Part shown: one piece after another, positions 1-35,208 of the stretch
Numbering within the stretch: the stretch's first letter is position 1
Layout of the letters: each line of letters begins with the position of its first letter
Virus record (IMG/VR): IMGVR_UViG_3300044730_001448
Location: 1-35,208 of that record
Length of the DNA stretch: 35,208 nucleotides
From: a virus
Direction: 5' to 3' (one strand)
Position numbers and translations under genes: made by a program
Notes under the pieces: model-generated
What the model saw: the letters and a program-made list of their open reading frames with translations, nothing else
Told to the model about the DNA's origin: nothing
The model's database searches: none

Positions 1-931
1 TTACACCAGTTAGATTATTAGATTTCAAACGAATGCTTATAATTGGATAATATGTATTTGCGGATTGCATCGTTGTCCCTGTGATGGGATTTGAGATGCT
101 CAAAAGAGTTCCAAGTTTTTCTGGTTCTCCTTCCTGAATCAGAGAATTAGAACCCTGATACATGTAATGAGTTCCTGCAACACCAGTTACATTCTCAATC
201 TCAAGTCTAATAGGCAAGAAAGGAGTAGAACACCAAACTCCTGGATTGGTGTTTGAATTATCAAAAGTATGAGATGCAACAGTCTCATTCTTCATTAACC
301 AAGCAAATTGAATTATACCTGCACCATACCATTCATAATTGATAGAAATCATTTGTTGTTTTGTTGGATCTGCAGTTACTCCAGTCCAACCATTTCCATC
401 AAACTTTTCACCATTCCAATCATCTCTGTATACTCTTGTTTCCGTAACAATTCCAGTTACACTACTGCGAATTACATAAGAATATGTTCCCCCATCATCC
501 TCAAAATAAACACCATTATTTTCATCGAACAATCCAAATCTTCTACGAATACCTACTTTTGGTTGTTCTAAACGAACTGCAAATGCAAGAGTTGCACCCC
601 TACCAGGAATGTATCTCATTACATTTTTGGTTTGACGAATTACTTTGCTTCCTGTAGTGGAACCAACTTGCATTATAATATTACTGGCATTTACATTAAA
701 TGTTGCAGTCCCTACTCCAACTATTCTTTCATCCCATACATCAGTCTCTTTACCATACTGGAAGGTGTTGAAGAATACTGTTTGGAACGGAGATATTTTA
801 AATCTGTTGTTGTTGGTGAATTGAGGTCTCCAGTCCGTCTGGTTTCCCCAGTGATCTGCGATATTAAAAACTTCAAAAAGTGTCCTTTCCTGATTTAGAA
901 AGTCTTGCTCATTTTTATTCCACTGTGCCAT
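1..931 (-). CDS. Partial virion structural protein (fibre-like), C-terminus off the window
   Basis: An open frame starts at the ATG whose complement is at 929-931 and runs 310 codons to the window edge with no stop, so the C-terminus is missing. The N-terminus begins MAQWNKNEQDFLNQ, an opening I associate with large virion structural proteins of marine cyanomyoviruses. Around residues 105-150 it has an R-Y-I-P-G-R-G stretch and an F-G-L-F-D-E-N-N-G-V-Y-F-E stretch, followed by a W-N-G-E-K-F-D-G-N-G segment. This looks like a beta-rich lectin or jelly-roll-like module of tail or head fibres. The start lies three bases after the stop of the 102-residue gene. The exact role is not known; recognition is from memory of the family. 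Confidence 0.75.
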   Translation of the reverse strand, partial: MAQWNKNEQDFLNQERTLFEVFNIADHWGNQTDWRPQFTNNNRFKISPFQTVFFNTFQYGKETDVWDERIVGVGTATFNVNASNIIMQVGSTTGSKVIRQTKNVMRYIPGRGATLAFAVRLEQPKVGIRRRFGLFDENNGVYFEDDGGTYSYVIRSSVTGIVTETRVYRDDWNGEKFDGNGWTGVTADPTKQQMISINYEWYGAGIIQFAWLMKNETVASHTFDNSNTNPGVWCSTPFLPIRLEIENVTGVAGTHYMYQGSNSLIQEGEPEKLGTLLSISNPITGTTMQSANTYYPIISIRLKSNNLTGV

Positions 932-934
932 GAA

Positions 935-1243
935 TCAATCACTCCAAGATAATTTTTCTGGTCTGTATCTTTGTGCGTCTTTAACTTTTAAAGAATTTGA
1001 TGCTGATGGGTAAATATTGTGAACGATTGCTCCAGGATATTCTCCCTGAAGTTGTTCGGCAAGTTCATTTTTATCCATCATTTTACCCTCTACTTCCATA
1101 CGATAGAGTCTTCCCTGCCAAACTACATCAGCAAGAAAAGACTCTTTAGTAGTTTCTGGTTGTGAAGAATTCATATAGAGATTTCCATTAAAATCTCCAG
1201 CAATGTTGATGCTTTCTGATAGAAATTGTTTAAAGGATTTCAT
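935..1243 (-). CDS. Small protein with T4-type capsid-targeting-like N-terminus
   Basis: 102 residues. The first ten, MKSFKQFLSE, closely resemble the capsid targeting sequence of T4 internal proteins (MKTYQEFIAE in IPII and IPIII). Like those, they end in an L/I-x-E triplet of the kind cut by the gp21 prohead protease. The rest is a soluble alpha/beta sequence with V-W-Q-G-R-L-Y-R-M-E-V-E and Q-G-E-Y-P-G-A-I-V-H segments and no membrane helix. A protein like this could be carried into the prohead core and released into the host with the DNA. The gene follows the 533-residue modular protein with one base between them. The targeting role is inferred from the N-terminal similarity; the function of the mature part is unknown. 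Confidence 0.7.
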   Translation of the reverse strand: MKSFKQFLSESINIAGDFNGNLYMNSSQPETTKESFLADVVWQGRLYRMEVEGKMMDKNELAEQLQGEYPGAIVHNIYPSASNSLKVKDAQRYRPEKLSWSD

Positions 1244-1244
1244 T

Positions 1245-2846
1245 TTAGTTACAGTTCCAACGACGAAGTGCTTTGTTAATTCTTGAATCTGGGTCTCGTG
1301 CAGTTTTTGCAGAAGTTAGTTTAGACTTCATCCCAGACATACGACGACAAAAAGACTTACGGCGTTTGGCCCTTTTGCCACTAGGCTTTTTTTCGGTTAC
1401 TGCAGTTTGTAACTTTGAACCTGGATTCTCGCGGCGATATGCATTCACTGCTTTCTGACTTAATCCATCAGTTTTATCTTTACGATTGACTGATTGCCAG
1501 TCTTCCATAAATTGACTAAAAGTTTTTGACTCTCTTCTCAATTTTTGTATTGCACTATCGTATCTTTCCCCACCAATTGGTGAAGTTTTCCTTTGACCAT
1601 CGAGTGCTTTGTCTACAGCAGGTTTTACAAATTTTTTCATAAGATAAGGAGTAGCGGCAGCAGCAGCAATACCGCCCGCAACTAATGCTGGAGCAATTTC
1701 GTCTAGATTATTCTGTTCTGTTTTCATCTCACCACTATCAATATAATCTGCGGCAGCGTCAAGATAATCTGCTGCTTTAGTAATTTTTGATTGAACCCAC
1801 GCTTCAATATTACCCTCACCTTTTACTTTCTTCTTGAGTCTCTTTGCGGCAGAAATAATGGTGGAAATTTCAGATCTTGCCATTGAATGCTCGTGGTCAT
1901 ATGACTCTGGAAAATTGCCAGGATGCACTGTAGCAATATTGTATTTTTTCTGATTTTGCGAAAGTGGTGCTGGAAGAGAAAACATATCCCAATACTTGGG
2001 ACCATACTTGCATTCTGCTCTAGTTTCTACTTTGTCACATTTTGGACAATATCTTGTCATTTCCATTTCTTCATTTGCTTTTACACAATTATTATATGTT
2101 TTACCAAACATTTTTTTTGTTCCTTTCTTTTTATATCCTGGCCAACACTTTTGACCTTCTCCAATTATAGTTTCTTCGGACTTTGTACCCCACTTATCAG
2201 CACCAACTTTGCGACATTTAACAAGTGCTCCAGATGCATAGGCACTTGGCCAAACATCATATCTTGACTTTACTTTATGGTAGCAAGCATCTTTTTTTCC
2301 ACTACCCTTACCTTTTACATCTGATTCTTCGTTCATTTTCTTTGGTTTGTCTGTTGAAACATAAGTTGGTTTTGCGGCATCAGATTTTGCTTGCTGACCT
2401 GGATCTGCTGCTTTTTTTCTTCTTGCTGCAGAGCGTCTTTCGGCAGGAGTCATACTTGATCTTTTTGCAGAAGAAACACATTTTGGAGTTCCTTCTCCTG
2501 GTTCATCACTTGCACAAGTTCCTCCAGTTACAACATTTACCCATCCAGGTTTTCCATCTTTTGAACTGGACTTATTGAACCATTTGTGGAGATTTCCTTC
2601 TTTCACATCTTTAAATTTTTTATGATGCTTTTTAGCATCAGACTCCATTTTTTTCAAACGAGTATAATAGTCTGGGATTTCGTCCAAATGTTGAAGAGCA
2701 ATTTCTGTCGCCAACTTCTGATTCTTGGTATGTTCGTGTTCAATTGGAGCACCCATATCAAGTTGCTTCTGAATAAACGAAACTTCAAGACGATGCTTTT
2801 TAGCAATCTCTTCCACTGTTTTATATGGTTTCAATTGCTCATTCAT
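1245..2846 (-). CDS. Modular basic Cys-containing protein, possible internal virion polyprotein
   Basis: 533 residues, rich in Lys and Arg and built from several short modules. Residues 1-75 (VEEIAKKHRLEVSFIQKQLD) look like the DUF5661 type. Residues 86-147 (H-K-W-F-N-K, G-W-V-N-V-V-T-G-G) and 488-533 (R-R-K-S-F-C-R-R-M-S-G-M-K, ending W-N-C) look like the basic Cys modules of the DUF6321 type. Residues 187-220 hold a Y-D-V-W-P-S-A-Y-A-S-G motif. Residues 231-257 hold K-C-W-P-G-Y with N-N-C-V-K. Residues 267-279 carry C-P-K-C and a further Cys. Residues 316-372 are helical, and 385-403 are an Ala/Gly-rich hydrophobic stretch. Module names are from memory. Between modules lie I-G-E (228-230) and L-D-E (381-383) triplets that fit gp21 cleavage, and K-T-F-S-Q-F-M-E-D at 441-449 echoes a capsid-targeting peptide. 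It sits directly after gp16. Confidence 0.75.
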   Translation of the reverse strand: MNEQLKPYKTVEEIAKKHRLEVSFIQKQLDMGAPIEHEHTKNQKLATEIALQHLDEIPDYYTRLKKMESDAKKHHKKFKDVKEGNLHKWFNKSSSKDGKPGWVNVVTGGTCASDEPGEGTPKCVSSAKRSSMTPAERRSAARRKKAADPGQQAKSDAAKPTYVSTDKPKKMNEESDVKGKGSGKKDACYHKVKSRYDVWPSAYASGALVKCRKVGADKWGTKSEETIIGEGQKCWPGYKKKGTKKMFGKTYNNCVKANEEMEMTRYCPKCDKVETRAECKYGPKYWDMFSLPAPLSQNQKKYNIATVHPGNFPESYDHEHSMARSEISTIISAAKRLKKKVKGEGNIEAWVQSKITKAADYLDAAADYIDSGEMKTEQNNLDEIAPALVAGGIAAAAATPYLMKKFVKPAVDKALDGQRKTSPIGGERYDSAIQKLRRESKTFSQFMEDWQSVNRKDKTDGLSQKAVNAYRRENPGSKLQTAVTEKKPSGKRAKRRKSFCRRMSGMKSKLTSAKTARDPDSRINKALRRWNCN

Positions 2847-2859
2847 TGGATAAAACTTA

Positions 2860-3282
2860 TTACTCTTTATTATTTAGAAAACCTTGCTTGAGTAATTTTG
2901 ACAATTCTGATGTTGATCCGACAAAAACTGCATTGTTTGTCACATTATTAGTTGTTTTTACAGATTCATCTTCAACATCTTTGAGTTTTTTCTGCAAATC
3001 TATAAGTTTATCTGTCACATCTCCAACACTCTTAATCAACTGCCCAGCAACTTCATATGCTCTTGGACTTCCACCTTCTCCGGCAAGTTCCATTATTCCA
3101 TTAATGGCTTCTTGCCCTTTTTCAATTAAGGAATATAGATTTGCTCTAGTATATTCATAATCTTTTTGGATATCATCCACTTTTAGTGGAGATATTTTTA
3201 ATTCTTCCTTTACCTTTTCTACTTCAACAATATTACTTTCAATATTAAGAGCAGAATCTAAACTATCAAATGTGTTACTCAT
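2860..3282 (-). CDS. 16: Terminase small subunit, gp16-like
   Basis: 140 residues. It matches the cyanophage form of T4 gp16, with an acidic N-terminal part followed by the core D-Y-E-Y-T-R-A-N-L-Y-S-L-I-E-K-G-Q-E-A-I near residues 41-60 and a helical R-A-Y-E-V-A-G-Q-L-I-K-S-V stretch near 74-86. The small terminase forms rings that recognise concatemeric phage DNA and regulate the gp17 motor during head filling. The C-terminal tail is predicted to be flexible. It lies seven bases downstream of gp15, as in T4. The next gene is not gp17 but the 533-residue modular protein, which is unusual. The assignment rests on sequence character plus synteny. Confidence 0.85.
   Translation of the reverse strand: MSNTFDSLDSALNIESNIVEVEKVKEELKISPLKVDDIQKDYEYTRANLYSLIEKGQEAINGIMELAGEGGSPRAYEVAGQLIKSVGDVTDKLIDLQKKLKDVEDESVKTTNNVTNNAVFVGSTSELSKLLKQGFLNNKE
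2871..2877 (-). promoter_or_regulatory. Weak late-promoter-like box upstream of the modular protein
   Basis: The minus strand reads CTAAATA, a partial match to the late TATAAATA box, ending 24 bases before the ATG of the 533-residue gene. The distance resembles the better boxes, but it lies inside the last codons of gp16 and A/T-rich DNA makes chance matches easy. Confidence 0.3.
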
Positions 3283-3288
3283 ATAATT

Positions 3289-4086
3289 TTAAATATCCCT
3301 TTGTTGCGTTGGACTATAAGTTTTAGAGTCCTCAAAACTTTGCCAAGTTTCATTAAACCCAAAATCATCATCTGGATTTGCATCAACGGGATCAGGAGTA
3401 AGTGTATATCTCATCTCCCTTTTCGCTGTTGCAATATCTGTCGAATTATAATAATCAACTTGAACCTTACGAATAAGACCATCTGTAGAATCTGCAATAG
3501 GACCAAACAGATATGTTTTTACTGTAAAGTTAAACGTGTAGATTAATATCCTTCTTGTTGAAAAATCTCCTTCATAATCGTCTGTAAATGATACATTATC
3601 TAAAATGATAGGGATATCTCTTTTTTCTCCAATAGAATCAATTAAATCTACAGTTAGATTAAATGATGGTTGGAAATAAGGTAGTATTTGCTCAACTACC
3701 TGCAGGGCATCATCCTGCAATTTTGTCATTACATTTAATTGAAAACCAATATTATATGGGACTGGTAGGTAAACTTTCTTTAAATTTGTCCCATCAGATG
3801 CTTTAAATGTTTGGGTGATATTTGCCTTTCTGGTTGCATCATATTGAATGGATGTCATCTCAAATGCCATTCTAGGTAATGTAATAGCAATTGGTTTATT
3901 TAATTCTGGTTGCTGCTGAATTCTAGCAAGAAATTTTTGAATAGGTCCATAAGCCAATGGAACTTTCATTTCACTGATACTATCACCAGAAGAATCTTTG
4001 TGTCTTATGTAGATTTCATTGAAAACTGTGCCAAACGCAATGACAGTTCTTCTGATGATTTCGTGATAATAGTATGTTCCGAGCAT
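3289..4086 (-). CDS. 15: Tail sheath stabilizer and completion protein, gp15-like
   Basis: 265 residues, close to the 272 of T4 gp15. The start MLGTYYYHEIIRRTVIAFGTVF is characteristic of the family, and a conserved core lies around residues 54-75 (Q-Q-P-E-L-N-K-P-I-A-I-T-L-P-R-M-A-F-E). gp15 forms a hexamer that caps the completed tail, fixes the last sheath ring and joins the tail to the head neck. Its ATG overlaps the gp14 stop by one base (TAATG), which suggests translational coupling. It sits between gp14 and gp16 exactly as in T4. Nothing is missing or unusual. Confidence 0.92.
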   Translation of the reverse strand: MLGTYYYHEIIRRTVIAFGTVFNEIYIRHKDSSGDSISEMKVPLAYGPIQKFLARIQQQPELNKPIAITLPRMAFEMTSIQYDATRKANITQTFKASDGTNLKKVYLPVPYNIGFQLNVMTKLQDDALQVVEQILPYFQPSFNLTVDLIDSIGEKRDIPIILDNVSFTDDYEGDFSTRRILIYTFNFTVKTYLFGPIADSTDGLIRKVQVDYYNSTDIATAKREMRYTLTPDPVDANPDDDFGFNETWQSFEDSKTYSPTQQRDI

Positions 4087-5477
4087 TAGAATGTACCAAA
4101 TGGATTTGATGCGGAAAAATCTACAATGCCTTCAGCTGCATTTTCAATTTCTATATTTTCACTATATTTATCATATTGATCCCAAGTATCATAAGATTGG
4201 ATTGAATAAATAGCACTTGAGGCAGCTCCGACAAGTAATTCTCCAGGATAAAACTCTTTTGTTGCCGCATTGTCTACAAAAGATACCTTGAGAATTTTTG
4301 TATCAAAGTCCCAAGATTTAACGCGACCACGAGTACCTGATATAGATCCAAATACTTCTTCATTAAAGATATAAGTTCCAATTCCGGAAAGGATCGGAGG
4401 TGGAGCAATTGTTACAGTTGGTGCAGATGTATATCCTACTCCTGGATTTGTAATTCTTAAAGAACTAATTGTTTGTCCGGTTCCTACAACTGCCACAGCA
4501 GTAGCAGTTTCACCAACTCCTGTTGGTCCACTTATTGTTACTAATGGTGGAGTAATATATCCACTTCCAAAATTTACCATTGTAAAGGTAGAAATTCCAC
4601 TTTGTATTGTTTCAATTGAGCAGGTAGCTGCAGCACCGACTCCGCCGCCGCCTGAAATTGTAATAGATGGTGCAACTGTATATCCAGCACCAGCAGTAGT
4701 TAAAATAATGGATTCTACAGATTTAACTCCACCCTTACTTGTTGTAATAGCCACTGCATTCGCAGTTATTCCCCCTGCAGGTGCTGATGTAAATCCAATT
4801 GTAGGTATGGAAGTATATCCATATCCATCATTGGTCAATGATATTTTACGCACATATCCTGTTGCCAGCGTGGCAGTAGCAGAAGATGTCGATCCTGCTC
4901 CAATAAGTTGTAAAGTAGTAATATATCCTTCATCTTTAATTTGACTATCAATTTCTTCAATAGTAGTATCAATAACCTCATCTTCATATTCGAACAGTTC
5001 ACATTTCAATTCATACATATAAAGTTTTCCAAGTTGATAAAAATTAACTTCGTGCTCAACAAACTTAACTTCGAATAATCTTTGACCTAAAGGAAAATAG
5101 ACCAAATCACCTTCTCTTGGTCTAGATGCAAGAACAATTTCGTCATTATCGGATGCTTCTAAAAATGGAGATATAAAATCTTCAAACCTTTCTTTTGAAA
5201 TTACTAAACTCAATTCATCTTTTAAATTAACACCAAATTTTGAAAGAATATCTCCTTGACCACTGTATCCATCATAATTGTTAATATACGCTTCAATTGC
5301 ATAGTTATCGTCAAATTTGGAGGATTGAATTTCCCTAATAATGGTTTGCTTCCTTACAAACTTTCTGGGAATATAAATTACATCAACTCCATAAATTTTC
5401 AATTGCTCATTGATTAGGTCTTGTACAAGTCTTTGTTCTCCTGGAGAACCTTGTAAAAAGAAAGGATTAAGTGCCAT
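4086..5477 (-). CDS. 14: Neck protein gp14-like with inserted beta repeats
   Basis: 463 residues, against 256 in T4 gp14. The N-terminal 190 residues (M-A-L-N-P-F-F-L-Q-G, G-V-D-V-I-Y-I-P-R-K-F-V-R-K) and the C-terminal 100 (Y-D-T-W-D-Q-Y-D-K-Y, N-P-F-G-T-F) match the neck protein that joins head portal and tail with gp13. The extra length is an insert at about residues 195-362. It is made of four imperfect repeats of about 43 residues, each marked by a G-x-G-Y-(T/I) motif (218-221, 264-267, 305-308, 347-350) and a following T-I/V-T-I strand. Such repeats also occur in three other structural proteins here. The insert probably forms surface beta decoration. The gene lies two bases after gp13. 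Confidence 0.92.
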   Translation of the reverse strand: MALNPFFLQGSPGEQRLVQDLINEQLKIYGVDVIYIPRKFVRKQTIIREIQSSKFDDNYAIEAYINNYDGYSGQGDILSKFGVNLKDELSLVISKERFEDFISPFLEASDNDEIVLASRPREGDLVYFPLGQRLFEVKFVEHEVNFYQLGKLYMYELKCELFEYEDEVIDTTIEEIDSQIKDEGYITTLQLIGAGSTSSATATLATGYVRKISLTNDGYGYTSIPTIGFTSAPAGGITANAVAITTSKGGVKSVESIILTTAGAGYTVAPSITISGGGGVGAAATCSIETIQSGISTFTMVNFGSGYITPPLVTISGPTGVGETATAVAVVGTGQTISSLRITNPGVGYTSAPTVTIAPPPILSGIGTYIFNEEVFGSISGTRGRVKSWDFDTKILKVSFVDNAATKEFYPGELLVGAASSAIYSIQSYDTWDQYDKYSENIEIENAAEGIVDFSASNPFGTF

Positions 5478-5479
5478 TA

Positions 5480-6322
5480 TTATCCAATAAAATCGTAAGG
5501 TGGAAGTTCATAATCCATAGACATTCTTTGCATTATATCTGCTAATTCTTTTTCAGCATCTTCATAGATTTCCCTACCATTCAATTCAATTCCACCGGGA
5601 AGTTTTACTCCTCTAAATTTAATTAGATTCTGACCCCACTGTCTTTTTATCAAAGCAGTTAAATATCTCTTCAAAAAACTATCATTATAAACTTTAGTAA
5701 ATTCATTAGGATCTAAAATTCTATAACAATCAATTATAATATAACTATCTTTTGCTTTTGCTGTCCAGTCTATATCTAAATAGAGTCTATTTTGTCTTTT
5801 ATTGTAACGGATTTGCTTATCTGGAGTGAGTAAAAAGTCGATATCTTCCAGATAGGTTTTAACCATTGCATATTGTAGAAGTTCTACGGAATTGAAATAG
5901 TATAAATCATTTAAGAACAACTGATATTTGATACTAAACATTCCAGCAGAAATAGTGCTGGTATCAAATTTGAAAACTTTCTCAATTCCTATTACAGAGT
6001 CTGGAACTTGTATAAAATTTGAGTTTTCGTAAAAATTAAAAGTAGTAGTTCCAATACCACTAATATTTGCTGTCCCTGTTGTAGTAACAATACCAGCACC
6101 TACACTAGGATCCGCTTGCCCCCTATTTAAATCTTGATCTGTTATCTTATATTTAAGATACATTCGTTCAACACCATCAAAATGCCTCTCTTGAAAATAC
6201 TGTAAGGCATCATCGACTAAATCATCTATCTGATCGTCATCGACGTTAATTTCTAAAACGGGAGCTCCCAACCTTCTCAAGCAATAATCAATTAATTGTT
6301 GTCTACTTGCGGGTTTTGCCAT
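5480..6322 (-). CDS. 13: Neck protein gp13-like
   Basis: 280 residues, near the 309 of T4 gp13. It opens MAKPASRQQLIDYCLRRLGAP followed by the acidic D-D-D-Q-I-D-D-L-V-D-D-A-L-Q-Y-F. This is the hallmark N-terminus of cyanophage gp13, with the later G-I-E-L-N-G-R-E-I-Y-E-D-A stretch near the C-terminus. gp13 assembles with gp14 on the filled head to make the neck that accepts the tail. A short Gly/Thr-rich segment at about 75-95 may be a small insertion. Its ATG overlaps the stop of the 202-residue gene upstream by one base (TAATG). Confidence 0.92.
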   Translation of the reverse strand: MAKPASRQQLIDYCLRRLGAPVLEINVDDDQIDDLVDDALQYFQERHFDGVERMYLKYKITDQDLNRGQADPSVGAGIVTTTGTANISGIGTTTFNFYENSNFIQVPDSVIGIEKVFKFDTSTISAGMFSIKYQLFLNDLYYFNSVELLQYAMVKTYLEDIDFLLTPDKQIRYNKRQNRLYLDIDWTAKAKDSYIIIDCYRILDPNEFTKVYNDSFLKRYLTALIKRQWGQNLIKFRGVKLPGGIELNGREIYEDAEKELADIMQRMSMDYELPPYDFIG

Positions 6323-6930
6323 TAGTAAGTACCTCCATCTATTGCATTGGACCAGGTGGGAACATCACTGTTATCTGTTGTCATTATATAGTTGGTATAA
6401 TCAATACCATTTTGTGGACTATTTGTAGAAACCATCAATCCACTTGAATTAAAATATGGCATCCCATTTGTATAATATGGTCCATAGTATAATCCACCAG
6501 ATATTGTTGCAATTCCTGTAACTATTGCATTTCTGGCAGTAAATTCATCAAATTTTAAATCATCACTTACATATAAATCACCATCAACATAAACATCATT
6601 TTTAAATGTTGATATTCCTACGAACGTTGATACTCCAGTTACGTTTAAATTGAATAATGTTGTGATTCCAGTTACTTGACCATTTCTGGCAGTAAATTCA
6701 TCAAATATTAAATCATCACCAACTCTTAAGTCTCCGTCAATAAAAACATCATTTTTAAAAGTACTTACACCAACAAAAGTAGATATACCACTTACGTGAA
6801 GTTCTCTTATGGAACCAATACCACCAATTACGTTTTCTGCAGTTACAGCTCTACCACCAGCCGATCCAGAAATGCTAGAAATTACTTTTACAGCATTTTG
6901 TTGTCCAACTCTAACTTTGATATCAGACAT
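6322..6930 (-). CDS. Virion structural protein with a duplicated fibre-like repeat
   Basis: 202 residues. Two 51-residue repeats cover about 46-92 and 97-142. Each contains S-T-F-V-G-(V/I)-S-T-F-K-N-D-V, then D-G-D-L, then D-E-F-T-A-R-N and T-G-I. The V-S-T-F and D-G-D-L rhythm is typical of cyanophage short-fibre or whisker-like proteins built of beta-helical turns. The C-terminal 60 residues (Y-Y-G-P-Y-Y-T-N-G, W-S-N-A-I-D-G-G-T-Y) look like a distinct tip domain. It sits between the 114-residue virion gene and gp13, a position where wac-like or fibre proteins occur in T4-like phages. The precise function is unknown. Confidence 0.75.
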   Translation of the reverse strand: MSDIKVRVGQQNAVKVISSISGSAGGRAVTAENVIGGIGSIRELHVSGISTFVGVSTFKNDVFIDGDLRVGDDLIFDEFTARNGQVTGITTLFNLNVTGVSTFVGISTFKNDVYVDGDLYVSDDLKFDEFTARNAIVTGIATISGGLYYGPYYTNGMPYFNSSGLMVSTNSPQNGIDYTNYIMTTDNSDVPTWSNAIDGGTY

Positions 6931-7274
6931 TATCGAGTAACTCCCTCTGTTACGAGAACCATTCCCTCAATTACTCTGTTTTTAATACCAAATTCATCCG
7001 CAATAACAACATCATAAACATATCTTCCTGGTTTCAAACTTGTAGTTTGTGCTGAAGTTAAACTTAATAAAATTTGCCCCATTGTTGGCGGAGATTCGAT
7101 GGATGCTGTAAAAGATGTTGAAGTAGTACTACCTGCCCACTTTCTCATCTGTGCTTCTACTGTATATCCAGTCAAATTGAAAGCAGAATTTGTATCGGAA
7201 CCTTCTAAAGTAAAAGATTGGCTGAAGTCTGCTCCAGAATTTACGACTAGATTATTTACGTATACTGCAGCCAT
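6930..7274 (-). CDS. Small virion structural protein, BppU-N/Ig-like fold
   Basis: 114 residues with a compact beta-sandwich pattern: F-N-L-T-G-Y-T-V-E-A-Q-M-R-K near 32-45, I-L-L-S-L-T-S-A-Q-T near 68-77, P-G-R-Y-V-Y-D-V-V-I near 82-91, then a closing strand R-V-I-E-G-M-V-L-V. This arrangement resembles the N-terminal domain of upper baseplate proteins of the BppU type and similar small virion proteins of cyanomyoviruses. A TATAAATA box lies 22 bases upstream of the start, so it probably begins a late transcript that continues through gp13-gp16. It overlaps the next gene by one base. The exact location in the particle is not known. Confidence 0.75.
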   Translation of the reverse strand: MAAVYVNNLVVNSGADFSQSFTLEGSDTNSAFNLTGYTVEAQMRKWAGSTTSTSFTASIESPPTMGQILLSLTSAQTTSLKPGRYVYDVVIADEFGIKNRVIEGMVLVTEGVTR

Positions 7275-7296
7275 CTATTTTTTTAGCTCTACTTCT

Positions 7297-7304
7297 TATT
7301 TATA
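7297..7304 (-). promoter_or_regulatory. T4-type late promoter box
   Basis: The minus strand reads TATAAATA, identical to the T4-like late promoter -10 element used by the gp55 sigma factor. It ends 22 bases before the ATG of the 114-residue virion gene and overlaps the last codons and stop of the 56-residue gene upstream. The spacing matches the other late boxes in this window. Confidence 0.7.
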
Positions 7305-7306
7305 TT

Positions 7307-7477
7307 TCAAAGTGCTCCTAAAGATTTAATAACTTCTTGTTGCTTCAAATACAATTTGCAGTATAATTTTGAAAAATCTTTAAGTTGATTGAAATCCATT
7401 TCATCAATAAATCTTGAATGTTTCTCATATTCAAATAATTTATCGATAGTATCGAGAGTAATTTCATTTGGATCCAT
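7307..7477 (-). CDS. Conserved small phage protein, 56 aa
   Basis: The ATG complement is at 7475-7477. The protein reads MDPNEITLDTIDKLFEYEKH and continues to a stop at 7307-7309, for 56 residues. It is acidic, helical and has no membrane segment. It starts inside the end of the 67-residue gene (14-base overlap) and is preceded by a strong AAGGAG ribosome binding site five bases upstream of the ATG. I recognise this as a short gene present at the same place in many cyanomyoviruses. Its function is unknown; location beside baseplate genes suggests an assembly role. Confidence 0.75.
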   Translation of the reverse strand: MDPNEITLDTIDKLFEYEKHSRFIDEMDFNQLKDFSKLYCKLYLKQQEVIKSLGAL

Positions 7478-7667
7478 TGATTATCTCCTTTAATAAAGTT
7501 TTAATTTCATCTATATCTTGTTTAATTTTATTCAATTCATTTTTTTGCGACTCTCTATTACCCAAACTATTTACATATTGATTATATGCAGTATTGTCGC
7601 AGTTTATAATTGCTCCAGAATTTTCGTCTCGATATAAATTTGGGTGTCCCTTTACTGGTATCATCAT
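7464..7667 (-). CDS. Conserved small phage protein with C-terminal coiled coil, 67 aa
   Basis: 67 residues starting M-M-I-P-V-K-G-H-P-N-L-Y-R-D. The N-terminal 35 residues contain a G-A-I-I-N-C-D-N-T-A-Y motif seen in small cyanophage proteins. The second half (from about N44, with I-K-Q-D-I-D-E-I-K-T-L-L-K) has heptad spacing and should form a short coiled coil. The start overlaps the stop of the giant DUF4815 gene as ATGA, indicating coupled translation. The function is unknown; it could be an assembly partner or peripheral component of the tail or baseplate. Confidence 0.75.
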   Translation of the reverse strand: MMIPVKGHPNLYRDENSGAIINCDNTAYNQYVNSLGNRESQKNELNKIKQDIDEIKTLLKEIINGSK

Positions 7668-10600
7668 CTGATAGCAATGCTCCTCAAATCTTTAAATCTT
7701 GGCGGATAGGCTTGATTTGTGGACGACATTACAATTTTAATTGTAAATCCACTAAATTGACCAAGATTATTTGCAGAAAACTCATACTCTAGGAATTGAT
7801 TTTGGTTGCTTGCGGGTACAAAAACGTCAGGAAGACCACTGTTATTGGCAGGATCAATAACGTCTGGATATCCATCATTATTATTATCGACTGTTAAATT
7901 ATCATATCCTGGGAATAATTCAAAAGATTGCTCGACTTCGCTAGAATCTGCTCTTATTAGACTGTAGAGAACTCTAAAGTCTGCAGAGAAATGTCTGTAT
8001 GCAGAAAGAATTACCTTTAATGAAGTTGCTGGTTGCGACAGTCTTACTGTATTTGAAATGTAAATCGCAGAATGTGGATCTTCAAGAATAGAATTAACCC
8101 TACCATCTTGTTGGTAATTGGATATTGGCGAATTAATTCTATTGCTATGGAAATCCGTAAATGATGTATCTAAGAAAATTTGAGGAGAAACATACTTATT
8201 ACTTGATGTCAATGTCAATGCTATTGTAAATGACTTGTTTCTTGGTAGAGCAGTTAAGAATGTATCTTCATTTACCTTAGATGCAACAATTCTTGATGAC
8301 GAAAGTGTATTTAAGGAATTTATTTGAATGTCTTCATAACCTAAATCTTGGAAAGAAACCTCATTACCACTAATGCTAGTTCCACTAACTGATCTAATCT
8401 TCGCAGACAGTGAAGTTGCTGAAGTAGGAGTTGCTGCATCATAGAATGGAATTATTGCGTCATATTGAATGTTCTCTGAAGCAAATACCTTAGATCCTCC
8501 AGAAGTTATTTCTGATGAGAATGATAGTTGTGGATATCCTGCCGGTGTGTTGTCAACACTTCTGTTAACACCATTGGAAGATCTATCAATTTCAATATAA
8601 TAATTATCAATGTCTAATCCAGTATCACTAATATCGTGAGTTGTATTAATTCTCTGCAGAGAAATTCCATTAAATTCATATTTGTATACTGGAACATTGA
8701 CGGAGTGGGGAAGTGCAAGAGTTGAAGATTGTCCTCTAGTTACGGTCTCTAAAGTTCCAGATCCAATACTCTCATACTTAATAATCTCATTTTCAATGAT
8801 AGCATATCCAGGATTAGTTCCATTTACAGATTTTCCTTCAAAAGTTGTGAAGTTTGAAGTGCTGGCAACTGAAATTGATGTGGAAGAAGATGTAACAGAT
8901 TGAGAAAGTGTAGTTGGTGCTGTATTTGGTGCAATACCACTAATTGCAACTTTGTTATTTTCTGCATACATTCCGTGATTGAAATGATTTACCTTAACAA
9001 AATTTCCATTATAAATTGATCCAACTGGAGTGGAATTGGTAATATATGTATTTCCTAGAGAAACTGAATTATTAGAGGAATCAAAGTAAACTAGATTTGC
9101 AGTTCCACCTGAAGTAAATGATTCACCTTGTACATTACTCAGATATAATGTATCAATACCGTTGTTGTTACCAGTAACTGTAATTCTAGCATCTCTACCA
9201 CTATTACTTGAAACGGAAGAGGTTACAATACCAACAACATCACCAACTGCATATCCATTACCTGGATTTACAATTGAAGCGGCAGTAACTGCTCCAGCAG
9301 ATGCTGTTATGTTTAATGTAAGACCAGAACCACTTCCAATAATGTTGTAAGTTGAGACGTTAGTGTCTGACACATAGTTTGATCCCGCTGTCGTAAGACC
9401 GACAGATGAAACTGAGCAACCAGTGCCTACAATATAACCAGAATTGTATGTTTTTGCACTTTCACTAATTTTTCTACCAGTAGTTAGAATTCCTACCATA
9501 GTTGAATTTGTTACAGTAGTGATTCCAACACTCAGTTTTCTTGGGAATGATGTAAGAGGATTGTTTTGAAGGTTTGGAATATATCCATTACTTTCATTAA
9601 GTGTTGGATTATAGAAAAATGCAGTAGCGGGAGTATTAGTAACAAAATTCGCTCTATGTAGAGTAAATTTCATATCTTGATATTGGTCTGCAGTCCAAAT
9701 AGATCCATTTTGAGATTTAAACAGACTTCCCATAGCAAACTGTTGAGTATATACAACTGCTTCAGAATCTGGAAGATTTCTTGATTGAATTGTTTTCTTA
9801 CCCATTTCAGCAATAAAGACTTCATATTCAATACTTTCTGGGGCTAGCAGTACAATTGCATACTCCAAACCAGGAGCCAAATAAATTGGATAATCGAATA
9901 CTGCTTTTGTTATCGCTGTTGCATCATCTGAAGTTTGAATCTGATCTGGTCTAAGAGTAACTGGATTTCCAACTACTATTGTTGTGGGTGTGCCTAACTC
10001 AACAGTTCTTACTTCAACTGTAAGAGGATTATTTCCACTGTCTTTTTTGTAAAAATACAAATCTACCTCAGTTAAAAATCCACCATCTTGATCAACTGTA
10101 AAAGTTTGGGCAAGAGGATCTTTTCCACCACCCCTATCCTGTTGAGGGAACTGGGTTTGTTCAAAATTAGTTGTTACTCTTGTTATATTTGTAGTAGTTA
10201 AACGAGTATTTGTTACTGTTGTTGTATTTGTAATTGTTGTTTCATATAATTCTAAAGTTCCGTCTGAGATATAATTTGTTTCGGCAGATGAAACTGTAGT
10301 ACTTCCAGCAACGGCAACTTCATTTGTGGGGCTAGATGTAATTTTATATGTTTTAGTGCCCGTATTAATCCTTACATCTGGAGCTGGATTGGTATTGGGG
10401 TCTCTGATAAAGAAAGATCCAGTTAGGTCTCCATAATTATCGGATATTAGTCTAAGATCTTTTACATATGCTACAGAACCACTTGTTTGTCCAACAAGTT
10501 TGGCACCTTTTACCAAATATCCAGAATAAAGTCCTTGTGCCTCTTCCGATATTGAATATGTATCAAGATTCAAAATCTTTGATGAGGCACTATATGCATC

Positions 10601-13600
10601 TGGAATTGATTCTGTTCTGAAGTATGGATTTGTTGTAAATTTGGTTGTTGGAGAATTGAACGGACCAATTTTATGAGATGGCATTGCCACTCTAAAGGTA
10701 ATTATCTTATTGTTTTGATTATCGTAACCAATTACAGTTTCTCCAATAGTAAATGCAGATGATGCGCCATAATTTTCTAATGACTCACTGTTAGCGATTT
10801 CGATTAGTTTTGGAATAAAATCTACAGATCCATTTCCATCCAAGAACTGATAGTATCTAGTATAAGGTTTCAGACTAGTAATTGAAAATTCAGTATTTCT
10901 AGATCTCATATACTCTTCTGCACGTGCTTCTACTAACCTTGTAGAGCTAGTGCTTCTAGTAGATGAACTGCTAGTTTCAGTTACAGTTTGGGAGAATTCC
11001 GTAGAAAGTTCAGTTCTACTTGCATTAGCACCATTATCAACTCTAACTGTTCTATCACCTAAAACAGTTCTATCTCTCTCAACTAAAACAAAGTCTGTTA
11101 CTGATATTGTTTTATTTGGTAGTTGTACTGTTCTAACCCAGTTATCTCTGTCTGGAGATAACTTGATTGACCCTTTATATGAAATAACGTGGAATGGATT
11201 AACATTTTCTACTTGCGTTGCAAGTGGTTGATTAATCCACTTTTCGGAAGTGTATTTAAGAGTTACAGTGCTTCCTGTTTTTTGCACATTAGAATCTATC
11301 AGAGCATAATTGGTTGATAAATCTACTTCCTCATCGGTTGTATTAAGTGATGGTGCAAGATAATTTTTAAGACTATTGCGAGCAATGATAGGTCTCATTT
11401 CCTGCAATTCTGGATCTATTTCAAGAAGTGAGAAATTTAAATTAACTCTTTCATAATCTTTAAAATCATCTACAAAAAATCCAGTCTTAAATCTATTAAA
11501 TCCCTGAGAGTCTTGTATTTGAAGAGTTTGTGTGCTTAATTCTAAAAGAGTTAATGAAGTTACTCTCTCAAGATTTTTAACTCTATTCTCGATGAGACCA
11601 ATGTCTCTCATTGTATATCTTCTATTATCCACAAGTGACAATGTTGCACTCTTTGAAGTATAGAGATATGGAGGAAGACTGATTGTAGCAATCTCCATTA
11701 CATCATCAATTTTTACCGGTGATTTTGGATTAGATGAAGAATTTCCTTGAATATATACAAACTCTCCATTTTTATCTAGATAAACTTTATCTATTCTTCC
11801 AATATAATAATCATAACCAATTATAGTGCTCTCATTTGGAGTTAGATTCAACTTAATTGAAGAACTAAAGTTTCTATTTGAAAAATCAAATGGTGAAGCA
11901 TTAGATCCTGAGAATACTGATACACGAGGTCTAAAATCAAGGGTATCTGATGCTCTTATATTTCTAGATCCAATTAAAGGAACATCAACGGCAAATTGTT
12001 CTTTGTTATAACTTAATACGGTAAATACATCACCATTATCGGTGGTAGGTACACTAAAATAATCAAAAACAACTAATATTCTTCTAGATGGTTCTGTTTC
12101 ACCCTCATTTCTTACAATTCTGGAATAATCATAGTATTGCTCTTTTTGCCCCTTATCCAATTTAAATCTATTGGTTATATCATTATAACTTCCTAAAGTA
12201 ATAGAATCGATTTCACCTACAATATTTGATTCTTCAAAAGTGACATTTTCATTTGTAAGGAATCGATTTGAATTTAAGAATACAACATCCACACTGTTTG
12301 TGGATCTTGTTACAACTCTAGCTACGCAACCACTTTCAGATCCGATAATGTTTTCGCCAATAATTGCGTTTCCACCAATGTTCAATACACTACTAAAAGA
12401 AATAGTGTCTAAAGAAGGATTAGAAGTGTTTAGTGATTCATAAACTGCCAAAACTTTTGCAACATCTGGATAATTAATAGAAATTTCCTCATCCTGAACT
12501 CTCAATCCATAGTATGGATTATACGCAAGACCATCGTTAATGGAGGTACTAATACCAGTGCCAGACTCTGGATACTTTGAGTGAATTATGTTAATTGCCT
12601 GACTTCTATTATATTGTTTTTCCTTACTCTGCACTCCATTTTTTATAAATGTTGCATTAATGGAAGATGTGGTTTTTCCAGAGGTAAGATTTGATAGAGT
12701 AACCTGATTGTTTGATAGTGAAAATTGGTCTGCTGTTAATGCTTGCGTAGTACCATCAGTGTAATGTACTGAATAACGCTCCTCATCAAATCCTTGGAAT
12801 AGAGCAGTTGTTAATCCAGATGGTAACGAAAAATCAGATACGGATAAGACAATCGGACTACTTGAAGATTTTGCACTTGTCGATTGAGCACTAAATGTTA
12901 AAATTGAGTCATTTAAATCAATAGACGATAAATTGGAGTTTGGTACTTCTGCATATAAAAATCCTTTTTCAAGATTTCTAATTGTTGGGGCGCCAATACT
13001 AAAAGATATGTTTGTTGAAACTCCAATTGCACCATTACAAACTCCTGTGATAGTTGCAACGCCTACAACCGTCATAGAGTCACCAGTTAGACTGATACTA
13101 GTTACTCTATTAAAGTTTTCTACCGAACCGGTTGAGGTTTGATATCTGATAATACTTCCTGGTTTAATTGTATTAAAAAATTTTCCAGGAGAAGTTACAA
13201 CACCACCTGCACTAATATTAACAGTGTCTGCAGCATTAAACCCAATAGGAAGTTGTTTTGATAAAACTGAATCTCCTATAAACGCTGTAGTAAATCCAGA
13301 AACTGAAGTGGATTGGTAAACTTGTTTAATATCTTCGCTATTATAAACGGTAATATTGGCAATTGATCTTGGGTATAACTCCAAACCATTAATAATTATT
13401 TGTTCCCCTTTTATGAAGGTTCCAGAAGTTTGTCTGACATTAATTGTAGTTGTACCATCTCCTGCGGTCACTACATATCCACTTGCTCCGCTACTTTTTC
13501 CTTTAATATATGAAGTTCCGGGCAATTGTGATTGTGATAATCCTTGATTTAAGATTAAAGTTGTGTAGGTTTGGATATCATATAAGTATAAATCCCAATT

Positions 13601-14959
13601 TGTAGTTGCTGATGAGTATGCTGCATCAGTCAATCTAAAATTATAGACTCTTGCGTCTCCAATTTTAGTTGTTGAACTTGGATTTCCTGATGCACTTCTT
13701 CTAACTGAGTGAAGTTCTACAGATTCATTTTGCTTTGGTGATCCAGTTATATTATTAATTCTTACTAAACTTCCCATTTCAAATGGGATGCTTACATTGC
13801 TTACATTTTGTGTTTCTCTAGGTTTTGGTACATCTAAAATGGTAGTAGAAACCTTTTCAATATCATATCCTCTTACATATGCTTTACCTGGAGATAATTT
13901 AATGCATAGAAGATCATCTGAAGGTGTATTTCCACTTTCAGTTTTTTGATCTTTGAAAAACAGACCATTATTTCCAAGTCTGTTATTTAAAGAATCGTGC
14001 AACGAAATTTTAAAAGGAGATACTGAATAGTTGCCCGATTCATCAAAAGTTCTTTGTGCTAGATAATCTTTTATTAGTGAGTATTCTGTATTTGTGTTTA
14101 ATTTTTTAACCTGCCCAGCATCTAACCTAAGAATCTCAATAAAGTCTACATCAGTATCAACACTATCAATTGTTTTTTTAGTTAGCGTTAATCCTATTTT
14201 AAATCTATCTGCACCAGGAGCGGCATAATTTGTAAATCCTTTCGCATTATCATATAAAGAAGAATCTTCTTTAGCAGTTACGATTTCTTCAGATACTTTA
14301 AGACCCACTCTATATGATGGGGTGTTAGTATAATAATCTAGGATAATCGTTTGCTTGGAGACATTTACAAAGGTTCCTCTTACAAAATAAATTCCAGTAT
14401 CAATAGAAACTGCAGATCCAATGGCAGTTGCATCGGTAGAAATCAGTGATGCAAATGGATTACCAGATATGATAGTTGTATTTCCATAAACTATATTCTC
14501 ACTAGCAAATAAGGACTCACCATCTTGGAATGGAGTAATTGTAAAATTTTCTCCAGAGTCAATATACTTTACATATAATGTAATATATTCTAAATTATTA
14601 ACTGAATCGGGTATTTCAATTTTTTGAATAACGCCAGTTACTCCAGAAATTTGTCCCGTAACTTTTTTACCTACAAATTGATTGACATATAGTGAGATAT
14701 TTACGCCAAAATTGGTAGGATTTAACTTAACTGCATTGAATTGTGGATCATATGTTAAATTGCCAGGAATTACTACAGATCCCTCTTTAAATATATGACT
14801 ACCAAAAGATTCAACCTGATTTTGTAAAATTGATTGAATATTATTTAATTCTCTTGCTTGGACAGGTCTTCCTGGATTAAAAAGAACTTTATAAAAATTC
14901 TTTTCGGCGTCAAAATCATCAAAGTAAGGACTTACATTTAAATTTGTTTTTTGTGCCAT
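7664..14959 (-). CDS. Giant DUF4815-type tail/baseplate protein, 2431 aa
   Basis: 2,431 residues. The N-terminus, with N-V-S-P-Y-F-D-D-F-D near 8-17 and R-P-V-Q-A-R-E-L-N-N-I-Q-S near 31-43, is typical of the DUF4815 family of T4-like phage tail proteins. A helical segment follows at about 1110-1140 (R-R-Y-T-M-R-D-I-G-L-I-E-N-R-V-K-N-L-E). A domain beginning D-P-L-A-Q-T-F-T-V-D starts near 1610. G-x-x-Y repeats (S-A-G/T-A-G-S-N-Y, N-P-G-N-G-Y) lie near 1860-1910, and an E-I-I-K-Y ... T-R-G-Q-S-S module near 2060. It occupies the gp9/gp10 position after gp8, so a baseplate-peripheral or fibre-attachment role is likely. This is inference from synteny. It ends in an ATGA overlap with the 67-residue gene. 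Confidence 0.88.
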   Translation of the reverse strand: MAQKTNLNVSPYFDDFDAEKNFYKVLFNPGRPVQARELNNIQSILQNQVESFGSHIFKEGSVVIPGNLTYDPQFNAVKLNPTNFGVNISLYVNQFVGKKVTGQISGVTGVIQKIEIPDSVNNLEYITLYVKYIDSGENFTITPFQDGESLFASENIVYGNTTIISGNPFASLISTDATAIGSAVSIDTGIYFVRGTFVNVSKQTIILDYYTNTPSYRVGLKVSEEIVTAKEDSSLYDNAKGFTNYAAPGADRFKIGLTLTKKTIDSVDTDVDFIEILRLDAGQVKKLNTNTEYSLIKDYLAQRTFDESGNYSVSPFKISLHDSLNNRLGNNGLFFKDQKTESGNTPSDDLLCIKLSPGKAYVRGYDIEKVSTTILDVPKPRETQNVSNVSIPFEMGSLVRINNITGSPKQNESVELHSVRRSASGNPSSTTKIGDARVYNFRLTDAAYSSATTNWDLYLYDIQTYTTLILNQGLSQSQLPGTSYIKGKSSGASGYVVTAGDGTTTINVRQTSGTFIKGEQIIINGLELYPRSIANITVYNSEDIKQVYQSTSVSGFTTAFIGDSVLSKQLPIGFNAADTVNISAGGVVTSPGKFFNTIKPGSIIRYQTSTGSVENFNRVTSISLTGDSMTVVGVATITGVCNGAIGVSTNISFSIGAPTIRNLEKGFLYAEVPNSNLSSIDLNDSILTFSAQSTSAKSSSSPIVLSVSDFSLPSGLTTALFQGFDEERYSVHYTDGTTQALTADQFSLSNNQVTLSNLTSGKTTSSINATFIKNGVQSKEKQYNRSQAINIIHSKYPESGTGISTSINDGLAYNPYYGLRVQDEEISINYPDVAKVLAVYESLNTSNPSLDTISFSSVLNIGGNAIIGENIIGSESGCVARVVTRSTNSVDVVFLNSNRFLTNENVTFEESNIVGEIDSITLGSYNDITNRFKLDKGQKEQYYDYSRIVRNEGETEPSRRILVVFDYFSVPTTDNGDVFTVLSYNKEQFAVDVPLIGSRNIRASDTLDFRPRVSVFSGSNASPFDFSNRNFSSSIKLNLTPNESTIIGYDYYIGRIDKVYLDKNGEFVYIQGNSSSNPKSPVKIDDVMEIATISLPPYLYTSKSATLSLVDNRRYTMRDIGLIENRVKNLERVTSLTLLELSTQTLQIQDSQGFNRFKTGFFVDDFKDYERVNLNFSLLEIDPELQEMRPIIARNSLKNYLAPSLNTTDEEVDLSTNYALIDSNVQKTGSTVTLKYTSEKWINQPLATQVENVNPFHVISYKGSIKLSPDRDNWVRTVQLPNKTISVTDFVLVERDRTVLGDRTVRVDNGANASRTELSTEFSQTVTETSSSSTRSTSSTRLVEARAEEYMRSRNTEFSITSLKPYTRYYQFLDGNGSVDFIPKLIEIANSESLENYGASSAFTIGETVIGYDNQNNKIITFRVAMPSHKIGPFNSPTTKFTTNPYFRTESIPDAYSASSKILNLDTYSISEEAQGLYSGYLVKGAKLVGQTSGSVAYVKDLRLISDNYGDLTGSFFIRDPNTNPAPDVRINTGTKTYKITSSPTNEVAVAGSTTVSSAETNYISDGTLELYETTITNTTTVTNTRLTTTNITRVTTNFEQTQFPQQDRGGGKDPLAQTFTVDQDGGFLTEVDLYFYKKDSGNNPLTVEVRTVELGTPTTIVVGNPVTLRPDQIQTSDDATAITKAVFDYPIYLAPGLEYAIVLLAPESIEYEVFIAEMGKKTIQSRNLPDSEAVVYTQQFAMGSLFKSQNGSIWTADQYQDMKFTLHRANFVTNTPATAFFYNPTLNESNGYIPNLQNNPLTSFPRKLSVGITTVTNSTMVGILTTGRKISESAKTYNSGYIVGTGCSVSSVGLTTAGSNYVSDTNVSTYNIIGSGSGLTLNITASAGAVTAASIVNPGNGYAVGDVVGIVTSSVSSNSGRDARITVTGNNNGIDTLYLSNVQGESFTSGGTANLVYFDSSNNSVSLGNTYITNSTPVGSIYNGNFVKVNHFNHGMYAENNKVAISGIAPNTAPTTLSQSVTSSSTSISVASTSNFTTFEGKSVNGTNPGYAIIENEIIKYESIGSGTLETVTRGQSSTLALPHSVNVPVYKYEFNGISLQRINTTHDISDTGLDIDNYYIEIDRSSNGVNRSVDNTPAGYPQLSFSSEITSGGSKVFASENIQYDAIIPFYDAATPTSATSLSAKIRSVSGTSISGNEVSFQDLGYEDIQINSLNTLSSSRIVASKVNEDTFLTALPRNKSFTIALTLTSSNKYVSPQIFLDTSFTDFHSNRINSPISNYQQDGRVNSILEDPHSAIYISNTVRLSQPATSLKVILSAYRHFSADFRVLYSLIRADSSEVEQSFELFPGYDNLTVDNNNDGYPDVIDPANNSGLPDVFVPASNQNQFLEYEFSANNLGQFSGFTIKIVMSSTNQAYPPRFKDLRSIAIR

Positions 14960-14962
14960 TGG

Positions 14963-16531
14963 TTAGAATTCCAGGATAATTTTAATGTCTTCTTTTTGTC
15001 TAACATTACGAGATACAAGAGGTCTATTGTCAATATAAATTACATCCCCTGTTTTTTTATTTATTTCAGGATTTGCGAGACCATTTGTAAATGTTACTCC
15101 AAGATTGATAATTGAATTATTTACCGTAGTTGTAATTCCAGAGAAAGAAGATATTTGTCCAGAAAAACCACTTGTTTCACCAACCACATTTCCTCCAGAG
15201 GCGCTGAAATCAATATTTGCTTTTGCCTCCGTTGAAACTCCAACATAATCAGTTTGGTCGTGGGTTGAACCATAATATAAAGATCTGTCTCTGAAATATT
15301 TTAAAACTTTAGTATCAGCATCATATGATGCAACATATCCAACAGCAATGCCAGTAGAAACTGTTTGATTAATTTTTTCTCCAACTTCAGGTAAGAACGC
15401 ATTTACAGAATCAAACTGCATAGCATACAAACCTGAAAACTCACCACCACTAAAAGTTTCTGTAGATATAAATGTTGTTGGATTTTTTAAAATTCCTATT
15501 TGGCAAAATTTTGTGTTAGTTGGAAAATCTCTAGTGGAATCATCAAATCTTGCATATATCATTACTCTGTCAGCACCTAACTCTTTGTATAAATCAAATC
15601 CGTGCCCTCTAGAAGGCGGTATAATGGGGATTAATTTTGCGGGGTTACTGATGGTGCTTCCAGGTTGTAGAGGACCCAAATCGACGATTCCATACGTGTA
15701 TCCGGTGCCACCAGAAGTTACTGTAGTATCTGTAATTTCACCATTCGCATTTGTTTGAACAAATACTCTTCCTCCAGTTCCATTTCCCAAAATATCTACT
15801 TCACCTGAAGTATAATTAGATCCTGCATTTGAAATATAGACTGTTTTAATTTGATTGTTATTTAATGTAGAATCTCCATTCTCTCTTACTGCAACAATTT
15901 GTGAATCGGTAGATGTTTGCCAATTATTTGGCAATGTTATATATTCTGTGGAATCAAATTTTATAATATCTGCTGGAGTAACTGTAAATAGATATTTCCA
16001 AACATATCCATCTTCTCCAGTTCCAGCGACAGTAGGTTCTAAATCGGTAGTCGTTGGTTCATACTGTGATTGATTTCCTGTGGTATTAATACCACTAGAT
16101 CCATTTTCTATACAAATGTAAACATTATAATCGCTGTTTAATACATAATATTCGGAATCATATAACCTTGCTCTTCTTGATACTGGAGATAAATTTTCAA
16201 CACTATAGTCGTGCCTGTACATATCGTACTTTTTACCCCTCACCCAATCCACTCTTTTAACAACTCTTCTTATGTTTGAGGAGGTAACTTTTTTTCCAAA
16301 AAGAAGCGTATCTTCATATTGTGTAAGATAATCTAAATTATCCGTTGGATTTGGTATCACACCATTTGTTATTCCAGGACCATCCCAATTTAAGTTTCTT
16401 CCAAATCCAGTATACAGATTTGGGTTAGTGAGACCAACCCAAACATAATAAGAATTAGAAGAATCATCTACCGATTCTATAAAGTTACTGGCATTTAAAA
16501 TTCTAAATTGATCTGTTACAAGTGCAGACAT
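14963..16531 (-). CDS. 8: Baseplate wedge subunit, gp8-like
   Basis: 522 residues, against 334 in T4 gp8. The opening MSALVTDQFRILNASNFIES, the Y-Y-V-W-V-G-L-T-N-P segment and the later G-E-D-G-Y-V-W-K-Y-L-F-T-V-T-P motif near 173-187 are signatures of cyanophage gp8. gp8 dimers bridge gp6-gp7 wedges in the baseplate. The extra length includes two G-S-N-Y-T/G-T-G-Y-T repeats at about 235-285, the same repeat type seen in gp14 and the giants, and a C-terminal F-S-G-I-T-T-T-V-N-N-S-I-I region. It lies between the gp7-position giant and the DUF4815 gene as expected, with a late box 20 bases upstream. Confidence 0.9.
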   Translation of the reverse strand: MSALVTDQFRILNASNFIESVDDSSNSYYVWVGLTNPNLYTGFGRNLNWDGPGITNGVIPNPTDNLDYLTQYEDTLLFGKKVTSSNIRRVVKRVDWVRGKKYDMYRHDYSVENLSPVSRRARLYDSEYYVLNSDYNVYICIENGSSGINTTGNQSQYEPTTTDLEPTVAGTGEDGYVWKYLFTVTPADIIKFDSTEYITLPNNWQTSTDSQIVAVRENGDSTLNNNQIKTVYISNAGSNYTSGEVDILGNGTGGRVFVQTNANGEITDTTVTSGGTGYTYGIVDLGPLQPGSTISNPAKLIPIIPPSRGHGFDLYKELGADRVMIYARFDDSTRDFPTNTKFCQIGILKNPTTFISTETFSGGEFSGLYAMQFDSVNAFLPEVGEKINQTVSTGIAVGYVASYDADTKVLKYFRDRSLYYGSTHDQTDYVGVSTEAKANIDFSASGGNVVGETSGFSGQISSFSGITTTVNNSIINLGVTFTNGLANPEINKKTGDVIYIDNRPLVSRNVRQKEDIKIILEF

Positions 16532-16551
16532 CTATATGATTCTTTTTTTTA

Positions 16552-16559
16552 TATTTATA
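16552..16559 (-). promoter_or_regulatory. T4-type late promoter box upstream of gp8
   Basis: The minus strand reads TATAAATA, the T4-type late -10 element, ending 20 bases before the gp8 ATG. It lies in the 33-base gap between the giant gene and gp8, one of the few gaps in the baseplate block. An A-rich run follows it on the minus strand. Confidence 0.72.
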
Positions 16560-16564
16560 TTGTG

Positions 16565-19500
16565 TTAGAGATCCTTTTTAAGAGATCCATTACTTCTTAA
16601 TCCATATCCTCTTCTTTGAATAATTGGATACGTGGATAATCCCGAATTATATCCAAGTGTAGTAATTCCAATGCTTGATGTATAACCAGTCACTCCTATT
16701 GAAATTGGATTATTGGATCTAGAGAATCCTGACAATCTTCCCCAAGACAATCTACCTACAGGATATTCAAGCGTTCCAGTAGTTGCAATCCCAACAATAG
16801 ATGTGTTAGATGCGATATTGCAAGTTATGATACCTAATGTGGAATTAATTGCGTGAATTTGATAAATGTTATTCAAGAAAGAGGTGCTAATGGAAATAGT
16901 ATCAGTATTAGTTGTGTTTATAGATGTTACTCCTTGTCCAACAGTGGTTTCAGAAATATAGACGGGGTATCCAACCTGCAAATCTGGGAACGAGAATGGA
17001 TCCCTATCTAAAGTAAATTTAAGTGCTAAAGGAGCTCCAATTCCAGTTGCAGTTTCAATTCCTATGATAGAAACATCATACCCTTCAACATCAGATATAT
17101 TAGTGATTATTTCATATTGTTCCGAAGAATCATTGGATAAAATAAACGCATCAAAACTAATTGGCGATTCATTTTCATAATTGAAGAGACTGCTGTCATC
17201 AACAAATATTTGATTTGTAGAATTACTAAAATCTCCTATAATATTTGCAGTTGGATAAATTTGTGATTCTAAAGAATCTCTTGACTTGTAAACAATTTCA
17301 CCATTGAGTATTAGGTCTGTCTTTTGCTTAGTCCAATATATTGGTTTGTTATTAGTTTCATCAACTCCCAGTCCGGTATATAAATTTGTTTCAATTTTGT
17401 CAGAAGAAGAAACATCATATATGATTCTCTTATCTTGAGTAATTGTATTTTGAATATTTGCGTTATTACTAAAGATTTGTACAGTATCACCAACTTTAAC
17501 AGTCTCTATCGCATTAATTTGAATTGTATCTTCATCTCGTGTACCACGATAGAAGAATATTGCTATATTATCTTCTGGTTCTGGCGCAACTGAGAACGTG
17601 AATGAAGTTCCCCCACTAAACTGATACGAAACTCCAGGTTCCTGTAAAACGCCATTAATAAAGATAAGAATAACTGAATCTAAATCAATTAGTTGAGAAT
17701 CTGGATCATTTTCATCAATCTCAAAACTGACAAGTTCTGAATTATAGAAAAGTGGGAATCTTGTTCGGATACCATCTTGATATGCCTTAACAGAATCAAT
17801 GTAATCTAATTCTCCAAACTGCCAAGATGAGAAGGAATCTGTGAAAACATCTAGAACGGTTAATTCAAATTCACTAATTGGAGAAGATAGACCCTTTGCA
17901 GTCACTAGTCCTACTGGTTTAAATACATCACCCACTCTAAAGGAATATCCATTTCTAGTGATATTAAAATTCTTAACTTCAAATAAAGTAGAACCAATTC
18001 CAGTAGTAGTTGAACTTGCTCCAACCTCAATATTTAAAAGTAAACCAATTCCAGTGTCTGTTGTGTTTCCAATTCCAAGTCTAGAAACACCAGTTACAGG
18101 TAAGTTTTCATAAGAAGGAGAAGAAACATTTATCGTTGGATTGGTATATCCTGCTCCAGGATTGACAATGTTGAATGATAAAGTTCCACCTGCTCCAACA
18201 TTTGCAGTTATGACAGCTCCAGTTCCAATATGTCCGCTTTCAGTAACTGCAACGGAAACAGGATTTCTATAACCAGATCCAATAATATCCATAGTTCCAA
18301 TTCCAATTGCAACTATTGATCCACCTGCTCCAACAACAGCAGTAACAGAAGCTCCTACAAGAGGCGCTATTCCCAGACCTCCAGTAGACCCAAGAGATAC
18401 AATTACACCACCACGAGGAAGTTGGTTTTGATTAACATCATAGTCTGATGTAAATATGCTACTATTAGATGATGTTATTCCGGAGAAAGTAATACTCGTA
18501 ATTCCAGAGTTTTCTGATATCAAATAATTATTTGATGAATTATTAAATGTTGTTGGAGACTGGAAGATATTATTAATAAATACGATTCCATTTCCTCCAG
18601 AAGTTCCTAATCCAACTGTGTTTATTCCTTGAGAAGTTAGTATAAATGTTTGTCCAATTCCAGTAAATTGATTTGAAATATCATCATAGACACGATTAGT
18701 AGTATAATCTTCTCTTAAGAAAACTCTTCCGCTAAAAGAAGCTCTTTCTCTTGGCAAATTAGACTCACTGGGTCCCACTAAATCGAGAGAGTTTCCTCTA
18801 GGAGCTTCTGTGAAGAAAATTTTATTTTCAGAAATATTATAAGATCCTCTATAAACTCTGGCGATAGAACTATCAGTATGGAGTCCGGCAGTAGATCCAA
18901 CAAATCCACGAGTTACTTCTACAAGAGAAATACTTCCAGTAAATGTAATAGGACCAGTATTCGTTATGCCCAATCCAACATTTTCAACTCGTACATATTC
19001 ATCATCAATTTTTATAATGTCTGTTGGAGTAATGGAACTAATACCACTCAAAGCAAAAATTGTAGATGCAGTTCCAATTTGTCCTCCATTTCCAGACAAT
19101 GTATGAGTTATATTAGAATATGCAAGAGGACTTTGTACAATATCATTAATTGAAATTATTGATTTTTCATTCTTTTTATACATTTCCAATTGATGAGCAT
19201 TTCCCAAACCAACAGATGTAAATGTTACTCCAATTCCTTGAGTAGCATATTCTTCTCTTGTAGAAATTCTAAATGTATCGTTACTATCTTTTATTGCATA
19301 TACTACGGATGGTAGTATTGTTGTAATTACTCCAACATAATTTGCAGTAGCACCAATTCCCATCGCAGAGGTTCCAATTCCAATAAAAGTGGATTTTGGA
19401 GTATAGATTAATTGCTCTCCTGTATTGAAGAAATGATTTGCAATTGTAAATACACCTGTCACTGGATTTAAAACATCACTATCTGATGGATTAAAAGTTT

Positions 19501-22500
19501 TCATAAAAATTGGCACGCCTTCATATTTGGCTTCAAAATCATATTTGTTTATGTTTGGTGAATTTGCACCATAATATTTGGCAACTTCGACTTCTTGTCG
19601 AACTGGCGAATAAGTTAGAGCAGGAGGAACATTGACAACATCTAGATCTCTATAGAAGTTTTCACTAAAAGAAAGTATCTCTAAATTGCCAGAAATTGAA
19701 GGATCTGCATAGAATTTAATTATGAAATCATTTCCAGAAATTTCAGCACCAAATGTTCCTATTCCGGAAGTGCTTCCAACTGACAAGAATGGATATTGGA
19801 TTGAATATGAATCACTTCCATTATTAATTGCCATTACCTGATGTAATGCACTCGTTTGTCCAAATCCAACCTTTATTGTTGATTTTGATGATGCAAATAA
19901 AGATTTATCTAGAACTAAAACACTTGTAGATCCTGAAGAAATATTATTAAACTGGGATTGTAAAGTAACTGTCCTCTCACTTCCGTCAGATTGTCCAGAA
20001 AGTTTAAATCTATAAGTGCCTATACCAACTGCAGTTGTGCCAAAACCAACATTTTTAGTTCTGACTGTAATACTTTCTGCTGAAGTATTTGTGTAATTTA
20101 ATGATAAAATACCACCCGAGATAGATGCCCCAAAGGATCCAATAAATCCAGAACTGGTTTCAGTTAAATCATCGTCAAAATAATATTCACTAATGTAAGT
20201 ATTACTGCCATCATGTGTTAAATATATCTCAACATAGTTCATATTAGAACTATCATTATTCAAAATATTAATATTGGAATAAATTGCTGAATATTTTGAA
20301 GAATCTAAACTAAAAATAGATGTTGTTATTCCACTGGAAACAATTTCGTTTGCTGCAACTAAATCTATAAATCCAATTGATTGTGTAGTTTCAATACCAG
20401 ACTTGGAGATGAAAGTATCTTGTAGGATTTTAATATCAAAGTCAGAATTGTTAGTGTCTTCTGGATTAAATCTTAAATAAAAATTTAATGCAGTATCTAC
20501 ATATCCTTCAATATCTGCTATTGCATCTACATTATCTAAAGATGTTAAATGTGCTTTTTGTAAAGTAAAGATATTTTGATCATCATTAATTGTTATAATT
20601 TCATTAAACTGAATTTCATTGGTAAATATGTTACGAGTTTGAACTAAAAATCTATTATAATTGTTTCCAGAATTAATCTGGAATATATTAGAAACCTCAG
20701 ATAATTCATCATTTTCGCTTGAAAATTGTGAACTTATATCATCTATTTTTAAAACTCTATTAGTCTTACATAAGATGTAATCTGTAAGAGAAATATTATT
20801 AAATTTGATAAATTTTGATTTTCCATCTAAAGTATCCACATCAATAACGAAGTCTAAATTATTAATAGTATCTACTCTATTATCACTTTCAAACACATTT
20901 AGGAGGGTTAGTGGAGACTCAGTGGTTCCTATTCCAGACTGAACGCTTTGTAGAATTTGCGTATCAGCAAAATTTTTCATCCCGCTAATGTGCAGCAAAT
21001 TATTAACAGGGGTTACAATTTCTTCCCAAGTTTTAGTACTCTTTACTGAGTATGATAGATTTTGATAGTAATCATTATCTGGTGTTACTTGGAAATTTTC
21101 ATTGAGTTTTCCAGTTTCAAATCTCCAACCAAATTCCTGTAAGTTGAAGTAATCTACATTGTAAACTCCATCAACCACCTTTACCGAATCAATAGTTGCT
21201 TCATTAGAAGATTCTAATCCTCTTATTTTTTCGCCAGCAGAAAGATTATAATTACCAGATACTCTCACAAAATTTTCATCACAACTAACAACAACCAAGT
21301 CTCTAACTATAAATCCATTTCCATTGTCTGATGACAATCCTTCTCCAATTTGGAAAGGTGAGAATTTTTGTATGACTTCAAATTCTGGATAGTTATTAAA
21401 ATTAATTATTGTGGCATAAGATTCCTGAATTGTTTTTGCTATTCCGGGATTTGTAGATAAACCAGAAAGATTAAATTCTAATTTAGCTGGATTAAGATTT
21501 TGGAAATTAGTTACTGTAAAGAACTGATATCCATAATCCGATGAATTAAATCCATCACCAAGAGAACCACTCTTTTGAATTCCCTCAACAAAAATTTTAT
21601 CTCCGGTTGAGAATGGTGCTGATGTAAATCCAGATAGTGGTGTTGTCAAGAAACACGTGACTACACCAGAAGAAGATTGAATCGTATTAATTGAAATTCC
21701 ATTAGAGTTGTTTATTGCCCTAATAGTAACTGGATTGATTGGAAGACCCTTTGGATCATTCTCAACAGTTACTGATACAATAGAGGATCCAGACAAATTC
21801 GCTCTTAATAAACCAGAATCAATTAAATCTCCATTATCAGTATTGACACAAATTAAATCTGGAGCAGAAGTGTAATTTTGACCACCATTTGTTACGTTTA
21901 CACTTTCAATTGTATTAGATGCTGATATGTAAACAAACTTTGGTATTGAAGCAGTTGGTCTCAGAGTTTTGTCGGATGCATATTCAAATCCTTCATTAAT
22001 AATTCTACTTTGTTTAATTTTACCAATCGTCGAGGAAACAGGAACTATGAAAGCTCCAGTTCCATTATCAGAATTGATACGGTCAAACAATGGAAGAGAT
22101 GTATATGAATAACCTCCCGATAGAAGATTTACATCGTGTACTCCACCAACTTCTGTTTGGGAAGATGTTGAGTATTCCAGAATTTCACAATCTTCCTTTT
22201 CATAATATGTATTTTCTGGAATTTGCTTTAAAGATATTGTAAAGGTTGTATTACCAATACTTGTGATGTTATAGTTGCCATTATACAAACTATTTTCAAA
22301 TACTATCTCCGAATAATTTGTAACATCAGTATCGGAAGTGCTAATGTATCCAGATTTTTCTAAATTATAATAAAGTTTTTCTGGAACACCATCAGAATAA
22401 TTTAAAGTTACTGTAGATGTTGAAGACAATCCAATAGTTCCAACTCCAATAACAGAGAGTGAATTAGTGTTTCCTATAGAAACAAATTCTTTTTCAAATT

Positions 22501-25500
22501 TTTGATCATAATAAATTTTAAAGTCATATCCTAGTAACGAAGAATCTGAAAGATTAAAAACTAAATTATTGTTCTTGATAACCTTGATTTGGGGGTTGAC
22601 AAGACTAATTTTTTGAATTCCTGCACCAGTTCCTCCTATCGAAACTGTAGTTGGTGGTGAATTAAAGGAATCAAATAATGTTTCACATAACTTTATAGTA
22701 TTTTCATCAACTCTATACGCAAAATAATTTCCAGTCGTTACTCCTATAGGTAAAGTTCCCAAAGATTCATATAAAACTTTGTCACCTGTTTCTAAATTAT
22801 GTGAATTTACTGTAATGGAATTTGTTGATGTATTAATTCCAGTTGAATTGAAAATTAGTGGATTTACTACTATTTTTTGAGTTAAAGAATCTAACCTAAC
22901 ATTTATTGATGTAGATGTGCCAGTTCCAACTGATAAGTCTGGTTTAACCTTTAAAGATATCTGATCACCAACTTTTAATTGATGTGATGTTGATACTGAA
23001 ACAACAGACGATATCCTATCAATTTTTGCTTTAACCTGAGGTAGATTTGATTCTATAGAGTAATGATAATCATTTGTACCAGAAGACCTGAAAAATAGTC
23101 CACCAGTAGTTGTAAGTCCAACATTGGTTACGATTCCAATGTAATCTTTTGATTTATTGATAATATAAACAATTTCAGAACTTCCACTTAATATATTGAA
23201 TGAAAGACCACTAGATGTATTAGAAACAGATAACGCACCAGATCCAGATGGTTTTCTTAAAATTGCTTGCTGATTAGTTTTAAACGGATGATTTGGTAAA
23301 AATATACTTTGTGTTGGGACAAATGCACTATATGTGGTGATACCAATCTTGTAATTTACATTTATTCCAGATCCGGATGTAGTTCCAACACCAACAGATT
23401 CTGTTGGATTAAAATATATTTTTGAATTATTTTGAGAATCAAAATATTCTGTTGTTTTATTTACGGTGAACGAATCTGGAAGGAAATATACTGGGGTTGT
23501 TTGTGTGTGTGATACGCCAGCACTAGACCTATCTACTCTTAAGATTCCAAAATTTGAATAAACATTTATGATAGAAAAAATTTCATTTTCTATTTGAATA
23601 CTACTTCCAATTGAAATGTTTTCTGGAATAGAAGTTAGATAAATGTCAGTAACTATACCTGTTGAAGCAAAATTTGGTATATCTTTATCAAGAATCGTTG
23701 TATATGTTGTAAGTCCTATTTTGTAGGATCCATTCAAAACAGAAACTTGAGTAGATAGACCTGATATATTAATATTATCTTCGTTTTTAAAATTATGGTA
23801 TGGTGCAATATAAACTTTTACTTGATTTCCACTTTGCCACTCAATAACAGAATTGTTATAAGAATCTACTGCAGTATTAATGTTAACGATGTCTCTTCCA
23901 GTTATTCTAGATACTTCAGCACTAATTCCTCCACCACCACTCTTAGTGTCATCAAAAATTATCGAATCCCCTACTGCATAATTTGATCCAGATTTGACAA
24001 TTTCAAGACCAGATACACTTCCAGAAGATACTGATTGTATTAGTGTTTTTTGTTCTATTATTTCATTTGATTCGGTGATAAAATCATTATCAGCATAACT
24101 ATCGTTTACTTTATATGGTAAAGTATTTCTAAGTAATCTAGAGTTATTGAAATTAAATGATTGACTCAACTCAATGTTTTCTTCTAAATATGGAGACCTA
24201 TACTCATTTCCAATAAAATATGGAAATTTCCCTACAAGTTGCCCATCAATATTAGTTTCTGTGGTGGCAAAGTATGCATACACTCCATCAGGGAAATCTT
24301 TAGTTTTTCCAAATCTACCATTATATTGATCTAAATCTCCGCTACCAGTATATTCATAATCCTCAATAAAATATCCATATGGAAATTCAGTAGTTGATGG
24401 TCTATTTTCTAAAGTAATTAGAGAATATCCTGGTTGTAATTTTTTTACAGGAGAATTGGTATCATTAGGATCTTCATATCCAAAGGATCCATAAATTGGA
24501 TTTCCATCATAAGACCATCCAATAATATCTGAATGTTGTCCAGATAAATCCCCATTATCATTAAAATTGGTTTTTACAATTTGAGAATATCCTATAACTG
24601 CATATTGTAATCCACCATCATGGGTTTCAACTAATACTTCACTTGATGGATTTCTATAAAATTCGTTTTGAACCCCGTATTTGTAAGAATTGTTAAGTGT
24701 GAGACTTCTAACATTTACTTTCAATACCTCGTTTTTACCTACAGGTACAACTTTAATTGTAGTATCTGTTGATGTATATCCTGTTCCAGGATTAACTACT
24801 ACTACATCTGTTATTTTATTATCTGAGATTACAGGTCTAACGATAGCACCTATCCCACTTCCACTAACAACTAAATCTGGAGTGGAGTAGTATTCTAATC
24901 CACCATATAATACTTGTACGTCAGTTATCCTTCCATTTGTAATTGTTGGTCTAAGTTGAGCATTTTTTCCATTCTTAATAATGACCTGGGGTCTTTTATG
25001 AACGTTTAACGTTGTTGTGCCATAGTCGGATCCTTTATTATAAACATAAACCTCTGAAATTTTTCCTCTAATAATGGGAGTTGCATTAATGACTCCTCTA
25101 ACTTGTGTACTACCAAGACCAACTGAAGAATACTCTACGGACAGTGAAATATTTGGATATTTAAATACTTGATATCCACTTCCCGTGGAATTAAACTTAA
25201 CATAATTTTTTCTCTGATAGTTTGATGTATCAGTACCACCTATTCCAGCATTACAGAGTCTGAATGTATCTGAATCTAATTTTAAAATTACGTAGTTATT
25301 GGATGTTGACAACCCAGCAATTGATGCTGTTTCGTAATCATATAAAACAATTTCTCCATCATTAAATCCGTGATTTTTAAAGGTAATTGTATTATTATAC
25401 GTAGATATTCCTGTTTGAGATACTCTTAAAACTCTATTCGCATATCCAGATCCTTTATTAATTACTGAAATTCCTGTAAGTTTATTTTTAGGGTCAGTTT

Positions 25501-28255
25501 TAAACTTTTGAATACCCGAGTTACCTATGGTAGTAAATCCTACAGTATTAATACCAATATTAAAGTCGGAAAGTGATTGGTATAACTCAATTGTTCTATC
25601 ATTTACAACTTTAGTATAATAAGTTGCACCACTTATTAAATTTTTTGATTGATCTAAATTTGATCCATTAAAAGTGCCAACCCCAATAGCAGAATTAAAA
25701 TTTCTATCATATACTATGGGTTGACCATTAACTAAATTATGAGTTGATGCAAATGAAATTCTATCGTTGATAACATCTAACCCACCACCATTGGAAATTG
25801 ATCTTGCATCGAATTCCAATTCTCGTACATATTTTTCAATAATTGGTTCAAAACTTGCTCCAGATCCATTTCCTCCAGTAAGAGCAATTGAAACAATAAC
25901 ATCGATATCAAAATCTTGTGGATCAACAAATATTTTTTCAACAGACCCAACTACTACCGGTTGTATTAGAGCAGAACCATAAGATAATTCTAAAAGTGGA
26001 GGATTAATTACATCAAATTCACTACCACCATTTAAAACGTCAACATTTTCAATTGGACCGTAATAAATTTTATCATTTGTTTTGAAGTTGTATATCTCAA
26101 CTCCATTTCTTAGCATTCCAATTGTGCCAGGAAGAGTCTGATGGGTTTGATTACTTCCCAATTCTGGATTTAATTTAAATTTTTTAAGTATTTTTTGTCC
26201 AGAAATTTTGTTTGATTTTTGAGAATATAATGTAAAATTATGAGTTCCGGTTGGTGTCGATGATTGACCTGCACCAAAATAAACAAAATCTTCACTTCCA
26301 ACAACAGGACCACTCAAGTATAACTTAACTTGCCTTTTATTACTTAATACTTCAACAAAATAACTACCTTCTTCCAACCCATCTATAGGATTACCGTTGG
26401 TCACTGAGTAAAAAACTTTATCTCCAGTTATAAAAGAAACTTCAGTATTAAAATCAATTATTGAATAGGACTCATTGTTAGCATCATATCCACTCAATTC
26501 AAAAACATCATATCCAAAAACATTAATCTGAATTTGATATGATGGTAAGGAATTAGATGCAACATAAAAATGATCTGGTCTTTCAATGTAAACATTTTGT
26601 ACATCAGATATTAATTTATCATTTCCAAAATCAATCGGAACTATTGAAGATACTGCCTTCTTAATATTTCTTCTAACATCATACTTATCTAAAGGATTCA
26701 GTAAAGAAGTATTTGCATTAATAGTGACTACATTGCCCGAAATTGAATTAATACTTATATTTTCAAATCCAGTAACCACAATTTCTGTATTTCTTTTCAA
26801 AATTTCAACAGTATCACCAGTCTTCAAACTTGATGAATCTATATTGGATTTTGTTGTTACTGTATTTCCAACAAAAGAATCAATCTGATATCTTGAACTT
26901 GTGTTATAAATCCAAGAATTTGCAAATATTTCTTTTACAGTATCTCCCTGTTCAATTACCTCTCCAAGGTTTTTTGGATAAATTATATCATTATCTAACA
27001 ACTCATAATTTTCAGTTTCAATATCAAGATCAGATAATACTCCAGTAATTCTAAATTCTACTTTTTTAGTAGTATCTCCATCTTCATATCCATAATATGT
27101 GTCATTTGAGATTAAAAATGACTTTTTAGGTATTGTTAATGAATTTGTAGATTTAACATAACAACCTAAAAATTGATTAACACTTTTGTCAGAATAAAAA
27201 ATTTCTTGGGAACCGTAAAAAATACTTCCCGAATCTGAAAACCCAATGGTAGAGTCAACACTAATGACAGTTACCCCATCTTCTAATGGAGTTACAGTTA
27301 CTTCTTCAATAACTTTAGTGTTTGGTGTAATAGTAAATGTGCCGGTAACATTGGGATATGTATCATCATATCCAACAAAGAAATTGAGTTTATAGTAAGT
27401 TACACCATTTCTAGTAATAGTCTCTACTTCAGATACCGCAGCACTAGTGAACTCATCTGTTGTTTTTTTAATTGTCTGCCCAACCAGTTTTGTTGGATTT
27501 CCAGAAATATTACTTATAATCGCAACATCTCTTCTAATATAACCAGCATCTGATGGTTTAATTAAAAATTTCTCAAGATTAATTACACTTGGTGTTTCCC
27601 CATACAATACATTGAAAAGTATTCTAAAAGATTCGGGAGTTCCTTTAGACTCATATAAAGTTCTTGCCTCTTTTATAAAATTTCCTGCATCAAGATTTTC
27701 AGTAAAATCCAGACCTTCTAGTCCAGGTGTTAGACTAAACTTTATTTTCTTATAAAATTCTTGTAAAAATAAGGAACTTAAATTTTGTACTGAAGATCCT
27801 GATGTATGAGAGACAGCAGAAGATTGACTAAAAACTAATTCTCCATATTGCAAATCTTTATGGTAATTTGTAACGCCACTAAATCCTCTTACACACCCAG
27901 TGAAAGTATTTCCGGATATAGCAGTATATGTAATAATCTCATCATCAATTTTAAAGAGACCATACTTTGCAGGAAAACCTCTAGTGCTTGATACGGAAAT
28001 TGTGGTAGAAGTTGTTGTAATATCATCCTCAAGAGTTGCATATCCAACAACTACTTCTGGAGTAAGATTATCAAGTTCAATGTATTGGTCTAAGTTTTCA
28101 GCAATATCTACAGGACCACCCTGATATTCTTGAGAGATATAATATTGCTTTAAAAATTCAGCAACCTTTGGACTTTCATCTAAGATAAATTCTGGAAGCT
28201 GACTATCAATTATTTGTTGTACTTTTACCCTAGATTCAAAACCCGTTTGTATCAT
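16565..28255 (-). CDS. Giant gp7-position baseplate wedge protein, 3896 aa, with YHYH-type domain
   Basis: 3,896 residues, a third of the window. It lies between gp6 and gp8, the gp7 slot of T4 (gp7 has 1,032 residues). The N-terminus, with V-Q-Q-I-I-D-S-Q-L-P-E-F-I near 12-24 and F-L-K-Q-Y-Y near 34-39, is of the cyanophage type, and a conserved helical part at about 155-245 includes L-Y-E-S-K-G-T-P-E-S-F-R. Near 1235-1355 is a YHYH-like domain: D-G-N-P-I-Y-G-S-F-G-Y, N-G-R-F, F-P-D-G-V-Y-A-Y-F, F-P-Y-F-I-G. Modules with I-D-D-E/I-E-N-E followed by R-G or D-R-S-S and a His occur near 80-130, 1545-1590 and 3060-3110. G-x-G-Y beta repeats recur near 1110-1180 and 3310-3370. A F-I-N-G-V-L-Q-E-P-G-V-S-Y module lies near 3540. 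gp7 identity is by position. Confidence 0.85.
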   Translation of the reverse strand: MIQTGFESRVKVQQIIDSQLPEFILDESPKVAEFLKQYYISQEYQGGPVDIAENLDQYIELDNLTPEVVVGYATLEDDITTTSTTISVSSTRGFPAKYGLFKIDDEIITYTAISGNTFTGCVRGFSGVTNYHKDLQYGELVFSQSSAVSHTSGSSVQNLSSLFLQEFYKKIKFSLTPGLEGLDFTENLDAGNFIKEARTLYESKGTPESFRILFNVLYGETPSVINLEKFLIKPSDAGYIRRDVAIISNISGNPTKLVGQTIKKTTDEFTSAAVSEVETITRNGVTYYKLNFFVGYDDTYPNVTGTFTITPNTKVIEEVTVTPLEDGVTVISVDSTIGFSDSGSIFYGSQEIFYSDKSVNQFLGCYVKSTNSLTIPKKSFLISNDTYYGYEDGDTTKKVEFRITGVLSDLDIETENYELLDNDIIYPKNLGEVIEQGDTVKEIFANSWIYNTSSRYQIDSFVGNTVTTKSNIDSSSLKTGDTVEILKRNTEIVVTGFENISINSISGNVVTINANTSLLNPLDKYDVRRNIKKAVSSIVPIDFGNDKLISDVQNVYIERPDHFYVASNSLPSYQIQINVFGYDVFELSGYDANNESYSIIDFNTEVSFITGDKVFYSVTNGNPIDGLEEGSYFVEVLSNKRQVKLYLSGPVVGSEDFVYFGAGQSSTPTGTHNFTLYSQKSNKISGQKILKKFKLNPELGSNQTHQTLPGTIGMLRNGVEIYNFKTNDKIYYGPIENVDVLNGGSEFDVINPPLLELSYGSALIQPVVVGSVEKIFVDPQDFDIDVIVSIALTGGNGSGASFEPIIEKYVRELEFDARSISNGGGLDVINDRISFASTHNLVNGQPIVYDRNFNSAIGVGTFNGSNLDQSKNLISGATYYTKVVNDRTIELYQSLSDFNIGINTVGFTTIGNSGIQKFKTDPKNKLTGISVINKGSGYANRVLRVSQTGISTYNNTITFKNHGFNDGEIVLYDYETASIAGLSTSNNYVILKLDSDTFRLCNAGIGGTDTSNYQRKNYVKFNSTGSGYQVFKYPNISLSVEYSSVGLGSTQVRGVINATPIIRGKISEVYVYNKGSDYGTTTLNVHKRPQVIIKNGKNAQLRPTITNGRITDVQVLYGGLEYYSTPDLVVSGSGIGAIVRPVISDNKITDVVVVNPGTGYTSTDTTIKVVPVGKNEVLKVNVRSLTLNNSYKYGVQNEFYRNPSSEVLVETHDGGLQYAVIGYSQIVKTNFNDNGDLSGQHSDIIGWSYDGNPIYGSFGYEDPNDTNSPVKKLQPGYSLITLENRPSTTEFPYGYFIEDYEYTGSGDLDQYNGRFGKTKDFPDGVYAYFATTETNIDGQLVGKFPYFIGNEYRSPYLEENIELSQSFNFNNSRLLRNTLPYKVNDSYADNDFITESNEIIEQKTLIQSVSSGSVSGLEIVKSGSNYAVGDSIIFDDTKSGGGGISAEVSRITGRDIVNINTAVDSYNNSVIEWQSGNQVKVYIAPYHNFKNEDNINISGLSTQVSVLNGSYKIGLTTYTTILDKDIPNFASTGIVTDIYLTSIPENISIGSSIQIENEIFSIINVYSNFGILRVDRSSAGVSHTQTTPVYFLPDSFTVNKTTEYFDSQNNSKIYFNPTESVGVGTTSGSGINVNYKIGITTYSAFVPTQSIFLPNHPFKTNQQAILRKPSGSGALSVSNTSSGLSFNILSGSSEIVYIINKSKDYIGIVTNVGLTTTGGLFFRSSGTNDYHYSIESNLPQVKAKIDRISSVVSVSTSHQLKVGDQISLKVKPDLSVGTGTSTSINVRLDSLTQKIVVNPLIFNSTGINTSTNSITVNSHNLETGDKVLYESLGTLPIGVTTGNYFAYRVDENTIKLCETLFDSFNSPPTTVSIGGTGAGIQKISLVNPQIKVIKNNNLVFNLSDSSLLGYDFKIYYDQKFEKEFVSIGNTNSLSVIGVGTIGLSSTSTVTLNYSDGVPEKLYYNLEKSGYISTSDTDVTNYSEIVFENSLYNGNYNITSIGNTTFTISLKQIPENTYYEKEDCEILEYSTSSQTEVGGVHDVNLLSGGYSYTSLPLFDRINSDNGTGAFIVPVSSTIGKIKQSRIINEGFEYASDKTLRPTASIPKFVYISASNTIESVNVTNGGQNYTSAPDLICVNTDNGDLIDSGLLRANLSGSSIVSVTVENDPKGLPINPVTIRAINNSNGISINTIQSSSGVVTCFLTTPLSGFTSAPFSTGDKIFVEGIQKSGSLGDGFNSSDYGYQFFTVTNFQNLNPAKLEFNLSGLSTNPGIAKTIQESYATIINFNNYPEFEVIQKFSPFQIGEGLSSDNGNGFIVRDLVVVSCDENFVRVSGNYNLSAGEKIRGLESSNEATIDSVKVVDGVYNVDYFNLQEFGWRFETGKLNENFQVTPDNDYYQNLSYSVKSTKTWEEIVTPVNNLLHISGMKNFADTQILQSVQSGIGTTESPLTLLNVFESDNRVDTINNLDFVIDVDTLDGKSKFIKFNNISLTDYILCKTNRVLKIDDISSQFSSENDELSEVSNIFQINSGNNYNRFLVQTRNIFTNEIQFNEIITINDDQNIFTLQKAHLTSLDNVDAIADIEGYVDTALNFYLRFNPEDTNNSDFDIKILQDTFISKSGIETTQSIGFIDLVAANEIVSSGITTSIFSLDSSKYSAIYSNINILNNDSSNMNYVEIYLTHDGSNTYISEYYFDDDLTETSSGFIGSFGASISGGILSLNYTNTSAESITVRTKNVGFGTTAVGIGTYRFKLSGQSDGSERTVTLQSQFNNISSGSTSVLVLDKSLFASSKSTIKVGFGQTSALHQVMAINNGSDSYSIQYPFLSVGSTSGIGTFGAEISGNDFIIKFYADPSISGNLEILSFSENFYRDLDVVNVPPALTYSPVRQEVEVAKYYGANSPNINKYDFEAKYEGVPIFMKTFNPSDSDVLNPVTGVFTIANHFFNTGEQLIYTPKSTFIGIGTSAMGIGATANYVGVITTILPSVVYAIKDSNDTFRISTREEYATQGIGVTFTSVGLGNAHQLEMYKKNEKSIISINDIVQSPLAYSNITHTLSGNGGQIGTASTIFALSGISSITPTDIIKIDDEYVRVENVGLGITNTGPITFTGSISLVEVTRGFVGSTAGLHTDSSIARVYRGSYNISENKIFFTEAPRGNSLDLVGPSESNLPRERASFSGRVFLREDYTTNRVYDDISNQFTGIGQTFILTSQGINTVGLGTSGGNGIVFINNIFQSPTTFNNSSNNYLISENSGITSITFSGITSSNSSIFTSDYDVNQNQLPRGGVIVSLGSTGGLGIAPLVGASVTAVVGAGGSIVAIGIGTMDIIGSGYRNPVSVAVTESGHIGTGAVITANVGAGGTLSFNIVNPGAGYTNPTINVSSPSYENLPVTGVSRLGIGNTTDTGIGLLLNIEVGASSTTTGIGSTLFEVKNFNITRNGYSFRVGDVFKPVGLVTAKGLSSPISEFELTVLDVFTDSFSSWQFGELDYIDSVKAYQDGIRTRFPLFYNSELVSFEIDENDPDSQLIDLDSVILIFINGVLQEPGVSYQFSGGTSFTFSVAPEPEDNIAIFFYRGTRDEDTIQINAIETVKVGDTVQIFSNNANIQNTITQDKRIIYDVSSSDKIETNLYTGLGVDETNNKPIYWTKQKTDLILNGEIVYKSRDSLESQIYPTANIIGDFSNSTNQIFVDDSSLFNYENESPISFDAFILSNDSSEQYEIITNISDVEGYDVSIIGIETATGIGAPLALKFTLDRDPFSFPDLQVGYPVYISETTVGQGVTSINTTNTDTISISTSFLNNIYQIHAINSTLGIITCNIASNTSIVGIATTGTLEYPVGRLSWGRLSGFSRSNNPISIGVTGYTSSIGITTLGYNSGLSTYPIIQRRGYGLRSNGSLKKDL

Positions 28256-28256
28256 A

Positions 28257-30206
28257 TTACGACCTCATTAATTTCCCGTTTGAGTAACTTGAGCGATACG
28301 AATTTTTTGTGAAGACAACTCCGGAAATATCCTCCCCAGATGCAATTGTATCTTTTACCATATTTATTTGACTTTTTGAAACATCAAAAGATACATAAAG
28401 ATCTTTAAGACCGATGACATCATTTGATTCTGGATATGCTTGTATTTCTATTAAATCATTCCCTAATTCTGTAGATGTAATTGTAATTGTATTCAGAGTT
28501 ATTTCTCCATTTGCATAATTTACAACTCCAGCAGATTCTACAACTACAAACGGAGATAATGATGCAGTAGATACTCCTGCTGAAGTTTCAATAGGTTTTA
28601 CAATTGAAATTACTCCTGTCACACCATCAGCGTTTGGAGTATCTGTCAAATAAACTATATCCGATTCGTCTTTAATATTGAATCCGGTTGACTTGATATT
28701 ATACCCTGATGAATTTACGTGGAATTGATTACCAAAACATATTTCATATTGAGCTGGGGAATTTATGAGTGCTTTTAAGTCTCTCCTAATTCTAACTCTA
28801 GTAATGTTTGATGTAATTGCAGTATCAGTATTATCAATGACTTGAAGAAGTTTACTATATTTAAATCTGCCACCGAATTTGTTTAAATCTACTGACTGGG
28901 AGTATTTGTTGAGTGAGTTAGTTACTCTTGTTTTTAAATCAGAAACACTTCCAACTTGATTGTAATTGTAGTAAATATAAGATTCAACTTCAACATACAA
29001 TATTTTAAGATCTACTATTTTTGGACGCACCCCAGAAACACTATATTGAGTTAATTTAGATAGTATCTGTTCCTTATCAAAATCAGAAACAAATGTCCCA
29101 TTTTTTGGTTTAATACTAATAGAGACGGTTCCGTATTCTGGAGGACTTAATTCTTCCCCACCAACAACAGAAACAGACTCTGCATTACCATAAATTTTTG
29201 ATTTGATAATTGTTTCATAGTCGCTTGCAGTCACTGCTCTATATTGTGAAGAATATAGGCGAGGTGCAAAATAACGAATAGAATCGATAGTTTCTATATC
29301 AGATCCATTCTGGGCACTTTGATTTGTAGTTACATTAATTGTATTTGTTGCGATAACATTTCTGTCGTCTGCATCTCTAAAAGATCCAGCAAAACTAAAG
29401 GTATCGGCTCCATTTCCATCTTTACCACTGGTTATGATATAATTTGCGGTAATGATTGAAGAATTTTCAAGTTTTTTGCCAAATATCCCATCACCAAAAA
29501 GAATCTGATATTTTTCATCTTGAACTTCTTGAACTAAAAAGATTTCAGAGCTTGAATCAACATCAAAGATATTATCAACTAAAGAATATAAAGAACCAAG
29601 ACCACTGTCACTAACACCTTTGACGTAAACTCTGATCGTAGAAGTATCAATAAAGGGATTATCAAGAACAAATTTTTGATCTAGTGATGCATCAACAGTA
29701 AACTTTTTGGTTAAGAAAGTTCCTTCTCTGATTGTAATATTGCTAAATGTTGCAACTCCATTTACAACAGGAACTGTAACACTTTGGGGAATTGAAAATA
29801 CGTAAGAAGATCCTCTTACAGATCCAGTGCATACAAGACCTGCCTGCAAGGTAATCGCAGACGTATATACTGGGGTGCCGTCTTGTAATATTTGATCTGG
29901 ATCTACGTTTACACTAAATGAAACTACTGCATTAGCAGCATTTCTTGAATATGGAACATAACCAATATTTCTAGCAAGTGAGACAACATTTTCTCTCACA
30001 GTTGCAGAATCCAAAAAGGATTCGTTGACAACCATATTTGAGTTGAATGCAGTAATATATGTGTTATATGCTAACGTATCGATTAAAACAGAAAAGTTAG
30101 ACCCTTCAAAATCAAAGTCCGTAAATGTAGAGTTAGCACGGAGATAATCTTTGATTGAAGTTTTTATCTGATCGAAATCTAGATTTGTAAATTGAGTAAA
30201 AGGCAT
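28257..30206 (-). CDS. 6: Baseplate wedge subunit, gp6-like
   Basis: 649 residues, close to the 660 of T4 gp6. It begins MPFTQFTNLDFDQIKTSIKD, followed by D-F-D-F-E-G-S-N-F-S-V-L-I-D-T-L-A-Y-N-T, then R-N-I-G-Y-V-P-Y-S near 82-90. This is the conserved N-terminal wedge domain. A central Y-Q-I-L-F-G-D-G-I-F-G-K-K-L motif near 232-245 and a C-terminal region also fit. gp6 forms the inner ring of the baseplate together with gp25 and gp53. The ATG follows the gp25 stop by one base and the stop precedes the giant gene by one base, so all are likely co-translated. Confidence 0.95.
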   Translation of the reverse strand: MPFTQFTNLDFDQIKTSIKDYLRANSTFTDFDFEGSNFSVLIDTLAYNTYITAFNSNMVVNESFLDSATVRENVVSLARNIGYVPYSRNAANAVVSFSVNVDPDQILQDGTPVYTSAITLQAGLVCTGSVRGSSYVFSIPQSVTVPVVNGVATFSNITIREGTFLTKKFTVDASLDQKFVLDNPFIDTSTIRVYVKGVSDSGLGSLYSLVDNIFDVDSSSEIFLVQEVQDEKYQILFGDGIFGKKLENSSIITANYIITSGKDGNGADTFSFAGSFRDADDRNVIATNTINVTTNQSAQNGSDIETIDSIRYFAPRLYSSQYRAVTASDYETIIKSKIYGNAESVSVVGGEELSPPEYGTVSISIKPKNGTFVSDFDKEQILSKLTQYSVSGVRPKIVDLKILYVEVESYIYYNYNQVGSVSDLKTRVTNSLNKYSQSVDLNKFGGRFKYSKLLQVIDNTDTAITSNITRVRIRRDLKALINSPAQYEICFGNQFHVNSSGYNIKSTGFNIKDESDIVYLTDTPNADGVTGVISIVKPIETSAGVSTASLSPFVVVESAGVVNYANGEITLNTITITSTELGNDLIEIQAYPESNDVIGLKDLYVSFDVSKSQINMVKDTIASGEDISGVVFTKNSYRSSYSNGKLMRS

Positions 30207-30207
30207 T

Positions 30208-30609
30208 TTATCTTGTTGCCTCTAATATGAATGAAAATTGTTGTGTTGGTACTTCTTGTCCAATAATATCAAAGATTACAGTCACTTCAAACTCATTTGT
30301 ATCTGGACTTGGATTGACTTCAATGTCAACATTATCAACTCTAGGTTCATAGTTAGAAATAGTATTAATAATTTGCTCTCTGATTACAGATGCAGTTGCA
30401 AAATCAACAAAGTCAAATAAACTAGAGCGGACATCGGATCCCAAATTAGGATTAAAAAATCTTTCATTTGGGATCGTCTGAACAAGATTACGAATTGATC
30501 GTATAATTGCATTTTGATTTTTCAAAATTGGCAGATCTTTTGTCACAGGATGTGGATCAAAAGACAGACTAATATCTTTGAATGATCTAGATATTCTAGT
30601 TACTGCCAT
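30208..30609 (-). CDS. 25: Baseplate wedge subunit, gp25-like
   Basis: 133 residues, almost the same length as T4 gp25 (132). The core D-L-P-I-L-K-N-Q-N-A-I-I-R-S-I-R-N-L-V-Q-T near 24-44 and E-R-F-F-N-P-N-L-G-S near 49-58 are diagnostic of the gp25/phage W (lysozyme-like wedge) family. This small protein clamps the wedge to the tail tube hub and is shared by all contractile machines. No catalytic lysozyme role is expected. It heads the baseplate block, with a CATAAATA late-like box 21 bases upstream. Confidence 0.95.
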   Translation of the reverse strand: MAVTRISRSFKDISLSFDPHPVTKDLPILKNQNAIIRSIRNLVQTIPNERFFNPNLGSDVRSSLFDFVDFATASVIREQIINTISNYEPRVDNVDIEVNPSPDTNEFEVTVIFDIIGQEVPTQQFSFILEATR

Positions 30610-30630
30610 TGGATATAAAATTTCTTGGAT

Positions 30631-30638
30631 TATTTATG
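30631..30638 (-). promoter_or_regulatory. Late-promoter-like box upstream of gp25
   Basis: The minus strand reads CATAAATA, one mismatch from the T4-type late box, ending 21 bases before the gp25 ATG. The spacing matches the two perfect boxes at 16552 and 7297, which supports it as the start of the baseplate transcript. Confidence 0.55.
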
Positions 30639-30639
30639 C

Positions 30640-30882
30640 TCATTTCCAAGAAGAACCATATCCAGGTTCAGTTCCATATTCCCAATCATCATAGTCTTCA
30701 TCATTACGAATTTTTTCATGCAATTCTTGTTGTCTTTTTAGGTCATGTTTGGGTGCCAGATCGTGCATAACCTCTTGAATGACTCTTTTTGGTGATACGG
30801 TATCATAATCTGTAATCAGACGAGTAGTGCCCCACATTTCTCTCATATAATTTGAATCACGATCTACTGGTAAGTTTGACAT
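30640..30882 (-). CDS. Conserved hypothetical protein, 80 aa
   Basis: 80 residues, hydrophilic, with a long charged middle (H-D-L-K-R-Q-Q-E-L-H-E-K) and an acidic aromatic tail ending E-P-G-Y-G-S-S-W-K. No enzyme motif or membrane helix is visible. It starts with an AGGAG ribosome binding site five bases upstream, and a stem-loop covers the end of that site. The gene lies between speD and gp25, a spot where small unknown genes occur in cyanomyoviruses. The function is unknown. Confidence 0.7.
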   Translation of the reverse strand: MSNLPVDRDSNYMREMWGTTRLITDYDTVSPKRVIQEVMHDLAPKHDLKRQQELHEKIRNDEDYDDWEYGTEPGYGSSWK

Positions 30883-30889
30883 TGTGCTC

Positions 30890-30910
30890 CTGTTTTAATG
30901 AATAAAACAG
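30890..30910 (-). promoter_or_regulatory. Stem-loop overlapping the ribosome binding site of the 80-aa gene
   Basis: A perfect 8-bp inverted repeat, CTGTTTTA and TAAAACAG on the minus strand, has a five-base loop. Its 3' arm overlaps the first bases of the AGGAG ribosome binding site at 30887-30891. In transcripts that include it, the stem could partly hide the site. In T4, hairpins at ribosome sites of some late genes block translation from early read-through RNA. The parallel is inferred. Confidence 0.55.
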
Positions 30911-30920
30911 AACTTTTATG

Positions 30921-30940
30921 AAGGAGGTTGCTATCTCCTT
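30921..30940 (-). terminator. Stem-loop downstream of speD
   Basis: The minus strand reads AAGGAG, an eight-base loop, then CTCCTT: a perfect 6-bp stem eight bases after the speD stop. No T run follows, so as a Rho-independent terminator it is weak. It could instead protect the speD transcript end. The left arm is itself a perfect Shine-Dalgarno sequence but no gene starts at the right distance. Confidence 0.4.
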
Positions 30941-30948
30941 ATCTTTAT

Positions 30949-31275
30949 TTAACGATATACTTCTCGCAATCTAAAATTATTAGACCCTAGGTATTTTAAG
31001 ATCTCAAGTGCAATTAATTTTGGATTTCCTTCACCACAAGTATAAACATCTACTGCAATAGAACCTTCTTCTGGCCAAGTGTGGCAAGAAACGTGACTTT
31101 CCGCAAGGGCAATGACTACTGTACATCCTTGAGGAATAAAACAATGTGAGAAAATATTTAAAATAGTCATATTAGCACGCTTTATACCTTTCTCCATTGC
31201 TTCCTGGAGAGAAGTTACATCATTAATAAGATCAAATTTTACATCATACACCTCTAGCAGTAGGTGTTTTCCCAT
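30949..31275 (-). CDS. speD: S-adenosylmethionine decarboxylase proenzyme (SpeD)
   Basis: 108 residues from the ATG at 31275. A TTG five codons upstream in the same frame is less likely, since family members start M-G-K/R-H-L-L. The enzyme self-cleaves to make a pyruvoyl group and decarboxylates S-adenosylmethionine for spermidine synthesis. The cleavage site A-E-S-H is intact, with Glu59-Ser60 as the scissile bond. Counterparts of the Thermotoga residues Ser63, His68 and Cys83 are Ser60, His65 and Cys80; Thr52 replaces Ser55. The sequence looks catalytically competent. speD is a known auxiliary metabolic gene of cyanomyoviruses. Here it sits just before the baseplate operon. Polyamines could help charge balance of packaged DNA or host metabolism, which is inference. 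Confidence 0.93.
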   Translation of the reverse strand: MGKHLLLEVYDVKFDLINDVTSLQEAMEKGIKRANMTILNIFSHCFIPQGCTVVIALAESHVSCHTWPEEGSIAVDVYTCGEGNPKLIALEILKYLGSNNFRLREVYR

Positions 31276-31315
31276 CGAAAAGCGTTCCAATTCATTTTTG
31301 GCAGTAAAAATTTAT

Positions 31316-31915
31316 TTATTTGACCCAAAAACCCATTCTTTTATAATCTTCGTCTTTGATAAACCTATATTCCGAGTAATCTTCTTCTATTTTTTGATTC
31401 CAAACTGGAATTGCAACAGAATTTCCATATCGAAAGTCAGGATTTCTGCGAAACTGAACCTCTATTAGTTTTCCTCCGATGAATTCGCAGTTAATCCATT
31501 CATAATCTTTCTTTAGATTTTTTAAAATATCAGGAAATTCAACTCTTTTATTGATTTTTTCCCATTTTGACCACTTGTATAGAGGATTTTTTTCATCACG
31601 AGTACCTAACACCACCAATTCTTGCTTCCCATTATGAAAGTCAACACTCAAATGCTCACCTTCAAAGAGTTCGCACCAAAATTCTGATGGGTGAAAGTCA
31701 TCTGTGTCCTTTTTTATCCATTCTACCCGAGCAAAACGACTCATACCAAGTAAATTAAAGGATGGGCGAACAATATAAAAGTCGGGTTTAGGAACTGTAG
31801 TTCCAGAAGGACCACAAGTATACCCTAAACGCCGACTTAAAAATAGTTTATTATAAACCCAAAGATCTTCAGAATGTATATGATTCCACTCATCATTACA
31901 TTCGAGTAAATACAT
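31316..31915 (-). CDS. Conserved phage protein, possibly ATP-grasp-like
   Basis: 199 residues. The N-terminal half has G-P-S-G-T-T-V-P-K-P-D-F-Y-I-V-R-P near 35-51 and F-W-C-E-L-F-E-G-E-H-L-S-V-D-F near 79-93. The C-terminal half has W-I-N-C-E-F-I-G-G-K-L-I-E-V-Q-F-R-R-N-P near 139-158. The second and third motifs resemble the end of an ATP-grasp fold, where a Glu, Asn or Arg contact metal and ATP, but a complete ATP-binding lobe is not evident at this length. I recall similar proteins of unknown function in cyanomyoviruses. Its ATG overlaps the stop of the 48-residue gene by one base. The functional call is tentative. Confidence 0.65.
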   Translation of the reverse strand: MYLLECNDEWNHIHSEDLWVYNKLFLSRRLGYTCGPSGTTVPKPDFYIVRPSFNLLGMSRFARVEWIKKDTDDFHPSEFWCELFEGEHLSVDFHNGKQELVVLGTRDEKNPLYKWSKWEKINKRVEFPDILKNLKKDYEWINCEFIGGKLIEVQFRRNPDFRYGNSVAIPVWNQKIEEDYSEYRFIKDEDYKRMGFWVK

Positions 31916-32061
31916 TACCTCTTTCCCTGTCCTCTATACTTTTTACGAGCTTTATTACGAGAAGACGCTGAATACTTGGTATTAGACCCACATCCCTGCC
32001 GAGTATTCTTTGGATGAGACTCAATGATTTTGCTACCACTCAAAGATTTTTTAATTGCCAT
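31915..32061 (-). CDS. Conserved tiny basic protein, 48 aa
   Basis: The ATG complement is at 32059-32061 and the stop at 31915-31917. The protein reads M-A-I-K-K-S-L-S-G-S-K-I-I-E and continues with S-H-P-K-N-T-R-Q-G, N-T-K-Y and a C-terminal K-K-Y-R-G-Q-G-K-R. It is strongly basic and without hydrophobic segments. I recognise it as one of the small conserved genes of T4-like cyanophages that are easily missed by gene callers. It could bind nucleic acid or ribosomes; no function is known. It is separated by three bases from the 53-residue gene and shares TAATG with the next. Confidence 0.8.
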   Translation of the reverse strand: MAIKKSLSGSKIIESHPKNTRQGCGSNTKYSASSRNKARKKYRGQGKR

Positions 32062-32064
32062 AAG

Positions 32065-32226
32065 TTATTCTCCAATAATTTCAGTTTCAAGGTCTTCAGG
32101 ACGTGGAGAACCTGTCTGATAAAATTCTACCGACAAGTCCTCCATAATATTGAAATATTCTTCCTCTGTGAGTGAGGAATAAATTTTACGTCCTTTACAT
32201 AGAATGTTGTATGTTTCGTTAGCCAT
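32065..32226 (-). CDS. Conserved small acidic protein, 53 aa
   Basis: 53 residues from the ATG at 32226: M-A-N-E-T-Y-N-I-L-C-K-G-R-K-I-Y, then L-T-E-E-E-Y-F-N-I-M-E-D-L, then Y-Q-T-G-S-P-R-P. The start is chosen because TGAGATG joins it to the glycosyltransferase-like gene stop, and because the frame upstream of this ATG simply overlaps that gene and looks non-coding. Similar short proteins occur in cyanomyoviruses. The function is unknown. Confidence 0.78.
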   Translation of the reverse strand: MANETYNILCKGRKIYSSLTEEEYFNIMEDLSVEFYQTGSPRPEDLETEIIGE

Positions 32227-32227
32227 C

Positions 32228-32986
32228 TCAAATGATTCTTGTTTTTTCGTGACCAACGCGAATGCGAGGATCACACCAAATTTCAAATCCTGCTTCCTTT
32301 GCATCCAAACAGAATGATACATCTTCTCCACACATATCCTGAACCTCACCAGATTCAAAGACTTGCATTTTAGGTGCAAACCAAGGATACTTCATTTCAG
32401 AATGCTCAAAGACTCCATTTTTGATTAGAATCCAACCAAATCCAGCATAGTCAACTGTGAATGGTTTACGACGCTTTGAGATGCTTTCGACTGTCTCATG
32501 ATTCATCACTCCACCATTGTTTCTGAAGTCATCTTCTTCCATCCAATGAGCAACCGAAGTTGTGTGACCATCTTCTGTTGCATACCATCCAGAAGCAATG
32601 TCTTTGTCCATCAGAACCAATTGCCAGAATTTTTCTGAATTGAAAACGATATCAGAGTCAATCCAGAGTTGCCAATCATACTTGAGTTTACCATCCCAAG
32701 GAACTTGATCTGGTCCACGAAGCACGTTTGCACCAAGACACTTGCATCGTGCAAAGTTAACCATTGAAGAATAGTCTTGTGAGATTTGAATACTTGCACC
32801 ACTCTGTACCAAATCAAAACAGAGTTGTACAAAGTTTTTCAGATAGGTATATGAGACTCCTCTACCTGGAAGACAAAAGACAATCGATTTGCCTTTCACC
32901 ATTTCTCTTGCAAGATTATAGTCCCATTCCTCTGTTGGTTTTTGAGTAACGGGCGATTTTGCTTTTACCGTAAATCCTTTAGCCAT
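32228..32986 (-). CDS. Glycosyltransferase-like protein (GT-A type)
   Basis: 252 residues. It contains I-V-F-C-L-P-G-R-G-V-S near 35-45, a D-S-D metal-binding triplet at 110-112 inside W-L/I-D-S-D-I-V-F, and a C-terminal G-E-D-V-S-F-C (220-226) followed by D-P (239-240) and V-G-H (244-246). This order matches the GT-A nucleotide-sugar transferase fold, where D-x-D binds the metal and the G-E-D part holds the catalytic acid. It may modify phage or host glycans, or DNA; none of this can be told from sequence. The gene follows a strong sigma70-type promoter and heads the small-gene operon. Confidence 0.82.
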   Translation of the reverse strand: MAKGFTVKAKSPVTQKPTEEWDYNLAREMVKGKSIVFCLPGRGVSYTYLKNFVQLCFDLVQSGASIQISQDYSSMVNFARCKCLGANVLRGPDQVPWDGKLKYDWQLWIDSDIVFNSEKFWQLVLMDKDIASGWYATEDGHTTSVAHWMEEDDFRNNGGVMNHETVESISKRRKPFTVDYAGFGWILIKNGVFEHSEMKYPWFAPKMQVFESGEVQDMCGEDVSFCLDAKEAGFEIWCDPRIRVGHEKTRII

Positions 32987-33008
32987 AATAGAAAGTAATT
33001 ACTTCAGT

Positions 33009-33037
33009 ATCATACAACATTATGTAGTGCTTGTCAA
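33009..33037 (-). promoter_or_regulatory. Sigma70-type promoter for the glycosyltransferase operon
   Basis: The minus strand reads TTGACA (33037-33032), a 17-base spacer, then TATGAT (33014-33009). This is an exact -35 consensus and a one-mismatch -10 with ideal spacing. It resembles host-polymerase early promoters of T4-like phages. The predicted start is near 33,002, leaving a leader of about 16 bases before the ATG at 32986. The -35 overlaps the stop codon of the AbrB-like gene. Confidence 0.75.
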
Positions 33038-33210
33038 TCAGTCTCTTTTTCAGAAAGAATCACTTCACTTCCATCTAAAGTAAAGCAGATCTCGGTATCT
33101 TCATACCAAGAAAGTTCATTCATAATTTGCTCTGGAATTTTGATGAAGTATTCTCCACTAATTGGATCGACCTCTATGGGTTCAAAAATATCCCCGGATT
33201 TTTTTTTCAT
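33034..33210 (-). CDS. Small AbrB/MazE-like swapped-hairpin protein, 58 aa
   Basis: The ATG complement is at 33208-33210 and the stop at 33034-33036. The protein contains G-E-Y-F-I-K-I-P-E-Q-I-M-N-E-L-S-W-Y-E-D-T-E-I (19-41), then F-T-L-D-G-S-E-V-I-L-S-E. This is the strand, I-P-x-x-(I/L)-x-x-x-L, turn, strand pattern of the SpoVT/AbrB swapped-hairpin fold. Such proteins are DNA-binding dimers, used as transition regulators or antitoxins. No toxin gene is evident next to it. It may be a phage transcription regulator. The fold call rests on pattern, not on a search. Confidence 0.7.
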   Translation of the reverse strand: MKKKSGDIFEPIEVDPISGEYFIKIPEQIMNELSWYEDTEICFTLDGSEVILSEKETD

Positions 33211-33247
33211 TTCTGTTAAACCTTTTTTCGTTTTTATATATCATTTA

Positions 33248-34000
33248 TTAATACTCTACTTTGAATTTCCAAATTTTATGACCTTTTGCTCTTGCGGTAC
33301 AAAGATGATTTCCAATATATTTCCATCCTTGATTTTTTGTTTTCAGTCTTGATTTTACAAGGTGTTCGTTATCCCTTGCCCAATCCATTAAGTTTAAACC
33401 TTCCCATACCTTCCCACTTAGCGTATCTGTAATTTTATAAGTTTCATATTCTTTATTTCTTAAATTCTCACTACGACTACACCATTTCAGATTAGTATAG
33501 TGATTATTTTTATTATTTCTATCAATATGATCTATTTCAGTGTGTCCTTCTGGATTTGGTACAAATACTTCTGCTACTAATTGATGAATACTCTTTCTAA
33601 TTTGTTTTAGATACTTTCCATTCTTATCCCGTATTGAAATGTTAATACATTCATATTGATGTTCCGGATATTTTGGATGACCTCTGTATCCCGGTTTTAG
33701 ATATATCAAACCATATTCATTGATTTTACCATATTGTTCGTTTCTGTCGTATTTTCCAGGTTCTCGATAAGCTTTACCATCCTTCGTAATGTAATATCCA
33801 GAATACTTGGTTTCTTTCATATTTTCTGGAATTTTTATTGAGGGATAATTATAAGTTACTCTTGCTTTTGGTTTGGGAAGAGGAGTTTTCCATTCATCTC
33901 TTGGTTTTTTTACATACTCCCATTTGCCATTTACTTTGATAAACTTTATACCTTGCGTATTAACTTTAATCGTACCTTCTGGATAAATCTTTCTGGGCAT
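33248..34000 (-). CDS. HNH homing endonuclease
   Basis: 250 residues from the ATG at 34000 (MPRKIYPEGTIKV is a usual cyanophage HNH opening; the frame reaches further to a TTG at 34078, but that part lacks family character). The HNH centre lies at about 136-183: S-I-H-Q-L-V-A-E-V-F-V-P-N-P, then E-I-D-H-I-D-R-N-N-K-N-N, then T-N-L-K-W-C-S-R-S-E-N. H139, D157, H158 and N170 are the likely catalytic and metal-binding residues. The C-terminal part (V-W-E-G-L-N-L-M-D-W-A-R, W-K-Y-I-G) looks like a DNA-binding repeat of NUMOD type. Free-standing HNH genes spread by cutting cognate phage genomes. It lies next to the composition break near 34,140. Confidence 0.9.
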   Translation of the reverse strand: MPRKIYPEGTIKVNTQGIKFIKVNGKWEYVKKPRDEWKTPLPKPKARVTYNYPSIKIPENMKETKYSGYYITKDGKAYREPGKYDRNEQYGKINEYGLIYLKPGYRGHPKYPEHQYECINISIRDKNGKYLKQIRKSIHQLVAEVFVPNPEGHTEIDHIDRNNKNNHYTNLKWCSRSENLRNKEYETYKITDTLSGKVWEGLNLMDWARDNEHLVKSRLKTKNQGWKYIGNHLCTARAKGHKIWKFKVEY

Positions 34001-34231
34001 ATTTTTTTGCGGAAAATTTTTTTTATTTGAGGGTATTTTATAATCTATTTTAGTACAATATTTAGAGGTCGAAAGCAAGACTTTGTAGACTTAAGGGACC
34101 CATCGATTTTATATACGGGGGGTTTAACCTTATATCTTATAACACGCCGCCCGGCGCGGCGGGCACCGGATCCAAACCCCTGCCAAACACGAACGAATGA
34201 GACTGCCCCTCACGAATAAACGCAAGGGGGG
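34001..34231. other. Gap across the AT-rich to GC-rich junction
   Basis: This 231-base stretch contains no supported gene. Bases 34001-34143 are AT-rich like the phage DNA and include the HNH leader. From about 34145 the composition changes abruptly. I see no tRNA, integrase, transposase, target-site duplication or long direct repeat. Two GC-rich hairpins, at 34145-34161 and 34227-34242, are listed separately. Confidence 0.6.
34145..34161. repeat. GC-rich inverted repeat at the composition break
   Basis: CGCCGC, five bases, GCGGCG forms a 6-bp stem, with an alternative GCCCG/CGGGC pairing over 34149-34164. It sits exactly at the left edge of the GC-rich block. It could be an intrinsic terminator for the block on the minus strand, but no T run follows. 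Equally it could mark a junction. Confidence 0.5.
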
Positions 34232-34242
34232 TCAGATCCCCC
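34227..34242 (-). terminator. Hairpin with the 103-aa gene stop codon in its loop
   Basis: On the minus strand GGGGG, a six-base loop ATCTGA containing the stop, then CCCCC. The next bases are CTTGCGTTTATTCG, a weak T-rich tail. It could act as a terminator for the small-gene block or hide the stop. Confidence 0.4.
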
Positions 34243-34543
34243 GACGCTCCAGAGCAGCAGCGCGGCGATCGCTGCGGTACTGATCACGGGCACGGATCAT
34301 CACCGCTTCCAGGTCAGCGACCATCACGCGACCCATCCCACCAACGGGATTCAGAGTGACCCCCCGCCCGACGCAACGATCGCCGGCACCCTGCCCCCGA
34401 CCACGCTGTGTCACCGACTCATCCCCATCACCAGGACGCAGGTTGCCAATGGCGGCACCCCGACCACGCTGCCCCGAACGCTGCCAGAGTTCATCAGCAC
34501 GGGGGTTGCGGCGGGGCAGGCGGGTGACGGTGTAGACGGTCAT
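34232..34543 (-). CDS. Arg/Gly-rich small protein of unknown function, 103 aa
   Basis: 103 residues from the ATG at 34543: M-T-V-Y-T-V-T-R-L-P-R-R-N-P-R-A-D-E-L-W. The centre is very rich in Arg, Gly and Gln with two copies of Q-R-G-R-G (25-29, 46-50). The C-terminus (V-M-V-A-D-L-E-A-V-M-I-R-A-R-D-Q-Y-R) is helical and basic. The frame extends further upstream, but that part is Pro/Ser-rich, overlaps another gene and looks like a shadow. The start is placed here because a promoter-leader repeat lies just before it. The codons and composition are GC-rich, unlike the phage genes to the left. The function is unknown; an RNA or DNA-binding role is possible from charge alone. Confidence 0.55.
   Translation of the reverse strand: MTVYTVTRLPRRNPRADELWQRSGQRGRGAAIGNLRPGDGDESVTQRGRGQGAGDRCVGRGVTLNPVGGMGRVMVADLEAVMIRARDQYRSDRRAAALERRGI
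34265..34272. other. HIP1 octamer GCGATCGC
   Basis: The cyanobacterial HIP1 palindrome occurs here, and two further CGATCG cores (near 34378 and 34758) lie in the same GC-rich kilobase. HIP1 is strongly over-represented in many cyanobacterial chromosomes. The AT-rich part to the left has no obvious example in the stretches I read closely. Confidence 0.6.
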
Positions 34544-34555
34544 CGGTTCAGGGGG

Positions 34556-34584
34556 TGTCGGTTGATCTGAAAGAATTTTACCAG
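34556..34584 (-). promoter_or_regulatory. Promoter-leader repeat, copy 1 (degenerate)
   Basis: The minus strand carries an extended -10 TGGTAAAAT followed by a leader ending CAACCGACA, 31 bases between the -10 and the ATG at 34543. It matches copies 2 and 3 at most positions. It begins a few bases after the stop of the 66-residue gene. Confidence 0.6.
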
Positions 34585-34592
34585 ATGGGAGG

Positions 34593-34793
34593 TCACCCCC
34601 ATTGAGTGGACCGCCACCCGCTGATGGGGCAGGCGGCAACGTCGGAGGCGAAGGTCTCAGACCACTGGGCGGCGAGCAGGGTGGCAGGGTGACCAACGGG
34701 GTCAGTGATACGGTTGAACTGACTGCCGTCGTTCTTGTATCCGACCCACACGGTCTGGCGATCGGAGAGGCGGGAGGCGGGGGAGAGGCGCAT
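34593..34793 (-). CDS. Small protein of unknown function, 66 aa
   Basis: 66 residues starting M-R-L-S-P-A-S-R-L-S-D-R-Q-T-V-W-V-G-Y and continuing N-R-I-T-D-P-V-G-H-P-A-T-L-L-A-A-Q-W-S-E. It has a normal residue mix with no low-complexity bias, which is why I prefer this frame to the longer Pro/Ser-rich one across the same DNA. It contains no family motif I recognise. It has its own promoter-leader repeat 27 bases upstream and no clear Shine-Dalgarno site. The stop is followed closely by copy 1 of the repeat. Confidence 0.6.
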   Translation of the reverse strand: MRLSPASRLSDRQTVWVGYKNDGSQFNRITDPVGHPATLLAAQWSETFASDVAACPISGWRSTQWG

Positions 34794-34801
34794 CGGGTGT
34801 C

Positions 34802-34830
34802 TGTCGGTTGACTTGAGAGTATTGTAGCAG
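34802..34830 (-). promoter_or_regulatory. Promoter-leader repeat, copy 2
   Basis: The minus strand has the extended -10 TGCTACAAT (hexamer at 34826-34821) and leader ...CAACCGACA. It is identical to copy 3 over 29 bases plus three flanking bases. The hexamer lies 27 bases before the ATG at 34793. No good -35 is visible, which fits an extended -10 promoter. Confidence 0.65.
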
Positions 34831-34838
34831 GTCGGGGG

Positions 34839-34949
34839 TCACCACCACCAGCCGCCTTTAGGGTTGAATGGCAGTCCCAACGCGACCCACAGCACGGGGA
34901 CACCGATAGCGGCGACCATCCATAGGGCAGCGGCGACGTAGTGATTCAT
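34839..34949 (-). CDS. Tiny membrane protein, 36 aa
   Basis: The ATG complement is at 34947-34949 and the stop at 34839-34841. The protein reads M-N-H-Y-V-A-A-A-L-W-M-V-A-A-I-G-V-P-V-L, then W-V-A-L-G-L-P-F, then N-P-K-G-G-W-W-W. Residues 4-27 form one transmembrane helix and the tail holds three Trp. The length and layout resemble single-pass small proteins. It has its own upstream repeat (copy 3) and follows the HicA-like gene. Function unknown; a possible small toxin or membrane peptide, by form only. Confidence 0.6.
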   Translation of the reverse strand: MNHYVAAALWMVAAIGVPVLWVALGLPFNPKGGWWW

Positions 34950-34957
34950 CAGGGGGG

Positions 34958-34986
34958 TGTCGGTTGACTTGAGAGTATTGTAGCAG
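34958..34986 (-). promoter_or_regulatory. Promoter-leader repeat, copy 3
   Basis: Same sequence as copy 2, with -10 hexamer at 34982-34977 and 27 bases to the ATG at 34949. It begins directly after the HicA-like stop codon (TGA at 34990-34988), so gene end and promoter abut. Confidence 0.65.
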
Positions 34987-34987
34987 G

Positions 34988-35206
34988 TCAGGCATCCCGT
35001 GCTGCTAGGAGCAGGGCGTGAAACTTGTGAAATTCGTGGGTCATTCCAGGCGATAGGGTCGGGCGTCCCTTGCTTCCGTGAGTCGGCAGGTGGAAGGTCT
35101 GGGAAACTGCTGGGTGGGTCACCTTGTCGTGACTGCCGCCGGGTTTGATGGTGGCGCCTGCCTTGAGAATCAGGCGGCGTGCTTCACGGACCTTGATAGG
35201 GGTCAT
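34988..35206 (-). CDS. HicA-like toxin (mRNA interferase)
   Basis: 72 residues. It has the HicA pattern of an N-terminal helix (R-E-A-R-R-L-I-L-K-A-G), then I-K-P-G-G-S-H-D-K-V, where G-S-H carries the catalytic His of the double-stranded RNA-binding-like fold, then a short strand and a C-terminal helix (M-T-H-E-F-H-K-F-H-A). HicA cleaves mRNA and is usually paired with HicB. A HicB partner could lie beyond the window edge or may be absent, since downstream there is only a 36-residue membrane protein. The start is two bases from the window end, so an upstream start cannot be ruled out. The assignment is by pattern and moderately sure. Confidence 0.65.
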   Translation of the reverse strand: MTPIKVREARRLILKAGATIKPGGSHDKVTHPAVSQTFHLPTHGSKGRPTLSPGMTHEFHKFHALLLAARDA

Positions 35207-35208
35207 CG

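Follow-up and report, generated by a model that had tools for sequence, protein, structure and literature searches.

The internal head proteins of phage T4 (IPI, IPII, IPIII and Alt) share a packaged route, marked by a capsid-targeting sequence (CTS) with aromatics at positions 4 and 7 and by Phi-x-E sites (Phi, hydrophobic) for the prohead protease gp21, and some of them are injected. T4 gp21 cuts after L/I-x-E; in the ten-residue CTS of IPIII, residues 4 and 7 serve targeting and residues 8 and 10 serve processing, and an Asp at position 10 keeps targeting intact while blocking or inhibiting processing (PMC9026906). The T4 core proteins gp22 and gp67/gp68 likewise yield several fragments from one precursor inside the head; these precursors are scaffold and the fragments mostly leave. 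Polyvalent proteins of phages and plasmids combine several domains in mosaic fashion and are believed to accompany the DNA (PMC5512222); they have enzyme domains, and any processing is carried out by their own metallopeptidase domains. Our searches of the openly accessible literature turned up no account of a head polyprotein in cyanophages.

Cyanomyoviruses rank with the most abundant ocean viruses, and most of their virion proteins are annotated as hypothetical. Here, we analysed a 533-residue protein encoded in a 35,208-base IMG/VR fragment of a T4-like cyanomyovirus (the window). This protein is probably an internal-head polyprotein that gp21 would cut in its linkers into packaged mini-proteins, and by class it is a concatenated, reshuffled version of the T4-type CTS-tagged, gp21-processed internal head proteins. 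Each T4 internal protein stands alone and carries a single CTS at its N terminus, whereas the proteins studied here string many modules together, most of them preceded by a site, and in some cases also contain internal CTS-like elements. Unlike the T4 core fragments, the pieces belong to conserved families that are shuffled and are also encoded by genes of their own. The protein shares the mosaic architecture of polyvalent proteins, but gp21 would do the cutting.

A modular protein downstream of gp16

The open reading frame that the initial annotation singled out is real and lies on the minus strand, directly downstream of gp16 (Table 1); homologues of gp16, gp15 and gp14 adjoin it. Its C-terminal DUF6321 domain and its position next to gp16 place it in T4-like GC 119, the family name used in the S-SM1, S-SSM5, S-SM2 and S-B43 annotations, and a family known only as hypothetical or structural protein (structural in S-B43). 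The name reportedly follows the nomenclature of Sullivan and colleagues (2010) for cyanophage T4-like gene clusters. The same locus, between gp16 and gp17, is found in S-SM1, Syn9 and S-SRM01, gp17 itself being outside the 35-kb fragment. The protein had been described as self-contained, which is only partly right, as its presumptive protease is a separate gene: gp21 is encoded by the relatives S-SM1, Syn9, S-CREM2 and S-SCSM1, and lies outside the fragment, a point that counts against the polyprotein reading. Relatives occur in about 500 phage records, nearly all of them from cyanobacterial phages with a few from Pelagibacter and Roseobacter phages; as they share only part of the modules, they align in patches. 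A PDB sequence search with the 533-residue protein gave no match, and the predicted fold of the whole protein (mean pLDDT 54) contains long low-confidence linkers.

Table 1. Features of the locus, in window coordinates (↓, predicted cut; aa, residues of the 533-residue protein)
Feature	Position	Strand	Residues	Basis or remark
gp16, terminase small subunit	2860-3282	-		533-residue ORF sits between gp16 and the 102-aa ORF
Putative polyprotein ORF, T4-GC 119 family, DUF5661/DUF6321 protein	1245-2846	-	533 aa	Pfam, homologues, homologue annotation
Module 1, DUF5661	2640-2813	-	aa 12-69	Pfam E 7.7e-14; invariant His
Putative gp21 site VKE83↓G, before module 2	2598-2606	-		[VILMF]xE in 30/31 non-redundant linkers at KWF boundary
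Module 2, KWF, C-terminal half of DUF5872	2352-2594	-	aa 85-165	Stand-alone relatives; two invariant Cys
Putative gp21 site MNE173↓E, before module 3	2328-2336	-		Motif in 27/29 linkers at DACY boundary
Module 3, DACY, N-terminal half of DUF5872 (weak)	2184-2297	-	aa 184-221	Two conserved Cys
Putative gp21 site IGE230↓G, before module 4	2157-2165	-		Motif in 58/62 linkers at CWGY boundary
Module 4, CWGY	2079-2150	-	aa 233-256	Module HMM; two invariant Cys
Module 5, CPKC	1971-2054	-	aa 265-292	Module HMM; C-x2-C-x8-C, three invariant Cys
Module 6, SMAR, helical	1725-1892	-	aa 319-374	Module HMM, structure model
Putative gp21 site LDE383↓I	1698-1706	-		Conserved in L020 and L022
Ala/Gly-rich hydrophobic segment	1584-1697	-	aa 384-421	Sequence; low-confidence helix in model
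Internal CTS-like peptide KTFSQFMED, with non-canonical FME448↓D	1500-1526	-	aa 441-449	
Module 7, DUF6321	1251-1502	-	aa 449-532 (Pfam 456-530)	Pfam E 4.2e-15; net positive, two invariant Cys
Stand-alone RVPA protein (eighth module type), N-terminal CTS-like MKSFKQFLSE↓S	935-1243	-	102 aa (own ORF)	

At least seven conserved modules follow one another along the protein. The Cys-bearing modules noted initially are indeed conserved families among the relatives, and Pfam covers DUF6321 and, weakly or via stand-alone relatives, both halves of DUF5872: KWF stand-alone proteins match DUF5872 at E 1e-15 and 1.4e-5, DACY matches the other half at E 0.008, below the cut-off, and DUF5661 and DUF6321 are members above it. 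All three are domains of unknown function, and a processed-polyprotein arrangement is absent from their Pfam descriptions. The DUF6321 end is strongly basic, with a net charge of +17 over the last 86 residues. Three His are fully invariant in the DUF5661 module of relatives, a possible metal site.

Invariant Cys number exactly two in most Cys modules and three in CPKC and YYCY. The C-P-K-C motif stands at residues 267-270 as first described, but the zinc binding ascribed to the Cys pairs found no support, since modules with two or three invariant Cys offer no Cys4 or Cys2His2 set. A zinc ribbon needs four conserved Cys/His ligands per module and CPKC has no fourth, so this candidate was dropped; the Cys pattern, judged from the alignments, fits disulphides or shared metal sites better.

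Reshuffled modules and homologues in virions

With ten module HMMs, derived from the window protein together with its relatives, we scanned 180 sequences (1.48 Mb), in which 253 unique ORFs carry modules, up to nine per multi-module ORF. The 121 proteins with at least three modules show 57 distinct architectures, and a given module may be first, last, internal, duplicated or absent. The separate module search proposed in the initial annotation was informative, as modules do occur alone in other phages: we counted 49 stand-alone copies of RVPA, 39 of DUF6321, 20 of WSEKY, six of KWF, five of DACY and a few others. DACY, KWF and DUF6321 form separate neighbouring genes in contigs L169 (2156-2795), L174 (3788-4603) and L176 (994-2222), in L169 a few genes from a terminase large subunit. 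DUF5872 appears to be a DACY and KWF fusion; an algal giant virus is reported to have this domain as well (PMC12085832), and these modules are therefore common to phages and algal viruses.

Homologues of the protein are found in virions. S-SCSM1_29 is annotated as a virion protein, in a phage for which 45 virion proteins were identified by mass spectrometry (MS) of CsCl-purified particles (PMC9602691). S-CREM2 splits the modules over two genes, gp137 (RVPA, DUF6321) and gp160 (KWF, CWGY, DACY), and its virion proteome by MS contains both, with 4 and 7 unique peptides, respectively (PMC10665884).

These data bear on an alternative in which the protein belongs to the prohead core or scaffold, in the manner of T4 gp22 or gp67, with modules that serve core assembly rather than delivery as cargo; gp21 would shred it, and the departure of the fragments would free space for DNA. 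In T4, proteolysis breaks the core proteins down into many pieces and the majority of these is lost (PMC9026906), and the low MS coverage of S-CREM2 gp137 (4.1%; PMC10665884) agrees with such a fate. Nevertheless, we consider this reading unlikely, because the modules are strongly conserved, extensively shuffled, often basic and encoded elsewhere as separate genes, unlike known T4 core proteins, and because the three-module gp160 is detected in virions.

A gp21-type motif between modules

A few L/I-x-E triplets in one lone protein would be unremarkable, and it is the comparison across relatives that carries the case for an internal-head polyprotein. As a calibration, T4 gp23 (PDB) shortens by 65 residues on maturation, from 521 to 456, and at the point of that cut the alignment shows LTE↓A in the S-CREM2 major capsid protein. 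We then collected 259 inter-module linkers, non-redundant at below 70% similarity. They hold 284 [VILMF]-x-E motifs against 140.4 ± 9.4 in shuffled linkers, a z of 15 that overstates independence because the linkers are related by descent; 221 of the 259 carry at least one motif, against 111 expected. Control motifs (other spacings, the reversed motif, Phi-x-D and Phi-x-K) gave z of about -4 to 5 in the same linkers, and in random windows of S-CREM2 proteins the motif was not clearly enriched (z about 0 to 2, P3 0.23-0.33). When the Glu nearest to each module was taken without selecting on P3, this position was hydrophobic (VILMF) in 70% of 236 cases, against 14% at P2, 34% at P4 and 19% at P5, and P1' was Gly, Ala or Ser in 49%. 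One and the same cut rule is found before several unrelated modules, at KWF, DACY and CWGY boundaries (Table 1) and also before RVPA (19/19) and DUF6321 (46/55). Conversely, the motif is depleted inside module cores relative to shuffles (per core, 0.01 vs 0.42 in KWF, 0.04 vs 0.23 in CPKC and 0.15 vs 0.99 in SMAR). The gp21-type motif is thus present at module boundaries beyond chance, as a gp21 substrate or polyprotein should have it, although its lesser consistency at SMAR (16/23) and CPKC (15/30) boundaries counts against the polyprotein reading.

DUF6321 provides an internal comparison. In multi-module proteins a Glu lies at most five residues upstream of this module in 113 of 116 cases, and nearly all N-terminally extended single copies have it as well, whereas it is missing from all single DUF6321 proteins whose own Met opens the module (MAKTPA-WQRKEG and the like; pelagiphage and podovirus-like forms). 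The module itself therefore does not need the Glu, which appears to go with having something to be cut from.

In the window protein, the initial annotation had correctly placed IGE at E230 and LDE at E383 and missed the linker sites at 83, 173, 314 (FPE314↓S) and 448 (FME448↓D). Its L/I-x-E rule was of the right, gp21 type and too narrow: these phages seem to follow [V/I/L/M/(F)]-x-E↓[G/A/S/D/K] as their cut rule, with some five boundary sites here rather than two. The three modules of S-CREM2 gp160 are likewise preceded by LSE127↓, LEE218↓ and ISE252↓. On the other side, Phi-x-E also occurs inside DUF5661 (VEE13 and LDE56) and DUF6321 (VTE485) of the window protein, and the closest relative, L020, has no Phi-x-E before CWGY, both of which count against the polyprotein reading.

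Could Phi-x-E merely mark flexible linkers in an uncleaved multidomain protein, internal or neck-associated in the virion? The linkers are Glu-rich and modelled with low confidence, and detection in virions does not itself demonstrate cleavage. However, the specificity at P3 and P1', the Met-started singles without Glu, the depletion in cores and the flat controls make this quite improbable. A polyvalent-like effector (in the sense of Iyer et al., 2017), injected whole and active in several ways in the host, would match the many unrelated domains per polypeptide, the fast shuffling and the late/packaging gene neighbourhood, but is hardly credible given that a Pfam search of the 533-residue protein found no enzymatic domain, let alone multiple enzymatic or DNA-modifying ones, and that its modules are 25-85 residues long with predicted protease sites between them.

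We thus favour an internal-head polyprotein, first proposed from this one protein and now strongly backed by comparative sequence evidence and by homologues in virions; the proteolysis itself we infer. After synthesis, the polyprotein would join the prohead core, helped by CTS-like peptides (here the internal KTFSQF), and the gp21-type protease of the phage would cut at [V/I/L/M/F]-x-E in the disordered linkers. The products would be small, mostly basic mini-proteins of one to three modules: residues 1-83 (DUF5661), 84-173 (KWF), 174-230 (DACY), 231-383 (CWGY, CPKC and SMAR, perhaps recut at 314), 384-448 and, if FME↓D is accepted, 449-533 (DUF6321). They may stay with the packaged DNA and would presumably be injected; for the biochemical role of the modules, DNA condensation or host takeover would be a guess. 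If this is correct, one gene family explains how cyanomyoviruses load several small proteins at once, and the single-cargo CTS mechanism of T4 extends to a shuffled polyprotein. The rule [VILMF]-x-E followed by a small residue would then predict processed head proteins in any cyanomyovirus genome, and DUF5661, DUF5872 and DUF6321 would become candidate packaged, delivered effectors or DNA-binding peptides.

CTS-like peptides in the protein, its neighbour and its relatives

The internal capsid-targeting peptide suggested initially is a real pattern, with a reservation about its processing. KTFSQFMED corresponds to CTS positions 2-10, with F4, F7 and M8 in place but E9-D10 at its end, and canonical processing there should therefore be blocked by the Asp at position 10, which counts against the polyprotein reading. 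Targeting by this peptide is plausible; cleavage at that point is doubtful. The peptide looks like the CTS of a fused stand-alone protein, because relatives carry the same element at this boundary (KTFFQFMIE↓A or LKTFNEFVIE↓A), as does a stand-alone relative in L144, which starts MNNKKTFSEFMIE↓VAAW. Across the family, at least one internal CTS-like element is found in 46 of 128 proteins, and aromatic pairs in linkers are enriched at i,i+3 (50 vs 16.6 expected) and at chance at i+2 and i+4. Many relatives encode a tiny WSEKY protein, MKTFKQFQE(E/D)↓WSNKY..., just upstream of the polyprotein gene; in other relatives WSEKY sits inside the polyprotein as one of its modules. Tiny CTS ORFs of the form MKTFKQFQEE↓WSNKYKKSIDCSNPK were seen directly upstream of this gene in L048 (4819-4992), L052 (4837-4992), L056 (3410-3577) and others.

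The ORF immediately downstream of the 533-residue ORF encodes the RVPA protein (Table 1). Its start reads as a textbook CTS, with aromatics at 4 and 7, a hydrophobic residue at 8 and Glu at 10. Among its 41 family members, M1, K2, F4 and F7 are conserved at 90% or more and E10 is complete, and position 8 is Ile, Leu or Met in most of the rows shown. The polyproteins of S-B43, S-SCSM1 and S-SM2 contain its RVPA core as an internal module, and independently a structure search with its model matched DUF6321 proteins of S-CAM9 and P-HM1 and the S-SCSM1 virion protein. In the PDB, the AF2 model lies closest to T7 Gp2, an inhibitor of host RNA polymerase (prob 1.00, E 0.06), and to the RNAP-epsilon YkzG, at weak E-values. 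Comparisons of this ORF with PDB profiles, with Pfam and, by hhalign, with Gp2 alignments gave no match, and the likeness is therefore a fold-level lead only. A more ambitious version of the polyprotein reading, which we regard as speculative and rather unlikely in full, is a reshufflable cassette by which T4-like cyanophages load the head with mini-proteins that bind host targets or DNA and that other marine phages and algal giant viruses also have, gp21 releasing injected effectors among which the T7-Gp2/RNAP-epsilon-like RVPA would target host RNA polymerase.

CTS-like starts are also found on other proteins. In S-CREM2, a loose CTS regex gave no enrichment for virion detection (3/9, p 0.45). 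The four proteins with a strict T4-like CTS (the SAM hydrolase gp6, the APH-like kinase gp14, the cytidylyltransferase gp154 and gp136) were all virion-detected (4/4, Fisher p 0.003), a value that is partly post hoc because the strict form was chosen after the looser one had failed. The CTS-like peptides that begin the MS-detected enzymes gp6, gp14 and gp154 end in Phi-x-E, RFASFMAE↓A stands close to the N terminus of the Cas9-like gp12, and gp13 carries MKDLHSFLTE (S-CREM2 loci L180 and L182); these starts suggest CTS-based packaging of host-modifying enzymes. The picture in S-SCSM1 is mixed: the stand-alone SSCSM1_30 has a perfect CTS (MKTFKQFMSE) and carries no virion annotation, which counts against the polyprotein reading, and the NMN adenylyltransferase, which starts MKSFLQFLKE, is annotated as a virion protein.

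Follow-up and report, generated by a model that had tools for sequence, protein, structure and literature searches.

The stretch of DNA analyzed here (the window) comprises positions 1 to 35,208 of IMG/VR virus record IMGVR_UViG_3300044730_001448, 35,208 nucleotides (nt) in all. Near its right end, homologues of two S-SRM01 genes (gp186 and gp185) and an HNH endonuclease gene are followed by a conserved boundary element and by a GC-rich block with four minus-strand tiny genes (Table 1). GC content in 500-nt segments is mostly 31 to 39% just before ~34.0 kb and 56 to 65% beyond. The best single change point separates 34.4% GC before it (counted from position 30,001) from 63.4% after it, with a log-likelihood gain of 146; within positions 1 to 34,000, no change point gains more than 13. 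The abrupt switch from AT-rich to GC-rich DNA described in the original prediction is thus real, as are the tiny genes with individual promoters that it had listed: a TGnTAnAAT element precedes each of the three tiny genes whose upstream DNA falls inside the window. An exact HIP1 octamer (34,265 to 34,272) and three CGATCG cores (at 34,266, 34,377, and 34,759) are present as claimed, and both motifs exceed base-composition expectation (0.04 and 0.35, respectively) in the window's 1,064-nt GC-rich block.

Table 1. Positions of genes and sequence elements around the composition switch in the window
Feature	Position	Strand	Evidence or remark
Left anchor gene, homologue of S-SRM01 gp186, AT-rich flank	32228..32986	-	tblastn anchor in relatives; collinear with S-SRM01
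AbrB-like 58-aa protein, homologue of S-SRM01 gp185 ("DNA-binding domain")	33034..33210	-	phrog_661
HNH endonuclease gene, between AbrB-like gene and boundary	33248..34078	-	PF13392, E 4.7e-8
Boundary element, AT side, conserved	34077..34121		In relatives, 73-82% identical, whether HNH is present or absent
Composition change point, 34% to 63% GC	34142		Maximum likelihood
GC-rich palindrome-like sequence at edge	34145..34164		Read by eye
Boundary motif CACGAACG	34188..34195		At edge also in all five related records scanned
Terminator-like hairpin over stop of 103-aa gene	34226..34242	-	Consensus scan
Tiny gene 4, 103 aa	34232..34543	-	Homologues in 14/61 sequences (cluster 24)
-10-like TAAAAT, extended (TGGTAAAAT), upstream of gene 4	34575..34580	-	
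Tiny gene 3, 66 aa	34593..34793	-	Homologue in 60/61 compared sequences
Island promoter repeat TGCTACAATACTCTCA, upstream of gene 3	34814..34829	-	
Tiny gene 2, 36 aa, hydrophobic	34839..34949	-	Homologues in 10/61 sequences; pN/pS 0.50
Island promoter repeat TGCTACAATACTCTCA, upstream of gene 2	34970..34985	-	
Tiny gene 1, 72 aa, HicA-like fold	34988..35206	-	phrog_18430 "toxin"; pN/pS 0.21

The junction recurs in other records. Positions 32,681 to 35,208 are found again in IMG/VR contig L005 at 99.96% over 2,528 nt, and L005 runs 2.3 kb beyond the window's end. Beside the same anchors, 37 of 38 distinct boundary versions reach at least 58% GC over 500 nt, and the records with the switch at these anchors include ones of 188 to 236 kb. 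Because island sequences served to retrieve the island-found loci, part of the high island rate among them follows from the method. When we sampled through the flank gene gp186 alone (the best 80 of 599 relatives, 27 of them set aside for having <1 kb upstream, and some contigs overlapping the island-found loci), 55% GC was reached in 38 of the 53 usable contigs, and the other 15 lacked such a stretch. These 15 contigs, together with a weak GC bump in S-SRM01 (see below), indicate that high GC is not obligatory. The original prediction preferred an assembly chimera. Contig ends do cluster near gp186: among the best 80 of 599 relatives, 27 end within 1 kb of it toward the island, compared to 6 in the other direction, which implies that assemblers struggle here, but with the same junction in L005, the same switch by the same anchors in dozens of contigs, and boundary element and switch occurring together in many diverged ones, a chimera at 34,143 is close to inconceivable.

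What begins at the switch is an island of phage genes, real and old, found in S-SRM01-like cyanomyoviruses (Kyanoviridae), and the window's GC-rich block is its left end. The island is ~2 to 3 kb long at 55 to 65% GC, with an edge ~60 to 120 nt wide, and consists of a one-strand chain of tiny genes running leftward. Conserved cyanomyovirus genes lie on both sides, with the AbrB-like and gp186 genes bordering it toward the baseplate genes and a DUF6267 gene at its far end. The boundary is fixed while gene content varies among relatives. S-SRM01 itself (Serangoonvirus, Kyanoviridae; NC_070963) is collinear with the window (869 to 33,240 against its 126,956 to 93,281) at 78 to 88% identity in the main collinear blocks, and has the same anchors, the same boundary element, and DUF6267 on the far side. 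It differs in that its DUF6267-to-AbrB-like interval spans ~11.6 kb, mostly at 35 to 48% GC in 1-kb segments, with a weak GC bump (best 500 nt, 52%) and no exact promoter repeat. The GC-rich island is a feature of S-SRM01's relatives, not of the isolate S-SRM01, and the marine phages S-SM2 and S-SKS1 have no GC-rich island around DUF6267. As described in PMC2984593, cyanomyoviruses carry a hyperplastic region between g15 and g18, and the island resembles it in being a variable insert flanked by conserved structural genes. The island sits elsewhere, however, between DUF6267 and AbrB-like/gp186 and upstream of the baseplate wedge genes, and a scan of 14 island families found no host metabolic gene.

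The name AbrB-like was given to the 58-aa gp185 homologue by resemblance, a Pfam scan of the protein having returned no match; its gene is the final one ahead of the boundary in most of the loci compared. The HNH gene is an insert outside the island proper. Its adjacency to the switch, to which the original prediction had drawn attention, holds for the window, but such an insert occurs in only 4 of 52 AbrB-anchored loci, where the change point lies ~920 nt from the anchor instead of ~120 nt. The letters of the edge palindrome-like sequence vary among relatives, yet many possess one, and terminator-like sites in the region do not differ in number from the shuffle range. No known structured RNA matched the boundary in Rfam (up to E 1), family searches with the 103-aa protein were without match, and NCBIfam matched 0 of 10 proteins. 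No tRNA genes turned up in the window or in the 13 loci scanned, on which basis tRNA-linked integration was rejected; nothing in them points to a separate phage tRNA pool.

The island's tiny genes are under purifying selection, judging from pN/pS values of 0.21 to 0.71 across their families (at most 15 sequences per family, with starts trimmed only for the HicA-like and 66-aa families). For clusters of antisense open reading frames lying over the HicA-like gene and the 66-aa gene, values were 0.89 to 2.4. Over DUF6267, antisense clusters 6, 9, and 18 gave 0.42, 1.02, and 0.32, so the antisense contrast is confined to the island genes and fails for DUF6267, within which a sense-strand cluster in another frame (cluster 8) gave 1.13. 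Two island genes have GC3 values of 0.69 and 0.75, compared to 0.34 to 0.36 in gp186, at mean pS of 0.53 to 0.55 and 0.63 to 0.68. The composition gap has therefore outlasted near-saturation of synonymous sites, and a GC3 still at ~0.7 beside a neighbor gene at 0.34 makes a recent capture unlikely.

Such a capture, with cyanobacterial or plasmid DNA taken up beside an HNH gene, had been the other reading on offer, and the host-like GC (freshwater picocyanobacteria average ~64%, according to PMC9361551), the abrupt edge with its HNH gene, and the excess of CGATCG within the window's own block all speak for it. Yet the GC-rich stretch recurs in a close phage relative, which is at odds with foreign origin, and the island is common to deeply diverged phages, although a recent capture predicts its absence from related ones. 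As a marker of cyanobacterial DNA, HIP1 did not hold up: over 34 distinct islands (82,220 nt, one island being the window's near-identical twin) it occurs at chance level (2 copies, 1.4 expected), and CGATCG is mildly high (35 versus 21.3). At the sensitivity of the tool used, two island proteins had no close relative among 84,980 bacterial and archaeal genomes; the GC-rich block had no match in the plasmid set, and a phage blastn search with it returned a single 36-nt match (E 0.3). We regard recent capture as highly improbable.

Tiny gene 1 encodes the HicA-like protein. HicA toxins are defined by an alpha-beta-beta-beta-alpha fold together with a conserved His. The island protein has this fold in prediction (pLDDT 93; best PDB matches are HicA chains, with TM 0.65 to 0.77 for the two best) and a His, His-26, that is invariant across 24 versions. 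It differs from HicA toxins (PF07927) in that the window's member scores 21.9 bits against that family, under the gathering score of 27, and in that no HicB was found among the 14 island families scanned against Pfam; PF07927 is matched by 19 of 24 members at E up to 0.01. Searching PDB sequences with the HicA alignment turned up a single weak match (E 0.31), which we dismissed. Among phages, the HicA-like protein matched only marine S-RIM8-type phages, at 55%. A search of 50,697 phage records with the 66-aa protein came back empty, and the predicted fold of this protein is poor (pLDDT 63).

Promoter-like elements are a regular part of the island. Where starts are trusted (nine families), a -10-like element is present in 107 of 143 upstreams, compared to 12.0% (single-base) and 10.4% (dinucleotide) in shuffled controls. 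The figures are 25 of 68 versus 23% shuffled for the remaining families, and 132 of 211 versus 15.6% for all families with automatically picked starts; such picking was wrong for DUF6267 (internal starts; -10-like in 3 of 25 upstreams), phrog554, p68, p58, p66b, and p260 and doubtful for p36, p58b, and p52, and the -10 position profile (79 upstreams) includes some mis-picked starts. Aligned island-gene upstreams have no -35 consensus; leaders are C/A-rich, with Shine-Dalgarno sequences not in excess. Exact copies of the promoter repeat number 16, spread over 7 of 8 IMG/VR records (two of the records counted, G002 and G003, were retrieved via the repeat itself), every copy lying in the island on the gene strand. 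At up to 2 mismatches, a reversed-pattern control gave 0 to 1 per strand, and the pattern itself is found elsewhere in the genomes too.

Two further readings of the island were weighed. Because the boundary element is conserved and comes with GC-rich palindromes and CACGAACG motifs, the region might be structural or replicative, an origin or packaging site with functional palindromes on which the small genes ride along. This is only marginally more probable than recent capture: GC-richness tracks coding genes over 2 to 3 kb, their proteins are under purifying selection, and the boundary element is only ~100 nt.

A stronger competitor, still on the unlikely side, is a mobile cassette, that is, a hot spot where cyanophages swap small GC-rich units, perhaps aided by homing endonucleases and by repeated promoters serving as homology, so that GC is renewed from a GC-rich pool and not by selection in place. 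The fixed boundary with variable gene content, the similar promoter repeats every few hundred bases, and the edge insert in some AbrB-anchored loci (HNH in the window) fit this reading, as does the weak correlation between flank and island gene distances (Spearman 0.14 to 0.29, permutation p 0.005 to 0.09). Against it, the few pairs with close flanks have close islands too (for pairs with flank pS <0.1, 5 and 4 in number, island pS is 0.00), although these may be near-identical strains, and our searches of phage records for the 66-aa and HicA-like proteins found no GC-rich donor.

We think it probable that the island groups early host-takeover genes in an old cassette whose composition is kept host-like, the early timing being an inference. 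Unmodified host RNA polymerase (SigA) would transcribe each island unit shortly after the phage DNA enters, and the genes would be translated with the host tRNA pool, ahead of the phage's AT-rich program; demand for host polymerase and tRNA would keep them near the GC of freshwater picocyanobacteria. The HicA-like protein may be one effector, RNA-binding or RNA-cleaving, acting on host mRNA. Counting against this reading are the missing -35 consensus, the inexact promoter matches outside the islands, the phages in which GC is not high, the weak flank-island correlation, the sub-threshold HicA score with no HicB found, and the scans that turned up no tRNA genes. A precedent is Ma-LMM01, whose early genes are 10 ORFs that lack database homologues and sit within one 5.8-kb window, with SigA-type promoters (PMC5780444). 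The likeness lies in a short block of genes without database homologues; for the SigA-type promoters upstream in Ma-LMM01, the island offers its -10-like elements as candidate counterparts. Expression timing was measured in Ma-LMM01 and is predicted for the island, and we claim no homology between the two.

More tentatively, and with rather less than even confidence, we propose that a lytic T4-like phage here keeps two codon and composition regimes by selection, an early cassette at host GC (GC3 ~0.7) and structural genes at GC3 0.2 to 0.35, separated by a ~100-nt edge; the split would survive near-saturating synonymous divergence because early genes need an untouched host RNA polymerase and tRNA pool. 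Genes imported into cyanophages should drift toward the phage's low GC (PMC3037559). Blocks of odd GC are easily mistaken for recent imports or chimeras, and such junctions should not be discarded as assembly errors: here, a block of nearly double GC persists next to AT-rich genes across deeply diverged phages. The island makes testable the idea that selection on infection timing holds a phage gene set at host composition, and it yields a short list of possible host-takeover genes in cyanomyoviruses, the HicA-like protein included.

The composition of the window switches from AT-rich to GC-rich at about 34.1 kb, as the original prediction held. The best-fitting change point lies at 34,142, with GC contents of 34.4% before it (counted from 30,001) and 63.4% after it, and the GC-rich block contains one HIP1 octamer and three CGATCG sites, matching that account. 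The record, which the window comprises in full (35,208 nt), ends within this block, which is the left end of a cluster of tiny leftward genes that we call the island. An assembly chimera had been favored to explain the junction, and this explanation is rejected, as the junction recurs in a second contig and the switch in 37 of 38 boundary versions. Relatives were fetched from IMG/VR by an exact scan with the block repeat and two protein-guided scans. A 4,835-nt contig matches window positions 32,681 to 35,208 at 99.96% and then continues for 2.3 kb, and over 2,434 nt this extension is identical to the terminal part of a 21.7-kb contig. GC was at least 50% beyond the change point in 56 of 58 loci, several of them near-identical copies (an anchor gene present and at least 800 nt beyond; S-SRM01 set aside). 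With near-identical copies merged, 37 of 38 distinct boundary versions contained a 500-nt stretch with a GC of at least 58%. The island is also embedded in records of 188, 211, 236, and 234 kb.

Because these loci were retrieved by island sequences, we ran a sampling control that used a flank gene only, the homologue of S-SRM01 gp186. Among the best 80 of 599 relatives, 53 were usable, as they extended 1 kb or more toward the island. Thirty-eight of these 53 contigs reached 55% GC in 500 nt, 32 reached 58%, and 7 remained below 50%, and thus the island is common, not universal. Among these best 80 of 599 (contigs L094 to L173), 27 ended within 1 kb of the gp186 homologue toward the island, versus 6 of 80 in the opposite direction. 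Such clustering fits assembly breaks caused by repeats, which may also be the reason for the position at which the window ends, and islands are probably under-assembled in metagenomes.

The Synechococcus phage S-SRM01, which comes from a reservoir in Singapore, is collinear with the window over positions 869 to 33,240. Small genes, mostly at 35 to 48% GC, fill the ∼11.6 kb between its AbrB-like gene and DUF6267, whereas the window's relatives pass from the AbrB-like gene into a compact 60% GC island and then into DUF6267. No 1-kb window exceeded 45% GC in the 37-kb stretches around DUF6267 of the marine phages S-SM2 and S-SKS1. Elsewhere, the annotation of S-SRM01 splits the photosystem II D1 gene into two pieces, one on each side of a homing endonuclease gene. 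Hypervariable inserts are known in cyanomyoviruses, as is an "ORFanage" in S-PM2, according to passages of PMC2984593. Literature searches within an open-access library brought up no account of such a GC-rich island, and the matching passages of the S-SRM01 paper (PMC8557907) make no remark on one.

The transition into the island is ∼60 to 120 nt wide in the six loci profiled. The conserved element on its AT side falls into two sequence classes, of the CGTAACACTTTGTAG and GGGTCGTTTATAG types, and is followed at many loci by a GC-rich palindrome and then by CACGAACG motifs. This element occurs in S-SRM01 too, without a GC-rich island, and it may contain promoters for the AbrB/baseplate side. 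In most AbrB-anchored loci the switch lies ∼120 nt from the AbrB-like start; it lies at about 920 nt, with an insert in between, in the window and 4 of 52 such loci (L005, a near-identical twin of the window end, and contigs L002, L031, and L084). An HNH endonuclease gene separates the AbrB-like gene from the island edge in the window and in L005, L002, and L084, the L031 insert has a short HNH match, and the gene is absent from most AbrB-anchored loci. Given the usual distance of ∼120 nt, the HNH gene is an addition to the edge and did not cause the island.

Coordinates of the island, its boundary, and compared features
Feature	Sequence	Position	Strand	Remark
gp186 homologue	window	32228-32986	-	anchor
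AbrB-like gene	window	33034-33210	-	anchor; S-SRM01 gp185 homologue
HNH endonuclease gene	window	33248-34078		between AbrB-like gene and island edge
Boundary element	window	34077-34121		AT side; TTTCGTAACACTTTGTAGGTTAGGG and variants
Boundary element	L079 (compared contig)	23084-23240
HicA-like gene	window		-	72 aa
36-aa gene	window		-	36 aa
66-aa gene	window		-	66 aa
103-aa gene	window		-	103 aa
DUF6267 gene	L005	3366-4262		beyond island
HicA-like gene	L080 (S-RIM8)	14983-15213		annotated "toxin"
D1 gene region	L093 (S-SRM01)	42379-44041		two pieces, homing endonuclease gene

The island genes are real and coding. Median pN/pS values of the true sense-frame families run from 0.21 (HicA-like) to 0.71 (66 aa). 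Over these two genes, the antisense ORF clusters (5, 7, 11, and 14) gave 0.89 to 2.4, and the antisense clusters over DUF6267 gave 0.32 to 1.02. The 66-aa family was present in 60 of the 61 sequences compared, a count partly due to how the loci were retrieved. A Pfam scan of 14 families yielded matches for the HicA-like family (below the cut-off), DUF6267, and DUF7249 only. Some islands (contigs L056, L054, L059, L062, and L012) also carry a family of ∼250 aa (cluster 33, 11 contigs) that looks nuclease-like by eye only, and the one member scanned had no Pfam or PHROGs match.

We term the 72-aa protein HicA-like rather than a HicA toxin. G23, H26, and a KVTHP stretch are invariant in 24 aligned versions, and the predicted model (pLDDT 93) consists of a helix, three strands, and a helix. 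HicA chains take the top three places among its PDB matches (probability, 0.97 to 1.00; TM, 0.58 to 0.77), none with an E value below 0.001. Among named phages, 18 records of the S-RIM8, KBS-M-1A, and S-RIM50 kind carry the HicA-like protein (at 55%), and the 66-aa protein had no match. In the marine phage S-RIM8, this gene is surrounded by small genes, with baseplate genes downstream, and the local GC is 35 to 47%.

Within the window's island, gene stops lie close to the next gene's promoter-like element, and a 46-nt repeat containing TGnTAnAAT recurs in three upstream regions. A search of ten whole records found 16 exact copies of TGCTACAATACTNTCA, every one within an island and on the strand of its genes; 7 of 8 IMG/VR records had such copies, and record G005, S-SRM01, and S-RIM8 had none. 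At two mismatches, it matched outside islands as well. A −10-like hexamer (score of at least 5) was found in 107 of 143 distinct upstreams from nine families with trusted starts; the rate in shuffled sequences was 12.0% (single-base) and 10.4% (dinucleotide). No −35 was visible in the aligned upstreams. Leaders were C- and A-rich. Across 150 start regions, mean folding energy was −7.6 kcal/mol versus −9.2 in single-base shuffles, and Shine-Dalgarno-like words occurred at chance (7 of 150 versus 6.3 expected).

GC3 was 0.69 (0.62 to 0.76) in the HicA-like gene versus 0.34 (0.26 to 0.42) in gp186 across 27 distinct contigs with both, and 0.75 (0.52 to 0.84) in the 66-aa gene versus 0.36 in gp186 across 25 contigs; the window's 11 long left-flank ORFs had a GC3 of 0.18. 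Mean synonymous differences were near saturation, at 0.55 and 0.53 for the island genes and 0.63 and 0.68 for the flank gene, and therefore the composition difference is old. A GC3 contrast kept at such divergence would not be expected from recent capture, which is thus unlikely. Captured cyanobacterial DNA, proposed alongside the chimera, found no support at the sensitivity of our searches: single-protein scans of the genome collection, which reach close relatives only, returned no relative of the HicA-like or 66-aa protein, and no plasmid matched the block. In the published view, imported high-GC genes drift toward the phage's lower GC (passages of PMC3037559). An old captured block under phage mutation bias alone would be expected to reach flank GC3. 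Something maintains the island's GC, whether selection acting on the spot or recurrent exchange with GC-rich sources. The correlation between flank and island distances is weak (0.14 to 0.29) and compatible with both.

Freshwater cluster-5 picocyanobacteria have a mean GC of about 64%, and the Synechococcus lacustris group has about 52 to 53% (in part of PMC9361551). The 10 early ORFs of Ma-LMM01 lie within a 5.8-kb segment and have SigA-like promoters (PMC5780444), and early and late genes differ in synonymous codon composition in half of 14 phages (PMC5683454). Beyond the position, edge, promoter-like sequences, coding, and persistent composition of the island demonstrated here, we infer that SigA-containing host polymerase would fire the island units first, and host-like codons would matter because translation at that stage would rely on host tRNAs.
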